NCBI RefSeq assembly: GCF_015751765.1
Contig: NZ_JADOTX010000001.1
Location: 1,178,001-1,242,000 of the forward strand
Reading direction: 5' to 3'
Length of the DNA stretch: 64,000 bases
DNA from: Micromonospora ureilytica
GTDB lineage: Bacteria > Actinomycetota > Actinomycetes > Mycobacteriales > Micromonosporaceae
Part shown: positions 1 through 64,000 of the stretch, piece after piece
How positions within the stretch are numbered: the stretch's first letter is position 1
How the letters are laid out: every line of letters starts with the position of its first letter
Made by a program: the position numbers and the translations under genes
Notes under the pieces: generated by a model
What the model was told of the DNA's origin: nothing
The model's input: only the letters and a program-made list of their open reading frames with translations
Database searches by the model: none

Positions 1-1
1 G

Positions 2-562
2 GGCAAGGCCCTGAGTTCTGACATCCGACGGATGGCCGAAGCCATGATCGTGTCCAGCGACAATGATGCGGCGGTGTCCCTGTGGCAGAGGATCGGGGGC
101 TCGCGTGGCCTCGCCGCCGCGAACCGCGCACTCGGTCTGCGGGAGACCAAGCCGAACAAGCACTGGGGACTCACCACGACCACGGCTGCCGATCAGCTCC
201 GTCTGCTGACCGCGATGACATCGCCGACGGGACCACTGACCCCACCGGATCGAACGTTCGTCATGGGCCTCATGAACAAGGTGGTCCCCGAGCAACGATG
301 GGGGGTCACCGCCGCACGGGAGCCGGGCAATCGTTCGATCTACGTCAAGAACGGCTGGGACACCGTCGACGTCGACGACGGCCGTTGGCTGGTCAACAGC
401 ATCGGACGGATCGTCGAGGCGCGTCATGACTGGCTGATCGCCGTGCTCTCCGACCATCACGTGAGCCAGAAAGAAGGCATCCGCGTCGTCGAGAAGACCG
501 CCACGTACGTGCTCAAGGAGATGCGCGTCGCCACTGCCGGCGACGGTCCTGCACAGGGGTAG
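2..562 (+). CDS. Class A beta-lactamase-like serine hydrolase, 3' part (partial)
   Basis: The frame is open from the left edge, so the N-terminal half, including the expected SxxK nucleophile motif, lies outside the window. The visible 187 residues contain an SDN-type motif (VSSDNDAA), the second conserved element of class A beta-lactamases and D-Ala-D-Ala carboxypeptidase-like enzymes. They also contain YVKNGWD, which sits where the KTG triad is expected. The family acts outside the cytoplasm on beta-lactams or cell-wall peptides. KNG in place of KTG suggests a wall hydrolase-like or divergent member rather than a proven resistance enzyme. An ATG at 32 is internal to the domain and is unlikely to be the real start. 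A convergent regulator ends 52 bases downstream. Confidence 0.75.
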   Translation, partial: GKALSSDIRRMAEAMIVSSDNDAAVSLWQRIGGSRGLAAANRALGLRETKPNKHWGLTTTTAADQLRLLTAMTSPTGPLTPPDRTFVMGLMNKVVPEQRWGVTAAREPGNRSIYVKNGWDTVDVDDGRWLVNSIGRIVEARHDWLIAVLSDHHVSQKEGIRVVEKTATYVLKEMRVATAGDGPAQG

Positions 563-614
563 GGCCGGCGTCCGGGTGGGACGCGTCGGAACGCTACGGA
601 CCGTGCGAGAGCAC

Positions 615-1754
615 CTACGCCGGTGGCGGCGCTGTCGACTCCCGGATCCGCAGTGATGGGCTGATGACGATGCGGTGGGTGGGCAGGTCAGGGTCGGCGA
701 GCCGGTCGGCGACGAGACGCACGGCGGCCCGTCCGATCGAACGTCGCGGCGGTCGCACCGCGGTCAGCGGTGGGCTGAAGAGCCCGGCGACCTCGTCGTC
801 GTACGCCACGATGGAGAGGTCGCCGGGAACGGACAGGTGCCGCTCCTCGCAGTGCTGCACCAGCGCGATCGCCTCCGCGTCGGCGTGCACCAGCAGCGCC
901 GTCGTCCCGGTCGCCTGGCACTGGTCGAGGACGTCGTTGAGCACCGTGTCTCGCTCAGGTGACCGTGCGTCGGGTGCCACGGCCACCACTGTCGCGTCCG
1001 GGTCGAGGCCGCACTCGGTCGTGGCGTCGAGCCATCCTCGCCGTACGTGCTGGCTGGTGGGGCTGTTGGCGTCGAGCACCAAGCCGACCTTGCGGTGTCC
1101 GAGTGAGGTGAGGTGGCGTACCGCCATGGCGGCGCCGAGCGCGTGGTCGGTGACTACCGACTCCATGACAGCGTGGTGGCTGCCGACCGTCGCGGTGCGT
1201 TCCAGCAGGACGACCGGGATGCCGGCCTGGTCGAGCCACTCGATGGTGCGCTCGGCGGTCGGTGTGTCCATGCTCGGCGCGATGATCAGCGCGTCGACGC
1301 CCATCCGCTCCACCAGCCGGGCCAGTTGCGGCTGGTCGTCCTCGGTGTCGTAGGAGGAGCCGCGCAGAACCACACGCATGTCAAGCTCGCGGGCGGCGCT
1401 CTCGACGCCCCGAGCCACGTCCGGCCAGTAGTAGTCCAGGGAGGGCACGAGCATGCCGAGGGCGCGCCCGGCCAGCGGGGCCCGGTCTGCGGCGGGTGTC
1501 TCGTCGGCTGCGGGGCCGTCGTCGGGCAGGATCAGGGCGACGCCGCCGTGGACCCGGCGAACCAGGCCTTCGGCGGCGAGTTCCGCGATGTCGCGCCGGA
1601 TGGTGACCGGCGCGGCGCCGAGCACGTGGGACAGGTCGGAGACGCGCATCGAGCCGTCGCGTTGCAGGGCGGTCAGCAGTTGCTGGCGGCGGGTGACCTG
1701 AAGCGGCCCGCGGGAGGACTCCGCCGCGGCGACGACAGGACTGTCCTTGGTCAT
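615..1754 (-). CDS. DeoR-type HTH / LacI-type sensor hybrid transcriptional regulator
   Basis: A 379-residue regulator. Residues about 18-75 form a DeoR-like winged helix (TRRQQLLTALQRDGSMRVSDL, then TIRRDIAELAAEGLVRRVHGG). Residues about 105-370 form a LacI/periplasmic-binding-protein sensor fold (LGMLVPSLDYYWPDVARGVE, GHRKVGLV, DLSIVAYDD). The ATG at 1754 is chosen because GGAGG lies 8 bases upstream; upstream codons are in-frame but carry no ribosome site. It is divergent from the uronate operon at 2060, and the 305-base gap contains three TGTGAGC copies. It is therefore probably the local repressor, induced by a sugar product of the pathway. DeoR-HTH with a LacI sensor is less common than LacI-LacI but is known in actinomycetes. 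The ligand cannot be read from sequence. Confidence 0.85.
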   Translation of the reverse strand: MTKDSPVVAAAESSRGPLQVTRRQQLLTALQRDGSMRVSDLSHVLGAAPVTIRRDIAELAAEGLVRRVHGGVALILPDDGPAADETPAADRAPLAGRALGMLVPSLDYYWPDVARGVESAARELDMRVVLRGSSYDTEDDQPQLARLVERMGVDALIIAPSMDTPTAERTIEWLDQAGIPVVLLERTATVGSHHAVMESVVTDHALGAAMAVRHLTSLGHRKVGLVLDANSPTSQHVRRGWLDATTECGLDPDATVVAVAPDARSPERDTVLNDVLDQCQATGTTALLVHADAEAIALVQHCEERHLSVPGDLSIVAYDDEVAGLFSPPLTAVRPPRRSIGRAAVRLVADRLADPDLPTHRIVISPSLRIRESTAPPPA

Positions 1755-2059
1755 GGGGGACCTCCGAGGAACGCTTCGTGCGGCGAAAGCTCTTGCAGTG
1801 CGATGCGGTCGGCGCGGGTCATGGCTCCTCGGACGGATAGACCGTCTGTGAGCGAATCTGATCGTATCAGAGCGCTTATGGCGGCGGCATCGTGCGTTGT
1901 TCTGATCGGATGTGCTCACATCGGTTTGGGAGGGGCATTGACTTGCTCGGTTGTGAGCGTTTTACTTCGGAAACCCAGTGGATGCCTGCGCGTCACATTC
2001 ATGGGCAACGCCCCGCTCGCCACCTTCCACGGAGACGGATCGATGCGACAGGACCTCGG
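1755..2059. promoter_or_regulatory. Divergent control region of the uronate island
   Basis: This 305-base gap separates the regulator from the sugar operon. TGTGAGCG occurs at 1847-1854 and 1952-1959, and the inverse GCTCACA at 1914-1920. A short palindrome CTGAT-CGT-ATCAG lies at 1858-1870. A good plus-strand promoter is TTGACT (1938-1943), 17 bases, TTTACT (1961-1966). The copy at 1952 sits inside its spacer, a classic repressor position. The assignment of the repeats to the adjacent regulator is inference. Confidence 0.6.
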
Positions 2060-4063
2060 ATGACGTTCGGGGCGACCGGCCGGATGGCGCCGGGGACGGG
2101 CTCGGACGCCGCTGCCGGCGCGACCTGGAACCGGGATGACTGGCTGACCCTCGCCGACCGGATGCTCGCTGCCGTCCGTCCGTTCGCGTCGCCCGGGCAC
2201 GCCCTCGTCACCCTTCCCGGCCCGGCGGGCGGTTACGGCCGGGCCATCGATGGCCTGGAAGGCTTCGCTCGCACCTTCCTGCTGGCCGGTTTCCGCATCG
2301 CGGGTGCCCGGGGCGTAGGCGTGGACGAGCTCGTGGACCGGTACGCGGCCGGTGTCGCCGCCGGGACCGATCCGCGCTCTCCGGACCGCTGGGTGCGCTT
2401 GGACGAGCATCCCCAGGCGAAGGTGGAGGCAGCCTCCATCGCGCTGGTCCTGGACCTGACCCGTCCGTGGATCTGGGATCGGCTGCCGTCCGTGGTGCGC
2501 GAGCGGGTGGTGGACTATCTGCGCCCGGCGGTCGGCGACGACACGTACCCACGGATCAACTGGGTCTGGTTCCGGCTGGTCGTGCAGACGTTCCTGCGTT
2601 CGGTGGGCGGGCCGCACTCGCTCGACGAGATGAACGAGGACCTGACCACCCACGACGGCTTCGCCCGCGGGGGCGGCTGGATGTCCGACGGGCCGGAGCG
2701 CGCCTACGACCACTATGTGGGCTGGGCCCTGCACGTGTACCCGACGCTGTGGTCCCGGATGGCCGGCGCCGCCGACCTGGCCGAGCAGCGCCGCGAACGG
2801 GACCTGGCCGGTCTCGACCGCTTCCTGAGCGACGCGGTCGCGCTCGTGGGCGCCGACGGATCACCGTTGATCCAGGGACGAAGCCTGATCTACCGCTTCG
2901 CCGCGGCGGCGCCGTTCTGGGTCGGCGCGGTCGCCGGCGTGCCCTCGGTCAGCCTCGGCCAGTTGCGCGGTGCGGCCACCCGCATCGTGCGCCACTTCGT
3001 CGCCAACGACGCCTTCGACGAGCGCGGTCTACTCACCCTCGGCTGGCACGGGCCGTGGCCGAGACTGGCGCAGTCGTACTCCGGGCCGGCCTCGCCGTAC
3101 TGGGCCAGCAAGGGCCTGCTCGGCATCGCGCTACCCGCCGACCATCCGGTGTGGATGACGCCCGAGGAGCCGCTGCCGGTGCAGGAGCGGGACACGGTGC
3201 GGGCGATTCACGCGCCGGGCTGGCTGGTCTCGGGCACCCGCGCCGACGGCATCGTCCGCGTCGTCAACCACGGCACCGACCACGCCGTCGAGGGTGCCAC
3301 CGTGTCGGACTCCCCGCTCTACGCCCGTCTGGGTTACTCCACCGCGACCAGCCCCGTCCTGGACGACAGCGGCTGGGCCAACCCGCTCGACCAGTCCGTC
3401 ACTCTCGTCGACGACGCGGGTCGGGTCACCCACCGCGCCGGCATGCGCCTGCTGACCGTGCGCGTCGACACCGACGGCGTGGGTGTGGCCGGGTCCCGTG
3501 CGCTCGCCCACTGGGTCGACCCGGACCCGGGTCAGCGCGATCACGGCGGCGGCCGCGTGGGCCAGTCCCGACCGGCCGGACACCTCACCGTGTACTCGCT
3601 GGTCCGCGGCCCCTGGGAGCTCCGTCTGACCCGCGTCGACAGCCTCGTCGCAGGTGTCGAGGCCGCTGCGCTGCGGCTACGGATCGGCGGCTGGGCCGTT
3701 GCCGGAGATGCGACGGCCACCGTCGGCGCCACTGTGACGACGGTGGCCGGGGGTGGCCTCACCAGCTGGCTCGAAAGCGTGCACGGCGGCGGAACGGCCG
3801 GCGCCACCGCCGTTCCGCACGGCGGGCCCCTGGCCGGAGGGCTGGTCGTGCCCTGGCTGGACTACCCCGTCCGGCCGGGCACATGGACCGCCACGTTCAG
3901 CGAACTGTCCACAGTGCCGGTGGCAACGGGCGGGCGGGCAGGCCAGGCCGTCATCGACGAGGACGTCCGCGGCCTCCACCTCGCGGTCGACTGGCCCGAC
4001 GGGGTCAGCACGTCGACCCGTCTGGAAACGGAGCATGCCAGGCCCACCCAGGTGTCCTGGTAG
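2060..4063 (+). CDS. DUF2264 domain protein, probable uronate/oligosaccharide-processing enzyme
   Basis: A 667-residue cytoplasmic protein without signal peptide. The N-terminal half is the Trp-rich alpha-helical DUF2264 type (WNRDDW, YGRAIDGLEGFARTFLLAG, DGFARGGGWMSDGPERAYDHYVGWA, PYWASKGLLGIALP). The C-terminal half is beta-rich. DUF2264 proteins resemble heparinase/lyase-type alpha/alpha toroid enzymes and usually occur in polysaccharide-degradation loci, but their reaction is not established. The ATG at 2060 follows AGGACC. It is the first gene of an operon followed at 42 bases by a sugar-binding lipoprotein, and the GH88 enzyme downstream points to unsaturated uronate oligosaccharides as the substrate class. 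Confidence 0.75.
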   Translation: MTFGATGRMAPGTGSDAAAGATWNRDDWLTLADRMLAAVRPFASPGHALVTLPGPAGGYGRAIDGLEGFARTFLLAGFRIAGARGVGVDELVDRYAAGVAAGTDPRSPDRWVRLDEHPQAKVEAASIALVLDLTRPWIWDRLPSVVRERVVDYLRPAVGDDTYPRINWVWFRLVVQTFLRSVGGPHSLDEMNEDLTTHDGFARGGGWMSDGPERAYDHYVGWALHVYPTLWSRMAGAADLAEQRRERDLAGLDRFLSDAVALVGADGSPLIQGRSLIYRFAAAAPFWVGAVAGVPSVSLGQLRGAATRIVRHFVANDAFDERGLLTLGWHGPWPRLAQSYSGPASPYWASKGLLGIALPADHPVWMTPEEPLPVQERDTVRAIHAPGWLVSGTRADGIVRVVNHGTDHAVEGATVSDSPLYARLGYSTATSPVLDDSGWANPLDQSVTLVDDAGRVTHRAGMRLLTVRVDTDGVGVAGSRALAHWVDPDPGQRDHGGGRVGQSRPAGHLTVYSLVRGPWELRLTRVDSLVAGVEAAALRLRIGGWAVAGDATATVGATVTTVAGGGLTSWLESVHGGGTAGATAVPHGGPLAGGLVVPWLDYPVRPGTWTATFSELSTVPVATGGRAGQAVIDEDVRGLHLAVDWPDGVSTSTRLETEHARPTQVSW

Positions 4064-4104
4064 CAGTGCGGGCCCGTCCGGGCCCCTGAGTTAAGGAGAA
4101 AGGG

Positions 4105-5409
4105 ATGAAGCGTGCGATACCGGCCGTCATCAGCGCTGCGACGGCCCTGACGCTTGTTCTCGCCGGCTGCGGGGGTGGAGACGAGCCAGTCGACCCCAAC
4201 GCCCCTGTGACGATCACCCTGGCCGGCTGGAGCCTGGCGTCCACGCCGGAGTTCAAGACGCTCGCCGACGGCTTCAAGGCGACCCACCCGAACGTGACGG
4301 TGGAGCTCAAGGAGTACGCCCCGGGCAACGACTACGACACCCAGATGATCACGGACCTGGCCGCCGGCACCGCCCCTGACGTCTACGTCATGAAGAACCT
4401 CAAGAACTTCTACACGTACCAGAGCGGTGGTCAGCTGCTCGACGTCTCCGACGCCGCCTCCGGTCTCGGCTCGGCCCCGGGGCTCGCGTCGTACCAGGTG
4501 GACGGCAAGGCGTACGCGGTGCCGTACCGGCAGGATTCGTGGGTGTTGTTCTACAACAAGGACCTGTTCGCCAAGGCGAAGGTGACGCCGCCGGACGGCA
4601 GCTGGACCTGGGACGACTACACCGACGCGGCGAAGCGACTGCACACCGGGCTGAAGGGGGCCGGCTCGAACGCGACAGGCGCCTACCAGCACACCTTCCA
4701 GTCGACAGTGCAGGGATTCGCGCTCGCCCAGACCCCCAACGCGGACCTGCTCTCCGGGGACTTCGGCTTCCTGAAGCCGTACTACGAGCGGTCACTGGAC
4801 CTGCAGGCGGCCGGCGCGCAGCCGACCTTCGGCACGGCGAAGACCAACAAGCTCACCTACCAGGCGCAGTTCGGCAAGCAGCAGTCGGCGATGCTGCTGA
4901 TGGGCACCTGGTACGTGGCCACGCTGCTCAACCAGCGAACGAGCGGTGACGCCGACAAGTTCCAGTGGGGTATCGCCCCGGCGCCGCAGTTCGACAAGTC
5001 CACCACCGGCACCTCCGCCACGCCTGTCACCTTCGGTGACCCGACCGGCCTGGGGATCAACCCGAAGATCAGCAAGTCCAAGACCGCCGCGGCCAAGGAC
5101 TTCCTCAAGTACGCGGCCGGCCCGGAGGCCGGCAAGGCGCTTGCCGGGATCGGCATCACCCCGGCCCAGGTCACCGACGCGGTCACCACGTCGCTGTTCG
5201 GGCTGGACGGCGTACCGCAGGACGAGCTGTCGAAGTTCGCCTACTCGAAGCACACCATCAAGCCGGAGAACCCGGTGTCGAAGCACACCGCCGGCCTGCA
5301 GAACCTCCTCAACGAGACGCACTCGGCGATCCTCTCCGACAGCAAGGGCGTCGACGAGGAGCTGAGCAAGGCGCAGACCCGCGCCAAGAACGAAGTCCTC
5401 AACCAGTGA
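4105..5409 (+). CDS. Sugar ABC transporter substrate-binding lipoprotein
   Basis: A 434-residue family 1 extracellular solute-binding protein. A lipobox LVLAGC places the lipidated cysteine at residue 22. The mature part carries the usual ITLAGWSLASTPEFKTLADGF start, the conserved PYRQDSWVLFYNKDLF hinge strand and WTWDDYTDAAKRL. AAGGAG sits 8 bases before the ATG. It binds an oligosaccharide outside the membrane and delivers it to the two permeases just downstream. No ATPase is encoded here, so a shared MsiK-type ATPase elsewhere is likely, as is usual in actinomycetes. Context suggests a uronate-containing oligosaccharide. Confidence 0.93.
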   Translation: MKRAIPAVISAATALTLVLAGCGGGDEPVDPNAPVTITLAGWSLASTPEFKTLADGFKATHPNVTVELKEYAPGNDYDTQMITDLAAGTAPDVYVMKNLKNFYTYQSGGQLLDVSDAASGLGSAPGLASYQVDGKAYAVPYRQDSWVLFYNKDLFAKAKVTPPDGSWTWDDYTDAAKRLHTGLKGAGSNATGAYQHTFQSTVQGFALAQTPNADLLSGDFGFLKPYYERSLDLQAAGAQPTFGTAKTNKLTYQAQFGKQQSAMLLMGTWYVATLLNQRTSGDADKFQWGIAPAPQFDKSTTGTSATPVTFGDPTGLGINPKISKSKTAAAKDFLKYAAGPEAGKALAGIGITPAQVTDAVTTSLFGLDGVPQDELSKFAYSKHTIKPENPVSKHTAGLQNLLNETHSAILSDSKGVDEELSKAQTRAKNEVLNQ

Positions 5410-5483
5410 GCTGATGGCGGGCCCGGCGCGCCTGAGCCGCACGCCGGTCCCGCCGCCATGCTGAACGCTTCCGGAGACTCCCT

Positions 5484-6389
5484 ATGGCAACATTGCCGCG
5501 CACGAGACCCAGGAACCGGCGGCTGGTGTCGCGCAACACGGTCGCCGGCTGGTCGTTCATCCTTCCCAACTTCCTCGGCTTCGCCCTGCTCACCCTGCTA
5601 CCCGTCGTCGTGCTGTTCTACGTGGCGTTCACCAACTGGAACGTCTTCGGGGTGGCCGAGTGGACCGGCACCGCGAACTTCCGGCGGATGTGGGACGACT
5701 CGAGCTTCTGGACCGCACTGCGCAACACCGTCTACTACGCCGTCTTCCACATCCCGCTGACCCTCGCGGCGGCACTCGGGCTGGCGCTGCTGCTCAACCG
5801 AAAACTGCGCGGCGTACGGTTCTTCCGCACCATCGCCTTCTTCCCCTACATCACCTCGATCGTGGCGATCGCCGTCGTCTGGAACCAGCTGTTCAGCCCG
5901 GAGTACGGCCCGATCAACGCTCTCCTCGGTGCCGTCGGGGTGGACAATCCGCCGGGCTGGACCGCGTCGGCGACCTGGTCGATGCCGGCGGTCATCATCG
6001 TCGGCACCTGGCGGTACATGGGCTACTACATGCTGCTGTTCCTGGCCGGCCTGCAGACCATCCCGGCCCAGCTCTACGAGGCGGCCGAGACCGACGGCGC
6101 CTCACCGTGGCAGCGGTTCGTGCACGTGACCCTGCCCGGGTTGCGAACCACGACCTTCTTCGTCACGGTGCTGCTCACCATCGAAAGCTTCAAGGTCTTC
6201 GACCTCATCCTCGTGATGACCGGCGGTGGACCGGGCCAGTCGACACTTGTGCTCTCGCAGTACATCTACCAGAAGGGCTTCGAGGAGAACCAGTTCGGCT
6301 ACGCCTCGGCGGTCTCCATCGTCCTGTTCGGCATCTGCTTCGGCATCACGGTCATCCAGTTCATGGTCAACAAGCGGAGGAACAGCTGA
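5484..6389 (+). CDS. Sugar ABC transporter permease, MalF/LacF type
   Basis: A 301-residue inner-membrane permease with six predicted helices. The EAA loop is present (YEAAETDGASPWQRFVHVTLPGL region, written here in part), which docks the ATPase. The N-terminal helix follows a short basic segment (RTRPRNRRLVSRN). The gene ends at 6389 with TGATG, where the next permease begins, so the pair is translationally coupled. It works with the binding protein at 4105 and an unlinked ATPase. Confidence 0.94.
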   Translation: MATLPRTRPRNRRLVSRNTVAGWSFILPNFLGFALLTLLPVVVLFYVAFTNWNVFGVAEWTGTANFRRMWDDSSFWTALRNTVYYAVFHIPLTLAAALGLALLLNRKLRGVRFFRTIAFFPYITSIVAIAVVWNQLFSPEYGPINALLGAVGVDNPPGWTASATWSMPAVIIVGTWRYMGYYMLLFLAGLQTIPAQLYEAAETDGASPWQRFVHVTLPGLRTTTFFVTVLLTIESFKVFDLILVMTGGGPGQSTLVLSQYIYQKGFEENQFGYASAVSIVLFGICFGITVIQFMVNKRRNS

Positions 6390-7285
6390 TGACCGCGACC
6401 GACCTCTCCCTGCCCACCGCGGCCGTCGCCGCGCCCGGCAACCGCGGAACGTCCGCCCGACGTGTCAGGTCCCGGGCCTGGCGGCTCCTCGGGTACGCCG
6501 CTCTCGTGCTCGCGGCGGCCGGGCTGCTGCTGCCGTTCTTCTGGATGGTGGTGGCGTCGTTGAAGACGAACAACGACGTCTTCACCATCCCGATCACCTG
6601 GCTCCCCGATCCGGTGGTGTGGCGAAACTACGTCGACATCTGGCAGCGCTCGGACATGACGACGTGGCTGTGGAACACCCTGCTGCTGTCGGTGATCGTC
6701 ACCTTCCTGCAGGTGCTCACCGGCAGCTTCGCGGCCTACGGCTTCGCCCGCGTCCGCTTCCCCGGCCGCAACCTGCTCTTCCTGGCGTACGTCGGGACGA
6801 TCGCGGTGCCCTGGCAGTCGTACATGATCCCGCAGTTCATCCTCATGTCGAAGCTGCACCTGTCGAACACGCTGTGGTCGATCGTCGCGATCCAGGCGTT
6901 CGGCGCGATCGGCGTGTTCCTGATGAAGCAGTTCTACGAGACGATCCCCGAGGAACTCAGCGAAGCGGCGCGGGTCGACGGGCTCAGCGAGTACGGCATC
7001 TACCGACGGATCATTCTGCCGCTGTCCCGGCCGGCGCTCGCCAGTCTGGCCCTGCTGATGTTCACGACCACCTGGAACGACTACCTCGGCCCGCTCGTCT
7101 ACCTGCGCAGTCCGGAACTGCGCACCGTCCAGTTGGGGCTGAACACCTTCATCTCCCAGTACAACGCCGAGTATGCGCTGATCATGACGGGTTCGGTGCT
7201 GTCCGTGCTGCCCGTCGCTGTCATCTTCCTGCTCGGCCAGCGCTACTTCATCGAGGGCGTTGCCTCGACCGGACTGAAGGGTTGA
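6389..7285 (+). CDS. Sugar ABC transporter permease, MalG/AraQ type
   Basis: A 298-residue partner permease. The ATG at 6389 overlaps the previous stop and is preceded by GGAGG. Longer upstream reading frames belong to another frame of the first permease. It has six membrane helices, the typical GSFAAYGFARVRFPGRN segment, and an EAA motif (IPEELSEAARVDGLSEYGIY). It pairs with the MalF-like subunit to form the channel. The C-terminus ends near YFIEGVASTGLKG, a hallmark of the family. Confidence 0.94.
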   Translation: MTATDLSLPTAAVAAPGNRGTSARRVRSRAWRLLGYAALVLAAAGLLLPFFWMVVASLKTNNDVFTIPITWLPDPVVWRNYVDIWQRSDMTTWLWNTLLLSVIVTFLQVLTGSFAAYGFARVRFPGRNLLFLAYVGTIAVPWQSYMIPQFILMSKLHLSNTLWSIVAIQAFGAIGVFLMKQFYETIPEELSEAARVDGLSEYGIYRRIILPLSRPALASLALLMFTTTWNDYLGPLVYLRSPELRTVQLGLNTFISQYNAEYALIMTGSVLSVLPVAVIFLLGQRYFIEGVASTGLKG

Positions 7286-7290
7286 GGCCC

Positions 7291-7968
7291 ATGCGTTCGC
7301 GCCACCACACCATCACCGCCGTCTTCGACGGGTTCTACGTCGCGCTCGTCACCAACCTGCTGCTGGTGCTCGGTTGCCTGCCACTGGTGACGCTCGCGTT
7401 CACCACCGACGCGGCGCGCTCCTGGCCGCTCTACGCGCTGACCGCACCGCTCTGCGCGCCCGGGCTCTGTGCGGCCTTCGCCGTCATGTCCGCCTACTCG
7501 GCCGGCGACACCGGCGGCGTCCTGCGCACCTACGGCCGCGCCTGGCGAGCCACCGCCCGGCCAGCGATGCTCTGGACGGCAGCGGCCATGACCGCCCTGG
7601 TGGTGCTCGCCGTCGACGCCCGCGCCGCATGGGGCCACCGGGTCGGAGCACTCGCCCTGCCGGTGCTGGCGACCCTGATCGTCCTCACCGTCGCGACCAC
7701 GCTGCTCGGGTTGGTGACCCTCGCCGACCAACCCACCGCGCGGTTGCGTGAGCTGGCCCGTACCTGCGTGTATCTGGCGGTGCGCCGGTGGTACCTCACC
7801 GCCGTGTCCCTGCTCGTGCTCGTGCTGCTCGTCCAGCTCCTGGCGGCCCGCCCCGCGATCGCGCTCGGCCTCGCCGCCGCGCCGTTGCTCTACGTCGTCT
7901 GGGCCAACAGCCGCTTCACAGTGCGCGCCGCCCTCGACCCACCGACGGCCGCACCCCAGCGCACCTGA
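7291..7968 (+). CDS. DUF624 (YesL-like) membrane protein
   Basis: A 225-residue integral membrane protein with about five to six hydrophobic helices starting with FYVALVTNLLLVLGCLPLVTL. That opening is characteristic of the YesL family, which is embedded in rhamnogalacturonan and other uronate-utilisation operons. The ATG at 7291 follows the preceding stop by 5 bases. The family's molecular function is unknown; it is usually assumed to assist the linked ABC transporter. Its presence supports a pectin- or glycosaminoglycan-type substrate. Confidence 0.8.
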   Translation: MRSRHHTITAVFDGFYVALVTNLLLVLGCLPLVTLAFTTDAARSWPLYALTAPLCAPGLCAAFAVMSAYSAGDTGGVLRTYGRAWRATARPAMLWTAAAMTALVVLAVDARAAWGHRVGALALPVLATLIVLTVATTLLGLVTLADQPTARLRELARTCVYLAVRRWYLTAVSLLVLVLLVQLLAARPAIALGLAAAPLLYVVWANSRFTVRAALDPPTAAPQRT

Positions 7969-8052
7969 CCACCACGTCCCGGCCACCGAGCCGGGACGCC
8001 GATGACACACCTGCCCGGCACCGGACCGGACCCACGAGGGAGAACAGCATCC

Positions 8053-9237
8053 ATGACGGCGACCGACGTCCGTCCCAGCTCCGACGCAGAGGCCACGGCG
8101 GCCGCGGTGGCCGCCGCGATACGTACCGTCGACGCGAACATCGCCACCTTCGGCGACCGGTACCCCGCGGACACCACCGACGCCAACCGCTACCCGCTGC
8201 GACCACCGACCGCCGGCCAACCCGAGGGCGGCAACGTCGGCTGGACCACGAGCTTCTGGCCCGGTCAGCTCTGGTTGGCGCACGACCTGACCGGTGACGA
8301 CCGCCACCTGCGGGCAGCACTGTCCCATGTGGGCAGCTTCGCGGATCGGGTGGACAGCGGCATCGACCTGGACACCCACGACCTCGGATTCCTCTACACC
8401 CTCTCCTGCGTCACCCCGGCCCGCCGTACCGGCGATCCGCGGGCCCGAGGCGCGGCTCTCGCCGCCGCAGACCACCTGATGACGCGCGTCCTCGAACCCG
8501 CCGGCATCATCCAGGCCTGGGGCGACCTGAACGACCCCCGCCAACGGGGCCGCACCATCATCGACAGCCTCATGAACACGCCGCTGCTCTTCTGGGCCAG
8601 CCAGACCACCGGCGACGACCGCTACGCCGCCGCGGCCCGCCGGCACACCGAGCAACTGCGCCAGCACATCCTGCGCCCGGACGGCACCACCTTCCACACC
8701 TTCTACTGGGATCCGGGCAGCGGTGTGCCACTGCGTGGCGAGACCGAACAGGGCCACGCCGACAACTCCTGCTGGGCCCGCGGACAGGCCTGGGGCATCT
8801 ACGGTTTCAGCCTCAACCACCGGCACATCGGCGACCCCGCGCTGCTCGCCGCCGCGAAGACCTGCGCCGACCGTTTCCTCGCCCACCTGCCCGAGGACCA
8901 CGTCGCGTACTGGGACCTGGAGTTCGGCGACGGCAGCGGCCAGGAGCGGGACAGCTCGGCCGCGGCCATCGCCGTCTGCGGCCTGCACGAACTCGCCGAC
9001 AGCCTCACCGACCCGGCCAGCGCCGATCGGTACCGGACAGCCGCCGCCGAGATCCTGCGCTCGCTCATCGAGCGCTACTCCACCGGCGGCCATTCGGCCT
9101 CGAACGCGCTGCTCCTGCACGGCGTCTACGACAAACCCAAGGACGTCGGCGTCGACGAGGGAACCCTGTGGGGCGACTACTTCTACCTGGAAGCCCTCAC
9201 CCGTGCCACGATCTCTGGCTGGACCAGCCCCTGGTAA
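8053..9237 (+). CDS. GH88 unsaturated glucuronyl hydrolase
   Basis: A 394-residue alpha6/alpha6-barrel hydrolase without signal peptide. It releases 4,5-unsaturated glucuronate from oligosaccharides made by polysaccharide lyases, by hydrating the double bond. The two aspartates of the family are visible: D110 in DTHDLGFLY and D171 in IIDSLMN. Other family blocks are WTTSFWPGQLWLA, TFHTFYWDP and ARGQAWGIYGFSL. The ATG at 8053 is chosen over the in-frame ATG at 8002 because GAGGGAG lies 10 bases upstream. It sits between the uptake genes and the isomerase, so imported unsaturated oligosaccharides are split here in the cytoplasm. Confidence 0.92.
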   Translation: MTATDVRPSSDAEATAAAVAAAIRTVDANIATFGDRYPADTTDANRYPLRPPTAGQPEGGNVGWTTSFWPGQLWLAHDLTGDDRHLRAALSHVGSFADRVDSGIDLDTHDLGFLYTLSCVTPARRTGDPRARGAALAAADHLMTRVLEPAGIIQAWGDLNDPRQRGRTIIDSLMNTPLLFWASQTTGDDRYAAAARRHTEQLRQHILRPDGTTFHTFYWDPGSGVPLRGETEQGHADNSCWARGQAWGIYGFSLNHRHIGDPALLAAAKTCADRFLAHLPEDHVAYWDLEFGDGSGQERDSSAAAIAVCGLHELADSLTDPASADRYRTAAAEILRSLIERYSTGGHSASNALLLHGVYDKPKDVGVDEGTLWGDYFYLEALTRATISGWTSPW

Positions 9238-9283
9238 CAGCCAGGACCGACCCGCACCGCCCCGCATCCTCCGAAAGGTGACC

Positions 9284-10108
9284 ATGGACTACCGCTACCA
9301 CTGCGCCATTCCCGCCGCCGACGGCCGGAACACGCTGCCCTTCAACCCCTGCCGACTGCTGGACTTCACCCTGCTGCGGCTCTCGGCCGGCGAGTCCTGG
9401 ACCGGCGTGTCCGGTGACCGGGAGATCCTGGCCGTCATCCTCGGCGGCACCGCCAACTTCACCGTCGCCGATCACCATTTCCCGCAGGTCGGCCAGCGTC
9501 CGGACGTCTTCTCCGGCAAGCCGCACTCCGTCTACATCCCGGCCGGCTCCTCGGTGACCGTCGAGGCCGTGACCGCCGTGGAGATAGCGCTACCGAGCGC
9601 GCCCAGCGACCTGGCCACCGACCCCTATGTCATCGCGCCGGAGCAGGTCGCGACCGGCAACTGGGGAGCGGCCAACTTCGGCCGCACCTACCACCAGATC
9701 CTCACCGAGGTCGCCCAACCGGAGCTGCCCGCCCGCCGGCTCATCGTCGGGGAGACCTACACGCCCTCGGGCAACTGGAGCACCTACCCGCCGCACCGGC
9801 ACAAGGTCGATGACCTGCCCGCCGAGGCCGCACACGAGGAGATGTACTACTACCGCGTCAACCCGGCGGACGGGTTCGGCATCAGCCGGGTCTACACCGA
9901 CGAGGGGTACGAGGAGAACGTCACCATCCGCGATCATGTGATGCAGATGATGCCCGAGGGGTACCACACGGTGGTCAGCGCACCCGGCTACACCACCTAC
10001 TTCCTGTGGTTCCTGGCCGGTACACAACGTACCCAGGGCGCCCGCGAGGACGCCGACCTCGCCTGGGTGGGCCAGACCGTGCCGACCCTGCGCAGCCTGG
10101 GCCTCTAG
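9284..10108 (+). CDS. 5-deoxy-glucuronate isomerase / KduI-IolB family isomerase
   Basis: A 274-residue bicupin of the KduI/IolB superfamily. Conserved metal-ligand region PPHRHKVDDLP, followed by HEEMYYYRVNP and MPEGYHTVVSAPGY, gives the His/Glu ligand set of the C-terminal cupin. IolB isomerises 5-deoxy-glucuronate; KduI isomerises the keto-uronate formed after GH88 action. Sequence length and blocks favour IolB, but the neighbouring GH88 gene makes a KduI-like role in this operon the better inference. GAAAGG precedes the ATG at 9284. The stop codon lies inside the arm of a strong hairpin. Confidence 0.8.
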   Translation: MDYRYHCAIPAADGRNTLPFNPCRLLDFTLLRLSAGESWTGVSGDREILAVILGGTANFTVADHHFPQVGQRPDVFSGKPHSVYIPAGSSVTVEAVTAVEIALPSAPSDLATDPYVIAPEQVATGNWGAANFGRTYHQILTEVAQPELPARRLIVGETYTPSGNWSTYPPHRHKVDDLPAEAAHEEMYYYRVNPADGFGISRVYTDEGYEENVTIRDHVMQMMPEGYHTVVSAPGYTTYFLWFLAGTQRTQGAREDADLAWVGQTVPTLRSLGL

Positions 10109-10170
10109 GGCCTGTGTCAAAGCCCCGGACTCCGCCTCGGCTCGACCGAGGACCTCGACACAGGCCCTAG
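10105..10170. repeat. 66-base element with perfect 14-base inverted ends
   Basis: CTAGGGCCTGTGTC (10105-10118) is exactly inverted as GACACAGGCCCTAG (10157-10170). A second stem CCTCGG/CCGAGG lies inside. Simplest reading: a bidirectional terminator between two convergent genes. The unusually long perfect arms, the CTAG at both extreme ends and the overlap with a stop codon also fit a miniature inverted-repeat element using a CTAG target. Confidence 0.7.
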
Positions 10171-10267
10171 CGCAGCGACCCCGGTCGGGTAACCCGGTGG
10201 GAGGTGGCCCGTCGCGGCGGGCGCTTCCTACGGGCCGACCGGCGTCGTCGGCGTCGCGGTCCTCGCC

Positions 10268-10750
10268 TCAGTTGTCCTCGACGAACAGGTTGGCGTACCG
10301 GGCAAGGTAGAGCGGCCAGCCTTCGTCGTGGGCGACGCCGTCGCGGACCGCGGGCCAGCCGGGGCCGTGCCGGTCGAGGTTGCGGTGCTCCAACTCGACC
10401 CGAGTGCGCTCCGGGGTTTCGGCGATGAAGGTGACCTCGACCTCGCTGGTGTTGGCCAGGTCGCTCTCGACCTGCCAGGTCGGGCTGATGTCCCAGCTGA
10501 ACACGACGCGTTTCGGGGGTTCGTAGGCCAGCACCCGGGCCCACCGGCACTCTTCGCCGTCGGCGCTGCGATCGTAGATGTGGCCGCCGACCTTCGGTTC
10601 GAAGACGGTCTCGGCGGTCCCGGCGCTGAGCAGGGTGTGCTCGCGCGGTTTGAAGTCGCCGAACCGTTCGGTGAACACGGTGAAGGCTCGCTCGATGGGT
10701 GCCTGCACGATGACGTGCCGGCGCACGACGACCTCGGCGGTTTCGGTCAT
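10268..10750 (-). CDS. SRPBCC/AHSA1-like domain protein
   Basis: A 160-residue protein of the START/Bet v1-like SRPBCC superfamily (VIVQAPIERAFTVFTERFGDF, GGHIYDRSADGEECRWARVLAYEPPK, VVFSWDISP), in the activator-of-Hsp90-ATPase-like branch. These small cup-shaped proteins bind hydrophobic ligands. They are very often encoded with an ArsR regulator, as here: its ATG overlaps the ArsR stop (ATGA at 10747-10750). The ligand is unknown. It ends 98 bases from the hairpin at 10105-10170. Confidence 0.88.
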   Translation of the reverse strand: MTETAEVVVRRHVIVQAPIERAFTVFTERFGDFKPREHTLLSAGTAETVFEPKVGGHIYDRSADGEECRWARVLAYEPPKRVVFSWDISPTWQVESDLANTSEVEVTFIAETPERTRVELEHRNLDRHGPGWPAVRDGVAHDEGWPLYLARYANLFVEDN

Positions 10751-11070
10751 GACTCCTCCTCGGTGGGTCTTTCGGCCGCGTCCTGAAAGCCTGTGAGGGC
10801 GCGGTTCCAGTACGTGTCGAGCTGGTCTCGAAGGGCGGCGACACCTGCCGGGTTGAGCCGGTAGACCCTGCGGGTGCCGGCGGCGCGGTCGGTGACGAGG
10901 CCGGCGTCTTTGAGCACTCTGAGGTGTTGGGAAACCGCTGGCCTGCTGATCGGCAGGACTTCGGCGAGTTCGCCGACGGCGCGGGGTCGTTCGGCCAGGC
11001 ACGCGATGATGGCGCGCCTCGTGGGATCGCCGAGCGCGTCCCACCCATCATCAGCTTGGTAAGTCCCCAC
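10747..11070 (-). CDS. ArsR-family winged-helix repressor
   Basis: A 107-residue ArsR/SmtB regulator (ALGDPTRRAIIACLAERPRAV, ISRPAVSQHLRVLKDAGLV, RRVYRLNPAG). It lacks the CxC metal site of arsenic sensors, so it belongs to the branch paired with SRPBCC proteins. The start is set at GTG 11070 because a near-consensus promoter ends 7 bases before it, which predicts a leaderless transcript. The TTG at 11106 that would give 12 more residues is part of the -35 box. It overlaps the SRPBCC gene and probably represses its own operon through the palindrome at 11075-11092. Confidence 0.88.
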   Translation of the reverse strand: MGTYQADDGWDALGDPTRRAIIACLAERPRAVGELAEVLPISRPAVSQHLRVLKDAGLVTDRAAGTRRVYRLNPAGVAALRDQLDTYWNRALTGFQDAAERPTEEES

Positions 11071-11074
11071 GAAC

Positions 11075-11106
11075 GGTAAGCTACTACTTACCAAAGGCGG
11101 GGTCAA
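11075..11106 (-). promoter_or_regulatory. ArsR operon promoter with embedded operator
   Basis: On the minus strand: TTGACC (11106-11101), 17 bases, TAGCTT (11083-11078), then 7 bases to the GTG at 11070. A perfect inverted repeat GGTAAG-N6-CTTACC covers 11075-11092, overlapping the -10 box. A further half-site TTGGTAAG lies just inside the coding region near 11057. The arrangement predicts autorepression and leaderless mRNA. Confidence 0.75.
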
Positions 11107-11161
11107 CGTGCCCTGACCCGGCGCCCGTCATTGTCGCCGGCAAAGAATTCCGATCTTGTGC

Positions 11162-11188
11162 CCATCCGTCTGTGGGTCGGCCTCGAAT
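11162..11188 (+). promoter_or_regulatory. SigK-type promoter P1 (fasciclin operon)
   Basis: CCATCC (11162-11167), 16 bases, CGAAT (11184-11188). This matches the -35/-10 pattern described for mycobacterial SigK, whose targets include the fasciclin proteins MPT70/MPT83. The fasciclin gene starts 45 bases downstream. Confidence 0.8.
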
Positions 11189-11233
11189 GCCTCATGACAG
11201 CAGCAATCGAGTACAAGCATCTGAGGAGTTCGT

Positions 11234-11863
11234 ATGAAGCGGCGCCTGTTTGCCACCGTCGGCGTGATCGCCGTGCTGGCCCTGTCCGCCTGCGGCGGTA
11301 CCGACAGCGAGGACACCGCCAGCGGCATGCCGAGCACGTCCGCCAGCGCACCGATGGCCTCGGCCTCGCCGTCGATGATGATGTCGGGTCAGTTCGGCCC
11401 GGGATGTGCGGCCGTGCCGACCGATCCGTCCAACCCAGGAAGTTTCGACGCGATGACGAAGGTGCCGGTGGCCACCGCCGCGTCCGGCAATCCGCTGCTG
11501 TCGACGCTGGTGACGGCGGTGAAGAAGGCCAACCTGGTGGACTCGCTCAACGGCGCGCAGGGCGTGACGGTGTTCGCGCCGACCAACGACGCGTTTGCCA
11601 AGCTTCCGAAGGCGGACCTGGACAAGGTCCTGGCCGACGACGCCATGCTGAAGAAGATCCTGACCTACCACGTGGTGACGACCCAGTTGTCCCCGGACAC
11701 CCTGGCCGGCACCCACAAGACGTTGCAGGGTGACGACGTCACGGTGACCGGCGGTGGTACCTCGTTCACCGTCAACGGCAGCTCCATGGTGGTCTGTGGG
11801 AACGTCTCGACGGCCAACGCCACCGTGTACATCGTTGACAGCGTCCTGATGCCCAAGAGCTGA
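11234..11863 (+). CDS. FAS1 (fasciclin) domain lipoprotein, MPT83-like
   Basis: A 209-residue surface lipoprotein. The lipobox LALSAC gives lipidated C20, followed by a Ser/Ala/Met-rich linker and one FAS1 domain. Visible FAS1 blocks are GVTVFAPTNDAFAKLP and LKKILTYHVV. FAS1 domains mediate adhesion and protein contacts outside the cell. In mycobacteria the homologues MPT70/MPT83 are the main SigK targets; here the gene has a SigK-type promoter 45 bases upstream and sigK itself lies 3.3 kb downstream. GAGGAG precedes the ATG. The next gene begins within its stop codon (TGATG). Confidence 0.93.
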   Translation: MKRRLFATVGVIAVLALSACGGTDSEDTASGMPSTSASAPMASASPSMMMSGQFGPGCAAVPTDPSNPGSFDAMTKVPVATAASGNPLLSTLVTAVKKANLVDSLNGAQGVTVFAPTNDAFAKLPKADLDKVLADDAMLKKILTYHVVTTQLSPDTLAGTHKTLQGDDVTVTGGGTSFTVNGSSMVVCGNVSTANATVYIVDSVLMPKS

Positions 11864-13446
11864 TGGTGTCCACCACCAACGAGCCCCGGCCGGCGACTCG
11901 CCGGCCGGGGCCGTCCCGGAGCGCGACCGCCGCCCGCGGCCTCCTCGTCGGCGTGCTGACCGCCGGGGTTGCCCTCGGCGTGGCGCATCTCGTCGCGGCG
12001 CTTGTCGATCCGGCCGCCGGCCCGGTGCTGGCAGTCGGTAGTGTCGCCGTCGACCTGGCGCCGCAACCGGTCAAGGCCTTCGCCATCCGCACCTTCGGCG
12101 CCAGCGACAAGATCGCCCTCCTCGCCGGCGTCTACGCCCTGCTGGCCCTGAGCGCGGTGGTGCTCGGCGCGCTAGCGATACGACGACGCCGCTACGGTCT
12201 CGCCGGCCTCGCGGTGTTCGCTGCTGTCGGTGTCGCCGCCGTCCTGTCCCGCCCGACCGCGACGCCGGTGGACGTCCTGCCGGTACTGGCGGGTGTCGGT
12301 GTGGGGATCGCCGCGATGCTGCTGTTGGTACGCGCGGCTCGGACGGTCACGGCCACGGAGTCGAGCCGGTCTCGGCTTCTCAACCGCCGCCAGTTCCTGG
12401 TCACGGCGGCGGGGACAGCGCTCGCCGCCGGCGCCACGGCAACCATCGGCCAGACTGTCGGTCGCCGCAGCGCGGTAGGCGCCCGTTCCCGCGCCGGCGT
12501 CCGCATACCGCCGCCGGCGCAACCCGCGCCGCCGCTACCCGGTGGCGTCACCGCCGGCGTGGACGGGGTCTCGCCGTTTCTCACAGCCAACCGGGACTTC
12601 TACCGGGTCGACACCGCCCTCACCGTCCCGCAGGTCGACGTGAAAACCTGGCGGCTGACCCTGGACGGAGCGGTTGACCGGCCCCGCACCTGGACATTCG
12701 ACGACCTCCTCGCCCGCGGCGTGGTGGAGCGCGACATCACCCTCAACTGCGTCTCCAACGAGGTCGGCGGTCCCTACATCGGCACCGCCCGCTGGACAGG
12801 GGTCCCGCTGGCGCCGCTGCTACGCGAGGCGGGCATCCGCGCCGGGCAGAACCAGCTCGTCAGCCGTTCCGTGGAGGGCATGACCATCGGCACCCCGCTG
12901 GACGCGATCCTCGACGGCCGCGACGCGCTCCTGGCCGTGGCCATGAACGGCGAACCCCTGCCCCTGGAACACGGCTTCCCCGTTCGCATGCTCGTCCCCG
13001 GCCTCTACGGCTACGTCGGCGCCTGCAAGTGGCTCACCTCCCTGCAGGTGAGCACCTTCGACGCGTTCGATCCCTACTGGGTGCAGCGTGGGTGGGCCGC
13101 TGACGCACCGGTCAAGACCGCGTCCCGCATCGACACCCCGAAACCCTTCGCCCAACGGCGCGCCGGCCCTGTCATGATCGCCGGTGTCGCCTGGGCGCAA
13201 CGTCGCGGGATCACCGCCGCCGAGGTGCAGATCGACGATGGGCCGTGGCGGCCGGCCCGCCTCGCCGATGGGCCCTCACCGGACCTGTGGCGGCAGTGGA
13301 CCTACCGCTGGGACGCCACCCCCGGCAGCCACACCCTGCGCGTACGGGCCACCGACGCCACCGGCGCCACCCAGAACGGCCAACGCGCAGCGCCCTTCCC
13401 CGACGGCGCGACCGGCTGGCACAGCACCACAGTCACCATCACCTGA
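11863..13446 (+). CDS. Membrane-tethered, Tat-dependent sulfite oxidase-family molybdoenzyme
   Basis: A 527-residue fusion. Residues 1-160 hold about four hydrophobic helices; residues 172-195 (LLNRRQFLVTAAGTALAAGA) form a Tat-like signal; residues 240-527 are a sulfite-oxidase-type molybdopterin domain plus dimerisation domain. The Moco cysteine is C296 (DITLNCVSNE), and R/W-rich cofactor blocks such as GTARWTGVPLAPLL follow. The catalytic part should face outward. Substrates in this family range from sulfite to oxidised methionine (MsrP); no heme domain is present. Coupling to the fasciclin gene and SigK control suggests protection or maturation of cell-surface proteins. This is inference. 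Confidence 0.88.
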   Translation: MVSTTNEPRPATRRPGPSRSATAARGLLVGVLTAGVALGVAHLVAALVDPAAGPVLAVGSVAVDLAPQPVKAFAIRTFGASDKIALLAGVYALLALSAVVLGALAIRRRRYGLAGLAVFAAVGVAAVLSRPTATPVDVLPVLAGVGVGIAAMLLLVRAARTVTATESSRSRLLNRRQFLVTAAGTALAAGATATIGQTVGRRSAVGARSRAGVRIPPPAQPAPPLPGGVTAGVDGVSPFLTANRDFYRVDTALTVPQVDVKTWRLTLDGAVDRPRTWTFDDLLARGVVERDITLNCVSNEVGGPYIGTARWTGVPLAPLLREAGIRAGQNQLVSRSVEGMTIGTPLDAILDGRDALLAVAMNGEPLPLEHGFPVRMLVPGLYGYVGACKWLTSLQVSTFDAFDPYWVQRGWAADAPVKTASRIDTPKPFAQRRAGPVMIAGVAWAQRRGITAAEVQIDDGPWRPARLADGPSPDLWRQWTYRWDATPGSHTLRVRATDATGATQNGQRAAPFPDGATGWHSTTVTIT

Positions 13447-13501
13447 CCTGCTGTGGTCCGACGGGTCACCGTCTGGGCCGAAAAAAAATCCGGGCCGGGA
13501 C

Positions 13502-13528
13502 CAATCCGCTGGCCGGGAGGCGACGAAT
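13502..13528 (+). promoter_or_regulatory. SigK-type promoter P2 (CHRD-like/sortase/sigK operon)
   Basis: CAATCC (13502-13507), 16 bases, CGAAT (13524-13528). It differs from P1 and P3 by one base in the -35. It lies 58 bases before the GTG of the CHRD-like gene and would put sortase, sigK and rskA under SigK autoregulation. Confidence 0.7.
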
Positions 13529-13585
13529 CCCTCACGACAACAGCTGAGCATCAACGCCGTACCCAGGCGGAGACGGAGATTCGTT

Positions 13586-14374
13586 GTGAAATTGTCCCGA
13601 GCCCTGCTTGCCGTGCCCGCGGCCGCGCTGATCCTCGCGTTCCCGGGCGTCGCCCACGCCGACGAGAGCGTGCAGGTCCAGTTGCAGGACCTCAACGAGA
13701 CCGGCGCGACAGGCACCGCGACGTTGACCGCGACGAGCGGCGGTGACCTCAAGGTCATGATCCGGTCGAAGGGCATGACGCCGAACTCGCCGCACGCCCA
13801 GCACGTGCACGGCGCGGCCAACGGTATGGACTTCCACTGCCCGGACAAGTCCGCCGACGCGAACGGCAACGGTTACGTCAGCACCGAAGAGGGCCTCAAG
13901 ATGTACGGGGACATCTTCATCTCGTTGACCACCACCGGAGACACCACAAAGGCCAGCGGCCTGGCGGTGGACCGGATGCCGACGGCCGACGCGAAGGGCA
14001 ACCTCAGTTACGAGCGCACCATCCCCGCCGCTGACCTGCCCAAGGGCACGATCGAGCACCTGAAGGACCTGCACCTCGTGCAGCACGGCATCGACGCCAA
14101 CAAGAACGGCAAGTACGACATGGAAGCGCTCGGGGAGTCGACGTTCGCCAAGTCCGTCGGCGTCAACGACATCCCCGCCGAGGCCACCGACCCCGCGACG
14201 TGCGGCATGGTCAGCGGCGCGGCCGCCGGCTCCGTACCCGCAGGGGGTGTCGCCACCGGCGACGGCAGCACCTCCGGCGGATCGCCGATGATGATGTACG
14301 CCGTGGGTGGCCTCGCGCTGCTCGGCGCAGCCGGTGCGGTCGTCGCGCGCCGCCGGCTCGCCGGCGAGCGCTGA
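13586..14374 (+). CDS. Secreted CHRD-like protein with C-terminal membrane anchor
   Basis: A 262-residue exported protein. The signal peptide ends near FPGVAHADES. The body is His-containing and CHRD-like (SPHAQHVHGAANG, DLHLVQHGIDANKNGKYDME). The C-terminus has a Gly/Ser linker, a hydrophobic helix (MMMYAVGGLALLGAAGAVV) and a basic tail (ARRRLAGER). That tail resembles a sortase substrate, but no LPxTG motif is visible, so simple membrane anchoring is the safer call. The GTG at 13586 is preceded by GGAG. A class F sortase follows 13 bases later, so a noncanonical sorting signal is worth testing. Confidence 0.8.
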   Translation: MKLSRALLAVPAAALILAFPGVAHADESVQVQLQDLNETGATGTATLTATSGGDLKVMIRSKGMTPNSPHAQHVHGAANGMDFHCPDKSADANGNGYVSTEEGLKMYGDIFISLTTTGDTTKASGLAVDRMPTADAKGNLSYERTIPAADLPKGTIEHLKDLHLVQHGIDANKNGKYDMEALGESTFAKSVGVNDIPAEATDPATCGMVSGAAAGSVPAGGVATGDGSTSGGSPMMMYAVGGLALLGAAGAVVARRRLAGER

Positions 14375-14387
14375 GCCGGAGGCAGTC

Positions 14388-15077
14388 GTGCTGGACACCG
14401 GCGACGCACCAGTGCCGGCCGACCGTCGCCGGGGGCGCCACGCGCTCCCGGCGGCGGCCGGCATCCTCACCGTGACGGCGGCCCTGACGATCGGTCTCGC
14501 CGTCGCCGGTCGCGGGGGAGACCCACCCCGACCCGACGCGTCCGCTGCGGCATCGGCCGCGAACGCGTCTGCTGTCCCGGCGACCGGGCCGGGCGAATTG
14601 ACCTCGGGACCGCTGATGGCCGGCTCGCCGCCGACGCGGGTGTCGATCCCGTCGCTGAAGGCCACCGCCGCGATCGTCGCCCTCGGCCTAGAGGCGGACG
14701 GTGCGATGCAGGTTCCGGACAGCGCCACCGACGTGGGCTGGTTCACCAAGGCGCCGACGCCCGGCGCTCTCGGCCCGGCCGTGCTCGCCGGGCACGTCAA
14801 CTGGAAGGGCCGCCGCGGGACGTTCTTCGACCTGGGCACGCTGCCCGTCGGCGCCGGGATCACCGTCGACCGGCAGGACGGCAGCACCGCGATGTTCACC
14901 GTCAGCAAGGTCGAGCAGTATCCCAAGGACCGCTTTCCCACAGCTGAGGTGTACGGGGCGACCGACCACGCGGCGCTACGCCTGATCACCTGCGGCGGCG
15001 AGTTCGACGACACCACCCAGCACTACCGCGACAATGTCATCGTCTACGCGCGCCTTGCCCACGCTCATCCCGCCTGA
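14388..15077 (+). CDS. Class F sortase
   Basis: A 229-residue membrane-anchored transpeptidase. An N-terminal helix (residues 18-41) is followed by a Pro/Ala/Ser linker and the sortase barrel. The catalytic set is complete: H136 (LAGHVNW), C202 (LITCGGEF) and R214 (HYRDN). Class F enzymes are typical of actinomycetes, and their substrates are often undefined. GGAGG lies 7 bases before the GTG at 14388. It sits between a tail-anchored secreted protein and sigK, suggesting that SigK controls display of surface proteins. Confidence 0.92.
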   Translation: MLDTGDAPVPADRRRGRHALPAAAGILTVTAALTIGLAVAGRGGDPPRPDASAAASAANASAVPATGPGELTSGPLMAGSPPTRVSIPSLKATAAIVALGLEADGAMQVPDSATDVGWFTKAPTPGALGPAVLAGHVNWKGRRGTFFDLGTLPVGAGITVDRQDGSTAMFTVSKVEQYPKDRFPTAEVYGATDHAALRLITCGGEFDDTTQHYRDNVIVYARLAHAHPA

Positions 15078-15136
15078 GCACCGAGTACACCGCGGCACAC
15101 CGAACCGTCGCCAGCACAGGAGAGGACAGGCCGAGA

Positions 15137-15754
15137 ATGAGCGGTGACCCGGAACAGGCACGGCGGTTGCGTTCGGTGCCGCCGGACACGGCGACCCCAC
15201 CGAACGCCGACGAGTTGCTGCCGCGAGTGGCGCGCGGTGACGAGGCGGCGTTCGCCACGCTGTACGACGCCATGGCGGGCAGGGTCCTCGGGCTGGCCCG
15301 GCGGGTCGTACGCGATCCGGCGCAGGCGGAGGAGGTGACGCAGGAGGTGATGGTCGAGGTGTGGCGCACCGCCGGCCGCTTCGACGCCGGCCGCGGCTCC
15401 GCCTCGGCGTGGATCCTCACCATGGCGCACCGCCGCGCCGTGGACCGGGTGCGCTCCGAACAGGCCCACACCAACCGGGTCCTGCAGGTCGCCGCGACCG
15501 AGCAACACGTTCCCTACGACGAGGTGGTCGAGGATGTCACCGCCCGCCTGGAGCGGGAACAGGTCCGCCGGTGCCTGGACCGGTTGACCCCGGTGCAGCG
15601 AGAGTCGGTGACCCTGGCCTACTACGGCGGTCACACCTACCGAGAGGTCGCCGAAAAGTTGCAGACACCGCTGCCGACGGTGAAGACGCGGATGCGCGAC
15701 GGATTGATCCGGATGCGCGACTGCCTGGGCATCGAAATGGGGGGACGGGCATGA
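15137..15754 (+). CDS. sigK: ECF RNA polymerase sigma factor SigK
   Basis: A 205-residue ECF sigma factor. Region 2 (ATLYDAMAGRVLGLARRVVRDPAQAEEVTQEV, quoted only in part here) lies at about residues 35-95. Region 4 (LTPVQRESVTLAYYGGHTY, then VKTRMRDGLIRMR) lies at about 145-200. Length, ending and the adjacent zinc anti-sigma gene with 4-base overlap match SigK/RskA of mycobacteria. The promoters found nearby carry the SigK -35/-10 pattern, supporting the name. AGGAGAGGACAG precedes the ATG. Activity should be set by release from the membrane-bound RskA. Confidence 0.9.
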   Translation: MSGDPEQARRLRSVPPDTATPPNADELLPRVARGDEAAFATLYDAMAGRVLGLARRVVRDPAQAEEVTQEVMVEVWRTAGRFDAGRGSASAWILTMAHRRAVDRVRSEQAHTNRVLQVAATEQHVPYDEVVEDVTARLEREQVRRCLDRLTPVQRESVTLAYYGGHTYREVAEKLQTPLPTVKTRMRDGLIRMRDCLGIEMGGRA

Positions 15755-16479
15755 GTGCCGATGTGCACACCCTCGCTGGCGCCTACGTCCTGGACGCGGT
15801 TGACGACGTCGAGAGGGCCGCGTTCGAGCGGCACCTGGCCGAGTGCGAGCCGTGTCGCGACGAGGTGGCCGAGTTGCGGGAGACCGTCGCGCGGCTCGCC
15901 GACGAGACCGACGTCGAGGCGACCCCGGCGGCGTTGCGGGAGCGGACCCTCGCCCAGGTGGCCCGGACTCCCCAGTTGCGCGTCAGCGCTGCGGGCGCCG
16001 GTGGCGGACGGCGGGCAGGCAGGTGGCGACAGCTCACCGTGGCTGCCGCCGCGGCCGTGCTCCTGGCCGGCGGCGCGAGCGCGGTGACCTGGACCGTCAG
16101 CAACGATCGGATCAGCGACGAGCAGGCCAGCAGCGCTCAGGCTCGGCAGATCGCCGCCGTTCTGGACGCCCCGGACGCCCGGGTGTTCGAGCGGCCGTTG
16201 CAGCCCGGCGGCGCCGCCACAGTGGTGGTCTCCCGTGACCGCGATCGCGGTGTGGTGCTGCTGCGCGACCTGCCCGCGCCCGGTGCCGGGCGGATCTACG
16301 AGCTCTGGCTCATCCGTGGCAGCGAGCCCCGCAAGGTGGGACAGCTCGCCGAGGGGGACCGGGCGTCGACCATGGTCATCGGCCCGGTCGCCGACGCGGG
16401 CACGTTCGGGGTGTCCAACGAGCCCGTCGGTGGCTCCGTCACCCCCACTCAGATCCTGGGTACCGTCAAGCTGAGCTGA
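15751..16479 (+). CDS. rskA: Anti-sigma-K factor RskA
   Basis: A 242-residue single-pass anti-sigma factor. The cytoplasmic zinc-binding motif is HLAECEPC (H28, C32, C35). One membrane helix spans about residues 95-115. The extracytoplasmic anti-sigma-K domain contains YELWLIRGSEPRKVG and ends in GGSVTPTQILGTVKLS. Its ATG overlaps the sigK stop (ATGA), ensuring balanced synthesis. By family precedent it is cut by regulated proteolysis, freeing SigK. A strong terminator follows 7 bases after the stop. Confidence 0.92.
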   Translation: MSADVHTLAGAYVLDAVDDVERAAFERHLAECEPCRDEVAELRETVARLADETDVEATPAALRERTLAQVARTPQLRVSAAGAGGGRRAGRWRQLTVAAAAAVLLAGGASAVTWTVSNDRISDEQASSAQARQIAAVLDAPDARVFERPLQPGGAATVVVSRDRDRGVVLLRDLPAPGAGRIYELWLIRGSEPRKVGQLAEGDRASTMVIGPVADAGTFGVSNEPVGGSVTPTQILGTVKLS

Positions 16480-16485
16480 GCACAG

Positions 16486-16514
16486 CCGGGCCGGCACACC
16501 CGCGGCCGGCCCGG
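16486..16514 (+). terminator. Hairpin terminator after rskA
   Basis: CCGGGCCGGC (16486-16495) pairs perfectly with GCCGGCCCGG (16505-16514) across a 9-base loop. It lies 7 bases after the rskA stop and separates that operon from promoter P3. Confidence 0.8.
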
Positions 16515-16528
16515 TCCGTCACCTCCAC

Positions 16529-16555
16529 CCATCCGGACGGCGGACCGCTCCGAAT
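16529..16555 (+). promoter_or_regulatory. SigK-type promoter P3 (pseudokinase, leaderless)
   Basis: CCATCC (16529-16534), 16 bases, CGAAT (16551-16555). The ATG of the pseudokinase is at 16563, 7 bases after the -10, exactly where transcription should start. No ribosome site precedes the gene, so the mRNA is predicted to be leaderless. Confidence 0.8.
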
Positions 16556-16562
16556 CACTCAC

Positions 16563-18227
16563 ATGGATGACGAGTTGCTCGCCGGCCGGTACCGCAGGCT
16601 CCTGCTGATGGGGGACACCGCGACCCCGGGACGCGTCTGGCTGGCCCGCGACGAGGTGCTCGACCGGCACGTCGCGCTCAGGCAGATCGCCCTGCCGGGG
16701 TGGGTGAGCGACGCCGAGCGGTCCCGGCTACGGGACAGAACGCTCGGGGAGGTACGCGGCCTGGCCGGCCTGGATCATTCGGGCGTGGTCGGGGTGTGGG
16801 ACGTGCTGAGCACCAACGGATACCTGTGGCTCGTCATGGAGCACGTACCCTCCCGGTCCCTGTCCGAAGTGGTTGCCACCGACGGTCCGCTGGCACCGGC
16901 CGAGGTGGCGCGGGTCGGGCTGCACCTGATTGCCGCACTGAGTGCCGCCCACGCGGTGGGAGTGATGCATCGGGAGGTCCGGCCGCACAACGTACTGCTC
17001 GCCGACGATGGGCGGGTCATGCTGGGCGGATTCGGTCTGTCGATCTTCGACGCCCGGGATCCGGCGACCGTCACGACGGCGACCCTGTCGGCGATCCAGT
17101 ACGTCGCACCGGAGTGTGCACGCGACGGGAGGTCCACCCCCGCCACCGACCTGTGGGCCCTCGGCGCGACGCTCTACCTGGCCGCGGAGGGCCGCCCGCC
17201 GTGGGATCGGCCCTCGACCCTGGCCATGCTTGCCGCCCTGGCCACCGAGGCGCCGGACCGGATGACCGTCCGGCCGCTCGAACCCGTGATCACCGGGCTC
17301 CTGCTGCGCAACCCCCGCCAACGGCTGACCGCCCAGGAGGCCCGCGACCAGTTGGAGCAGATGGCCGCGGCGACCATACCCATCCAGCCCGTGCCGACGC
17401 CCCGTGCGCGCCGCTGGCGGGCTGTGCGCGCCACGTCCCGCCGTCGGCCGCGGACCGTGCCGCCGACGGCCCCGATCGCCGCGGACGCGGCCAACACCAT
17501 GGTCATTCCGGTTCTGGCGCCAACCGCCCGCGATCGGACGACCGGCTGGGTGTTCGCCGGCGCCGTGACGGGCCTGCTGGCGGTCGTGGTCGTCGTCGGC
17601 ACGGCAACCGGCGCCGTCATCGGCGGCCTGCGCGGCCAGGACAGCCCTCCGGCGGCCGAACCGGGCGGCGCGGCGGCCGGCGCGGTGGAGTCGACGGCGG
17701 CGACGCCGGCCCACCCTTGCCTGGACGATGCCGCCTCCGGTACGGCCGAGCCGCTGCATGAGCCCGGTGTGCGGCCGCCGTACGCCCTACCGAACGGGTG
17801 GGCGTGGCACCAGGACCCCGCCGGCTTTCTGGTGGCGGTGCCCGACGGATGGACCCGGCACACCGAGGGCGCACTGGTGTGCTTCCGCGACCCCGCCGAG
17901 GTGCGGGCCATCGCCGTCGACCCCGCCGCCACAGCCTCCTCCGTACCGTCGCAGCGGTGGGAGGCCGCGGAGCGCGACGCGCTGAACACCGGGGCGCTGG
18001 CCGGCTACCAGAAGGTCAGCATCGGGCCGGTCATCCGCCCGGGCGGCGCCGCGGAGTGGGAGTACACCTGCGACCAGGCCGGCGGTGAGCGGCTGCACGT
18101 CCGCCGGCTGTTGGTCAACGAGGACAAGATCCGCGCTTACAGCCTGTCCTGGATCACCCAGGACAGCCAGTGGAACGAGACCGAGACTTTCCAACGACTA
18201 GCCCTGGCAAGCTTCCGCCGAGACTGA
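16563..18227 (+). CDS. Membrane Ser/Thr protein pseudokinase
   Basis: A 554-residue protein with the actinobacterial STPK layout: kinase fold (about 8-265), Arg/Pro-rich linker, one membrane helix (about 325-350) and a 190-residue outer domain. The catalytic residues are replaced. The Gly-rich loop reads LLLMGDTATPGRVW. The VAxK lysine is R40 (VALRQI). HRD is HRE with R for K (HREVRPHNVLL, E138). DFG is GFG (GGFGLS, G156). The VAPE and fold residues remain, so the domain is probably intact but not a normal phosphotransferase. The SigK-type promoter immediately upstream links it to the RskA/SigK surface response, perhaps as a scaffold or sensor. Confidence 0.9.
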   Translation: MDDELLAGRYRRLLLMGDTATPGRVWLARDEVLDRHVALRQIALPGWVSDAERSRLRDRTLGEVRGLAGLDHSGVVGVWDVLSTNGYLWLVMEHVPSRSLSEVVATDGPLAPAEVARVGLHLIAALSAAHAVGVMHREVRPHNVLLADDGRVMLGGFGLSIFDARDPATVTTATLSAIQYVAPECARDGRSTPATDLWALGATLYLAAEGRPPWDRPSTLAMLAALATEAPDRMTVRPLEPVITGLLLRNPRQRLTAQEARDQLEQMAAATIPIQPVPTPRARRWRAVRATSRRRPRTVPPTAPIAADAANTMVIPVLAPTARDRTTGWVFAGAVTGLLAVVVVVGTATGAVIGGLRGQDSPPAAEPGGAAAGAVESTAATPAHPCLDDAASGTAEPLHEPGVRPPYALPNGWAWHQDPAGFLVAVPDGWTRHTEGALVCFRDPAEVRAIAVDPAATASSVPSQRWEAAERDALNTGALAGYQKVSIGPVIRPGGAAEWEYTCDQAGGERLHVRRLLVNEDKIRAYSLSWITQDSQWNETETFQRLALASFRRD

Positions 18228-18248
18228 CGCTCTCCCGTTCAGATCGCG

Positions 18249-18560
18249 TCACCAGGCCCAGGTGCCGGGGCTGGTGTTGGTTACCAGAACGCCGATGCCG
18301 TAGTCGCTGATAATCACGGCGGCGTAGCGGTCTTTGTCGTACACGTTGAGCTTGTACTGCTCGCCCTTTTCCGACCATTGCCAGTAGTCGTTCTTGCCGG
18401 ACTGCGGCGAGAAGGACTGCAACTGCGACATGGTGGCGGGCGCCAAGCCGTCGACGTCCAGGCTCTCGGACCTGCTGCCGCCGGTCCAGGTGACGTTTCC
18501 GGTCAGTGTCTCGCTGGAAATGTTGACAACAAAGAAGTCGAACGACCCGCCGCCTGGCAT
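18249..18560 (-). CDS. Small beta-rich protein of unknown function
   Basis: A 103-residue protein that I do not recognise. It has no signal peptide, a glycine-rich start (MPGGGSFDFFVVN) and alternating hydrophobic strands with many aromatic residues (NDYWQWSEKG, YKLNVYDKDRYAAVIISDYG). It could be a small beta-sandwich or lectin-like domain. The start is uncertain: ATG 18560 follows AAAGG, while TTG 18593 would add 11 residues. Codon use looks less GC-biased than in its neighbours (tct, ttg, gat, aaa are frequent), hinting at acquisition. It is convergent with the pseudokinase, 21 bases apart. Confidence 0.6.
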   Translation of the reverse strand: MPGGGSFDFFVVNISSETLTGNVTWTGGSRSESLDVDGLAPATMSQLQSFSPQSGKNDYWQWSEKGEQYKLNVYDKDRYAAVIISDYGIGVLVTNTSPGTWAW

Positions 18561-18820
18561 GGAGCCTTTGTCCGCACCCTCAGATTCTTTCAAGGTCTCA
18601 ATCCCCCGACTCGGACCCGGCGTCGACCGGCCGGGATGAGGTCAGAATAAGGCGGCAAAAGTGTCCTCGGGGCGAAATCGGATGCGCCGCAGGGCCGCTG
18701 GCCGTCAGCGGTTGTTTGCCATCTTCGCCGCCCATCACCAAGTGGGATGGCACCCTGGGCACGTGGACTGGGCAGGGAGCCCGGGGAAGCTGGCGTCGGG
18801 ATTACGGTGAGCGGCCTCTG

Positions 18821-19831
18821 ATGCGTACCGCGTTGATCGTAGTAGCCACGCTGGCGGCGGCGGTGGTCGTGGACCTGATCTCCGGCGTGCTGGTCCGCCG
18901 CGTAGCCCGTGGCCGTTACCAGTGGCTACTGGAGCCGATGCGGCGCGCCTGCCGCCGCCCGGCGGCGGCGGTCCTGCTGGTCGGGGCGCTGAACTACGCG
19001 CTGCCGTTGAGACCGACCGGATGGCAGGGTCATCTGCGGCACGCGGTCCTGGTGGCCCTGGTCGTGTCCGGGGCATGGTTGGTGATCAAGGCGTTGCACG
19101 TCGCCGAGGCTGTCGCGTTCAGCCGACTGCGGGATGACGCGGTCGCCAGTCGGCGGGTCCGGCGGGCTCGCACCCAGATCCGCCCCGTGCGGCGGCTCAC
19201 CGTCGCCGTGGTCACGATCGTCGCCATCGGCCTGATCCTGATCACCTTCCGGCCGGTACGCCTCTTCGGCGTCTCCGTGTTGACGTCGGCGGGAGTGGTC
19301 GGCGCGTTGATCGGCCTGTCCGCCCGTACCGCGCTCGGCAACGCGTTCGCCGGTGTCCAAGTCGCCTTCGCCGACGGTCTGCATGTCGGCGACGTGCTGG
19401 TGGTCGACGGCGAATGGGGCCGGGTCGAGGAGGTGAAGCTGACAAACGTGGTGATCCGGCTCTGGGACGAGCGGATGCTCATCCTGCCGACCACGTACTT
19501 CACCGAGCGGCCGTTTCAGAACTGGACCCGGAACGAGTCCCGGGTCGTCGGTAAAGTCCAGATTCATGTCGACCACACCGCCGACCTGGACGACCTGCGC
19601 CGGGAGGCACGCCGGATAGTCGAGTCCTCGCCGCTGTGGGATCGCGACCAGTGGGTGCTCCAGATGGTCGACTCCACCCCGCAGACGGTGGTCATCGAGG
19701 TGCAGGCCTCGGCCGCCGACGGCGCCAGCGCCTGGGACCTGCGCTGCGACCTGCGCGAGGGGCTGGTGGGGTACCTGCGCGACCACCATCCCCAGTGGCT
19801 GCCCCGCACCCGCGGTCAGTATCAGCCCTGA
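18821..19831 (+). CDS. MscS-family mechanosensitive channel
   Basis: A 336-residue membrane protein. Helices lie at about residues 2-25, 45-65, 75-95 and 125-145. The pore-lining TM3 is glycine/alanine rich (LTSAGVVGALIGLSARTALG), followed by the beta domain (FADGLHVGDVLVVDGEWGRVEEVKLTNVVIRLWDER, quoted in part) and the carboxyl domain. It opens under membrane tension to release solutes after hypo-osmotic shock. ATG 18821 is chosen at the first hydrophobic helix; no strong ribosome site is visible. The neighbours are other membrane and stress genes. Confidence 0.9.
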   Translation: MRTALIVVATLAAAVVVDLISGVLVRRVARGRYQWLLEPMRRACRRPAAAVLLVGALNYALPLRPTGWQGHLRHAVLVALVVSGAWLVIKALHVAEAVAFSRLRDDAVASRRVRRARTQIRPVRRLTVAVVTIVAIGLILITFRPVRLFGVSVLTSAGVVGALIGLSARTALGNAFAGVQVAFADGLHVGDVLVVDGEWGRVEEVKLTNVVIRLWDERMLILPTTYFTERPFQNWTRNESRVVGKVQIHVDHTADLDDLRREARRIVESSPLWDRDQWVLQMVDSTPQTVVIEVQASAADGASAWDLRCDLREGLVGYLRDHHPQWLPRTRGQYQP

Positions 19832-19914
19832 ACCGGCGGGTCCGTTGGGAGTCCAGCGGGTTCTCGCCAGGATATTCACGACCTGATCCGGTAATCGCTT
19901 CGGGTATTCCCTAC

Positions 19915-20601
19915 ATGATCCGTTCGAACTGGAACGCTGATCAAGTGGAGCAGCATTCGGGACGGCCGGCGCGGGGACGACTGCTGTCGGTCAGGCGTGC
20001 CCTGTGGTCGTTAGCCGTCGGTGTCGTCGCAGGGGCCGCCACCGCGCTGATCGGTGCGCCGGAGTTGACGCCGCTGGTGATCTGGACGTTCGCGGCGGGG
20101 GCGATCCTCGTCTGGGTGTGGCGGGCCTGCTGGTCGGCGAGCCCAAGGCGTACCGAGCAGCTTGCCGAGGCGGAGCAGCAATCCAGTTCCACCGATGCGG
20201 CGATCCTGATCGCGTCCGCCATCAGCCTCGCCGCCGTGGCCGAGGCGCTCGTCCGCGCCTCGAACCAGCAGGACATGGTGGCTGTCACGCTGGTGATCCT
20301 CAGCGTCGTCGCGGTGGTCCTGGCGTGGGCGCTGGTGAATACGGTCTTCGCGTTCAAGTACGCCCGGCTGTACTACCGCGACGATGGCGGCATCGACTTC
20401 AAGCGGGAAGAGCCGCCGGCGTACTCCGACTTCGCGTACATAGCCTTCACGGTCGGCATGTCCTACGCCCCGGGCGAGAACGAACCGACAAGCAACCGCG
20501 TGCGCCGGGTCGCGCTCGGGCACGCGCTGCTCTCCTACACCTTCGGAACTGGCATTCTGGCCGTCGCCGTCAACCTGGTCACCAACCTGGGCCAATCGTG
20601 A
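19915..20601 (+). CDS. DUF1345 membrane protein
   Basis: A 228-residue integral membrane protein of the DUF1345 family: several helices (LWSLAVGVVAGAATALIG, LVIWTFAAGAILVWVWRA, TDAAILIASAISLAAVAEAL, VTLVILSVVAVVLAWALVNTVFAFKYARLYY in part) and the conserved DFAYIAFTVGMSYA block. The function is unknown. ATG 19915 lies 8 bases after a GGGTAT hexamer, a -10 of general-stress type, but no matching -35 is seen. It ends 65 bases from a convergent gene. Confidence 0.85.
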   Translation: MIRSNWNADQVEQHSGRPARGRLLSVRRALWSLAVGVVAGAATALIGAPELTPLVIWTFAAGAILVWVWRACWSASPRRTEQLAEAEQQSSSTDAAILIASAISLAAVAEALVRASNQQDMVAVTLVILSVVAVVLAWALVNTVFAFKYARLYYRDDGGIDFKREEPPAYSDFAYIAFTVGMSYAPGENEPTSNRVRRVALGHALLSYTFGTGILAVAVNLVTNLGQS

Positions 20602-20666
20602 CCCCGCCGAGGATGCAGTGGCGTGACGTGGCCAGCTGCTATGCCACCACCAACGGCAGACGTCGG

Positions 20667-21515
20667 TCAGCCCTGCGGCTGCTGCCCCTGCGGCCCTGCT
20701 AGCCGCGTCGTGACCTGCCTCAGCGGCCGATTGCTGTGGACTGTCTTCTTCATCCGTTGCCACGCCGCTCGGGCCGGAGACCCGCCCAGCGCGGTGCCGA
20801 GACCCTCCACAGCGCCGCCAGCCGCCGTCCCTTTGTTCTGGGCCAGTTGCTGGGTGGTCTGCCCGAGCTGCTGCGTCGCCTGTCCGAGTTGTTGACCGAG
20901 CTGCTGGGTGGCCTGCTGCAGCGTCTGCGACAGCGGCCCATTGGGTCCCAGCGCTTCCTGCGCTGTCTGCCCGACCTGGTTCACCGCCGTGTCCACCGTC
21001 TTCACCAACGACTCGATGATCTGAGGGTTGCGCTCGATTGTGCGGAGGGCGCTGTCGAGAATGCCCCGGAGCTCGTCGAGTCGCACCTCGAGCATCGCCT
21101 CTGCCTCGACGCCCCTGATGTCGATCTTCACCGTGCCCAGATGCGCCTGTACGCCCACGTCGAGCTGGAGCAGGCTGCCCAGCCGGGCTCGCAGGGAAAC
21201 AGAGGCGTCCAGATTGTCGACCTCGACATTGATCTGTTCGACCTTGATCTGCGGAATCTGGAGGACGACGTCCGGGTCCGACATCGTCTTGCTGCTGTGC
21301 CCGCCAGCCGGCTGAGGAAGACCGCGCTCACCACTCTTCGGGACGACAGGGCGTCCGCCGGGCTTGGCACCGGTTGGCCCGCCAGCTGCACCGCCGTTCT
21401 GGCCCCGGCGGGCGGATTCCGCGCCTTCCTCGGCGTCGCGCTGCTGATCAACCTGCTCACGCGGTTGCGCGGGCGACTCCCGTGCGCCCGGGTCCCGGCT
21501 CTCCGGTTCGGTCAT
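20667..21515 (-). CDS. Gln-rich coiled-coil protein of unknown function
   Basis: A 282-residue protein. Residues 1-75 are hydrophilic and disordered. Residues about 80-170 are an amphipathic region rich in charged heptads (VLQIPQIKVEQINVEVDNLD, ASVSLRARLGSLLQLDVGVQ). Residues about 205-245 repeat the unit QATQQLGQ several times. The tail is basic. No signal peptide or enzyme motif is visible. The pattern fits a structural or phasin-like coiled coil, but I cannot name a family. GAGGAG precedes the ATG at 21515. A DUF2267 gene lies 75 bases upstream on the same strand and may be co-transcribed. Confidence 0.75.
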   Translation of the reverse strand: MTEPESRDPGARESPAQPREQVDQQRDAEEGAESARRGQNGGAAGGPTGAKPGGRPVVPKSGERGLPQPAGGHSSKTMSDPDVVLQIPQIKVEQINVEVDNLDASVSLRARLGSLLQLDVGVQAHLGTVKIDIRGVEAEAMLEVRLDELRGILDSALRTIERNPQIIESLVKTVDTAVNQVGQTAQEALGPNGPLSQTLQQATQQLGQQLGQATQQLGQTTQQLAQNKGTAAGGAVEGLGTALGGSPARAAWQRMKKTVHSNRPLRQVTTRLAGPQGQQPQG

Positions 21516-21590
21516 ACCGCACTCCTCGGGCCTCGCCTGGCCCATCCTGGTGATCAGCCTGAGCGCCACCGCGGCGACTGTTGGTGTGGC

Positions 21591-21998
21591 CTAGGTGCCG
21601 ATCCGGCGGGGCTGGAGCTGTCCGGACCCGGGCCCGGTCAACTGCCAGAACTCCTGCGGCAACTGGTCGACAAAGTCCCCGTACTCCTTCGCGCTGGCAG
21701 CCTCACGCAGGGTATCCAGCACGGCCCGCGCTCCGTCGGTGGCCGTCTGGCGATCCACCCCTGCCCGGGACTGCACTCGTTCGAGGAATTCGGTGTACCC
21801 GAACCGTTCCGGATCTTCGGTGGGCCTGGATACCAAGCTCCGTAGCTCCTCGGGGAGCTGGGAGGCAAGGTCCCTTGCCTGGCCACCAGTGATCCGTTCT
21901 GCCATGGTCTCGAGCGTGGCGCGGGTGATCGGTTCCGCTTGCCCCGGCGGAACCTTGGGTCGCGCTGCCACAGACTGAATGAACTCGCTGTAGTTCAC
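21591..21998 (-). CDS. DUF2267 domain protein
   Basis: A 135-residue soluble all-helical protein of the DUF2267 family (LETMAERITGGQARDLASQLPEEL, quoted in part; FLERVQSRAG; LREAASAKEYGDFVDQLPQEFWQL). Members are stress-associated and of unknown function. GTG 21998 follows GGGGACCCGAGG. A SigB-type promoter (GTTT-N15-GGGTAC) lies 33 bases upstream, supporting general-stress control. It probably heads a two-gene unit with the coiled-coil protein downstream. Confidence 0.88.
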   Translation of the reverse strand: MNYSEFIQSVAARPKVPPGQAEPITRATLETMAERITGGQARDLASQLPEELRSLVSRPTEDPERFGYTEFLERVQSRAGVDRQTATDGARAVLDTLREAASAKEYGDFVDQLPQEFWQLTGPGSGQLQPRRIGT

Positions 21999-22030
21999 CT
22001 CGGGTCCCCTCTCGAACCGGATTGCGGCGG

Positions 22031-22055
22031 GTACCCGCCCCGACCGGGGTGAAAC
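22031..22055 (-). promoter_or_regulatory. SigB/SigF-type stress promoter (DUF2267 gene)
   Basis: Minus strand: GTTT (22055-22052), 15 bases, GGGTAC (22036-22031). This fits the GNNT-N14-16-GGGTAY pattern of actinobacterial general-stress sigma factors. Confidence 0.65.
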
Positions 22056-22071
22056 GGCGGTTCGCCCGCCC

Positions 22072-22752
22072 TCACGGTGGCGGGGGACGGCGGTGGGTGA
22101 TCCGTCGGGTCACCCGCAGCTGGTACAGGCCGGCGCTGGTGATCGCGTAGAAGATGGGCAGGAGAACGAAAATGACCAGGCCGATCAAGGGGGCCACCAG
22201 GTAGCCGACTATCCCCGCGAGGATGTAAAGGGCGACTCCGGCGATGGCCCGGACCCGCTCCACGGCAAAGAAGTCGTCCTTGGCCTGGTCCTTCAGCAGA
22301 TCGGGGTTCCGGGCCAGGTAATGGTAAAACGCCAGCCACGTCACGCACAGCAACGCGCCGATCGCTGCGTAGAAGGCGATGGCCACACGCTGGTCCGTGT
22401 TGTTGTGTTCCTGCAGCGCGTGCGAGACGACGCTTGTCGGAAACGGCAGCAGCGCCGTGCTGAACAGCACGAACAGGTTCATCCAGTGCAGGCCGCGATC
22501 GACCTGCTGAATGCGGTTGAACGCCGCCTTGTGGTTGAGCCAGACGACGGCCACATAGGAGTAGGACGCGAGATACGCGACGTACGAGGGCCACTGGTTG
22601 AGTAGGCCAGACAGAATGCGGCCGGGAGGAACGTCCGGCACCCGGAGGTCCAGGACCAGCAACGTGATGATGATGGCGAAGATGGCGTCGCTGAACGCCA
22701 CGGCGCGGCTGGTGTCCGACCGGGTGCCCAACTCTGCGTCTGGCGGGCTCAC
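22072..22752 (-). CDS. TMEM175-like (DUF1211) potassium channel family protein
   Basis: A 226-residue membrane protein with six helices. The TMEM175 signature is in helix 1 (RAVAFSDAIFAIIITLLVLD; RxxxFSD core). The second helix pair carries YVAVVWLNHKAAF. Bacterial members form tetrameric K+-permeable channels and lack the classic selectivity filter. GTG 22752 has only a weak ribosome site, but a SigB-type promoter ends 10 bases upstream, so the transcript leader is very short. It lies divergently near stress genes. Confidence 0.88.
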   Translation of the reverse strand: MSPPDAELGTRSDTSRAVAFSDAIFAIIITLLVLDLRVPDVPPGRILSGLLNQWPSYVAYLASYSYVAVVWLNHKAAFNRIQQVDRGLHWMNLFVLFSTALLPFPTSVVSHALQEHNNTDQRVAIAFYAAIGALLCVTWLAFYHYLARNPDLLKDQAKDDFFAVERVRAIAGVALYILAGIVGYLVAPLIGLVIFVLLPIFYAITSAGLYQLRVTRRITHRRPPPP

Positions 22753-22761
22753 CGACTGCGC

Positions 22762-22786
22762 CTACCCAGGGTCGTGCGTGGCAAAC
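22762..22786 (-). promoter_or_regulatory. SigB/SigF-type stress promoter (TMEM175-like gene)
   Basis: Minus strand: GTTT (22786-22783), 15 bases, GGGTAG (22767-22762). The start codon at 22752 is 9 bases after the -10, so the transcript should be leaderless or nearly so. Confidence 0.65.
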
Positions 22787-22909
22787 AGCCGAGCACCCCG
22801 GTTGCGATTGCTTGACGCCCTGCGGACCGTCGCCTCAGGACAGAAGTGGGAGAGCCGCCGACACGGGCTCAGGACCGGCCTGATGCTCCCGGCCCTGAGC
22901 CCCCAGCGG

Positions 22910-23491
22910 TCAGGCCGTCGCCATCTGGCGGACGTCCTCGCCCTGGGCGAACACCTCGACCATCTTCGCGCAGAAGGCCGGAAGGTCGCTGGGACTGCGG
23001 CTGGTGACAAGGCCGTTGTCGACCTGCACCTGTTGGTCCACCCAGTTCCCGCCGGCGTTGCGGATGTCGGTGCGCAGACTGGGGAACGACGTGAGGGTCC
23101 GGCCATTGACCATGCCGGTCTCGACGAGAGACCACGGGCCGTGGCAGATCGCCGCCACCGGCTTCTGTTGCTGGAAGAACGCCCGCACGAAGTCCATCGC
23201 CTGCGGGTTCATCCGGAGCCGGTCGGGGTTGACCGTCCCGCCCGGCAGCAACAGGGCGTCGTAGTCGGCCGCGTCGACGTCGTTCACGGTCCGGTCGACT
23301 CGATAGTGATTGGCAGGGTTGATGTCCTGGTTCATCGACTGGATCTCGCCGGATTGCAACGAGATCAGGTGGACCTCAGCGCCCGCCTGCTCCGCGGCGG
23401 CTCGGGACTGCGTGTATTCCACGTCCTCCACTCCGTCGGCGGCGAGGCAAGCGACTCGCTTGCCGGTCAGTGGCTGCTGGCTCTGCGCCAT
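22910..23491 (-). CDS. DJ-1/PfpI-family stress protein (YhbO/PfpI type)
   Basis: A 193-residue class I glutamine-amidotransferase-like protein. The nucleophile elbow is AICHGPW with C116 and H117, and the conserved early glutamate is in DGVEDVEYTQ. In the YhbO/PfpI branch the proteins act as deglycase/chaperone-type or protease-type stress factors; the exact activity is disputed. Upstream in-frame codons are ignored because ATG 23491 has GGGGAGG in front. It is divergent from an aldo/keto reductase across a 234-base gap that holds candidate stress promoters for both. Confidence 0.92.
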   Translation of the reverse strand: MAQSQQPLTGKRVACLAADGVEDVEYTQSRAAAEQAGAEVHLISLQSGEIQSMNQDINPANHYRVDRTVNDVDAADYDALLLPGGTVNPDRLRMNPQAMDFVRAFFQQQKPVAAICHGPWSLVETGMVNGRTLTSFPSLRTDIRNAGGNWVDQQVQVDNGLVTSRSPSDLPAFCAKMVEVFAQGEDVRQMATA

Positions 23492-23552
23492 TTCTGTGGC
23501 CTCCCCTTCGTGGCGCCGCCAAGTTGGCGGCGCGTCGCTAGATCGCGGTCGC

Positions 23553-23577
23553 CTTCCCGGTGGGGGAACCGGGAAAC
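23553..23577 (-). promoter_or_regulatory. Possible SigB/SigF-type promoter (PfpI gene)
   Basis: Minus strand: GTTT (23577-23574), 15 bases, GGGAAG (23558-23553). The spacing is identical to the better stress promoters in this window, but the -10 matches GGGTAT at only four of six positions. Confidence 0.4.
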
Positions 23578-23666
23578 TGGGCAGCGCAGCCCGACCGAGG
23601 GCGGACAATCCGGGAAACCGCCGGCTGCACACCGACTGCCTGCGGGGAGAGAGCCGCGCTACGCGC

Positions 23667-23691
23667 GTGTGCAGCCCAGCGCGGCGGGTAA
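23667..23691 (+). promoter_or_regulatory. Possible SigB/SigF-type promoter (aldo/keto reductase)
   Basis: GTGT (23667-23670), 15 bases, GGGTAA (23686-23691), 34 bases before the ATG. The same GTGT variant occurs at 52393-52417. Confidence 0.45.
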
Positions 23692-23725
23692 CCCAGACCA
23701 CCTACCGTTAACCGGAGAGGTCGAC

Positions 23726-24568
23726 ATGACCCTGCCTGCCGACGCCATCGAGCTACCGTCCGGCCAGACCATGCCCCTACTCGGTCAGGGCACCTGGTAT
23801 CTCGGCGAGCGCCCCGCGCGGCGACGAGACGAGATGACCGCCCTGCGCACGGGGCTCGACCTGGGCATGACGATGATCGACACTGCCGAGATGTACGGTG
23901 ACGGCGCCTCCGAGGAACTCGTCGGCGAGGCGATCGTCGGACGACGCGCCGACGTCTTTCTTGTCGACAAGGTGCTGCCGTCCAACGCCAGCCGACGGGG
24001 AACCGTAGAGGCTTGCCGCCGCAGCCTGCAACGACTCGGCGTCGACCACATCGACCTCTACCTGCTGCACTGGCGCGGCACGCATCCACTCGCGGAGACG
24101 ATCGAGGCGTTCGCCGAACTCATCGACGCCGGTGACATCGGACAGTGGGGCGTGAGCAACTTCGATCTTGGGGACATGACTGACCTTCTTGAGGCCGGCG
24201 GAAGCGCCTGCGCGACCAATCAGATCCTGTACAACCTCACCCGCCGCGGTCCCGAGTACGACCTCCTACCGTGGCTACGTGAACACCGGATCCCGGTGAT
24301 GGCGTACTCGCCGATCGAGCAGGGTCGACTGCTCGGCCACCCCCAGGTCGCGGAGGCCGCCGCCCGGCACGAGGCCACGCCCGCTCAGGTCGCGCTGGCC
24401 TGGCTGCTACGGCAGCAGATGGTCGCGGCCATCCCCCGATCGTCCAAGCCAGAACACACCCGGGAGAACGCCGAAGCGCGCGACGTGCAGCTGACCGAGG
24501 AGGACGTGGCGGCACTCGACACGGCGTTCCCGCCACCGACCGGCCCGCAACCGCTGGAAATGCTGTAG
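23726..24568 (+). CDS. Aldo/keto reductase
   Basis: A 280-residue NADPH-dependent reductase of the AKR superfamily. The catalytic tetrad is visible: D52 and Y57 (IDTAEMYGDG), K82 (VDKVLP) and H115 (LLHWRG). The cofactor end reads IPRSSKPEHTRENAEA. It resembles the YafB/YtbE branch that reduces carbonyls and sugar aldehydes. ATG 23726 follows GGAGAGG. Divergence from a PfpI-family gene and the nearby alcohol dehydrogenase suggest reactive-carbonyl defence. Confidence 0.93.
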   Translation: MTLPADAIELPSGQTMPLLGQGTWYLGERPARRRDEMTALRTGLDLGMTMIDTAEMYGDGASEELVGEAIVGRRADVFLVDKVLPSNASRRGTVEACRRSLQRLGVDHIDLYLLHWRGTHPLAETIEAFAELIDAGDIGQWGVSNFDLGDMTDLLEAGGSACATNQILYNLTRRGPEYDLLPWLREHRIPVMAYSPIEQGRLLGHPQVAEAAARHEATPAQVALAWLLRQQMVAAIPRSSKPEHTRENAEARDVQLTEEDVAALDTAFPPPTGPQPLEML

Positions 24569-24724
24569 GGCCTGCGACAGTTTCGGCGGGAGCCACCCGA
24601 CCAGCGGAAGCTCACTCACTGCCAGAATCGCCCCGGCGCCGTCGCCCTTTATGAAAGGGTTTGCACAGAAGGTTGCCAATTATCGACGGCACCCACACGA
24701 GCAGATGACGCGACAGGGGCGGAC

Positions 24725-25213
24725 ATGAGGTGGCTGATCGGGGGAGCGGTCGTGGTTGCCGGCGGGATGGTCGCGCGGCGCCTGCTCGGCAAGACTGACC
24801 AGGGTGACGGCCACTGGCAACGGGGCCAGACGACTCGGCGCCGGCCGCGGTGGCACGTGGCGACGGTGAACCGACCAGCCGACGCCGTCGCTCCCGGCGG
24901 ACAGCTCCCCGAGCCGCTGGCGGGCCTTGGCGACGCCGTCGAGGTCCAGCTCCGGCCCGCCCCCGGCGATCGGGGGACAGAGATCGCGGTACGGCTGCGC
25001 GATGGTTCCCGACTGCCTGTTGCCGCCGCTGCTCGACGAGCCACCGGCCGAGATCCGGAGCAAGCGATCCGGGCTGCCCTGCGAGAGTCGAAGCAGCTCA
25101 TCGAGACCGCCGAGGTCCTCCACCCCGACTATCCACCCACCACTGAGCCGACTCCGATGAACAAACCACTGCGGATGGCCACCCAAGAGGGCCGGCGGGA
25201 GGGACGACTGTGA
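24725..25213 (+). CDS. Small membrane-anchored protein linked to alcohol dehydrogenase
   Basis: A 162-residue protein that I cannot assign to a named family. It has one N-terminal helix (WLIGGAVVVAGGMVARRLLG), a basic stretch and a soluble domain with alternating beta/alpha character (DAVEVQLRPAPGDRGTEIAVRL) ending in a helical segment (DPEQAIRAALRESKQLIETAEVL). The last part resembles SRPBCC/cyclase-type proteins only loosely. It overlaps the zinc dehydrogenase start (GTGA at 25210-25213), so the two are translationally coupled and probably function together. Confidence 0.75.
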   Translation: MRWLIGGAVVVAGGMVARRLLGKTDQGDGHWQRGQTTRRRPRWHVATVNRPADAVAPGGQLPEPLAGLGDAVEVQLRPAPGDRGTEIAVRLRDGSRLPVAAAARRATGRDPEQAIRAALRESKQLIETAEVLHPDYPPTTEPTPMNKPLRMATQEGRREGRL

Positions 25214-26385
25214 AGGCGCTGGTCTGGGAGGGAGCCAACGAGCTCGCGGTGCGGCAGGTTCCGGACCCGCAACTCCGCAACGAACAGGACATCATTGTCC
25301 GCGTCCGTCGGACGGTGACCTGTGGTTCGGACCTGCACCTGCTCGGCGGGTACATCCCGTTCATGGAACGTGGCGATGTCCTCGGGCACGAGTTCCTTGG
25401 CGACGTCGTCGAGGTCGGTCCGCAGGTACGCAACCACAAGGTAGGCGACCGGGTCGTCGTCTGTTCGTTCGTCTCCTGCGGCAAGTGCTGGTACTGCCAG
25501 CAAAAACAGTTCTCGCTGTGCGACAACGGAAACACGAACCCGATGATCACCGAGAACGTCTGGGGCGCGGCGCCCGGCGGCTGCTACGGCTACTCTCACG
25601 CACTCGGCGGCTTCGCCGGCAGCCACGCCGAATACATCCGCGTTCCCTACGCCGACCAGGGCGCCTTCACCGTCCCGGACGAGGTGAGCGACGAACGCGC
25701 CCTGTTCGCCTCCGACGCCGCGCCGACCGGCTGGATGGGCGCCGACCTCGCCGGGGTCAAACCGGGCGATGTCGTGGCGGTCTGGGGCGCTGGTGGGGTA
25801 GGGCAGATGGCGGCCCGCGCCGCCGTGCTGCTCGGTGCCGATCGGGTGATCGTGATCGACCGACTCGACAACCGGCTCCAGATGGCCCAGACGCATCTCG
25901 GCGTCGAGACGCTGAACTACGAACAGCAGGACGTCAGCGGCGAGTTGCTGGAACGTAGTGGCGGTCGAGGCCCGGACGTGTGCATCGAGGCGGTCGGCAT
26001 GGAATCGCACAGCAGCGGTCCGCAATTCCTGTACGACCAGGTCAAGCAGCAGCTTCGCATCGAGTCCGACCGTCCGATCGCTGCCCGGGAGGCGATCTAC
26101 AACTGCCGCAAGGGCGGCAGTGTGTTCATCTTGGGCGTGTTCGCCGGCCTGGTGGACAAGTTCCCGCTCGGAGCAGTGATGAACAAGGGGCTGACTCTGC
26201 GCGGCGCACAGCAGCACGGACAGCGCTACATTCCCATGCTGCTGGAGCGGATGGCCCGCGGCGAGTTGGTCACCGAACATCTCGCGACGCACACCATGTC
26301 ACTGGACGAAGCGCCGCGCGGCTACGAGATGTTCAAGCAGAAAATCGACGGCTGCGTTCGGGCGGTCTTCCAGCCCACCAGCTGA
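25210..26385 (+). CDS. Zinc-dependent alcohol dehydrogenase (formaldehyde dehydrogenase-like)
   Basis: A 391-residue medium-chain dehydrogenase. Catalytic zinc ligands are C38 (TCGSDLH), H60 and E61 (GHEFLGD). Structural zinc cysteines are C90, C93, C96 and C104. The NAD-binding Rossmann motif is WGAGGVGQMAARAA. The length and the extra segment after the structural zinc loop match the glutathione-independent formaldehyde dehydrogenase-like branch. The substrate is open. GTG 25210 overlaps the upstream stop. It converges on the next gene with 6 bases between stops. Confidence 0.92.
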   Translation: MKALVWEGANELAVRQVPDPQLRNEQDIIVRVRRTVTCGSDLHLLGGYIPFMERGDVLGHEFLGDVVEVGPQVRNHKVGDRVVVCSFVSCGKCWYCQQKQFSLCDNGNTNPMITENVWGAAPGGCYGYSHALGGFAGSHAEYIRVPYADQGAFTVPDEVSDERALFASDAAPTGWMGADLAGVKPGDVVAVWGAGGVGQMAARAAVLLGADRVIVIDRLDNRLQMAQTHLGVETLNYEQQDVSGELLERSGGRGPDVCIEAVGMESHSSGPQFLYDQVKQQLRIESDRPIAAREAIYNCRKGGSVFILGVFAGLVDKFPLGAVMNKGLTLRGAQQHGQRYIPMLLERMARGELVTEHLATHTMSLDEAPRGYEMFKQKIDGCVRAVFQPTS

Positions 26386-26391
26386 CCACGG

Positions 26392-27504
26392 TCACCGCGC
26401 GTTCTTCTCGTCCCGCCAGCCGCCGGGTTCGGGATGGTAGCCGTAGGCGGCAGCCCGGACGGTCTCCTCGTTCTCCAGCCCGGAGCCGATCGCGCCGCCC
26501 ACGGTGGCCAGCGAGCTGGTGATCCAGGCGAGCGTCAGATAGTCGGTGAAGCTGACCGGTCGCTGCAGGGTCTGTTCAAGCACCGATGTGTCGATCAGCA
26601 GTGCTCCGACGAGCACCGTTCCCACGAACAGCACCACGTAGGACACCGCCGTGGCCAGCGTGAGGGTGAGGACCGTACCCAGGTTGAACAGCCGAGCCAG
26701 CTCAGCCGGCGTGTCATGGTCTGGTTCCTCCCATAGGTCATGCGCGACGATCAACCAGGCCACCAACGCGGTCAGCCCGAGCAGCATGATCACGGCGAGC
26801 CGGAGTCCGCCGAGCGCATCGCCCATCTGCCAGATGGTGTCCGTGGTGAGCGCGAACGCGGCCGTGCCGAACGCACCGACCAGCAGCTTGGACAGACCCA
26901 GCAGGGCGCGCCCCGGGCGGTTGGCTCGGACCATGCCGGTCAACAGCCGTACCCGGCCGATCAGCCCCGAGGCGACGTAGCGCCGCTCACCGGGGTCGGC
27001 CTCGCCGACCTCTCGCTGGACGGCGGGCATCCGGCTTGCCATCTCGGCTGATGCCCGCTCGATCGGCGGCACCCGCTGGTCGGAAGCGTCGGTCAGCAGT
27101 CGGCTCACCAGATCCGGCACGGCCGCACGGGCTGCTCGCAGCTGGTGCAGTCCCAATGCGGGCAGCGACACCATCGCGACTTGGCGCCGGGCGGAGGTCT
27201 GCGCGACCAACGGCACCCGCTCGGCGTGCAGGGGCAGGTCGGTCAGGCAGATCGCGATGTCCCACTTGTCGCTCATGCGCCGTCGAGCGACATCGTCGAG
27301 CAGCGCCTCAACGCCGCCGTCGCGGCGCGGCGCCACCTCACCCCAGCCTTCCCGAACGGTCCACCGCACATCCGCGCTCACCTGCTCAGCGAGCCGGCCG
27401 GCCAGCTCGGTGGTGAGCCGCGCGGCCACCCGGGCGGGGTGGTCCGGTGGGGTCGCCACGAGTCCGACGACGATCTCCGGGAGGTGCTGCCCACTGTGCG
27501 ACAC
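26392..27504 (-). CDS. Conserved actinobacterial membrane protein
   Basis: A 370-residue protein of unknown function. The first 190 residues are soluble and alpha/beta (EIVVGLVATPPDHPARVAAR, WDIAICLTDLPLHAERVPLVAQ), with a layout seen in actinobacterial proteins of unknown role. Four to five helices follow (KLLVGAFGTAAFALTTDTIW; LAVIMLLGLTALVAWLIVAH; LTLTLATAVSYVVLFVGTVL). The C-terminus is cytoplasmic and ends in a conserved-looking GYHPEPGGWRDE. GTG 27504 is preceded by GAGGAG. No operon partner is seen. Confidence 0.8.
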   Translation of the reverse strand: MSHSGQHLPEIVVGLVATPPDHPARVAARLTTELAGRLAEQVSADVRWTVREGWGEVAPRRDGGVEALLDDVARRRMSDKWDIAICLTDLPLHAERVPLVAQTSARRQVAMVSLPALGLHQLRAARAAVPDLVSRLLTDASDQRVPPIERASAEMASRMPAVQREVGEADPGERRYVASGLIGRVRLLTGMVRANRPGRALLGLSKLLVGAFGTAAFALTTDTIWQMGDALGGLRLAVIMLLGLTALVAWLIVAHDLWEEPDHDTPAELARLFNLGTVLTLTLATAVSYVVLFVGTVLVGALLIDTSVLEQTLQRPVSFTDYLTLAWITSSLATVGGAIGSGLENEETVRAAAYGYHPEPGGWRDEKNAR

Positions 27505-27722
27505 CGGTGCTCCTCTAGCCGGGCTCGATGCGTCCGTCGTGCTTCCTCGTGACGAATCCGCTCACTGCTGAGCCATGGCCTTGCTGGTGTCCACATCCTC
27601 GCAGACCGATCCGACCCTCAAGGCCGGTTTGTGCCGCGGGCCGAGTGCTACCGGAAGAACACTCCGGCCCAGGACGCGAACGCCCTGAGCCGAAGTAGTG
27701 CTGCAGCTGTCAGTCCTGCCGA

Positions 27723-28403
27723 TCAGGTGACGTTGATGTCGCTGCACCACATGTAGGTCTGGTCCAGGTGCGACGCCCTCCAGAGCACGAACAGGATGTG
27801 GTTTCCGCTGCGGGACGGGAGCGAGACGTTGAACGAGATGTTCTGCGCCGGCGCGTAGCGCCCGGTCGTCGTGATCAGGTCGAGGTTCCCCCACCCGAGC
27901 TTCTGGGTGGCTGGGTTGAACCCCTGCTTGGTCACGTAGACCTGGAAGTAGTCAGCGCCGTGGCTGGCCTGGTCGTACAGCTGGACCGTGAGGTTGCGGC
28001 TGACGGTGGTGGTCTTCCACGCCCCGGGCTGGTTCACGCTGTCGTTCCTGGACAGGGCGTTGCTGCACAGTTGACCGTCCGGGGTGCGAGCCTGGTACTG
28101 GCCGCCGAGGCCGTCCCGCAGCTGGCTCATCCAGTTCCACATGGTGTCGGGGTTGGCCTGGAAGGCCCGCCAACACATGGGGTCCTGCTGCTGCATGGCT
28201 GGGTTCATGTGCTGGTTGCCCCAGGCCTTCCAGCACTGGTAGGCGCGACTCATCGGGTTGATGATCGTGCCGTGCGCCTGGGCTGCCCCGGTGAAGGGCA
28301 GCATGCCGGCCACGATGGCGAACACCATGACGAACGCTTGCAGGGACCGACGGACGGGTGATCGGGATCGTCCGCCGGATCGATCGGACTTGAGTGAACG
28401 CAC
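27723..28403 (-). CDS. AA10 lytic polysaccharide monooxygenase
   Basis: A 226-residue secreted copper enzyme that oxidatively cleaves cellulose or chitin. The signal peptide ends GAAQA, leaving H44 as the mature N-terminal copper ligand (AHGTIINPMSR); the second histidine-brace residue is H148 (QASHGADYF). Cysteines typical of the fold are present. No carbohydrate-binding module follows, so this is a single-domain AA10. GTG 28403 has GGAGG 7 bases upstream. A CebR-type operator lies about 37 bases before the start, which favours cellulose over chitin and predicts release by cello-oligosaccharides. Confidence 0.95.
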   Translation of the reverse strand: MRSLKSDRSGGRSRSPVRRSLQAFVMVFAIVAGMLPFTGAAQAHGTIINPMSRAYQCWKAWGNQHMNPAMQQQDPMCWRAFQANPDTMWNWMSQLRDGLGGQYQARTPDGQLCSNALSRNDSVNQPGAWKTTTVSRNLTVQLYDQASHGADYFQVYVTKQGFNPATQKLGWGNLDLITTTGRYAPAQNISFNVSLPSRSGNHILFVLWRASHLDQTYMWCSDINVT

Positions 28404-28436
28404 TGTTCATCCTCCGCTCTTCGAGACTACAGATCA

Positions 28437-28456
28437 GTTTGGGAACGCTCCCAAAC
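28437..28456 (-). promoter_or_regulatory. CebR-type operator of the LPMO gene
   Basis: GTTTGGGAACGCTCCCAAAC has its core TGGGAACGCTCCCA at 28440-28453, one base from the actinobacterial CebR box TGGGAGCGCTCCCA. The flank 28460-28510 is clearly AT-rich (taaatatcaacgtttatc), which fits the promoter of the minus-strand LPMO gene. Confidence 0.8.
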
Positions 28457-28611
28457 CAACTGTTGCATCTATCAGCTTAAATATCAACGTTTATCGATCT
28501 ATGCTATCTATGGTCGGATGTGGATCGAGCTGACCGGGGTGTCCGCAGCCGCCCGGTTCGGATCCGGGTATGGGTACGGGTAACGACCACACCACCGGCC
28601 GCCGGGCATGG

Positions 28612-29190
28612 TCAGAGGCCGGCTGCGGCGTCGTACCGGCGGCGCTGGTCGGCCATCTCCGACTGGGTCAGCGCCTCCTTGAGCGCCAGTTCCGCGTACT
28701 TGGGCGGGAGCATCTGCCGCACCCGGTCGGTGAACATGACCTCCTCGGTCGCCTCGACCACCTGGATGCCCGGAGGCTCGGTGGACATGTCCATGATCAC
28801 GGGACCGGCCAGTTTGACCGCCACGTCCCAGGGGCGCTTCTGTTCGGCGACCCCGCAGAGGTGGAAGCCGTAGACCGTCTGCACGTCGGCGAGCACGGTG
28901 GCCTCGCTCGGCTCGTAGCCGTAGACCTGGACCCCGCAGATCACTGCCGGCTTCTCCGTGGTGGCCGCCTGCTGCGCACCGTGTCCGGCGTGGTTGTGCT
29001 GCCCCGGGTCCGCCTGTTCGAGGGTGGTGCGCATCCGGGCCGTAATCTGCGTTCGCAGGTCCTCCGGCTTCGCCTCCGGGTCGGCCCGATTGACCAGTAC
29101 GAGCGCGCCGGCCGACACCACCAGGAGGATCACCGCCACCCACACGAAACGGTTTCGGTGCCACCCCGCGAGACTCTCTCGGGAAATCAT
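28612..29190 (-). CDS. Membrane-anchored protein with His-rich segment
   Basis: A 192-residue single-pass protein: a basic start, one helix (VWVAVILLVVSAGALVLVNR) and an outer domain. The linker holds a HNHAGHG cluster (about residues 65-71), plausible for copper or other metal binding. Two cysteines (AVICGVQVYGYEP and GFHLCGVAEQ) are about 26 residues apart and could form a disulfide. No known domain is recognised. It lies upstream of the copper LPMO on the same strand with a 208-base gap containing the LPMO promoter, so it is not in the same operon. Confidence 0.75.
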   Translation of the reverse strand: MISRESLAGWHRNRFVWVAVILLVVSAGALVLVNRADPEAKPEDLRTQITARMRTTLEQADPGQHNHAGHGAQQAATTEKPAVICGVQVYGYEPSEATVLADVQTVYGFHLCGVAEQKRPWDVAVKLAGPVIMDMSTEPPGIQVVEATEEVMFTDRVRQMLPPKYAELALKEALTQSEMADQRRRYDAAAGL

Positions 29191-29660
29191 TATTGCTTCT
29201 CACCTCGTCGCCGGTTCTGGTGCTGGCAGGCCGAATCGGACGCCCCGGCGGGTCAGGCGTCGAGCGCGTCAGCCGTTGGGGGACACGTGCCGGGGATCAC
29301 CGACGGCGGGCGAGGATGACTGCCCGGCAAGGCACCCGTCGTCGTAGAGATGGCCCGGCGATCCGGCAGGCGAGCGTCCGCCAAGGCGGCGCGCTGCCGG
29401 CGCTGCGATGCTCCCGTGCTGGCCGTTCCCAGCGCGGTTGCCCCCGCGCTGCGGCGATATCAGCCATTCCAACACGTCTGGGCCGGCTCTGGCAACATCG
29501 ACGCGTATCAGCGTGGATTTGACCCGGCCACCCGCGCCTTCGTCGCGCACCAGTGCTCATCGCCGCACCGTCGCCGGTCTTCCCCGAGTGGATCCGCAGC
29601 GAGCGCAACCGGGATCGGATATGGTCCGTGGCACCCGATTTGCCGCTTCTAAGGGGAAAC
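29191..29660. other. Intergenic stretch, no confident gene
   Basis: A 470-base gap between divergent genes. A weak plus-strand reading frame at 29350-29652 (100 codons) contains CRRCDAPVLA near its start and HQC near position 69, vaguely like a small zinc-ribbon protein. Its ribosome site is poor, its arginine-rich remainder looks like shadow coding, and I would not call it a gene. No RNA structure, operator or strong promoter was recognised apart from the ribosome site of the next gene. Confidence 0.5.
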
Positions 29661-30206
29661 ATGAGTCGCTTGCCAGGTGTGAACCCGGCCGAGGCCCCGG
29701 CGCCGGTCCGCGAGGCGCTGCAGGCCGCGCTTCCCCTGAGCTTCTTCCGCGTCATGGCCCACGCCGAGACGGCGTTTCCGGACTGGATGCGCTGGGGCGG
29801 CACGCTGCTCAAGGACCTGGCCCTCGACCCACTGCTGCGGGAAATCGCGATCCTGCGAGTCGCCCAGTTGAGCGACATCAAATATGAGTGGGTTCAGCAC
29901 GAGCCCATCGCCCGCTCCGTCGGCGCCACGGACGAGATGATCCACGCGCTCGGGCGTAACGAGATCGGGGACGACTGTTTCACGTCAGACCAGCGGATCG
30001 TCCTGCGTTTCACCACCGATGTCGTCCGCGACGTCCGCCCGCCCGACGACACCACCGCCGCACTGACCGGGCTGCTCCCCCCGCGCGAGGTGGTCGAACT
30101 CCTGATGGTGATCGGGCAGTACATGATGATCGCCCGGGTCGCCGCGGTAGCGGACCTGGACGTCGACGAGCCCATGGGCGCCGGCGTCTACGGTGCGCGA
30201 CCCTGA
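29661..30206 (+). CDS. Carboxymuconolactone decarboxylase-family protein
   Basis: A 181-residue all-helical protein of the CMD/AhpD-like superfamily (LLREIAILRVAQLSDIKYEW, ELLMVIGQYMMIARVAAVAD). The AhpD CxxC redox pair is absent; the position after REIAILRVAQL reads SDIKYEWVQH, so it is not a thiol peroxidase reductase. Such CMD proteins act as lactone decarboxylases or have unknown roles. AAGGGG precedes ATG 29661. It is followed 134 bases later by the ram/amf-type cluster, but there is no reason to think it belongs to it. Confidence 0.9.
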   Translation: MSRLPGVNPAEAPAPVREALQAALPLSFFRVMAHAETAFPDWMRWGGTLLKDLALDPLLREIAILRVAQLSDIKYEWVQHEPIARSVGATDEMIHALGRNEIGDDCFTSDQRIVLRFTTDVVRDVRPPDDTTAALTGLLPPREVVELLMVIGQYMMIARVAAVADLDVDEPMGAGVYGARP

Positions 30207-30339
30207 CTAATGTCATGAGTACCTGTGCGCCCCGCATCGAAGGTCGTGACTAAGCGCACTGGAGCCCGCCGCGTCCTGTGGATGAGACTCGATTCGACGC
30301 CGGAACAAGAGCCGGCCGAGTTCGAGGGGCGGCGGGACG

Positions 30340-32937
30340 GTGGACGAACGTTACGACAGCTACTGCGCCGCGGACCGGCTGTTCTACGACTCGCTCGGCA
30401 GCGCCGTCGCGCAGCCCGTCTTCCCGGCCGCCGAGCGGCCGATGCCGACCGGCTGGCGTCGCGAGCCGCTCGACGACTGGCTGATCTACGCGCCCGACGG
30501 CGGCTCACTGCCCCAGCAGGGCTGGAAGATTCATGTGTCGGCGGGTCTGGAGAACGCCGAGCGGGTGCTGGACGCGGTCTGGAACTACTGCGTCCCCCGC
30601 GGCCTGTCCTTCAAGTTTCTGCGCGGGCCGCGTACGCTGCTGCTCCGTAACTCCAAGTACGCCACCCGGGCCGCCAGCGGCAAGTTCATCACTGTCTATC
30701 CCCGCGACGACGCGGAGCTGGAGCTGGCCTGCAAGGAACTCGACGAACTGCTCACCGGCGAGCCCGGGCCGTACATCCTCAGTGATCTCCGCTACGGCGG
30801 CGGCCCGATCTACGTGCGCTACGGCGGCTTCGCCGCCCGCTACTGCCACTCGCCCGACGGCCAGGTGGTGCCGGCGATCGAGGACGACTCCGGCACGCTG
30901 GTGCCGGACCGCCGTGAGCCCGTCTTCCACGTACCGTCCTGGGTCACAGTGCCCGACTTCCTCGGCCCGCACCTGGCCGCCCGAAGCGACACCAGCACCG
31001 ACCAGGTGCCGTACCGGATCGAGCGGGTCATCCACTTTTCGAACGGCGGCGGGCTGTACGTGGGCAGAGACCTGCGCACCGACACCGCTGTGGTGCTGAA
31101 GGAGGCCCGACCGCACGCCGGCCTGGACGCCGACGGCACCGACGCCGTCGCCCGGCTGGCCCGCGAGGCGCAGGCCCTGCGGCAACTCGCCGACCTGCCG
31201 CAGGTGCCTCGGGTGCACGACGAGTTCGCACTCGGCGAACACCGGTTCCTCGCGCTCGAGTTCATCGAGGGCCGACCGCTGAACAAGGTGCTGGTCGACA
31301 GGTACCCGCTGATCGACGCCGACGCGACGGACGGCGACCGGGCGGCGTACGCCAGGTGGGCCCGTCAGATCTACGAGCAGGTCGAATCCGTCGTGGCGGC
31401 GATCCACGAGCGCGGTCTGGTCTACGGGGACCTGCACCTGTTCAACATCATGATCCGGCCGGACGACCGGGTCGCCCTTGTCGACTTCGAGGTGGCCGCC
31501 CCGATCGCCGGGCACCGCCGACCCGGGCTGCGCAACCAGGGCTTCGCGGCACCGAGGGACCGGACCGGCCCGGCGGTCGACAGGTACGCCCTGGCGTGCC
31601 TGCGATTGGCGCTGTTCCTGCCACTGACCCAGCTGGTCCGACTCGCCCCGGCGAAGGTGACTCACCTCGCCGACATCATCGCCGCGAACTTCCCGGTGCC
31701 GAGGTCCTTCCTCGATCCGGCGGTCGAGGAGATCACCGGTGCCCCGCGGGTCACCGTCGACCCAGCAGAGGCTCCTGGCGCGGATGACTGGCGCACCATG
31801 CGGGAGCGGCTGACGACGGCGATCGTGGCCAGCGCCACCCCGGAACGCGACGACCGGCTGTTCCCCGGCGACATCGAGCAGTTCCGCAGCGGCGGCCTCA
31901 ACCTCGCCCACGGGGCGGCGGGAGTGCTGTACGCGCTCGACAAGAGCGATGCCGGGCGGTGGCCCGAGCACGAAGACTGGCTGGTGCGGCGTGCGACAAC
32001 GCCCCCGTCCGGCACCCGCTGCGGCTTCTACGACGGGCTGCACGGTGTCGCCTACGCGCTCGAGCACCTCGGACGCCGGCAGGATGCGCTGGACGTTCTC
32101 GACATCTGCCTGCGCGAACCCCTGGACGGGCTCGACCACAGCCTGGCGAGCGGACTGTCCGGGATCGCGCTCAACCTGGCCGAGATGGCCGCGCGTACCG
32201 GGGAGGCATCGTTGCGCGACGCCGCGTGGCGGGCCGCCGAGCAGGTGATCGGCCAGTTGGCCGACGACCCGGGCCCGGACATCAGCGGCGGACGCAATCC
32301 GTACGCCGGGTTGCTGCGCGGCCGGACCGGACCGGCGCTGATGCTGTTGCGCCTCTACGAGCTCGGCGGCGACGACGAGCTGTTGGAGCACGCCGCCACG
32401 GCGTTGCGTCAGGACCTGCGCCGGTGTGTGGTGCGCCCGGACGGCGCCCTGGAGGTCAATGAGGGCTGGCGCACCATGCCCTACCTGGCGCACGGCAGTG
32501 TGGGTATCGGCCTGGTCCTCGACCAGTACCTGCGTCACCGGGCCGACGACCGGTTCGCCGAGGCGAGCGCGGGGGTTCGCCGAGCGGCCCGCTCACCGTT
32601 CTACGCCCAGTCCGGGCTCTTCGCCGGCCGGGCCGGCATCATCGCCTACCTCGCCGCCTCGACCGACGACGCCGACCGCCGCGAACTCCGCGCCCAACTG
32701 GATCGGCTGGCCTGGCACGCGCTGCCGTACCGGGACGGGACCGCATTCCCCGGCGAGCAGCTGCTGCGGCTCTCCATGGACTTCGGCACCGGCACCGCCG
32801 GCGTGCTGTACGCGCTGGCCAGCGCGCAGCACGACCAGCCGCCGGCGCTGCCCTTTCTCGCGCCCCTGCCGGGCGCGACCAGACTCCCTCGCGACAGCGG
32901 GGGCGACCCGATCGGCGAACGGATGGAAGGGAGGTGA
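30340..32937 (+). CDS. ramC: Class III lanthipeptide synthetase LanKC (RamC/AmfT-like)
   Basis: An 865-residue tri-domain enzyme. Lyase domain about 1-220; kinase domain about 225-480 with K254 (VVLKEARP), catalytic loop YGDLHLFNI (D364, N369) and metal-binding VDFE (D382); cyclase-like domain about 515-850 with Gly-rich blocks RCGFYDGLHG, LAHGSVGIG and GTGTAGVLYAL. The zinc cysteines of LanC and class IV enzymes are absent, which makes it class III. It phosphorylates and dehydrates Ser in the precursor and closes (lanthionine or labionin) rings. GTG 30340 follows GGGGCGGCGGG. The precursor gene starts 5 bases after its stop. Confidence 0.95.
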   Translation: MDERYDSYCAADRLFYDSLGSAVAQPVFPAAERPMPTGWRREPLDDWLIYAPDGGSLPQQGWKIHVSAGLENAERVLDAVWNYCVPRGLSFKFLRGPRTLLLRNSKYATRAASGKFITVYPRDDAELELACKELDELLTGEPGPYILSDLRYGGGPIYVRYGGFAARYCHSPDGQVVPAIEDDSGTLVPDRREPVFHVPSWVTVPDFLGPHLAARSDTSTDQVPYRIERVIHFSNGGGLYVGRDLRTDTAVVLKEARPHAGLDADGTDAVARLAREAQALRQLADLPQVPRVHDEFALGEHRFLALEFIEGRPLNKVLVDRYPLIDADATDGDRAAYARWARQIYEQVESVVAAIHERGLVYGDLHLFNIMIRPDDRVALVDFEVAAPIAGHRRPGLRNQGFAAPRDRTGPAVDRYALACLRLALFLPLTQLVRLAPAKVTHLADIIAANFPVPRSFLDPAVEEITGAPRVTVDPAEAPGADDWRTMRERLTTAIVASATPERDDRLFPGDIEQFRSGGLNLAHGAAGVLYALDKSDAGRWPEHEDWLVRRATTPPSGTRCGFYDGLHGVAYALEHLGRRQDALDVLDICLREPLDGLDHSLASGLSGIALNLAEMAARTGEASLRDAAWRAAEQVIGQLADDPGPDISGGRNPYAGLLRGRTGPALMLLRLYELGGDDELLEHAATALRQDLRRCVVRPDGALEVNEGWRTMPYLAHGSVGIGLVLDQYLRHRADDRFAEASAGVRRAARSPFYAQSGLFAGRAGIIAYLAASTDDADRRELRAQLDRLAWHALPYRDGTAFPGEQLLRLSMDFGTGTAGVLYALASAQHDQPPALPFLAPLPGATRLPRDSGGDPIGERMEGR

Positions 32938-32942
32938 ACGAC

Positions 32943-33062
32943 ATGGCACTTCTGGACCTCCAGGGCCTGGAGATGGCTCCGGCCGACCGCACCGGTGGCG
33001 GTAGCCGGGCGAGCCTGCTGCTCTGCGGCGACAGCTCGCTCTCCGTCACGACCTGCAACTGA
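32943..33062 (+). CDS. ramS: SapB-like class III lanthipeptide precursor (RamS/AmfS-like)
   Basis: A 39-residue peptide. The leader carries the LLDLQGLE recognition element (residues 3-10) used by LanKC enzymes. The core ends RASLLLCGDSSLSVTTCN, nearly identical to the SapB core of Streptomyces RamS. Two S-x2-S-x3-C units are present: S21/S24/C28 and S31/S34/C38. SapB is a surfactant morphogen that lets aerial hyphae leave the aqueous phase. GGGAGG lies 8 bases before the ATG. A strong hairpin follows 16 bases after the stop, probably raising precursor output relative to the exporters. Confidence 0.96.
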   Translation: MALLDLQGLEMAPADRTGGGSRASLLLCGDSSLSVTTCN

Positions 33063-33078
33063 TCCACGCACACGTGGG

Positions 33079-33110
33079 GCCCTGGGTGGGTAGACGTGCC
33101 CACCCAGGGC
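33079..33110 (+). terminator. Attenuator hairpin between precursor and exporters
   Basis: GCCCTGGGTGGG (33079-33090) pairs perfectly with CCCACCCAGGGC (33099-33110) over an 8-base loop. It lies between the precursor stop and the first exporter. Without a downstream T-run it may act as a partial terminator or as a 3' stabiliser for a short precursor transcript. Confidence 0.75.
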
Positions 33111-33134
33111 AACCGCGTACCAACGGGAGGACCG

Positions 33135-34862
33135 ATGCCGACGTTCGCCGTGGGGGACAGGCTGCTGCGGCAGACGGTCCTGGCGGGCGGCGGCTGGACC
33201 GCCGCACTCGCGGCGGTCGCGCTGCTCGGCGCGGCCGCTGAACTGTTGCTACCCGCGGCCCTCGGCCGCGCCGTCGACGCCGCCCTCGCCGGCGGCTCCG
33301 GCTGGTGGGCGGTGTCCGCCTGCGCGCTGGTCGTCGTCCTCATCGGCGTCGACACCCTGACGGATTTGGCCAGCGGCTTCGGTGCGGCGCGCGCCACCGC
33401 CGGGCTGCGTCGGCGCCTACTGCGTCACCTGTTCGCCTTGGACGTCCGCGCCACCCGCCGGCACCCGGTGGGTGATCTCGTCGGCCGGATGGTCGGCCAG
33501 GCCGCCGACGCCGGCCAGGCCGGCAACGCAGTGGTCCTGGCCATCGTGGCGGTGCTTCCGCCGCTCGGCAGCGTCGTCGCGCTCGCCATCATCGAACCGG
33601 TCCTCGGGATGACCCTGCTCGCCGGTCTCGGCCTGCTCGCCGTCCTCATGCGCGCCTTCGTGGCCGACGCCTCGACCGCGACCGCCGGGTACCAACGGGT
33701 GCTCGGCACCATCGCCGGCCGGCTGCTGGAGTCGCTGACCGGAGCCCGGACCATCGCCGCCGCCGGCACCACCCAGCGCGAGGAGGACCGGGTGCTGGCG
33801 GCCCTGCCGGAGCTGGACCGGCACGGTCGGCGCGCCTGGGAACTGCTGGCCCGGGCGAGTGCGCGCACCTCGGCCGTGGCGCCACTGCTGAACCTGAGCG
33901 TCATCGCGGTCGGCGGGTACGCCCTGACCACGGGCTGGCTCACGCCGGGCGAACTGGTCGCCGCGGTCCGGTACGCGGCCATGGGCGCCGGGCTCGGTGC
34001 AGTGCTCGCCACCCTGAACCACCTGGTCCGCAGCCGCGCGGGAGCACACCGGGTCGCCGAGTTGCTGACCCAGCCCGCCACGCCGGCCGGCGATCGGCCC
34101 CTTCCACCCGGCGGCGGCGCCCTGCGACTGCGCGGGGTGTGCGTACACGCCGACGACGGCCGGCCCATCCTGGACGGCGTCGACCTGGACGTGCCGGCCG
34201 GCGCCACAGTGGCCATCGTCGGAGCGTCCGGCGCCGGCAAGTCGACCCTGGCTGCCGTGGCGGGTCGGCTGTACGACCCCGACGGCGGTGAGGTGCGACT
34301 CGACGGCGTGCCGCTGCGGGACCTCGACGCGGCGGTGCTGCGCCGAGCCGTCGGCTACGCCTTCGACCAGCCGGTGCTGATCGGCGCGACAGTCCACGAC
34401 GCGATCGGCTTGGCGCTGCCGGTCGACGCGGCGGCGCCGCCGGCCGATCGGAGCCCGGCCACGCCGGCGGTCCTCCGGGCGAGCCGGATGGCGGCGGTCG
34501 CCGACGTGATCGATCGTCTGCCCGGCGGCTACCGCACCCCGCTGGTGGACACACCGCTGTCCGGGGGCGAGACCCAACGCCTCGGCCTGGCCCGCGCGTT
34601 CGCCGCCGAGCGGCTGCTCATCCTGGACGACGCGACGTCCAGCCTCGACACCGCTACCGAACACCGGATCACCGAGGCGGTGGTCGGGCGGGCCGGGGAG
34701 CGTACCCGCCTGGTGGTCACCCACCGGACCGCGGCGGCCGCGGCGGCCGACCTCGTCGCCTGGCTGGACGGCGGTCGACTGCGCGGCCTGGCGCCGCACC
34801 GGCAACTCTGGGCCGACCCGGACTACCGTGCCGTCTTCCAGCCGGCCGGCGGTGGGTCGTGA
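33135..34862 (+). CDS. ramA: ABC exporter half-transporter (RamA/AmfB-like)
   Basis: A 575-residue fusion of a six-helix membrane domain (about 15-300) and an ATPase (about 325-570). Walker A GASGAGKST starts at residue 363, the signature is LSGGE near 475 and Walker B is LLILDDATS. It is expected to dimerise with the next gene product and export the modified peptide. ATG 33135 follows GGGAGG; upstream in-frame codons run into the hairpin. It overlaps the next gene by 4 bases (GTGA). Confidence 0.92.
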   Translation: MPTFAVGDRLLRQTVLAGGGWTAALAAVALLGAAAELLLPAALGRAVDAALAGGSGWWAVSACALVVVLIGVDTLTDLASGFGAARATAGLRRRLLRHLFALDVRATRRHPVGDLVGRMVGQAADAGQAGNAVVLAIVAVLPPLGSVVALAIIEPVLGMTLLAGLGLLAVLMRAFVADASTATAGYQRVLGTIAGRLLESLTGARTIAAAGTTQREEDRVLAALPELDRHGRRAWELLARASARTSAVAPLLNLSVIAVGGYALTTGWLTPGELVAAVRYAAMGAGLGAVLATLNHLVRSRAGAHRVAELLTQPATPAGDRPLPPGGGALRLRGVCVHADDGRPILDGVDLDVPAGATVAIVGASGAGKSTLAAVAGRLYDPDGGEVRLDGVPLRDLDAAVLRRAVGYAFDQPVLIGATVHDAIGLALPVDAAAPPADRSPATPAVLRASRMAAVADVIDRLPGGYRTPLVDTPLSGGETQRLGLARAFAAERLLILDDATSSLDTATEHRITEAVVGRAGERTRLVVTHRTAAAAAADLVAWLDGGRLRGLAPHRQLWADPDYRAVFQPAGGGS

Positions 34863-36634
34863 GCCGACCCGGCGTACGCCTGGTGACCTGGCGGGCGCTG
34901 CGGGCCCGCCGGCGAGAGCTCGCCGCGCTCGGGGGCTGGTCGCTTGTCGAGTCGCTGCCCGCGCTGCTCTCCGGTTACCTGGTCGCCCGCGCCGTCGACG
35001 AGGGTTTCCTGGCCGGACGTCCTGTCAACGGCCTGGCCTGGTTGGGGGTCCTCGCCGTGGCCGTGCTGCTCGGCGCGGCGGCCACCGGTCGGACGTACCG
35101 GAGCCTCGGCGCCGTGGTCGAGCCGTTCCGCGACGAGGTGGCCGCTCAGGTGGTCCGGGGTGCGCTGCGCGACGCCACCCGGGCGGGCGGCCGCCCGGAC
35201 AGCGCCGCCGTGACCCGGCTGACCCACCAGATGGAGATCGTCCGCGACACCTTCGCCGGTCTGCTGATGGTGACTCGCGGGTTCCTCTTCTCCGCCGGCG
35301 CGGCCCTGCTCGGCCTGCTCGCCCTGGCACCGGTGGTGGCGGCGCTGGCCGCCGCGCCGCTGGTCGCCGGCCTGGTCGTGTTTCTCGCCGCGCTGCCGGC
35401 GATGGTCACGCACCAGCGCGCGTACGTCCGTGCCGGTGAGCGGCTCGGCCAGTCCGCGGCGGCCGCGCTGGCCGGTCACCGCGACGTGCTGGCCTGCGGG
35501 GCCCAGACACGCGTGACGACCGACGTGGCCCGCTGGGTGTCGGCGCAGGCCACCGCCGAACGCATGCTCGCGCGGATGGCGGCGATCCGCAGCCTCAGCC
35601 TCGGCATCGGCGGCTGGCTGCCACTGCTGGTGCTGATGGTGACCGCCCCGTGGCTGGTCGAGCGTGGTCTCACCGCCGGCGCGGTGCTGGGCGCGCTGAT
35701 CTACGTCTCCACTGGGCTGCAACCCGCCCTGCACACCCTGGTGCAGGGCCTCGGCGGCGGCGGGCTCCGCTACGCGGTCACCCTGGAGAACATCCTGCGC
35801 ACCTATCCGGTGTCCGACGACAAGCGCCCGTCGGCCCCCGCCGCCCGGTCACCCCACTGCCGGCCGCCCACCGGTCCTGCCGGCTGCTCGCCAGCCGTCG
35901 AGGTCCGGGGACTGACCTTCGGCTACGGCCCGCGCGCCCGGCCCATCCTGCAGAACTTCTCGCTGACACTGGCCGACCGGGACCATCTCGCCGTGGTCGG
36001 CCCGAGCGGTGCGGGCAAGTCCACACTGGCCGCCCTGCTGGCCGGTCTGGTGCCGCCGCAGGCAGGCACGGTCCACCTGGCCGGCGCGACGGTCGCCGCG
36101 GTCGAACCGGCCGAACTCGCCCGGATGCGAGTGCTGGTGCCCCAGGAGGCGTACGTCTTCACCGGAAGTCTCGCCGACAACCTCCGCTACCTCCGGCCGG
36201 ACGCTGACGATCACACGCTGGAGGTCGCCCTCGACGCGCTCGGCGCGCGTCCCCTGGCTACCCGCCTGGGCGGCCTGGGCGCGTCGGTCGCGCCGGCCCT
36301 GCTCTCCGCCGGCGAGCGGCAGCTCATCGCGGCGGTCCGGGCCTGGCTGGCACCCGCCCCGCTGGTGGTCCTCGACGAGGCGACCTGTCACCTGGACCCC
36401 GCGCTGGAAGCGACGGTCGAAGCCGCCTTCGCCCGGCGGCCCGGCAGCCTCGTGGTGATCGCACACCGGATCAGTTCCGCGCTACGCGCCGATCGGGTGC
36501 TGGTCCTCGACGGCGACGAACCCGTGGTGGGGACGCACGAACAGCTGTTGATCCGCTCGGCCACCTACCGGGTGCTCGTCGGCTGCTGGGACGAGTCCGT
36601 GCCGCCGCACGTGGCGTCGGCGCGGCAGGGCTGA
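34859..36634 (+). CDS. ramB: ABC exporter half-transporter (RamB/AmfA-like)
   Basis: A 591-residue partner of the preceding transporter: membrane domain about 20-310, ATPase about 345-580. Walker A GPSGAGKST is near 381. The signature is unusual, LSAGERQL near 482 instead of LSGGQ, while Walker B (LVVLDEATC) is intact. A degenerate signature in one half of a heterodimer is common in exporters and suggests one canonical and one atypical ATP site. GTG 34859 overlaps the upstream stop. A linker rich in Pro/Ala (about 325-350) precedes the ATPase. It ends 12 bases from the convergent regulator. Confidence 0.92.
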   Translation: MSRPGVRLVTWRALRARRRELAALGGWSLVESLPALLSGYLVARAVDEGFLAGRPVNGLAWLGVLAVAVLLGAAATGRTYRSLGAVVEPFRDEVAAQVVRGALRDATRAGGRPDSAAVTRLTHQMEIVRDTFAGLLMVTRGFLFSAGAALLGLLALAPVVAALAAAPLVAGLVVFLAALPAMVTHQRAYVRAGERLGQSAAAALAGHRDVLACGAQTRVTTDVARWVSAQATAERMLARMAAIRSLSLGIGGWLPLLVLMVTAPWLVERGLTAGAVLGALIYVSTGLQPALHTLVQGLGGGGLRYAVTLENILRTYPVSDDKRPSAPAARSPHCRPPTGPAGCSPAVEVRGLTFGYGPRARPILQNFSLTLADRDHLAVVGPSGAGKSTLAALLAGLVPPQAGTVHLAGATVAAVEPAELARMRVLVPQEAYVFTGSLADNLRYLRPDADDHTLEVALDALGARPLATRLGGLGASVAPALLSAGERQLIAAVRAWLAPAPLVVLDEATCHLDPALEATVEAAFARRPGSLVVIAHRISSALRADRVLVLDGDEPVVGTHEQLLIRSATYRVLVGCWDESVPPHVASARQG

Positions 36635-36646
36635 ACCCGGCGTCGG

Positions 36647-37231
36647 TCAGATCCAGCCCGCCTCGCCTGCCATCCGCACGGCCTCCACCCGGGTACGCGC
36701 GCCCACCTTGCGCGCGATGCGACCGAGATGGTTGCGGACGGTGCCACGGGTGAGCCCGAGCGACACCGCCACCTCCGCCACCGGCGCCCCCGCGGCCGTC
36801 AGCCGCAACACCTCCGTCTCGCGGCTGGTCAGTGGGCCGTCCGAGCGCAGCGCCGCGACGACGAGATCCGCGTCGAGCACGGGCTCCCGGCGGGCGAGCC
36901 GGCGGATCCCGTCGATGACCCGCTGGGGGCCGGCGTCGCTGCGCAGGATGCCGACCGCCCTGGTCGGGCAGAGTAGGCCGCGCAGCCGCCGGGCCCGATG
37001 CGGGTGGGCCAGCACCAGGACGGGGCACAGGCCGAGGCGGCCGGGATCGACTCCCTCGACGAAATCGAGGTCGGCCACCATCACGTCGGGGCGCTGGGCG
37101 CGAACGGCCGCGGAGACCGCGTCGCCGCGATCCACCTCCGCCACGACACGGATGTCATCCTCGGCGGCGAGGACGAACGACAGCGCGCCCAACACCAGGG
37201 CACCGTCCAGGGCGAGCAGGGTACGGATCAC
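36647..37231 (-). CDS. NarL/LuxR-type response regulator, RamR-like, atypical receiver
   Basis: A 194-residue regulator: receiver (1-115) and LuxR-type HTH (about 130-190; LTSRETEVLRLTAAG, GTVRNHLGRIARKV). The presumed phosphoacceptor D54 remains (VADLDF), but the acidic pair has one member only (LALDGA, D9) and the conserved lysine before it is replaced (ILRSDAG). In Streptomyces RamR activates ramCSAB from the same strand; here the gene is convergent with ramB. GTG 37231 has GGAAGG 6 bases upstream and matches the usual family start; a TTG at 37276 is less likely. Confidence 0.88.
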   Translation of the reverse strand: MIRTLLALDGALVLGALSFVLAAEDDIRVVAEVDRGDAVSAAVRAQRPDVMVADLDFVEGVDPGRLGLCPVLVLAHPHRARRLRGLLCPTRAVGILRSDAGPQRVIDGIRRLARREPVLDADLVVAALRSDGPLTSRETEVLRLTAAGAPVAEVAVSLGLTRGTVRNHLGRIARKVGARTRVEAVRMAGEAGWI

Positions 37232-37311
37232 GATGAACCTTCCCGCACTCCGATAGCGATCACTCAACGTCAACATTCAAACACGCATCCTGCGGGTCCG
37301 CACGGTGACGA

Positions 37312-37347
37312 GGGGCGGGTCCGGACATCTCCGACCGGACCCGCCCC
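37312..37347. terminator. Strong hairpin between the two response-regulator genes
   Basis: GGGGCGGGTCCGG (37312-37324) pairs perfectly with CCGGACCCGCCCC (37335-37347) across 10 bases. It lies 5 bases after the stop of the second regulator (minus strand), which suggests that the two regulators are transcribed separately. Confidence 0.8.
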
Positions 37348-37352
37348 AACGA

Positions 37353-37961
37353 CTACAGCCAGCCGTTACGCCGCGCGCGCGACACCGCCTCCAACCGGTT
37401 GCGAGCCCCGGTCTTGCGCAGAATCACCGACAGGTGATTGCGCACCGTCCCGTGTGCCAGGTAGAGGCGGACGGCGATCTCCTTCAGCGGCAGACCCTCG
37501 GCCGCCATCCGCAGCACGTCCATCTCCCGAGGCGTCAACGGCATCTCCGGGGGACTCAGCACCGCGACCGCCGCAGCCGGGTCGATCGCTCGCTCCCCGG
37601 CCGCGAGCGCGCGGATCGCCCGCACCAACTCGGCCAGCGAGCTGTCCTTCCCGACCAGACCGCGCGCACCGGCCGCCAGCGCCGCCTCCACCAGCGCCGG
37701 ACTCCACCGAGGGCTCATCGCCAGCACGGCGGCGTGCGGCGCCTCGACGTCGATGCGGGCGACCACCTCGACCGGGTCGGGCAGCTCCGGTGTCAGCGCC
37801 AGCACCACCACCTGCGGTCGGCACCGCCGGACCACAGTCAACAGCTCGCCGACACCCTCGACGTCGGCGACCACCTCCATGTCCTCCTCGCGTGACAGCG
37901 CGGCGCAGAGCGCCCCGCGGAGCAAACCCATGTCCTCGGCGATGACAACGTGGATCACCAC
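37353..37961 (-). CDS. NarL/LuxR-type orphan response regulator without phosphoacceptor Asp
   Basis: A 202-residue regulator with the same layout as its neighbour (HTH block LTPREMDVLRMAAEG, GTVRNHLSVILRKTGARN). The acidic pair is present (E9, D10) and the switch lysine is present (GLVGKDSS), but the phosphorylation-site segment reads VVVLALTPELP, so A55 replaces the Asp. It should work without phosphorylation, perhaps by ligand binding or protein contact. GTG 37961 (or 37958) follows GGAG. With no histidine kinase nearby, both regulators look like orphans dedicated to the ram/amf-type locus. Confidence 0.88.
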   Translation of the reverse strand: MVIHVVIAEDMGLLRGALCAALSREEDMEVVADVEGVGELLTVVRRCRPQVVVLALTPELPDPVEVVARIDVEAPHAAVLAMSPRWSPALVEAALAAGARGLVGKDSSLAELVRAIRALAAGERAIDPAAAVAVLSPPEMPLTPREMDVLRMAAEGLPLKEIAVRLYLAHGTVRNHLSVILRKTGARNRLEAVSRARRNGWL

Positions 37962-38158
37962 GTTTTCTCCGATCTCCGGTACGCGTCACGACGGCCACCG
38001 ATCCCGGAACGTCCACGGGTTGGTCCGGGCGGTCGTGCGCTACAGACGGGTGGGCATCGGCCCGCGGCACCGCCACGGCGGACGGGCGCGGGCACTGATC
38101 GACCGACCAGCGGGTGGAGCGGGCCGCGCGGGCCAGCCACCGGGTCGGTCGACCCGCC

Positions 38159-39337
38159 TCAGCCGGGGCGGGCGATCGCAGACGGAGTTCGGCTCTCGAC
38201 CAGAAGCGGCACGAGATCGCAGGGCTGCCCGGCACCGAAATGCGCCTGCCGGTCGAGCGGCCGGAGCAGCCCCGACCCGGGCGTCGATCCGTTATCGACG
38301 CCAGCGGCATCCTGGTCGGCGGGCGTGACGGGCTGACCAGGGAACACAGCCCCCGCGTCCAGCGGTCCCGGGTGTGCGGCGAGGCGCCCCGTCGGGGCCG
38401 TGGCACGCGCGGGGCCGACGACGGACAGCGGCGGTGGCGCGGCCGGGGTCTGCGGCACTGCGGCGCGTACGGGGGCCAGTGCCGGTTCCGCAGGTGATGT
38501 CGGAACTGTCGGTGGAGGAGTCGGGTCGGTCACCGGCCCGGCCGCCGGCCCGAGCACTGGGGGCACGGGCAGTGGAGGTGTCGCCGCCGGAACGGTCACC
38601 GGGCCGAGAACGGGTGGCAGAACGGCATCGGCGACACGGAGGAGCGCCACGAGGACGGGCCGAATCGGCACTGTGCTCACGATGTCGACGACGTACGGCA
38701 GTGGGGCGGTGATCAGGCCCATCACGGTTGAACCGGCCGGCGCGTGCAGCGCGGGCGGATTGGGGGCGGCGGTGGCTGGCTTTCGCGGTGGATCAGTGGC
38801 CGGCCGCGACAGGTCGACACGGTGTGCCGAACGATGAGCCGCGCGAGCTACGGAAGCCGGCCGAAGCCCTTCGCGCTCTGCCGCACCGGCTGGAACGGAC
38901 GCGTCGGCCCGGGGCAGCGGTGGGTTGACGGGCGACGACGCAGCGGTCAACCGTCGAGGCTCCGTCGAGGGTGCCCTCTCGCGGGGGGCGACGACGCCAC
39001 CGATGGGCTCCGCCAGCGGGGCACGGAGCTTGTCGCGGCGGCGGTCGCCGGCACCCGCGGCTCTTTGGCGGTCGTGGCTGGGGCGGTCGGCAACCGTGAG
39101 CCGTGCGACCGGCTCGATCAGGCCGCCGATCTCGCGATGAAGCGCCGCATCGGACCCGCCGCGCACGCCGTCGGCGGCGGCCGGCCCCTGAAACAGGGCG
39201 GCCACGACGAAACCGGCCCCGACGGCGGCCGCGATCAGCACCAGCCGCCGGGCGAGCCCGCGCAGCCGGCCGGCCACAAATGGCGCGGATCGGCCCGGCG
39301 CGGACGTCGGCACGGTTTCGATGGCGGGACTTCGCAC
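38159..39337 (-). CDS. Proline/alanine-rich membrane-anchored or secreted protein
   Basis: A 392-residue protein of unknown function. After a basic start there is one hydrophobic helix (RRLVLIAAAVGAGFVVAALF), followed by a long low-complexity part rich in Pro, Ala and Arg. A single more ordered hydrophobic segment (MGLITAPLPYVVDIVSTVPI) lies about midway. GTG 39337 is chosen because GAGGGAAGGGG precedes it; longer in-frame extensions lack start signals. The composition fits a wall-spanning or surface protein. It lies on the same strand as, and upstream of, the ram/amf-like regulators with 197 bases between. Confidence 0.7.
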   Translation of the reverse strand: MRSPAIETVPTSAPGRSAPFVAGRLRGLARRLVLIAAAVGAGFVVAALFQGPAAADGVRGGSDAALHREIGGLIEPVARLTVADRPSHDRQRAAGAGDRRRDKLRAPLAEPIGGVVAPRERAPSTEPRRLTAASSPVNPPLPRADASVPAGAAEREGLRPASVARAAHRSAHRVDLSRPATDPPRKPATAAPNPPALHAPAGSTVMGLITAPLPYVVDIVSTVPIRPVLVALLRVADAVLPPVLGPVTVPAATPPLPVPPVLGPAAGPVTDPTPPPTVPTSPAEPALAPVRAAVPQTPAAPPPLSVVGPARATAPTGRLAAHPGPLDAGAVFPGQPVTPADQDAAGVDNGSTPGSGLLRPLDRQAHFGAGQPCDLVPLLVESRTPSAIARPG

Positions 39338-39632
39338 GCGGGTACGACCCCTTCCCTCTGGATAGCTGACCCATAGTAGCGATGCGCTCACGTAGTCGCA
39401 TCCTGTGCTGTGTGCGCTCGGCAGCAGCGTGCGGTCAGGTGTTCTGCCCAGAGAGGCTGAAACATCGGCTTTCGGGTGACTCTTGGGGCGGTTCCGGATC
39501 GGTCCGGGCTGGCGCCGTGACAACAATCTGACTGATTGCTCAGGGCGGCCTGTACCCCGAGTTGCCGATAGTGTCACTCGCGGCATCGAGCTGAACTCAC
39601 GCTGTCACCACAGCGATCGCCTTGGGGGGTCG

Positions 39633-41828
39633 ATGGCATCGAGTAGACGTTGGGCAGTCCTGATCGGAGTCGACCAGTGCGGCCGCGACGTTCAACTGCC
39701 ACCGCTTCGGTACGCCGAGAGTGACGCTCTCGCCCTGCGGGACGTGTTGTTGGACCAGGACATCGGCACCTTCGACGACGGTGCGGTGCAGATGTTCGTC
39801 GGTCCCGACGCCACCTGGCGCGAGATCAAACTGTTCCTGCGTGACGTGGCTCTGCGCTCCGCGCCGTCGGATGTTCTGTTCGTCTACTTCGCCGGCCATA
39901 CGCTTGTCCCACAATGGAGCGACCAGCTCGACGCCTATCTGGTCACGGCTGACCTTGATCCGGGGATGCTCGCTCGCGAACCCGACAACGGGTTGCGGAT
40001 GTCCTTCCTCAAGCGGGACATCTTCGACGCCTTCGCGGGTGCCTCGTTCCTGGTGCTCGACTGCTGCCACGCGGGTGTCTACGCCGATGCCGACCGGCGC
40101 AACATCAAGGTTCTGCAGTCCTACGCGGAGGCGGTGGACCGACCCCGGCACAACGCGTTGCTCGCCTGTCCCAGCGAATCGGTGACCCGGGAGAGCGCCG
40201 AGTATGAGCACGGAACACTGACCCACCATGTCTTGCGGGCGCTGCGGGGCGGGGCGGGCGACGAGGCGGGGCGGGTGTCGTTCGCGCAGATGGCGACGTT
40301 CGTCGCCGAGCAGGGCATGGATCTGCCGCCGGTACACACGGCGCACGTCTACGGGGCCACCACCGTGCTGACCCAACCGCCCATGTCCCGCCACGACCGC
40401 CAAGCGCTCAGCAGCCCGGCGAACCCGGGCATCTCGCGTCCCTGCCTCAACCCACTCGAGGACCAGACAAGTTCGATCCGGCAGCTGCTGGATCGGATCT
40501 TCCGGGCGGACGTCCGTTCACCCCACCAGTCTCAGCAGAGCGAACCCGACGGGCGCGTCGAACTCATTCGGCAGGCGCTCGATGCGGAATCGGCCGCAGT
40601 CGTCGAGTTCACGGGGAGCAGCTTCGGTGTGGTGAACCGAACGGCACGCTTCGACAAGGACAGCCTGTCGCCGATGCTGGAGACCGCGGCCGTCGACAGG
40701 GTGAAGCATCCGCGGGCTACACCAGGCTTTGTCGTCTCGCACGGGGTCGGTCGTCGGATGCTCTGCGTACCTCTCTCGTTCGCCAGCGACCGCACTCTCA
40801 CCCTTGCCGTGGTCGACCCGGCACTTGCCCAGCTGGACATGGGTGAACCACTGGCCGTCATGCTCCGCGCGGTCTGGGAGTCCGATCCGGTGGCCGATCC
40901 GCTGCAGTCGGAGATGACCGTCCTGACCGCTCTGCGTACCTCCTTCGGTCGACTACCGCTCAAGCTGTACGACGACGCCTTCGGCCTCTACCAACAGCTG
41001 GTCGGGTCGATGATCATGGTGTTTCAGCCGGTAGTTGAACTGGACCAACGCGCGACAGGTGTCAGCGTGCAGAGTTTCGAGGCCCTGGCCCGCCGCAACG
41101 ACCGCGAGCTGCGCGCTCCCTGGTCGGCGCTGCGCATGGCTCACGACTGGGGCGACCGTTTCGTCGTCGAACGTGATGCGATCCTCCTGGCCAAGGCGAT
41201 CCACTCCTACGCCGAGGCCGACGCCGCGTCGGGATGGCAGGGAACCAAGCCGTTGTCGGTCAACGTGGCGGTCCGCTCACTGCTCAGCGACGCGTACCTC
41301 AACCAGGTGAGCAAAGCGCTCACTGAGGCGGGGTTGCATCCCCGAACCTTGACATTGGAGATCTCCGAGCAGGATCCGATCACACCGGAGCCGGGCGAGC
41401 GGTGGCCGCAGGAGCCCCTGGTCTACTTCCACAACCGGCTGACCACGCTCGCGCGAGAGCTTCGGATCAGCTTCGCGGTCGACGACTTCGGAGTTGGCTA
41501 CGCATCGCTGGCGCGGATGGCCGAGCTCCCACTCACCCAGATCAAGGTCGACCGCGCGATCCTGCACCACCCCATGGCGTTGGAGGAACTCGCGCTCGTG
41601 GCGCGTGTCGCTCGCTATGCCAGCGACCAGGGACAGACCGGGCAGCCGAGGACGGTCATTGTCGAGGGCTTCGATGATGACGCTCCAGTCAGTCTGTACG
41701 AGATCTTCCGTTTGGGGATCCATCACGTGCAGGGCTACTTCAGCGGTGCGGTCGCCTCGACCACGCTCCACGAGCTGGATCCAGCCGTGCAGGAACGGAT
41801 CGCATCACTCGTGAGAGGGGAGACGTGA
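39633..41828 (+). CDS. Caspase-like protease fused to GAF-like region and EAL phosphodiesterase
   Basis: A 731-residue fusion with no signal or membrane helix. Caspase-like (C14) domain about 5-250: catalytic H89 (YFAGHT) and C145 (LDCCHAG). GAF-like region about 305-420 (inference from pattern). EAL domain about 455-725 with all key residues visible: E483 (FEALAR), N544 (SVNVA), E576 (LTLEIS), D617/D618 (AVDDFGVGYASL), K638 (QIKVD), E678 (VEGF) and Q700 (VQGYF). It could hydrolyse cyclic di-GMP or read it out to switch proteolysis. GGGGGG precedes ATG 39633; a TTG at 39483 is unlikely. It overlaps the next gene by 4 bases. Confidence 0.93.
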   Translation: MASSRRWAVLIGVDQCGRDVQLPPLRYAESDALALRDVLLDQDIGTFDDGAVQMFVGPDATWREIKLFLRDVALRSAPSDVLFVYFAGHTLVPQWSDQLDAYLVTADLDPGMLAREPDNGLRMSFLKRDIFDAFAGASFLVLDCCHAGVYADADRRNIKVLQSYAEAVDRPRHNALLACPSESVTRESAEYEHGTLTHHVLRALRGGAGDEAGRVSFAQMATFVAEQGMDLPPVHTAHVYGATTVLTQPPMSRHDRQALSSPANPGISRPCLNPLEDQTSSIRQLLDRIFRADVRSPHQSQQSEPDGRVELIRQALDAESAAVVEFTGSSFGVVNRTARFDKDSLSPMLETAAVDRVKHPRATPGFVVSHGVGRRMLCVPLSFASDRTLTLAVVDPALAQLDMGEPLAVMLRAVWESDPVADPLQSEMTVLTALRTSFGRLPLKLYDDAFGLYQQLVGSMIMVFQPVVELDQRATGVSVQSFEALARRNDRELRAPWSALRMAHDWGDRFVVERDAILLAKAIHSYAEADAASGWQGTKPLSVNVAVRSLLSDAYLNQVSKALTEAGLHPRTLTLEISEQDPITPEPGERWPQEPLVYFHNRLTTLARELRISFAVDDFGVGYASLARMAELPLTQIKVDRAILHHPMALEELALVARVARYASDQGQTGQPRTVIVEGFDDDAPVSLYEIFRLGIHHVQGYFSGAVASTTLHELDPAVQERIASLVRGET

Positions 41829-42163
41829 CGAGCGTCAAGCTCCTGCTACCGGCCGAGGTGATCGAGGAACTCGATCTGCCCTACGAGGGGGTTCGCGACA
41901 GCGGTGCGATCACCGTGGCGATCGAGGGGATCGCCGTGTTGGCGAATCTGGCCACCCTGGCCACGCTGCAGCCACAGGCGGAGGCACTGGTCGCCGCAAT
42001 CCGTAACTGGCGCCTGCGCAACCATCAGAAGCCGGCGGTGTTGACGGTCGAGGGGGCGACCATCAGCCTGCGGATCGAGCTGCCGCCCAACGTCAGCCGA
42101 GCGGCCCTGCTTCGGCAACTTGAACCACTGCTCGATGAGGAGAGATCCCATGGCGCGAGGTGA
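41825..42163 (+). CDS. Small effector-associated (EACC1-like) component
   Basis: A 112-residue soluble protein. A beta strand (VKLLLPAEV) is followed by an alanine-rich helical middle (VLANLATLATLQPQAEALVA) and a two-strand end (PAVLTVEGATISLRIELPP). The order helix, W-R-R segment, then LTVxGxxIxLR resembles the Effector-Associated Constant Component family found beside caspase, trypsin and NTPase effectors in actinobacterial conflict systems. This is pattern recognition, not a database hit. GTG 41825 overlaps the protease stop, so it is translated with the caspase-EAL protein and probably binds it. Confidence 0.7.
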   Translation: MTSVKLLLPAEVIEELDLPYEGVRDSGAITVAIEGIAVLANLATLATLQPQAEALVAAIRNWRLRNHQKPAVLTVEGATISLRIELPPNVSRAALLRQLEPLLDEERSHGAR

Positions 42164-42204
42164 CGTCATTCTGTAGCGCGCGGACCACCCGCGGCCCTAT
42201 TGTG

Positions 42205-42216
42205 CTAGGTAACTAG
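42205..42216. promoter_or_regulatory. Palindromic operator before the YtrA-type regulator
   Basis: CTAG-GTAA-CTAG at 42205-42216 sits 17 bases before the GTG at 42234, within TTGTGCTAGGTAACTAGTGG. Position and symmetry fit an autoregulatory site for the adjacent GntR protein. CTAG is rare in GC-rich DNA, so the pair is noteworthy. Confidence 0.55.
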
Positions 42217-42233
42217 TGGAATGGGGTGGCGAG

Positions 42234-42623
42234 GTGATCGAGTTTCACCTGGACTCACGGTCCGGGGTTGCGCCGTACATGCAGCTCATCCGACAGGTAC
42301 GGCACGCACTCCGGCTCGGGGTCCTGAACGAAGGCGACAAGCTGCCCACCGTCAAGGAGGTGGTGGCCCGGGTCGCCATCAACCCGAACACGGTGTCCAA
42401 GGCATACCGCGAACTGGAGTACGAGGGTCTGGTCACGGCACGGCCGGGACTGGGCACGTTCGTCACCCGCACGCTGGGCGGCGACTCGCTGAGCAAGCAC
42501 GAGCCGCTGCGGCAGGACCTGGCGCGCTGGCTGACCGAGGCTCGGGAGGCGGGCCTGGACGACGAGAGCATCGAGGCGCTCTTCCTCAGCAGCTTTCGGG
42601 CTTTTTCGGAGGCCCGAGCATGA
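42234..42623 (+). CDS. GntR-family regulator, YtrA subfamily
   Basis: A 129-residue regulator. The winged helix is at about residues 8-75 (YMQLIRQVRHALRLGVLNEG, PTVKEVVARVAINPNTVSKA, then LVTARPGLGTFV), followed by a short YtrA-type helical tail. YtrA regulators control adjacent ABC transporters, and here the ATPase gene overlaps the stop (ATGA). GTG 42234 is chosen as the usual family start (IEFHLDSRSG) with GGGG 7 bases upstream; GTG 42216 would add 6 residues and would overlap the palindrome. Confidence 0.92.
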   Translation: MIEFHLDSRSGVAPYMQLIRQVRHALRLGVLNEGDKLPTVKEVVARVAINPNTVSKAYRELEYEGLVTARPGLGTFVTRTLGGDSLSKHEPLRQDLARWLTEAREAGLDDESIEALFLSSFRAFSEARA

Positions 42624-43501
42624 CTAGCGCCCTGATCGCGGACGGTCTGACCAAACGGTACGGGCGGCGTTCCGCACTGAAGGACTGCACTCTGGACATC
42701 CCGGCCGGCCACGTCGTGGGCCTGGTCGGGCCGAACGGCGCCGGCAAGTCCACGTTGCTGCAACTGGCCTGTGGGCTGCTCGATCCGACCGCGGGGCGGA
42801 TCGAGGTGCTCGGCGCGCGGCCGGTCAGCGGGTCGCCGCAGGTCGGGTTCGTCGCGCAGGACACCCCGGTCTACGCCGGCCTGACCGTCGCGGACCACCT
42901 GCGGATGGGCGCGCACCTCAACCCGTCCTGGGACGGTGCGCTCGCCGAGCGGCGGATCGCCCAGGTCGGCCTGGACCCGGCACAGAAGGCGGGCAAGCTC
43001 TCCGGCGGCCAGCGCGCCCAGCTGGCCCTGACCGTCGCCGCGGCGAAGCGGCCCAATCTGCTGCTGCTCGACGAGCCGGTGGCGGCACTCGACCCGCTCG
43101 CCCGGCGCAATTTCCTGCAGGGGCTGATGGAGTTGACGGCCGAGCAGGGCATGAGTGTCGTGATGTCCTCGCACCTGGTGGCCGACCTGGAGCGGGTCTG
43201 CGACCACCTGATCGTGCTGGTCGCCTCGCGGGTGCGGGTGGCCGGTGACGTGGACGATCTGCTGGCCACCCACCACCGCCTGGTCGGGCAGCGGCGCGAC
43301 ACCGCCGACCTGGGCGCCGGGCGGGCCTTGGTCGAGCAGAGCCACACCGACGTGCAGTCGACCCTGGTGGTGCGCAGCACCGCGCCGATCGTCGACCCGT
43401 CCTGGCAGGTCGACCGGCTGGACCTGGAGGACATTGTGCTGGCGTACATGAGCGGAGCCACCGGCGACGGGCCGGAACGGGTTCTGGAGGGACAGCGATG
43501 A
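42620..43501 (+). CDS. ABC transporter ATP-binding protein
   Basis: A 293-residue ATPase. Walker A GPNGAGKST (37-45), Q-loop FVAQDTP, signature KLSGGQRAQLAL, Walker B NLLLLDEPVAALDPLARR and H-loop SSHL are all present. The C-terminal 70 residues are a regulatory extension. It pairs with the permease downstream, which starts within its stop codon. The YtrA-type regulator in front suggests induction by cell-envelope or antibiotic stress, as for other YtrA operons. The exported compound is unknown. Confidence 0.93.
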   Translation: MTSALIADGLTKRYGRRSALKDCTLDIPAGHVVGLVGPNGAGKSTLLQLACGLLDPTAGRIEVLGARPVSGSPQVGFVAQDTPVYAGLTVADHLRMGAHLNPSWDGALAERRIAQVGLDPAQKAGKLSGGQRAQLALTVAAAKRPNLLLLDEPVAALDPLARRNFLQGLMELTAEQGMSVVMSSHLVADLERVCDHLIVLVASRVRVAGDVDDLLATHHRLVGQRRDTADLGAGRALVEQSHTDVQSTLVVRSTAPIVDPSWQVDRLDLEDIVLAYMSGATGDGPERVLEGQR

Positions 43502-44514
43502 TCTGGATGACCTGGCGGCAGTTCCGCACCCCGACCCTGGCCACCGGTGGCCTGCTGCTGGTGGTCCTGGGTGGTCTGGCGCTGACCTGGGCGGAGGTGA
43601 CCGAGCTGGCCACGCAGACCGGATACACCGGCTGCCAGGGCGATGCCTGCCTCGCCGCCGGCGAAGCGTTCCTCCAAGCGCTGCAACCAAAATGGGCGAA
43701 CGAGTTCCACATCGCCGCCATCGCGGCCCTGTACCTGCTGCCCGCCCTGGTGGGCATCTTCTGGGGCGCGCCGCTGGTGGCCCGGGAGCTCGAGTCCGGC
43801 ACGTACCGCATGGTCTTCAGCCAGTCCGTCAGCCGTGTCCGCTGGCTGCTGGTCAAGCTGGCGGTCGGCGCTGGGGCCGCAGCGCTCGGCGCCGGCCTGC
43901 TCAGCCTGATGCTCACCAGATGGGCGCAATCGATCGACGGGGCCTCGGCGGACCGGATGAACCCGCTGGTGTTCGCGGCCCGGGGGATCGTCCCGATTGG
44001 CTACGCGACGCTGGCCTTCGTGGTGGGTGTCTTCACCGGGCTGGTGCTGCGGCGGACCCTCGCCGCGATGGCGGTGACCCTGCTGGTGGTGGTCGGCCTC
44101 CAGATCGCCGCGCCGTTCGTGGTGCGCCCCTGGCTGGCTCAGCCGGTCACCACCGTCACCCCTCTGACGTTCGACGGCGACTTCGGGATCTCGATGAACC
44201 CCGACACCGGGCACATGACGGTCCACGTCGAGCCCGAGCGCAGGGGTGACTGGGTCGTGTCGAGCACCACGATCACCTCGACCGGAGCGGAGTTCAGTGG
44301 TCCGGCCGATATGACCCAGTGCGGTCCGCGGGCGTCCGGTGGGCGCGAGGCGTGCCAGAGATGGCTGGGGCAGCAGAACCTCAGCCTGAAGGTGAGCTAC
44401 GTGTCCGGCTCGAAGTTCTGGGGCCTGCAGTGGCGGGAGTTCGGCGTGCTGTTCGCAGTGGCCGTCGTGCTGTCCCTGCTCTCCCTCTGGTGGGTCCGCC
44501 GCCGACTGGTCTGA
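43498..44514 (+). CDS. ABC-2-like transporter permease
   Basis: A 338-residue membrane protein with six predicted helices and a large outward loop (about residues 215-300) containing a cysteine pair. It starts MIWMTWRQFR, typical of actinobacterial ABC-2 permeases linked to YtrA regulators, and ends with a basic cytoplasmic tail. Blocks include GIFWGAPLVARELESGTYRM, the conserved motif of this permease type. Its ATG overlaps the ATPase stop. A strong hairpin follows its stop. Confidence 0.9.
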   Translation: MIWMTWRQFRTPTLATGGLLLVVLGGLALTWAEVTELATQTGYTGCQGDACLAAGEAFLQALQPKWANEFHIAAIAALYLLPALVGIFWGAPLVARELESGTYRMVFSQSVSRVRWLLVKLAVGAGAAALGAGLLSLMLTRWAQSIDGASADRMNPLVFAARGIVPIGYATLAFVVGVFTGLVLRRTLAAMAVTLLVVVGLQIAAPFVVRPWLAQPVTTVTPLTFDGDFGISMNPDTGHMTVHVEPERRGDWVVSSTTITSTGAEFSGPADMTQCGPRASGGREACQRWLGQQNLSLKVSYVSGSKFWGLQWREFGVLFAVAVVLSLLSLWWVRRRLV

Positions 44515-44521
44515 TGGCACA

Positions 44522-44558
44522 GCCGGTGGGGGCGGGCAGAGCGCCTGCCCCCACCGGC
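44522..44558. terminator. Bidirectional hairpin terminator
   Basis: GCCGGTGGGGGC (44522-44533) pairs with GCCCCCACCGGC (44547-44558) over a 13-base loop. It lies between the convergent ABC permease (stop 44514) and phosphotransferase (stop 44582). Confidence 0.8.
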
Positions 44559-44581
44559 AGGACGACGGGCCGCGGCAGGCG

Positions 44582-45559
44582 TCAGATTGCGGCGAGTGCC
44601 TTGCTGATGTTCCACTCGGCCAGGTCGAGCATCCATCGTCGATTCGGGAAGTCGGTGTCCGCGATGCGCAGCGGACCCTCGATCAGCGACAGCACCTGCG
44701 CGTACCGGTAGAGCTCCAACCGGTTCGGGTCCAGATCGACCGGACGCAGCGCCGGATACGCCTCGCCGAAGCGCATCTGCAACCAGGCGTGCTCCCATTC
44801 GACGTCGAAGTACGTCAAGCCCTCGATGTCGATCATTACCGGCTCGCCGGACGGCGCGACGAGCACGTGATCCGGTCCAAGCTCACCGTGCACCAGTGCG
44901 TACTCCTGGCGTGGCGCCACCCGGTCACGGAGATGATGAAGGTGGGCGGCGATCCGGTGATGCGCATAAGCCAGGCGCGGGGCGCGGGCCGCTGCTGCGT
45001 CAAGGTGGCCGAGCGCCCGGTCCATGATGATGTCCTCGGTGCGTCGAGTCTGGGACGCCTCACCCTGGGCTACCGCCGCGAGCTTGCCATAGTTCGGGCC
45101 GAAGGTGGTGTGCATGCGGCGCAGGGCGTCGCCGAGCGCCGACAGTGGCGCGGCGGACGCGGCGGGATCGCGTTCCATCAGCGCCTCCAGCCGTAGCGCG
45201 CCGGCGTCTTCCAGCAGCGCGATGTCGGCGTCGAGGTAGCGACCGTCGCGGTCGAGCATGAGCAGACGCGGTACGCGCACACCGGCGGCGGTGAGCGCCG
45301 CGTGGTTGGCCGCGAACAGTTCCGCGCCCGACGCGTCAGTGAACGGGTCGTCCGGGACCGTCGGCGACGGCGGCCAGTAATTTTCGCCTGCCGCCCATAC
45401 ATACAGAATCACGGGCTTCTGGCCGTCGAGCCCAAGCCGGTAGACGCCCTTTTTGCTGCCGCCGGTGAGCCGGTGCAGGCCGATGAGTCGGCTGTTGGAG
45501 CCGAACTGCTCCGCCACCAGGTCGTGCAACTCATCCGACTGCAGGAACGTCCGCGTCAC
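44582..45559 (-). CDS. Aminoglycoside-phosphotransferase-fold protein with altered active site
   Basis: A 325-residue kinase-like fold (APH/choline-kinase family). The catalytic loop reads HGELGPDHVL instead of HGDxxxxN, so the base Asp is Glu and the metal-binding Asn is His. The following acidic motif is MIDIEG (Asp retained). The N-terminal lobe (GLHRLTGGSKKGVYRL) is normal. It may be a small-molecule kinase with unusual chemistry or a non-catalytic binder. GTG 45559 follows GAGAGG. It lies 64 bases from the VWA protein on the same strand and may end that operon. Confidence 0.85.
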   Translation of the reverse strand: MTRTFLQSDELHDLVAEQFGSNSRLIGLHRLTGGSKKGVYRLGLDGQKPVILYVWAAGENYWPPSPTVPDDPFTDASGAELFAANHAALTAAGVRVPRLLMLDRDGRYLDADIALLEDAGALRLEALMERDPAASAAPLSALGDALRRMHTTFGPNYGKLAAVAQGEASQTRRTEDIIMDRALGHLDAAAARAPRLAYAHHRIAAHLHHLRDRVAPRQEYALVHGELGPDHVLVAPSGEPVMIDIEGLTYFDVEWEHAWLQMRFGEAYPALRPVDLDPNRLELYRYAQVLSLIEGPLRIADTDFPNRRWMLDLAEWNISKALAAI

Positions 45560-45623
45560 GGGTGCCTCTCCTCAGCTCGACCGGCCATAGCCGCTCCGGT
45601 CCGATGCCGGCCAGGGGAGAGCG

Positions 45624-47393
45624 TCAGAAGCTGCTGACCAGCTTCACGAACGCGTCGTCGATCTTGGCGGGATCGGTGGCGTCGAAGGCCTTGCCCGACG
45701 ATGCCTTGGCGATCCGGTCCAGGGTGGCGAAGTCTGAGTCCCGGTCGAAGGCGATGCAGAACACCTTCACCGGACGCTTCGGGTCCAGGGCGACCTCGGC
45801 GAGCAGCCGGGCGAGGTCGTTGTCCTTGCTGTACTCGTTCTTGCCGTCGGTCAGCACGACGATCGCATTGATCCGCTGCGGGTCGTACCGGTCGAGCAGT
45901 TCTCGGTGTGCGGCCCGGACCGTCGCGTAGAGCGCGGTGTCGCCAACGACCTGCAGGCCGGCGATCTTGTTCTTGATCCGCGTCTGGTCGAACCCGCCGA
46001 GCGGGACCTCCTCCCGGTAGGGGCTCTTCGGCTGCTGCTTGGTCTCCGAGGAGAACGACCAGAGACCCACCTGGTCTTCGGCGTTGAGCAACGCGAGACC
46101 CTTGCCCGCCGCCGCCGCGGCGACCTGGAAACGGGTACTGGTGCCGACCTTCGCCTGCATCGACCCCGAGGTGTCCAGGGTGATCAGGATGTTGGCCTTC
46201 TTGCGGAGCGTGCGCCAACCGTCCAACATCGCGCTGACCACCTCCGGGGCCGGCGGCTCGAAGTAGCTGAGCCCGCCGCTGGGCTCGGCGCCGACGCTGG
46301 CAAGCAGCTCCGCCGAGGCCCGACGCTCGTGGTCCCGGAAGCCGAGGCGGGCGAAGCTCTCCTGCTGGGCGCCCTCGGTCAGGAATTTCTGGAAGTCGGC
46401 CGCCGCCGCGCGCTGCCGCTTGTCGGCGGTGGGCAGCACCACGAACGGATGGTCCAGGTTGAACGTGCCCTCCTTGGGATGGACGGCGACCAGCGGGACG
46501 TTCGGTCGGCGGCCCCGCTCCTGCCCGTCCAGCCGAGGGCTCAACGCACCCGTGTTGTAGAGGTCCACCAGCTCCTCCTGCAGAACGATGGCACTCATGT
46601 CGTCCGTGCTGCCCGCGCTGCCGGCCAGGTCCGCCTCGGCGAGGCTGCGCAGCAGGTCCACCGAGTCGTCGCTGTAGTGCGACACGTTGGCCTCGATCCG
46701 GCGGACGAACTGGGTGACCGCGGGGTCGGCCAGATCGGAGCGGGTCAGGTCGCTGGCCCGTTTCACCGCCGCGTAGTAGGTGGCGATGGTCGCCGCCAAC
46801 CCGGAGGTGGACAGGTTCGGGTTGTCCTTGCCGAAGGTGAAACGGCCCCACTCCGGCTTGCCGAAGCCCGCCCATCCGTCCCGCCCGGAGAGGCCCAGGA
46901 TCTCCTCCCAGCCCAGCGCCCCGTGCTGGCGTACCAGCTCGGCCTTGGGCTGTGGCATCGCGATGACCAGCGGGCTGTTGGCGATCGACGGGTAGTGGTC
47001 CGGAGTCTGCAACTCCCGCCCGGCGGCTTCGTCGAGCAGCCGGAGCTGGCCGGTCCACAGGCTCGACGTCGGTAGCCAGACCTGCGGTTGCGGCAGGCCG
47101 GTGCGAGTCCAGTCGGTAGCCAGCGCCTCGGTGGCCTTGCCCGAGTTCAAGGCGCTGACGTGCACCTGGGCGCAGCCGCCGCCGTCGATCGACCTGTCGC
47201 CGCGGTTGTAGCGCTCGGCCAGGTCGGCCAGTAGCGCCGCCTTCTCGGTGGAGGAGTTGACCTGGAGGGTGATGGCGCAGCCGGCTTCACGCTGCCGGAC
47301 GAACACGAACGCCCCGGCGATGACCACCAGGCCGGCGGTGACGGCGGCGGCGTACGGCAACCACTGCCGCGTACGCGTAGCGGTTGGGGCCAT
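45624..47393 (-). CDS. Solute-binding / von Willebrand factor A fusion, membrane-anchored
   Basis: A 589-residue exported protein. One N-terminal helix (WLPYAAAVTAGLVVIAGAFVFV) is followed by a periplasmic-binding-like domain (about 38-370; ITLQVNSSTEKAALLADLAE, NSPLVIAMPQP) and a VWA domain (about 395-585). The MIDAS motif is complete (DTSGS, then T and D residues in VGDTALY and VLTDGKNE). Such proteins are thought to scaffold metal-dependent protein contacts on the surface. It follows a Ser/Thr kinase gene by 84 bases, suggesting a sensor-scaffold unit. Confidence 0.88.
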   Translation of the reverse strand: MAPTATRTRQWLPYAAAVTAGLVVIAGAFVFVRQREAGCAITLQVNSSTEKAALLADLAERYNRGDRSIDGGGCAQVHVSALNSGKATEALATDWTRTGLPQPQVWLPTSSLWTGQLRLLDEAAGRELQTPDHYPSIANSPLVIAMPQPKAELVRQHGALGWEEILGLSGRDGWAGFGKPEWGRFTFGKDNPNLSTSGLAATIATYYAAVKRASDLTRSDLADPAVTQFVRRIEANVSHYSDDSVDLLRSLAEADLAGSAGSTDDMSAIVLQEELVDLYNTGALSPRLDGQERGRRPNVPLVAVHPKEGTFNLDHPFVVLPTADKRQRAAAADFQKFLTEGAQQESFARLGFRDHERRASAELLASVGAEPSGGLSYFEPPAPEVVSAMLDGWRTLRKKANILITLDTSGSMQAKVGTSTRFQVAAAAAGKGLALLNAEDQVGLWSFSSETKQQPKSPYREEVPLGGFDQTRIKNKIAGLQVVGDTALYATVRAAHRELLDRYDPQRINAIVVLTDGKNEYSKDNDLARLLAEVALDPKRPVKVFCIAFDRDSDFATLDRIAKASSGKAFDATDPAKIDDAFVKLVSSF

Positions 47394-47477
47394 CGGGGCG
47401 TCCTCCTCGGCGGGCGGCTGGTGGCAGTCAACCTATCGATGCGGCGCCAGCCGGCGACCTCGACCCCGGTGCACCTG

Positions 47478-48770
47478 TCACCCGCGGTCGGACCGTCCCC
47501 CGACCGCCGTCGCGACCAGCAGCCGGACCAGGTAGACCACGACGAAGGCGACCGCCCCGACCGCGGTGGCCGGGCCGACCGCGCTCGACGCGACGTATCC
47601 GGCGGCGGCGCCAACCGACCCGAGGAAGAGCGCGGTCGAGATGCCCCAGGCGTCTGCGGCCTCACGACGCAGCCGCCGCGTCGCGCCGTCGCCGCCAGCA
47701 CCAGCCTCGGGCTCCGTCACCGGCAGGTGTGCCGGCTGGGTCGTCACCGGCAGGTGTGCTGGCGGGGTTGGCCGGGCCTGGGTCGGCACCGTCGGCTGGG
47801 TCGGTATCCGCGGCTGCGTCGGGCCCGGCTGCGGTGCCGTCGGCGTCACCTGGGGGAGCGGGTGGTTCGGCGTCGGCGCGCCCGCGGTCTCGTTGCCGGC
47901 CTCGAGCAGGTTCTCCCGACGTAGCGGCTCGGTGACCCTGCCGTCCTGTCGGAGCAGCCGCACCAGCACGCGCTCGGCAGCCGGTCGGTCCGCGGGATCC
48001 TTGGCCAGGCACTCCCGGATCAGCTCGTCGAGGACGGGAGGCAACGCCGGCAGGTCGGGCTGGTCGTGCAGCACCCGGTGCATCACGGCGAAGAGCGAAT
48101 CATTGCCGAAGGGCGGCCGACCACCGGCGGCGAAGGCGATCGTGGCCGCCCAGGCGAACACGTCGCAGGGCGGACCGATAGCGTCGTTGCGGAACCGCTC
48201 GGGGGCCATGTACGCGGTGGTCCCCATGACCCGGCTGGACGCTGTGTCGGTGACGCCCAAAGCGCGGGCGATGCCGAAGTCGATCACCCGAGGACCGTCC
48301 TCGCCCAGCACCACGTTGTCCGGTTTCAGATCGCAGTGCACCACGCCGGCGCTGTGGATCGCGGCGAGCGCGGTGACGGTGCCGACCGCGAGCCGGTGCA
48401 GGGCGTTACCGGTCACCGGGCCGCGCTCGCGAACGTGTCGGTGCAAAGTCAGGCCCTCGATGAACTCACTGACCACGTAGGGCCGCTCGCCGTCCACCTC
48501 GGCGAAGAGCACCTGCGCGGTGCAGAACGGAGCCACCCGGCGGGCGGCGGCGATCTCCTTGACGAACTGCGAGCGCGCCCGTGGATCACTCAGATCGACG
48601 TTGACCATCTTGACCGCGACCCGGTCACCGGCGTCGTCCTCACCGAGAAAGACGACCCCCTGCCCACCCGCGCCCAGCCGGCCGACCAGCCGATACGCGC
48701 CGGCGGTGACCGGATCGTGCGTCCAGAGCTTCGCCAACCCTGGCACCGGCGTGCCGGCCAGTCCTGACAT
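47478..48770 (-). CDS. Membrane Ser/Thr protein kinase
   Basis: A 430-residue Hanks-type kinase. Kinase domain about 22-285: Gly loop LGAGGQGVV, VAVK lysine, HCDLKPDN catalytic loop (a non-RD form with Cys before Asp), DFG (VIDFGIAR) and APE (MAPERF). All catalytic residues are present, in contrast to the pseudokinase at 16563. A Pro/Thr linker leads to two C-terminal helices (WGISTALFLGSVGAAAGYVA; VGAVAFVVVYLVRLLVATAV) with no outer sensor domain. ATG 48770 has GGAG 5 bases upstream. It probably forms an operon with the VWA protein. Confidence 0.92.
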   Translation of the reverse strand: MSGLAGTPVPGLAKLWTHDPVTAGAYRLVGRLGAGGQGVVFLGEDDAGDRVAVKMVNVDLSDPRARSQFVKEIAAARRVAPFCTAQVLFAEVDGERPYVVSEFIEGLTLHRHVRERGPVTGNALHRLAVGTVTALAAIHSAGVVHCDLKPDNVVLGEDGPRVIDFGIARALGVTDTASSRVMGTTAYMAPERFRNDAIGPPCDVFAWAATIAFAAGGRPPFGNDSLFAVMHRVLHDQPDLPALPPVLDELIRECLAKDPADRPAAERVLVRLLRQDGRVTEPLRRENLLEAGNETAGAPTPNHPLPQVTPTAPQPGPTQPRIPTQPTVPTQARPTPPAHLPVTTQPAHLPVTEPEAGAGGDGATRRLRREAADAWGISTALFLGSVGAAAGYVASSAVGPATAVGAVAFVVVYLVRLLVATAVGGRSDRG

Positions 48771-49028
48771 CCCGACTCCATCAGTGTCGTGCCCGGCCAC
48801 CGGCGGCGCAGGACACGGCCATCGTGCCATGTCCGCCGCCGGCGACCGAGGACGTTCGACAACGGGTCGGGGGTCGACGAAGACCCGTGCTCGCGTTTCG
48901 GGGCCGGTGGATTGTCGCCGGATCTCGGCCTTGCGATACCGTCAAGGGGCCCACACCGGTGTCGAGTAGGCCCCGTCCATCGGCTGCCGATGGTTCATAG
49001 GGCGCCCCACGAATCCAGGGAGATACCG

Positions 49029-49244
49029 ATGCCGGAGCCTGAGCCCGTCCAAGCCGCCGACGCGGAGGATGCCGACACCCCGACCACGGCCGAGACCGAC
49101 GAACCTTCCGTCCCCGCCAACCGGGCTGCCCGGCGTGCGAAGGGCAAGGTCGCCTCGCCTCAGCCGCACGGGAAGGGGCAGCACCTCGGCGGTCGGGGTT
49201 CGGTCCAGAGCCCGCGTCAGTACGGTAATCGGCGGAGCGGCTGA
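49029..49244 (+). CDS. Small hydrophilic conserved protein
   Basis: A 71-residue protein with an acidic N-terminal half (PEPEPVQAADAEDADT) and a basic C-terminal half (NRAARRAKGKVASPQPHGKG, then GRGSVQSPRQYGNRRSG). Such acid/basic small proteins recur in Micromonospora-like genomes; the function is unknown and nucleic-acid binding is possible. GGGAG precedes ATG 49029. It ends 27 bases before the cyclase gene. Confidence 0.75.
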   Translation: MPEPEPVQAADAEDADTPTTAETDEPSVPANRAARRAKGKVASPQPHGKGQHLGGRGSVQSPRQYGNRRSG

Positions 49245-49271
49245 CCCTCCGGCGGCGTGTACCGTCGCCGC

Positions 49272-50033
49272 ATGACGGTGCTGCAGGAGTTTGTCGCCGC
49301 TCTTTCCAGCGGCCGAATCCAGGTTGTCGACCTCACCGCTCCGCTCTCGGACCAGACCCCGATCCTGGGTCTGCCCGAGCAGTTCGGTCAGACCTGGCCG
49401 TTCCGGCTCAGCGAGATCAGCCGGTACGACGACCGCGGTCCGGCCTGGTACTGGAACAACTTCTCCACCGGTGAGCACACCGGCACCCACTTCGACGCCC
49501 CGGTGCACTGGGTCTCCGGACAGCAGGGCGCCGACGTGTCGCAGGTCCCGGTGAGCCAGTTGATCGCCCCGGCGGTGGTGATCGACCACGCCGCCGACGC
49601 GGCCGCCGACCCGGACTTCCTGCTCGAGGTCGAGCACGTCAAGGCGTGGGAGGCCGAACACGGAGCCTTGCCCACCGGTGGCTGGCTGCTCTACCGCACC
49701 GGCTGGGACGCGTACGGCGACGACCCGGAGCGGTACGCCAACGCCGGCCGTACCCCGGGCATTTCCGTCGAGTGCGCCCGCTGGCTGGCTGAGGAGTCTC
49801 CGATCCAGGGCGTCGGGGTGGAGACGGTCGGAACCGACGCGGGCGCCGCGCATTCGTTCGACCCGCCGTTCCCGTGTCACTCGTTCCTGCTCGGCCAGGA
49901 CAAGTACGGGCTGACCCAGCTCCGTAACCTGGCGCAGTTGCCGGCGACCGGCGCGGTGGTGATCGCCGGACCACTGCCGATCGTCTCCGGGTCCGGCAGC
50001 CCGTGCCGGGTCCTCGCGCTTGTCGAACGATAG
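49272..50033 (+). CDS. Cyclase-family (kynurenine formamidase-like) metal hydrolase
   Basis: A 253-residue protein of the cyclase/KynB superfamily. The metal-binding motif HxGTHxDxPxH is present as HTGTHFDAPVH. Family ends GVGVETVGTDAG and FPCHSFLLGQ are visible. Members hydrolyse formamides, cyclic imides or ring intermediates. The ThDP enzyme starting 13 bases later suggests a two-step route, for example hydrolysis followed by decarboxylation of a keto acid; this is inference. ATG 49272 is the first in the conserved region, with a weak ribosome site. Confidence 0.9.
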   Translation: MTVLQEFVAALSSGRIQVVDLTAPLSDQTPILGLPEQFGQTWPFRLSEISRYDDRGPAWYWNNFSTGEHTGTHFDAPVHWVSGQQGADVSQVPVSQLIAPAVVIDHAADAAADPDFLLEVEHVKAWEAEHGALPTGGWLLYRTGWDAYGDDPERYANAGRTPGISVECARWLAEESPIQGVGVETVGTDAGAAHSFDPPFPCHSFLLGQDKYGLTQLRNLAQLPATGAVVIAGPLPIVSGSGSPCRVLALVER

Positions 50034-50046
50034 GACCGGGCCACCG

Positions 50047-51705
50047 ATGCGGGTAGCCGAGGTGGTCGGGCGGGTTCTGTACGGACACGGCGCACGGCAC
50101 GTCTTCGGGGTGGTCGGCAGTGGCAACTTCCATGTCACGAACGCGCTCGTGGCGGCCGGCGCCCGGTTCGTGGCGGCGGCCCACGAGGGCGGCGCGGCGA
50201 GCATGGCCGACGGGTACGCCCGCACCTCCGGGACGGTGGGCCTGCTCTCGGTGCACCAGGGTCCGGGCGTCACCAACGCGCTGACCGGCCTCACCGAGGC
50301 CGCGAAGAGCCGTACCCCGATGGTGGTCCTGGCCCCGGAGGCGACCGCGCCGCTGTCGAACTTCTTCATCGACCTGCCGGCCCTCGCCGCCGCGGTCGGG
50401 GCCGACTTCCATCGGGTACGCGCGACGCACGCGGCCGACGACGCGGGCGCGGCGTACCGCACCGCCGCCCGGGGCGCAACGGTGGTGCTGGGCCTCCCGT
50501 TGGAGGTGCAGCGCAGCGTGACCGAACCGTGGTCCGGCCCGGTCAGCGCGGTCGCCCCGAGCCCGGGCGCCGCCCCTGAGGTCGAGCCGTTGCTGGCCGC
50601 GCTCCAGGCCGCACGTCGACCGGTCTTCATCGCGGGTCGGGGCGCCCGCGCGGCCCGGGAACCGCTGACCCGGCTCGCCGACGCGTGCGGCGCGCTGGTC
50701 GCGGTGTCGGCCGCGGCGAAGGGACTGTTCGCCGGAAACCCGTGGAACATCGACGTGGCCGGCGGCTTCGCCACCCCGCTCGCCGCCGAACTGGTCGGCG
50801 CGGCGGACCTGGTCGTCGCCTGGGGCAGCACGCTGAACATGTGGACCACCCGGCACGGCGAACTGATCCCACCCTCCGCGGTCGTCGTCCAGGTGGACCA
50901 CGACCCGGCCGCGTTCGGGGTGAACCGGCCGGTTGACCTGACGGTGGCCGGCGAGGTGACGGCGGTCGCCGAGGCGGTGCTCGGTCGGCTGGGCGTCGGC
51001 CCCACAGGGCCCGTGGGCGCCGTAACCGACGGCTGGCGTACGCCGGAGCTGGCACAACGGATTCGCGAGCACGGCCGGTGGCGGACGGTCCCGTACCGGG
51101 ACGAGGGCGCGTCGGCGCGGCCCGGCGCACCGGCGACGATCGACCCGAGGACGCTCTCGGCGGCCTTGGACGACCTGCTGCCGCCCGACCGGACGGTGGT
51201 GGTCGACTCGGGCAACTTCATGGGCTACCCGTCGATGTGGCTCGACGTGCCGGACGTGGCCGGATTCTGTTTCACCCAGGCGTTCCAGTCGATCGGGCTC
51301 GGTCTGGCCAGTGCGCTCGGCGCGGCGGTCGCCCGGCCGGACCGGCTCACCGTCGCCGCGGTCGGCGACGGTGGCTTCGTCATGTCCGCGACCGAACTGG
51401 TCACCGCCGTCCGGCTGGCGCTACCCCTGCTCGTGGTGATCTACGACGACGCGGCGTACGGCGCCGAGGTGCACCACTTCGGCCCGGACGGGCACCCGTT
51501 GGAGACTGTCACCTTCCCCGAGACCGACCTGGCCGCGATAGCCCGCGGTTACGGCTGCGACGGGCTGACCGTCCGGACCGTCGACGATCTCGGACCGGTA
51601 CGCCGCTGGCTCGCCGGCCCCCGCACCCGGCCGCTGGTGATCGACGCCAAGGTCTGCGCGGAGCGAGGCTCATGGTGGTTGGAGGAGGCGTTCCGCGGTC
51701 ACTGA
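50047..51705 (+). CDS. Thiamine-diphosphate-dependent enzyme (acetolactate synthase/decarboxylase-like)
   Basis: A 552-residue three-domain ThDP enzyme: PYR domain (about 1-165) with the ThDP-activating E47 (AAHEGGA), central domain (about 185-310) and PP domain (about 370-540). The cofactor motif is GDGG followed by YDD, where most relatives have NN. It belongs to the acetolactate synthase/benzoylformate decarboxylase group; the substrate is not obvious. ATG 50047 follows AGGACC; a TTG at 50020 is weaker. It is coupled to the cyclase-family hydrolase. Confidence 0.88.
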   Translation: MRVAEVVGRVLYGHGARHVFGVVGSGNFHVTNALVAAGARFVAAAHEGGAASMADGYARTSGTVGLLSVHQGPGVTNALTGLTEAAKSRTPMVVLAPEATAPLSNFFIDLPALAAAVGADFHRVRATHAADDAGAAYRTAARGATVVLGLPLEVQRSVTEPWSGPVSAVAPSPGAAPEVEPLLAALQAARRPVFIAGRGARAAREPLTRLADACGALVAVSAAAKGLFAGNPWNIDVAGGFATPLAAELVGAADLVVAWGSTLNMWTTRHGELIPPSAVVVQVDHDPAAFGVNRPVDLTVAGEVTAVAEAVLGRLGVGPTGPVGAVTDGWRTPELAQRIREHGRWRTVPYRDEGASARPGAPATIDPRTLSAALDDLLPPDRTVVVDSGNFMGYPSMWLDVPDVAGFCFTQAFQSIGLGLASALGAAVARPDRLTVAAVGDGGFVMSATELVTAVRLALPLLVVIYDDAAYGAEVHHFGPDGHPLETVTFPETDLAAIARGYGCDGLTVRTVDDLGPVRRWLAGPRTRPLVIDAKVCAERGSWWLEEAFRGH

Positions 51706-51750
51706 GCCGAGGTCGGTGACAGGTCGTCATAGCTCGCGTACGGTGGCGCG

Positions 51751-52134
51751 GTGGCCACTGTTTGGACCCTGGGATGCGATGCCGCCGATCCCCAGCGGAT
51801 CGCTGCTTTCTGGGCGTTGGCCCTCGGCTACGTCAAGGAAACCGGCTTTGACGAGCCCGACAACGCGTCCATCGTTGACCCGGACGGCCGGGGCCCTGCC
51901 ATTGCCTTCCTCAAGGTCCCCGAGGGCAAGTCAGCCAAGAACCGTATGCACGTCGACATTCGAGTGGCAGGTCCGGGCTCTGCGGACATGGCCGAGCGCG
52001 CCCTGCTGATCCGGCAGAAAGTGCCCGACCTGGTTGCGGCCGGTGCGACGGTGGTCCGCGAGGAATGGTACGGGGACGTCCTCGGGCACGTCGTCATGCT
52101 CGACCCCGAGGGCAACGAGTTCTGCGTCGCTTGA
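51751..52134 (+). CDS. VOC (glyoxalase-like) domain protein
   Basis: A 127-residue single-domain vicinal oxygen chelate protein of the glyoxalase-like 6 type (TLGCDAADPQRIAAFWALALGY, NRMHVDIRV, GHVVMLDPEGNEFCV, quoted in parts). Members bind small ligands or metals, and substrates are usually unknown. GTG 51751 has only a weak ribosome site. It stands alone between the ThDP enzyme and a small stress gene. Confidence 0.88.
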   Translation: MATVWTLGCDAADPQRIAAFWALALGYVKETGFDEPDNASIVDPDGRGPAIAFLKVPEGKSAKNRMHVDIRVAGPGSADMAERALLIRQKVPDLVAAGATVVREEWYGDVLGHVVMLDPEGNEFCVA

Positions 52135-52164
52135 TGCCCTGATCGGAGCAGCACCGGCGGGCCC

Positions 52165-52189
52165 GTTTGCTGGTGGAGCCGGAGGGTAG
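52165..52189 (+). promoter_or_regulatory. SigB/SigF-type stress promoter (52199 gene)
   Basis: GTTT (52165-52168), 15 bases, GGGTAG (52184-52189). The ATG at 52199 is 9 bases after the -10, so the mRNA is nearly leaderless. The GGAGGG that looks like a ribosome site is part of the -10. Confidence 0.65.
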
Positions 52190-52198
52190 GTGAAATCC

Positions 52199-52381
52199 AT
52201 GACTACGCCCGAGCAGAGCCAGCAGGAGAGAGCCCTCGAGACCGGCGCTGTGTATCAGGACGCCGAGGGGCGCCGTACGACTGATCCAGGCTCCGGGGCT
52301 GCGAACGCCGACAGCGAGGCCGACCGCAACGCGGAACACCTGAGGCAGGGCGAGGTCGGCCCGCGCGTCCCAGAGGAGTAG
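52199..52381 (+). CDS. Small acidic stress-linked protein
   Basis: A 60-residue hydrophilic protein (TPEQSQQERALETGAVYQDA, then DSEADRNAEHLRQGEVGP). No domain is recognised; the composition resembles small hydrophilin-like proteins. The start is decided by promoter position: transcription should begin about 3 bases before ATG 52199, excluding the upstream GTG at 52190. The next small gene, 73 bases downstream, has its own similar promoter. Confidence 0.7.
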   Translation: MTTPEQSQQERALETGAVYQDAEGRRTTDPGSGAANADSEADRNAEHLRQGEVGPRVPEE

Positions 52382-52392
52382 CGGCCCGGGGT

Positions 52393-52417
52393 GTGTGTGG
52401 AAACCACCTCGGGGTAG
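52393..52417 (+). promoter_or_regulatory. Possible SigB/SigF-type promoter (52455 gene)
   Basis: GTGT (52393-52396), 15 bases, GGGTAG (52412-52417), 37 bases before the next ATG. Confidence 0.5.
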
Positions 52418-52454
52418 CGGTAGGGAGCGAGCCGGAACCCCCAAGGAGGACGAG

Positions 52455-52691
52455 ATGACGGATCCCAGGTACGTACCGATCGGACTGGCCGACGCCGGAC
52501 GGCTGGTCGACGACGACGGCGCGGGCGCCGATCCGGCCGGGGAGATCGTCGGCGCGGACGACGCGAGGGCGGACGCCGCCCGGACCGGTGCCGATGTGGA
52601 CCTGTCCCGCGCGGCCCGTGACGGCGACGGCACCCCGATCGGCGCGGCGGACGCCCAGGCCGACCGTGACCGTGCCGCCGGCGACGGGTAG
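52455..52691 (+). CDS. Small very acidic protein
   Basis: A 78-residue protein, strongly Asp/Ala rich (VDDDGAGADPAGEIVGADDA, then ADVDLSRAARDGDG). No domain is recognised. It begins with a conserved-looking MTDPRYVPIGLADAG. AAGGAGG precedes ATG 52455, so it is well translated. Together with the preceding small gene it may form part of a desiccation or general-stress response. A hairpin terminator follows. Confidence 0.72.
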   Translation: MTDPRYVPIGLADAGRLVDDDGAGADPAGEIVGADDARADAARTGADVDLSRAARDGDGTPIGAADAQADRDRAAGDG

Positions 52692-52717
52692 CCAGGCCGA
52701 GCGCTGCCCCCGCGGTC

Positions 52718-52747
52718 GGTGCCGGCACCTCTCGGGTCGCCGGCACC
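52718..52747 (+). terminator. Hairpin after the small acidic genes
   Basis: GGTGCCGGC (52718-52726) pairs with GCCGGCACC (52739-52747) over 12 bases. It lies 26 bases after the stop at 52691. Confidence 0.65.
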
Positions 52748-52849
52748 GCCCCGCCCGGTTCCTGGTGCCCTACCCGAAGATCCACGGGACACACCGGGCA
52801 GTGGCGGCCGGCCGGAGCCCAGCGGGCATTCGCGGCCGCCCGGCCCTGG

Positions 52850-53563
52850 TCAGCGCTGAGCTTTTCCGGCTGCCCGGTCCACCAGGGCCTGAGCCACGTC
52901 GCGGAGCTTGCGATTGGAGTCCTGCGACACCTTCGCCAGGATGTTGAACGCTTCGGTGGCGGTGCACCGGCGCTCGGCCATGATGATGCCCTTCGCCTGT
53001 TCGATGACCGCGCGGCTGGCCATGGCATCCTGCATCTGGCGGGCGAGGTTCGCGGTGCTCTCGTAGAGCTGGGCGTTGGCCAGGGCGACGGCGGCGTACG
53101 CGGCGAAGGTCTCCAGCACGGCGACTGTGTCGTCGTCGAAGGCGTGCGGGGTGCGGGCATAGACGTTGAGCGCGCCGACGACCGCCTCCTGGATCGGCAT
53201 GCCGACCGACAAGGAGCTGCCAACTCCCGCCTTGCGGCCGCGTTCGGCCCAGTCGGGCCAGCGATCTTCGGCGGTGAGGTCGGGCACGGAAAGGATGTCG
53301 CCGGCGGTGGCGGCGGCCAGACACGGGCCGCTTCCCTGGGCGTACTGCCGCTCGTCCATGTCGAGGGCCAGCTCGTCGGTGAACGCCGCGGTGTGCCCGA
53401 TCCCGCCGCGAACCAGCGTGACCGACACCTCGACCGGCACCGTTAGCACCCGTTTGGCCAGTTCCGCGACGCGCTGCAGAACGTCGTCGAGACTGGTCTC
53501 ACCGAGCTTGATCCGGCCGAGTTCGGCGAAGGCGTCGGCGGGGTCCGTCGGCGAGTGGGTCAT
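52850..53563 (-). CDS. GAF-ANTAR transcription antitermination regulator
   Basis: A 237-residue two-domain regulator. GAF sensor about 20-165 (QYAQGSGPCLAAATAGDILS, SLSVGMPIQEAVVGALNVYA). ANTAR RNA-binding domain about 170-228 (RAVIEQAKGIIMAERRCTAT, then FNILAKVSQDSNRKLRDVAQ). ANTAR proteins bind paired RNA hairpins in leaders to prevent termination. It has no linked kinase; the GAF ligand is unknown. ATG 53563 is used. Targets are not evident in this window. Confidence 0.93.
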   Translation of the reverse strand: MTHSPTDPADAFAELGRIKLGETSLDDVLQRVAELAKRVLTVPVEVSVTLVRGGIGHTAAFTDELALDMDERQYAQGSGPCLAAATAGDILSVPDLTAEDRWPDWAERGRKAGVGSSLSVGMPIQEAVVGALNVYARTPHAFDDDTVAVLETFAAYAAVALANAQLYESTANLARQMQDAMASRAVIEQAKGIIMAERRCTATEAFNILAKVSQDSNRKLRDVAQALVDRAAGKAQR

Positions 53564-53765
53564 GCCACAGGGTCCTCACGGCCGGCGCGCCCGTCGAAGA
53601 ACCAGAGATCGGGATGGCGGGCGTGCGGTTGGCAGCCCGCGTGTCGCGGACCGCTGCACGGACCCCCATCGGGGCGGAGCCGGGACCAACGCCGGTTGCT
53701 CGACGCCGATTCGCCACATCCGGTACGCGGATGTGGGCTACAGGACCGCCAGAATACCCGGGCTG

Positions 53766-54224
53766 TCAGTCGGCGACGACGAGCGCCTGGGGTGCAGCGG
53801 CCTTCATCCGGGTACGCAGCCACTTGAGCTGGATCGCCGTTTCGCCTTCGCAGCGTCGCACGACTGAGAGCAGCTCCTCGTCGCGGACACCGTAGGCGGC
53901 CTGGCCGACGACGGTCCAGGTGATGTCGCACTCGGCGGCCATCAGGTACAGGTCCTGGAGGTCACGCAGGAGGCCGATGCCGCCGGTGCGGGTCCCGGTG
54001 AACAGTTCCGAGTGCAACCGGTCGGGTTCGTCGGGGGCGTCCTCGGAGTAGCGGACCACGAACGGGTGCAGCTGTTCGGCGTACGCGTCGCAGCGCTTCG
54101 CCTGCTGCTGGCAGAGGTGCTCGATGTCGGGTTCCTCGGCGTGCGCGTCGGCGACCTGTCGGAACGCGTCGGCCAGGTTGACCTGCGCGCGGTGCAGGAG
54201 ACCGAGGTAGTGGGCGAGGTGCAC
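53766..54224 (-). CDS. Four-helix protein linked to molybdoenzyme
   Basis: A 152-residue soluble all-helical protein (LAHYLGLLHRAQVNLADAFR, HLCQQQAKRCDAYAEQLHPF, LLRDLQDLYLMAAECDITWT). The pattern of His, Glu and Cys in a helical bundle resembles ferritin-like or hemerythrin-like proteins, but I cannot identify a complete metal site. GTG 54224 follows GGAG and lies 3 bases after the molybdoenzyme stop, so it is in the same operon and may serve that enzyme. Confidence 0.8.
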   Translation of the reverse strand: MHLAHYLGLLHRAQVNLADAFRQVADAHAEEPDIEHLCQQQAKRCDAYAEQLHPFVVRYSEDAPDEPDRLHSELFTGTRTGGIGLLRDLQDLYLMAAECDITWTVVGQAAYGVRDEELLSVVRRCEGETAIQLKWLRTRMKAAAPQALVVAD

Positions 54225-54227
54225 GGC

Positions 54228-56663
54228 TCACTCCCTCCCGCTGGTGGCCTCGGCTGCCGGCCCACCAACTGTGGGCGGCACGTCAGCGTCCGCTGGTGGT
54301 GCGCTGCCGCCGACGGTCGGCGCCGGCGAGGGTACGCCCCGCCCGTCGGCGAGTTTCGTCACGGCGACGGCGGCGACCTTGAAGAGGGGCTGCTTGGACA
54401 CCGGGTCCCAGGCGGTGATCGTCAACTCGTTCGCCGCTCGCGGACTGCGGTCGGTCGGATCCTGGTCGAAGTAGCCGTAGTGGAACGGCAGGAAGACCAC
54501 GCCGGGGCGGATGCCGCAGAGCCGGGCGCGGGCCTGGATGGCGCCGCGGGCTGAGGAGACGCCGACCAGGTCGCCCTCGACGATGCCGAACCGGGCCGCG
54601 TCGGCGGGGTTGAGCTCCACCCACACGTCCGGTGCCGCCTGGTTGAGTTGCGGGGCGCGGCCGGTCTTGGTGCGGGTGTGGAACTGGTAGACGGTACGGC
54701 CGGTGGTGAGCAGCAGCGGGTGCTCCTCGTCGGGCACCTCGGCTGAGGGCTGGTAGTCGACGGTGTGCAGGAACGCCCGCCCGTTCGGTTCCTTGGCCCG
54801 GTACTCCGCCTCGGTGAACTCCGCGCCGGTGGCCAGGTCCTGGCCGTACGTCTCGCAGTAGTCGGGGTCGGTGGGGAAGTGTCCGTCGGTGTAGAGGCGC
54901 TCGGTGCCGTCGGGATGCTCCTCGGTGCAGGGCCACTGGATGCCGGAGCCGCCGCGCAACCTGTCGTAGGTGATGCCGGAGTAGTCGCACGGCCGACCCC
55001 GCGAACACTCCTTCCACGCCTCGAACACCTCCTCCGGCCCGCTCCAGTCGATCAGCGGCTGACCGTCGCGGTCGCGGAAGTCCATCCGGCGGGCGTAGTC
55101 GAGGAAGATGTCCAGGTCCGGGCGGGCCTCCCCGGGCGGGTCGACGGCCTTGTCGGAGATGTGGACGGTCCGGTCGACGCTGGTGAACGTGCCGGTCTTC
55201 TCGCCCCAGGTGGCGGCGGGCAGCACGACGTCGGCGAACTCAGCGGTCTCGGTGAGGAAGAGGTCCTGGACCACCACGAACAGCTCCGGCCGGGTCAGGA
55301 TCTGCCGGATCCGGTGCAGCTCCGGCAGCGAGACGGCCGGATTGGTGGCGGAGATCCAGAGCAGTTTGATCGAGCCTTGCTCGGCGTACCGGAAAATCTG
55401 CATGGCGTGCGTCGGCGGCGCCCAGTGCGGGATGGTGTCCACGTCCACGTTCCACAGCCGGGCCAGCTCCTCGATGTGCCGCTCGTTGTCCCAGTTGCGC
55501 AGGCCGGGCAGGTCGCCGTCAGCGCCGGTCTCCCGGGTGTTCTGGGCGGTGGGCTGGCCGTTCATCTGGTAGATCCCGGCGCCCGGCCGGCCGATCATCC
55601 CCCGAACGAGGTGCAGGTTGTTGACGGCGCAGGCAGCGGCGGTGGCCTGGTTCGACTGGTAGAAGCCCTGCAGCACCGTCGACAGCAACCGCTGTGAGCC
55701 GCCGAGCAGTTCGGCGGCGCGCTCCACGTCGGCGGCCGGCACGTCGCAGATCTCAGCGACCCGCTGCGGCGGGTAGCCGTCGACGATCCGGCACAGCTCG
55801 TCGAAACCCACTGTGTGCGCGTCGACGTAGTCGTGGTCGTACCAGCCGCGCCGGACGATCTCCCGGAGCAGGCCGTTCAGCAGGGCCACGTTGGTGCCGT
55901 TACGCACTGCGAGGTGCACGTCGGCCTCCCGGGCGACCGGGGTGGCGCGCGGGTCCACCGCCAGCATCGCCGGCGGGTTGGGGCCACGGCGTCGGTCCAG
56001 CATCCGCATCCACAGCACCGTCTGCGTCTCGGCGACGTTGTGACCCCACAACGCGATCGCGTCGCAGTGGTCCACGTCGGTGTACGAGCCGGGCTGCCCG
56101 TCGGTGCCGAAGCTCGCCTTCAGCGCCGCCGCCGCGGTTGCCGTGCACAGCCGGGTGTTGCCGTCCATGTGTGGCGTGCCCAGGCCCGCCTTACCGATCA
56201 CACCGAGCGTGTAGTACTCCTCCAGGAACAGTTGCCCGGTGGTGTAGAAGCCGAAGTGCCCCCACCCACCCGGCCCGTCGAGGAGTTCTCTCGACCGGGC
56301 CACGATCCGGCCCATCGCGGTGTCCCAGTCCGACTCGACCAGGCGATCGCCGTCGCGGACCAGCGGTCGGGTCAACCGGTCCGGGCTGTGGTTGGCCTGC
56401 CAGCCGTACAGGTCCTTCGGGTCGACCCGACCCCGGTTGATCCGGTCCACGGCCCGCCCGCGTACCCCGACGATCCGCCCGTCGGCGACCCCGATGTCCA
56501 GCGCGTCGCCGTTGGAGTGCAGTACCGACGCCGACTGCACCCACCGGTCCACGTCGGCATCGGTCCGGCCGTCGGCCAGGTACCGGTCCACCCGCACCGG
56601 CCACTGCTGTCCCGGCCCGTACGGGGTCCGCTCACCCCACGGGTCGGCGATCCGGTCCACCAT
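54228..56663 (-). CDS. Molybdopterin (formate dehydrogenase/nitrate reductase-type) oxidoreductase lacking [4Fe-4S] ligands
   Basis: An 811-residue DMSO-reductase-superfamily enzyme. The bis-MGD domains are recognisable (ALWGHNVAETQT, MLAVDPRATPVAREADVH, EFADVVLPAATWGEKTGTFT), as is the C-terminal cofactor domain (LLTTGRTVYQFHTRT, VELNPADAARFGI). The likely molybdenum ligand is C173 (NTRLCTATA). The N-terminal iron-sulfur motif is replaced: S46, H49 and D53 stand where C-x2-C-x3-C is expected (SASVLHSNGDALDI), and no fourth Cys follows. A cytoplasmic enzyme using a non-FeS electron route is suggested. GGAGG precedes ATG 56663, inside the HPP gene. Confidence 0.9.
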   Translation of the reverse strand: MVDRIADPWGERTPYGPGQQWPVRVDRYLADGRTDADVDRWVQSASVLHSNGDALDIGVADGRIVGVRGRAVDRINRGRVDPKDLYGWQANHSPDRLTRPLVRDGDRLVESDWDTAMGRIVARSRELLDGPGGWGHFGFYTTGQLFLEEYYTLGVIGKAGLGTPHMDGNTRLCTATAAAALKASFGTDGQPGSYTDVDHCDAIALWGHNVAETQTVLWMRMLDRRRGPNPPAMLAVDPRATPVAREADVHLAVRNGTNVALLNGLLREIVRRGWYDHDYVDAHTVGFDELCRIVDGYPPQRVAEICDVPAADVERAAELLGGSQRLLSTVLQGFYQSNQATAAACAVNNLHLVRGMIGRPGAGIYQMNGQPTAQNTRETGADGDLPGLRNWDNERHIEELARLWNVDVDTIPHWAPPTHAMQIFRYAEQGSIKLLWISATNPAVSLPELHRIRQILTRPELFVVVQDLFLTETAEFADVVLPAATWGEKTGTFTSVDRTVHISDKAVDPPGEARPDLDIFLDYARRMDFRDRDGQPLIDWSGPEEVFEAWKECSRGRPCDYSGITYDRLRGGSGIQWPCTEEHPDGTERLYTDGHFPTDPDYCETYGQDLATGAEFTEAEYRAKEPNGRAFLHTVDYQPSAEVPDEEHPLLLTTGRTVYQFHTRTKTGRAPQLNQAAPDVWVELNPADAARFGIVEGDLVGVSSARGAIQARARLCGIRPGVVFLPFHYGYFDQDPTDRSPRAANELTITAWDPVSKQPLFKVAAVAVTKLADGRGVPSPAPTVGGSAPPADADVPPTVGGPAAEATSGRE

Positions 56664-57189
56664 GACGTCCTCCTTCCGGCGCCGGCGGGGGCGCCGCCCA
56701 CAGCGGCATCGGCCGGCCCGACAACCGTCCGTACAGCCAGTCGACGACCGTGACCAGCACCACCGCGCCGGCCGCGACGAGCAGCTGGGTCGGGGTACGC
56801 AGCAGGCCCAGGCTCACGATCAGTGTGGTTGCACCCGCCGGGGCGTGTGACGCCTTCAGCAGCACCAGCACCGATGCGGTCACCGCCAGCGACCCGGCCA
56901 CCGCCACGATCCTCATCCCGGTCACCCCCTCCTGGAGCGACGAGGGTTCGTCGGCAAGCCCGCAGGCCACCAGGAACAGGTACCCGGCCAGCAGGGCCAC
57001 CCCGTGGCCGATGAACGTGTTGCGCGGCGAAGACTCGGGCGATCCCGGCTTCTCCACGTGCAACATCACCGCCGGCCCCAGACTGGGGAACAGCCACGGC
57101 TGGTGCGTGACGAGTGCGACCAGCCCGGCGAGCGCCACCGCCAGCGCACCGCCCGCGAAGGCGTGCGCGGAGCGCCCCGCTCGGCCCAT
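56632..57189 (-). CDS. HPP-family integral membrane protein
   Basis: A 185-residue membrane protein with four to five helices of the HPP family. The conserved motif appears as WLFPSLGPAVMLHVEKP; the second block is SPRNTFIGHGVALLAGYLF. Some HPP proteins transport nitrite. Its 3' end overlaps the start of the molybdoenzyme by 32 bases, so they are co-translated. A transport-and-reduction pair for nitrogen oxyanions is an attractive but unproven reading. ATG 57189 follows GGGAG. Confidence 0.88.
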   Translation of the reverse strand: MGRAGRSAHAFAGGALAVALAGLVALVTHQPWLFPSLGPAVMLHVEKPGSPESSPRNTFIGHGVALLAGYLFLVACGLADEPSSLQEGVTGMRIVAVAGSLAVTASVLVLLKASHAPAGATTLIVSLGLLRTPTQLLVAAGAVVLVTVVDWLYGRLSGRPMPLWAAPPPAPEGGRHGGPDRRPVG

Positions 57190-57339
57190 CACGTTCTCCC
57201 TGTCGCTCGTGCCGCTCCGCGTCTGCTCGGGGACGTTCCTCCCGAGAACCATTCGTCATGCCCGTTCGGGCCTGCACGAACTCCGGCCCTACCCCAGGCC
57301 GGCGGGCCGAACCGGACAGACAGCACCAACCGGGCGAGG

Positions 57340-58188
57340 TCAGAGGATTGGCTTGCCTCCGGTGACCGGAATGATCGCCCCGGAGATGTAGCTCGCCTCG
57401 TCGGAGGCGAGGAGTACGTATGCGGGGGCGACCTCTTTCGGCTGGCCAGGGCGTCCCAGCGGGGTGTTCTTGCCGAACTGTTCGACCTGCTCCGGTGGCA
57501 TGGTGGATGGGATCAACGGCGTCCAGATCGGCCCCGGGGCGACGCTGTTGACCCTGATCCCGCGTTCGCCGAGCATCTGCGCCAGCCCTGCCGTGAAGTT
57601 CGCGATCGCGCCCTTGGTGGTCGCGTAGGGCAGGAGGGTCGGGCGTGGCTGGTCGGAGTTGATGGAGGCGGTGTTGATGATCGACGCCCCCTCACCGAGG
57701 TGGGGGAGGGCGGCGCGGACGAGCCGGAACATCGCCGTGATGTTGACATCGAAGGTGTGCTGCCACTCCTCGTCGGTGACCTCCTCAATGGTCTCGTGGG
57801 TCATCTGGTAGGCCGCGTTGTTGACGAGGATGTCGATGCCGCCGAGGTCCGCGACGGCTCGATCCACCACGGCCTGACACTGCGAGACGTCGCGGAGGTC
57901 GCCCCCGACGAGGACCGCCCGGCGACCTGCCTCCTGGACGAGCTTCGCGGTCTGCTGGGCGTCCTCGTGCTCGCTCAGGTAGGAGATGAGCACATCGGCG
58001 CCCTCGCGGGCGAACGCGATGGCCACCGCTCGGCCGATGCCGCTGTCACCGCCGGTGATGATGGCCCTCTTGCCGGCCAGACGCCCCGAGCCCCGGTACG
58101 ACTCCTCGCCGTGATCCGGTTTGTGGCGCATGGCGCCCAAGGTGCCGGGTGGGCGCTGTTGCGGCTCCGACTGCTGGTCATCACTCAC
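57340..58188 (-). CDS. Short-chain dehydrogenase, YghA/general-stress type
   Basis: A 282-residue SDR with the N-terminal extension typical of YghA and Bacillus YdaD/GSP39-like proteins. NAD(P) motif TGGDSGIGRA, NNAAY, catalytic Ser in INTASIN and YxxxK as YATTK are all present. Substrates are probably small alcohols or aldehydes. GTG 58188 follows GAGGAG. A SigB-type promoter (GTTT-N15-GGGCAT) lies 45 bases upstream, consistent with general-stress control in other species. Confidence 0.93.
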   Translation of the reverse strand: MSDDQQSEPQQRPPGTLGAMRHKPDHGEESYRGSGRLAGKRAIITGGDSGIGRAVAIAFAREGADVLISYLSEHEDAQQTAKLVQEAGRRAVLVGGDLRDVSQCQAVVDRAVADLGGIDILVNNAAYQMTHETIEEVTDEEWQHTFDVNITAMFRLVRAALPHLGEGASIINTASINSDQPRPTLLPYATTKGAIANFTAGLAQMLGERGIRVNSVAPGPIWTPLIPSTMPPEQVEQFGKNTPLGRPGQPKEVAPAYVLLASDEASYISGAIIPVTGGKPIL

Positions 58189-58232
58189 GTGCTGCTCCTC
58201 GGGGAGGGGTGCGAGGCAGGTCCCAGTGGGGG

Positions 58233-58257
58233 ATGCCCTCCGCCGGCGGCTCGAAAC
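58233..58257 (-). promoter_or_regulatory. SigB/SigF-type stress promoter (SDR gene)
   Basis: Minus strand: GTTT (58257-58254), 15 bases, GGGCAT (58238-58233). One mismatch to GGGTAT; same spacer as the other stress promoters here. Confidence 0.55.
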
Positions 58258-58330
58258 ACGCGTGGAGACGTTTGGCCGGTGTCGTACGCGCGCACCCCGG
58301 TGGTCCGGGGGCAGATGGCAGACTCACGGC

Positions 58331-58996
58331 GTGGACGACGTGGCCGCATCGACGGTGGATGGTGAGCTGGAGAGTGTCAGCCTGGTGGACCTCGCCGTCT
58401 CTCGGCTGACCCGGGAAATCCTCAGCGGCAAGAGCGACCCGGGCGAGCGCCTGGTGGAGGAGCAGTTGACCCGGCGGCTGGGGATCAGCCGGGCCCCGTT
58501 GCGGGAGGCGCTGCGGTTGCTGGCCCAGCAGGGGCTGGTCGAGCACGTGCCCCGGCGTGGGGTCCGGGTAGCCACCCTGTCGGACCGCGACGTGCGGGAG
58601 CTGTACGAGCTGCGTGACGTGTTGGAACGCTTCTCGGTGCGGGCGGGGATCCCGGTCGGTCGGGAGAGCGACCTCGCCGGGCTGCGAGCGACACTGGACC
58701 AGTTGCGGGAGGCGACCCGGGTCGGTGACCGGATGGCGGTCGCCGAGTCACACCGGGAGTTCCACGTCGCGCTGGTGGCGCTCGCCGGTAACCGGCAGCT
58801 CTCTGCCGTGTACGGCTCGATTCTGGTGAAGCTCCAGCTCTACATGGCGATCAACCTGCGCCGGGAGGCGGAGCTGGCGCAGCCGCTGGACGGGGTCCAC
58901 CGGCACGAGCGGTTGTTCGAGGCGGTCGCCGGGGGAGACCCGGAGGAGGTGCTGACCGTGCTCTCCGGGCACGGCGCGCGCTCGTACCTCGGCTAG
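58331..58996 (+). CDS. GntR-family regulator, FadR/FCD type
   Basis: A 221-residue regulator. Winged helix about 18-80 (LTREILSGKSDPGERLVEEQ, RAPLREALRLLAQQGLVEHV), FCD ligand-binding domain about 88-215 with helix residues that can hold a metal or carboxylate (ELYELRDVLERFSVRAGI, SHREFHVALVALAGNRQL). It lies directly upstream of, and co-directional with, the allophanate/biuret operon and is probably its regulator, acting at the palindrome before 59097. GTG 58331 is the first sensible start; no ribosome site is seen. Confidence 0.88.
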   Translation: MDDVAASTVDGELESVSLVDLAVSRLTREILSGKSDPGERLVEEQLTRRLGISRAPLREALRLLAQQGLVEHVPRRGVRVATLSDRDVRELYELRDVLERFSVRAGIPVGRESDLAGLRATLDQLREATRVGDRMAVAESHREFHVALVALAGNRQLSAVYGSILVKLQLYMAINLRREAELAQPLDGVHRHERLFEAVAGGDPEEVLTVLSGHGARSYLG

Positions 58997-59077
58997 CTCG
59001 GGTCAGCCGTGGGCTGGCGGGCCGAGGCCACGCGCCGTCATGTCGTCGTTACGTCGCGCGCAGTTTCCCGTAACAGA

Positions 59078-59096
59078 ACAGTCGACAATCGACTGT
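59078..59096 (+). promoter_or_regulatory. Perfect palindrome and promoter abutting the allophanate hydrolase start
   Basis: ACAGTCGA-CAA-TCGACTGT (59078-59096) ends exactly at the ATG at 59097. GACAAT (59084-59089) inside it is a good -10, 7 bases before the ATG, so the transcript is probably leaderless. The palindrome is the likely operator of the adjacent FadR-type regulator. Confidence 0.7.
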
Positions 59097-60899
59097 ATGC
59101 CAGAGCGAGTAGGGTCCATTGCGGAGCTTCGGTCGGCGTACCGCGAGGGCGGCCTGACCCCGACGGACCAAGCCGAACGCATCCTGGACGGGTTCGCCGG
59201 GCACGACGACGGGCCGGTCTGGATCAGCACCGTCCCGGCCGACCGCCTGCGTGAGCGCGCCGAATCGCTGACCCGCCACGGTGATCCCACACTGCCGCTG
59301 TACGGGATCCCGTTCGCGGTCAAGGACAACATCGACGTGGCCGGCATGGTCACCACGGCGGGCTGCCCCGACTTCGGGTACGAGGCCGCCGAGGATGCTC
59401 CGGTGGTGCGCCGGCTCCTCGACGCCGGCGCGCTGCTGGTCGGCAAGACCAACCTCGACCAGTTCGCCACCGGCCTGACCGGTGCCCGCTCGCCGTACGG
59501 CAGTTGCCAGAGCGTGTTCGGCGGCGGCCTCATCTCCGGGGGTTCCAGCTCCGGCTCGGCGGTCGCGGTCGCCGCGGGCCAGGTCAGCTTCGCCCTGGGT
59601 ACGGACACCGCGGGCTCCGGCCGGGTGCCGGCGGCGCTCAACGGGATTGTCGGCCTCAAGCCCACCCGGGGTCTGCTCAGCACGGCCGGCGTGGTGCCCG
59701 CCTGCCGCTCACTGGACTGCGTGTCGGTCTTCGCCCCCGACGTGGCCGGCGCCCTCGACGTGCTGCACGCCGCCCGTGCCGTCACCCCGGCCGACCCCTG
59801 GGGACGTCCGTTCCCGGCCGAGCGGGTCGTGCCCCGCCCGCCGGGGACACTCCGCCTCGGGGTGCCCCGGGCCGAAGACCTGGAGTTCTTCGGCGACACC
59901 GGTCAGGAAACCCGCTTCGCCGCGGGCGTGGAACGGCTGCGCACCTTCGTCGGGTCCTCCCGGTCGGTGCCGCTCGGTGCCTTCTTCGAGGCGGGCGACC
60001 TGCTCTACCGGGGGCCGTGGGTGGCCGAGCGGCTCGTCGCCCTGGGTGACTTCCTGGGCTCGCACCCCGAGTCGGTCCTCGCGGTGACCCGGGCCGTACT
60101 GGAGACCGGGCGGCGCTACGACGCGATCGACGCCTTCAGGGGTCAGCACCGCCTGCGCGAACTACGAGCGCAGGTCGACCAGCTCTGGCAGGACATCGAC
60201 GTGCTTGTGGTCCCCACCGTCGGCACCACCTTCACCCTCGACGAGATCGCCGAGGACCCGATCGGGCGGAACGCCATGCTCGGCCGCTACACCCAGTTCG
60301 CGAACCTGCTCGACCTGGCCGCGGTGACCGTACCCAACGGGTTCACCAGCTCTGGGCGTCCGGCGAGCCTGACCCTGGTCGGCCCGGCGTTCAGCGACAC
60401 CACCCTGGGCCGGCTGGCCGCCACCCTCACTGAAGGCGGTGCGCCGACCGGGGCGATCGAGGCCGACTCACCGCCGCCCCAGCGCTCGGCGGAACTGCTG
60501 ATCGCCGTGGTCGGCCGGCACCTGACCGGTGAGTCCCGCAACGCCGAGTTGCTCGGGCACGGCGCGGTCCTCGCCGGCGCCGCCCGCACCGCGCCGCTCT
60601 ACCGGCTGTACCGGATGGACACCCCCGATGGCGAGGGACTGCCGGGCCTGGTCCGGGCCGGCCCGGACGGGTCGGCGGGCCACCCGATCGAAGTGGAGCT
60701 GTGGCGGCTGCCCAGCACCGCGCTCGGCGGGCTGCTGGCCGGCGTGCCGGCCCCGCTCTCGCTCGGCTGGGTTCAGCTGCACGACGGTCGGGACGTGCTC
60801 GGTTTCCTCTGCGAAGCGTATGCGGCGGGCCCGCCGGCCGAGGACATCAGCGCCAGCGGCGGGTGGCGGGCGTACCGCCGTTCAGCGGCCCGACGCTGA
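59097..60899 (+). CDS. atzF: Allophanate hydrolase (AtzF type)
   Basis: A 600-residue enzyme that splits allophanate to ammonia and CO2. The amidase-signature domain (about 1-440) has the Ser-cisSer-Lys set: K76 (AVKDNID), cis-Ser at about S150 (GGSSSGS) and nucleophile S174 (TAGSGR). The C-terminal domain (about 460-600) is the AtzF/DUR-type extension (LLGHGAVLAGAARTAPLYRL). No biotin carboxylase part is present. ATG 59097 is used because the promoter and palindrome end there. The biuret hydrolase gene follows 37 bases later. Confidence 0.93.
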   Translation: MPERVGSIAELRSAYREGGLTPTDQAERILDGFAGHDDGPVWISTVPADRLRERAESLTRHGDPTLPLYGIPFAVKDNIDVAGMVTTAGCPDFGYEAAEDAPVVRRLLDAGALLVGKTNLDQFATGLTGARSPYGSCQSVFGGGLISGGSSSGSAVAVAAGQVSFALGTDTAGSGRVPAALNGIVGLKPTRGLLSTAGVVPACRSLDCVSVFAPDVAGALDVLHAARAVTPADPWGRPFPAERVVPRPPGTLRLGVPRAEDLEFFGDTGQETRFAAGVERLRTFVGSSRSVPLGAFFEAGDLLYRGPWVAERLVALGDFLGSHPESVLAVTRAVLETGRRYDAIDAFRGQHRLRELRAQVDQLWQDIDVLVVPTVGTTFTLDEIAEDPIGRNAMLGRYTQFANLLDLAAVTVPNGFTSSGRPASLTLVGPAFSDTTLGRLAATLTEGGAPTGAIEADSPPPQRSAELLIAVVGRHLTGESRNAELLGHGAVLAGAARTAPLYRLYRMDTPDGEGLPGLVRAGPDGSAGHPIEVELWRLPSTALGGLLAGVPAPLSLGWVQLHDGRDVLGFLCEAYAAGPPAEDISASGGWRAYRRSAARR

Positions 60900-60936
60900 C
60901 ACGGAAGCACCAGCGATCACGACAGGAGGCGAGAGG

Positions 60937-61626
60937 ATGGGCAGCATCGGGCCGGTAACGGCCAACCCCTACCCGTGGCCCTACGACGGCGCGGCGGACA
61001 CCGCGCGTACCGCACTGCTCTGCATCGACTGGCAGACCGACTTCTGCGGGCCGGGCGGCTACGTCGACGCGATGGGTTACGACATCGGCCTCACCCGGGC
61101 CGGCCTGCCGGCCACTGCCCGGCTGCTGGAGCACGCACGATCGCTCGGGATGCTTGTCGTACACACCCGGGAGGGACACGACCCGCAGCTGTCGGACCTG
61201 CCGGCGAACAAGCGGTGGCGTTCGGCGCGCATCGGCGCCGAGATCGGCGCCGCCGGCCCGGCCGGCCGGATTCTGGTCAGGGGCGAACCGGGCTGGGAGA
61301 TCGTGCCCGAGGTGGCCCCGGTGGCCGGTGAGGTGATCATCGACAAGCCCGGCAAGGGCGCCTTCTACGCCACCAACCTCGACCTGGTCCTCCGCACCCG
61401 GGGCATCACCCACCTGATCCTCACCGGCATCACCACCGACGTCTGCGTGCACACCACCATGCGCGAGGCGAACGACCGGGGGTACGAGTGCCTGATCCTC
61501 TCCGACTGCACCGGCGCCACCGACAAGGCCAACCACGACGCCGCACTGCACATGGTCACCATGCAGGGGGGCGTCTTCGGCTGCGTCACCACCTCCGACG
61601 ACGTCATCGCCGCCACGGCCAAGTGA
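60937..61626 (+). CDS. biuH: Biuret amidohydrolase (BiuH-like)
   Basis: A 229-residue isochorismatase-like cysteine hydrolase. It cleaves biuret to allophanate and ammonia, feeding the enzyme encoded just upstream. Catalytic residues are D31 (CIDWQTDFCG), K137 (IDKPGKG) and C170 (TTDVCVHT). The blocks NPYPWPYDGA, LPANKRWRSARIG and MQGGVFGCV closely match rhizobial biuret hydrolase as I recall it, making this assignment firmer than family level. AGGAGG precedes ATG 60937. Confidence 0.9.
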   Translation: MGSIGPVTANPYPWPYDGAADTARTALLCIDWQTDFCGPGGYVDAMGYDIGLTRAGLPATARLLEHARSLGMLVVHTREGHDPQLSDLPANKRWRSARIGAEIGAAGPAGRILVRGEPGWEIVPEVAPVAGEVIIDKPGKGAFYATNLDLVLRTRGITHLILTGITTDVCVHTTMREANDRGYECLILSDCTGATDKANHDAALHMVTMQGGVFGCVTTSDDVIAATAK

Positions 61627-61635
61627 GGTGCGCCC

Positions 61636-62325
61636 ATGTTGACCATCGCCGCCGCGAGGCCCGGCCCCTACTCCTTCGACCTCTCGACCACCGCGCTGCT
61701 CGTCATCGACATGCAGCGCGACTTCCTGGAACCCGGCGGGTTCGGTGAGAGCCTGGGCAACGACGTCGGCCAGCTGCGCTCTACCATCGCGCCGCTCGCG
61801 GCACTGTTGGCCGCCGCCCGCGCCGTCGGAATGAGCATCCTGCACACCCGCGAGGGGCACCGGCCCGACCTGTCGGACTGCCCGCCGGCCAAGCTCAGCC
61901 GAGGCGAGCCGAGCAAACGGATCGGTGACCCCGGACCCAAGGGGCGCATCCTGGTCCGTGGCGAGTACGGCCACGACATCATCGACGAGCTGACGCCGCT
62001 GCCCGACGAGCCGGTCATCGACAAGCCCGGCAAGGGCGCCTTCCACGCCACCAACCTGGACGTCCTGCTCACCGAGCGGGGCATCCGCAGCCTTCTGGTC
62101 ACCGGGGTCACCACCGAAGTGTGCGTGCACACCACAGTCCGGGAGGCCAACGATCGCGGGTACGAGTGCCTCGTGCTCGCCGACTGCGTCGGTTCCTACT
62201 TCCCCGAGTTCCACCGGGTCGGACTCGACATGATTGCCGCCCAGGGCGGCATCTTCGGCTGGGTCGCCGACTCGGCGCAGGTACGCGCCGCGCTGCCCAC
62301 CATCCCGTTGCAGCCCTCCTCCTGA
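61636..62325 (+). CDS. Isochorismatase-family amidohydrolase, paralogue of BiuH
   Basis: A 229-residue cysteine hydrolase of the same length and fold as its neighbour. D25 (VIDMQRDF), K130 (IDKPGKG) and C163 (TTEVCVHT) are in place. The substrate-binding segments differ: [20 protein letters not shown] replaces the biuret-type LPANKRWRS block, so a related ureide or carbamoyl compound is likely (for example ureidoacrylate or carbamoyl-sarcosine type). It starts 9 bases after biuH and arose by tandem duplication. Confidence 0.88.
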
Positions 62326-62337
62326 CCGGGAGCAGCC

Positions 62338-63945
62338 ATGACCTCGACCAAACCCACAGTCGTCCCGCTGCCGTACTGGGTCCGCGGCGACACCAACGCG
62401 TTCTTCGGTTTCGGCGTCAACGTCCTGGTCAACGTGCTCACCCTGACCGGGCTCTGCCTCGCCGTGGTGAACCTTCCCGAGGGGGAGGTGTTCGGCACCA
62501 TCCTGCCGGCGCTCGGCATCGCCCTGGTCGCCGGGAACATCTACTACACCTACCTTGCCCGCCGGTTGGCTCGGCGGGAGAACCGCACCGACGTGACGGC
62601 CCTGCCGTACGGGCCGAGCGTGCCGCACATGTTCATCGTCATCTTCGTCATCATGCTCCCCATCTACCTGCGCACCCAGGATCCCGTGCGGGCCTGGGAG
62701 GCCGGGCTGGCGTGGGCCTTCATCATCGGCGTGATCGTGTTGATCGGCGCGTTCGTCGGGCCCTACATCCGCCGGTACGCGCCCCGGGCCGCGCTGCTCG
62801 GCACCCTCGCCGGAATCTCCATCACGTTCATCTCGATGAACCCGGCCGGGCAGATGTGGCGGATGGCCTGGGTCGCGCTGCCGGTCTTCGCGTTGCTGCT
62901 GATCGGCCTACTGACCGACGTGAAGCTGCCGTTCAACTTCCCGATCGGGCTCGCCGCGCTGCTGCTCGGCACCGCGATCGGCTGGGCCGGTGGGGCGATG
63001 TCGGTGCCGGACGTCACGGCCGCGGCCCGGGACATCGCCATCGCCGTCCCCTCGTTCAAGCTGGACCTGCTCTTCACCGGGCTGGCCGACATGGCGCCCC
63101 TGCTGGCGACTGCGATCCCGCTCGGCGTCTACAACTTCACCGAAGGCATGACGAACGTGGAGAGCGCGGCCACCGCGGGGGACAACTACAACCTGCGCAG
63201 CGTGCTGCTGGCCGACGGCGCGGGCGCGGTGATCGGGGCCGCGCTCGGCTCGCCGTTCCCACCGGCCGTCTATGTCGGGCACCCGGGTTGGAAGGCCGCC
63301 GGTGGACGCAGTGGCTATTCGATGGCGACCGGTGTGGTGATCGCGTTGCTCTGTTTCCTCGGCATGTTCGGGCTGCTCGGCGCGATCTTCCCGACCGCGG
63401 CGATCGTGCCGATCCTGCTCTACATCGGATTGCTGATCGGGGCGCAGGCGTTCCAGGCGACCCCCAGGGCGCACGCCGCGGCCGTGGTCGCCGCGCTGAT
63501 CCCGAACATCGCGGCCTGGGCCACCGGGCAGATCGACAACACCCTGGCGGCGGCCGGTACCACCGCCGCGGCGGTCGGTGACGATGCGCTCAACGGCGCC
63601 GGGGTGATCTACGACGGGCTGCTGGTGCTGGGTCAGGGCGCGATCCTCGCCGGCCTGGTGCTCGGCGCGGTGGTGGTCTTCATCATCGACAAGCGGTTCG
63701 GTCGGGCCGCGATCTTCGCCGGCTCCGGCGCGCTGCTGTCGTTCATCGGGCTGATCCACGGCGAGCGGATCGAGTGGAACGCCAACGGTCAGGTGGCACT
63801 CGGCTACCTCTTCGTCGCGGTGATCTGTGTGGTCTTCGCGCTGGGCCGCCCCACGCCCCGCGAACCGGACCCGGAGGAGGTCGGACCAGATGGAGAGCCT
63901 CGCCGGGGGGTGTCACGGCTCCCGGCCGCGCCGGTGAGTTCCTGA
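62338..63945 (+). CDS. NCS2-like nucleobase/ureide permease
   Basis: A 535-residue membrane protein with about 12-14 helices, of the xanthine/uracil (NCS2/AzgA-like) type. Recognisable segments are PYWVRGDTNAFFGFGVNVLV, TALPYGPSVPHMFIVIFVI and PLGVYNFTEGMTNVESAATA, the last being a substrate-binding-type block. Located in a biuret/allophanate operon, it probably imports biuret, cyanurate or another nitrogen heterocycle. ATG 62338 follows GGGAGC and lies 12 bases after the previous stop. The C-terminal tail is acidic and cytoplasmic. Confidence 0.85.
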   Translation: MTSTKPTVVPLPYWVRGDTNAFFGFGVNVLVNVLTLTGLCLAVVNLPEGEVFGTILPALGIALVAGNIYYTYLARRLARRENRTDVTALPYGPSVPHMFIVIFVIMLPIYLRTQDPVRAWEAGLAWAFIIGVIVLIGAFVGPYIRRYAPRAALLGTLAGISITFISMNPAGQMWRMAWVALPVFALLLIGLLTDVKLPFNFPIGLAALLLGTAIGWAGGAMSVPDVTAAARDIAIAVPSFKLDLLFTGLADMAPLLATAIPLGVYNFTEGMTNVESAATAGDNYNLRSVLLADGAGAVIGAALGSPFPPAVYVGHPGWKAAGGRSGYSMATGVVIALLCFLGMFGLLGAIFPTAAIVPILLYIGLLIGAQAFQATPRAHAAAVVAALIPNIAAWATGQIDNTLAAAGTTAAAVGDDALNGAGVIYDGLLVLGQGAILAGLVLGAVVVFIIDKRFGRAAIFAGSGALLSFIGLIHGERIEWNANGQVALGYLFVAVICVVFALGRPTPREPDPEEVGPDGEPRRGVSRLPAAPVSS

Positions 63946-63971
63946 CCGAACGGACCGAAGGGACGTACCGC

Positions 63972-64000
63972 ATGGAGATCGACCGGACGGACGTGGTCGC
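63972..64000 (+). CDS. Start of next operon gene (partial)
   Basis: GAAGGGACG lies in front of ATG 63972, which opens MEIDRTDVV and runs off the right edge. The 26-base gap and same direction make it part of the ureide operon. Nothing can be said about its function from 9 codons. Confidence 0.6.

Follow-up and report, generated by a model that had tools for sequence, protein, structure and literature searches.

Two overlapping genes were studied in a window of 64,000 nucleotides, the whole stretch of Micromonospora ureilytica DNA that was analysed. The long gene encodes a chain in which a caspase domain and an EAL phosphodiesterase domain are joined, and the small gene overlaps its 3' end. 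The features, in window positions, were as follows.

39624..39629, + strand: probable ribosome-binding site, a G-run ahead of the ATG, read by eye
39633..41828, + strand, stop included: long gene, caspase - linker - PAS/GAF-like - EAL, 731 aa
39645..40370, + strand: caspase domain, residues 5-246
39897-39899 and 40065-40067, + strand: codons of the caspase dyad, H89 and C145
40371..40538, + strand: linker, residues 247-302, its lengths and sequences compared among relatives
40539..40886, + strand: middle domain, PAS/GAF-like, residues 303-418, by predicted secondary structure only
41004..41741, + strand: EAL phosphodiesterase domain, residues 458-703, all catalytic residues there
41825..42163, + strand: small partner gene, 112 aa, with a remote EACC1-like domain in its second half

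The long protein had an N-terminal caspase fold with an intact His/Cys dyad (H89/C145), and it had the EAL fold with all catalytic residues; both sites were complete in one chain of 731 residues, just as the earlier note had read them. The best NCBIfam match of the caspase part was 'caspase, EACC1-associated type' (1.1e-24), with 87 bits under a cut-off of 140. Structure prediction, which that note had proposed for both proteins, gave a model of the long protein with low confidence at residues 258-268 inside the linker; the model of the small protein was poor (pLDDT 56.2) and gave no match at E ≤ 0.001 in a fold search. The middle domain had been taken for a GAF domain, which was not upheld: Pfam GAF had no match in the window protein, nor in the 10 relatives and 31 middle regions searched, and the matches from the fold search of the long protein covered the EAL part almost alone. 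The order of secondary-structure elements in the structure model fits PAS/GAF, and the domain is called PAS/GAF-like on this predicted secondary structure only. A weak match to MshEN, a c-di-GMP-binding family, was also located in the middle domain (window 40713-40823, residues 361-397). Such matches were found in 8 of 31 middle regions, the best with E 0.0059 and 17 bits (under the cut-off of 23.1), and they spanned some 35 of 90 positions. The match was judged to be probably chance, though if true it would be of importance as a second c-di-GMP site.

The protein search with the long protein yielded 332 relatives at E ≤ 0.001. Among the 120 of these that were listed, query coverage was mostly 95-100%, and the names were Micromonospora, Couchioplanes, Dactylosporangium, Actinoplanes, Asanoa and Frankia, together with metagenomes. 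Of 160 Micromonospora genomes, 19 carried the caspase half (E ≤ 3.2e-83, with the next match only at 2.4e-14), and the middle and EAL half was in the same 19. The domain order, which the earlier note had proposed to look for in other genomes, did recur: the long protein was present in 36 of 300 genomes of the family and in 3 of 394 of the class, own genome included. When 354 family genomes were searched with the profile of the small protein, 24 strong genes came up (E ≤ 2.5e-35), besides a single remnant. All 24 strong genes adjoined a long protein and none lay elsewhere, which supported the earlier proposal that the small gene is a true partner of the long protein. Their partners were 22 full-length copies, one long gene without the caspase catalytic (5') part (L131, in G173) and one decayed copy (L232, in G434). 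A DDE transposase gene was noted about 1.5 kb upstream of L131. The lone remnant (L254, G176:C12:1765-1890) covered residues 57-106 at 64% identity, with no long gene in its 3.1 kb, and was left out of the small-gene counts.

The surroundings of the pair were unrelated across 22 loci. Within 7.5 kb of the pair, the other genes of the window recurred only as matches of 24-38% identity at varying distances, and these were common types, ABC transporters and a GntR-type gene among them. The patchy presence and the unlike neighbours point to a mobile or repeatedly lost accessory element. As to the 'conflict system' of the earlier note, PADLOC recognised the long protein by its generic caspase model only (2e-9), the shared neighbours were low-identity common types, and kinship to EACC1 was left as the one basis of the claim. 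Directly 3' of the pair, a GntR-type regulator was followed by genes that look by eye like an ABC transporter (42216-44514, +), an arrangement not common to the other loci among the 22 compared. The window also held a SapB/AmfS-type class III lanthipeptide cluster (30340-36634, +; 36647-37961, -), consisting of a LanKC synthetase (30340-32937), a 42-aa precursor (32934-33062) and two ABC exporter genes, with two genes of response-regulator type on the opposite strand (36647-37961). SapB-type peptides are developmental morphogens. In the comparison of 22 loci, no such cluster was found beside the caspase-EAL gene. Several Actinoplanes-type genomes differed in that the form without the small gene stood among neighbours common to up to 9 of 21 loci, and there it looks vertically inherited. 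The 21 small-less loci were inspected for a gene that might have replaced the partner: no common short gene lay directly 3' in the 25 largest neighbour clusters, which contained neighbours common to subsets of these loci only; no remnant of the small gene was found in L130.

The earlier note had likened the small protein to EACC1-type components, and this held in part. Profile-profile comparison with EACC1 gave a probability of 83% (59 small proteins, 30 EACC1) and 80% (122 small proteins). Column shuffles gave ≤1.6% (n=30) and ≤2.1% (n=60), reversal of the profile gave 0.5 and 0.6%, and 24 slices of another real alignment gave ≤10.5%. The match lies in the second half of the small protein and comprises a helix, a Trp, two strands and a helix. 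Pfam EACC1 (PF19953) had no match in the window small protein; it matched 8 of 59 relatives, at best with E 0.012, which is no better than the matches of an unrelated family in 11 of 59, and it was absent among the 120 profile matches of the small protein that were listed. With E-values computed for the frames of one locus only, a profile of 30 EACC1 domains recognised the small gene at 7 out of 24 loci (1e-5 to 1.2e-3), but not at the window locus, and the small-protein profile found 1 of 29 EACC1 genes (L054, 6.4e-7). The small protein is thus read as carrying a remote EACC1-like domain.

The gene order was another point on which the likeness failed. The small gene was 3' of the caspase gene in the window and in all 24 other loci having it, whereas the classical EACC1 gene lies 5' of its caspase gene. 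In the family, a caspase was directly 3' of EACC1 in 21 of 29 classical loci and 5' in one, and none was found within about 1.5 kb in 7 of 29. A profile of caspases from the long-protein family picked up the caspase 3' of 21 of the 29 classical EACC1 genes. The own genome contained a single classical EACC1 gene, an orphan with no caspase neighbour (L135 9511-9942; C1:1601511-1601942). At 3 of 11 loci looked at (L095, L101 and L102; L101 weak), a different Micromonospora caspase gene had an EACC1-like gene close by, so the genus also contains EACC1 systems that are separate from this pair.

To compare the two catalytic sites, a table of 46 loci was used, consisting of the window and 45 loci with known neighbourhood; L231 and L232, found later with another query, stood outside it. 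All eight EAL residues were intact in 46 of 46 loci, and E579 as well. Among the loci with the small gene, the dyad was intact in 24 and dead in none, and the one without the caspase catalytic region (L131) was left out of the two-state count. Among the loci scored as small-less, by a profile search in which a strongly diverged partner or a gene at a contig end could escape notice, the dyad was intact in 5 (L130, L168-L171) and dead in 16 (L173-L188). Dead dyads therefore occurred only in small-less loci, and the combination of small gene and dead dyad was not encountered in the 46. In the aligned proteins (the window and 120 of the 332 relatives, 121 in total), the EAL residues were all kept in 120, the exception being P0120, which is cut short at its C-terminus. 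In the same 121, H89 was kept in 113, C145 in 117 and both in 111, the non-intact rows including one without the caspase dyad region. One further protein (G443) comprised the middle and EAL parts without caspase and without small gene, and its EAL residues were intact.

On a tree of the 46 rows built without the caspase columns, 3 dyad changes and 4 small-gene changes were placed. The pair test gave 4 independent pairs, which changed the same way 1.9 times on average and never the opposite way (median p 0.5); because independent events were few, the tree-corrected association between dyad and small gene was not significant. On a wider quick tree of 134 rows (46 + 88), at least 10 branches had lost or lacked the dyad, two truncated N-termini (L131, P0045) included, and 28 rows were dead or absent; the database rows, which come without neighbourhood, say nothing on the small gene. 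At 94-95% EAL identity, caspase identity was 91% in the small-gene group (23 pairs) and 72% in the dead group (51 pairs), which suggested that constraint on the caspase is relaxed in the latter. The linkers of relatives showed no cleavage motif and no regular shortening or change with dyad loss. In G434, the intact copy L171 had no adjoining small gene and the small gene stood beside the decayed second copy L232, so L171 may be served in trans. In the other four small-less, dyad-intact genomes (G227, G361, G459, G349), no small gene was found anywhere.

All 46 loci thus retained the EAL site, but the dyad was dead in 16 of 21 small-less loci and had been lost or was lacking on the branches counted above. 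This pattern argues for a role of the phosphodiesterase that outlives the protease, and it disfavours the suggestion of the earlier note that c-di-GMP gates proteolysis. The phosphodiesterase would be the output, and the caspase and its partner would together form a regulatory module that lineages can lose. Since intact dyads without small gene were seen and a small gene with dead dyad never was, an activator or sensor fits the small protein better than an antidote, although the five loci with intact dyad and no small gene mean that the caspase may also act without it. The pair is accordingly best described as a putative two-gene signalling cassette, a variant of the EACC1-caspase systems that has a predicted c-di-GMP phosphodiesterase as effector and in which the order of action runs from small protein to caspase to EAL; we put the probability of this reading, drawn from comparison of sequences, at about 0.48.

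The small protein would then be a positive partner of the caspase, which on its cue would cut, most likely its own chain in the 247-302 linker, and free or unlock the PAS/GAF-like-EAL part. Self-cleavage in the linker is the simplest step that we infer between caspase and phosphodiesterase, and Kaur et al. propose the same for EACC1 systems (PMC7159879). In Streptomyces, c-di-GMP holds the BldD and RsiG-sigmaWhiG complexes that block sporulation, as these are presented in PMC6205966 and PMC13232838. If, as assumed here, Micromonospora controls development by c-di-GMP in a like manner, a fall of c-di-GMP would let such c-di-GMP-dependent developmental repressors release their targets. In lineages losing the small gene, the caspase would turn into a pseudo-protease domain or disappear, and the phosphodiesterase would work under the middle domain alone.

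Three other explanations were weighed. The roles could be reversed, in a trigger-phosphodiesterase arrangement like the one suggested by the earlier note: the EAL domain, by binding or hydrolysing c-di-GMP, would hold back or license the caspase, and the output would be the cutting of some cellular target. PdeR and PdeL provide examples of active EAL enzymes which control a bound partner while degrading their ligand (Hengge 2016, PMC5052742), and both sites are intact in the window protein, with the dyad kept in all 24 scorable loci with the small gene. However, the EAL site was retained in 16 of 16 dead-dyad loci and in the caspase-less G443, where a catalytic EAL would be superfluous if proteolysis were the output, and this arrangement is considered rather improbable. 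Somewhat less credit is given to the caspase part as a binding or dimerisation scaffold for the phosphodiesterase, with a minor protease and the small protein as a structural subunit. The caspase core did survive dyad loss (G12, D31, D80, G88, Y102, D143 and G194 were kept in 16 of 16 dead-dyad members), and about 70% of the caspases in the effector position of vWA systems are inactive according to Kaur et al. 2020 (PMC7159879). Against a scaffold, the dyad together with C144, A147 and G148 did not vary among the 24 members that have the small gene, two of which are loci from a different family of the class.

A harmful caspase (or phosphodiesterase) with the small protein as its antidote, in a defence or addiction module, is very unlikely. 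Two overlapping genes, patchy presence (the 19 Micromonospora genomes), unrelated surroundings and kinship to predicted conflict systems would all suit such a module, but an intact long protein without any small gene was found in four genomes, and the small gene was never beside a dead dyad, though an antidote would be expected to linger there. A wider form of the signalling cassette is possible but rather doubtful, in which a caspase wired in one chain, and via an EACC1-like partner, to c-di-GMP destruction would serve as an all-or-none proteolytic switch, collapsing a messenger that restrains actinobacterial development and perhaps also stressed or phage-infected mycelium, so that a death-type protease acts via a nucleotide signal and not by killing.

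For EACC1-caspase systems, the release of variable effectors by proteolysis is predicted from sequence. Here a single reaction that can be measured, c-di-GMP hydrolysis, is the predicted output, its physiological read-out in filamentous actinobacteria is known, and members without partner, with dead protease or without caspase are natural controls, which makes the idea of protease-to-effector control directly testable. If true, it would link caspase-type proteases to the c-di-GMP control of development.

Among known systems, the closest are the EACC1-caspase systems ('System 4', Kaur et al. 2020, eLife, PMC7159879), for which up to 50 different C-terminal domains are described and a logic is proposed in which the partner activates the caspase and self-cleavage deploys the effector. 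The cassette shares with them an N-terminal caspase, here with the EACC1-associated type as its best match, a variable C-terminal effector (here EAL), a small partner with the EACC1-like helix-Trp-strands-helix and actinobacterial, multicellular hosts. Unlike theirs, the partner gene is 3' instead of 5', the partner scores below the Pfam EACC1 cut-off, the effector is EAL with an extra PAS/GAF-like domain, and dyad and partner have been lost repeatedly with the effector retained (PMC7159879). Owing to the reversed gene order and the missed curated cut-offs, it is regarded as a variant of these systems and not a member, which by analogy probably works like one. EAL as a whole word was absent from the main texts of the two EACC1 papers, whose supplementary tables may list it. 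The earlier note's statement that a caspase-EAL chain is undescribed agreed with the literature on caspase with EAL or c-di-GMP, which gave none, in a search that lay outside the supplementary domain lists of Kaur et al. 2020.

A precedent on the synthesis side was provided by a cyanobacterial metacaspase-GGDEF protein, a single sequence, in which a caspase homologue likewise shares a chain with a domain for c-di-GMP turnover (Asplund-Samuelsson et al. 2012, PMC3501461). That domain is for synthesis, and no partner gene is mentioned in the account of it drawn on here, whereas the EAL domain of the present protein is for degradation. As in PdeR and PdeL, an EAL enzyme, here of predicted activity, may control another activity that is attached to it or bound by it; those two act on a transcription factor or on promoter DNA (PMC5052742) and not on a protease, which is here favoured as input. 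Although RmdA and RmdB are described as GGDEF-EAL proteins with PAS or membrane parts and without caspase (PMC6205966), they are, like the enzyme predicted here, EAL phosphodiesterases of filamentous actinobacteria, and in Streptomyces they lower c-di-GMP and promote development (PMC6205966; PMC13232838).
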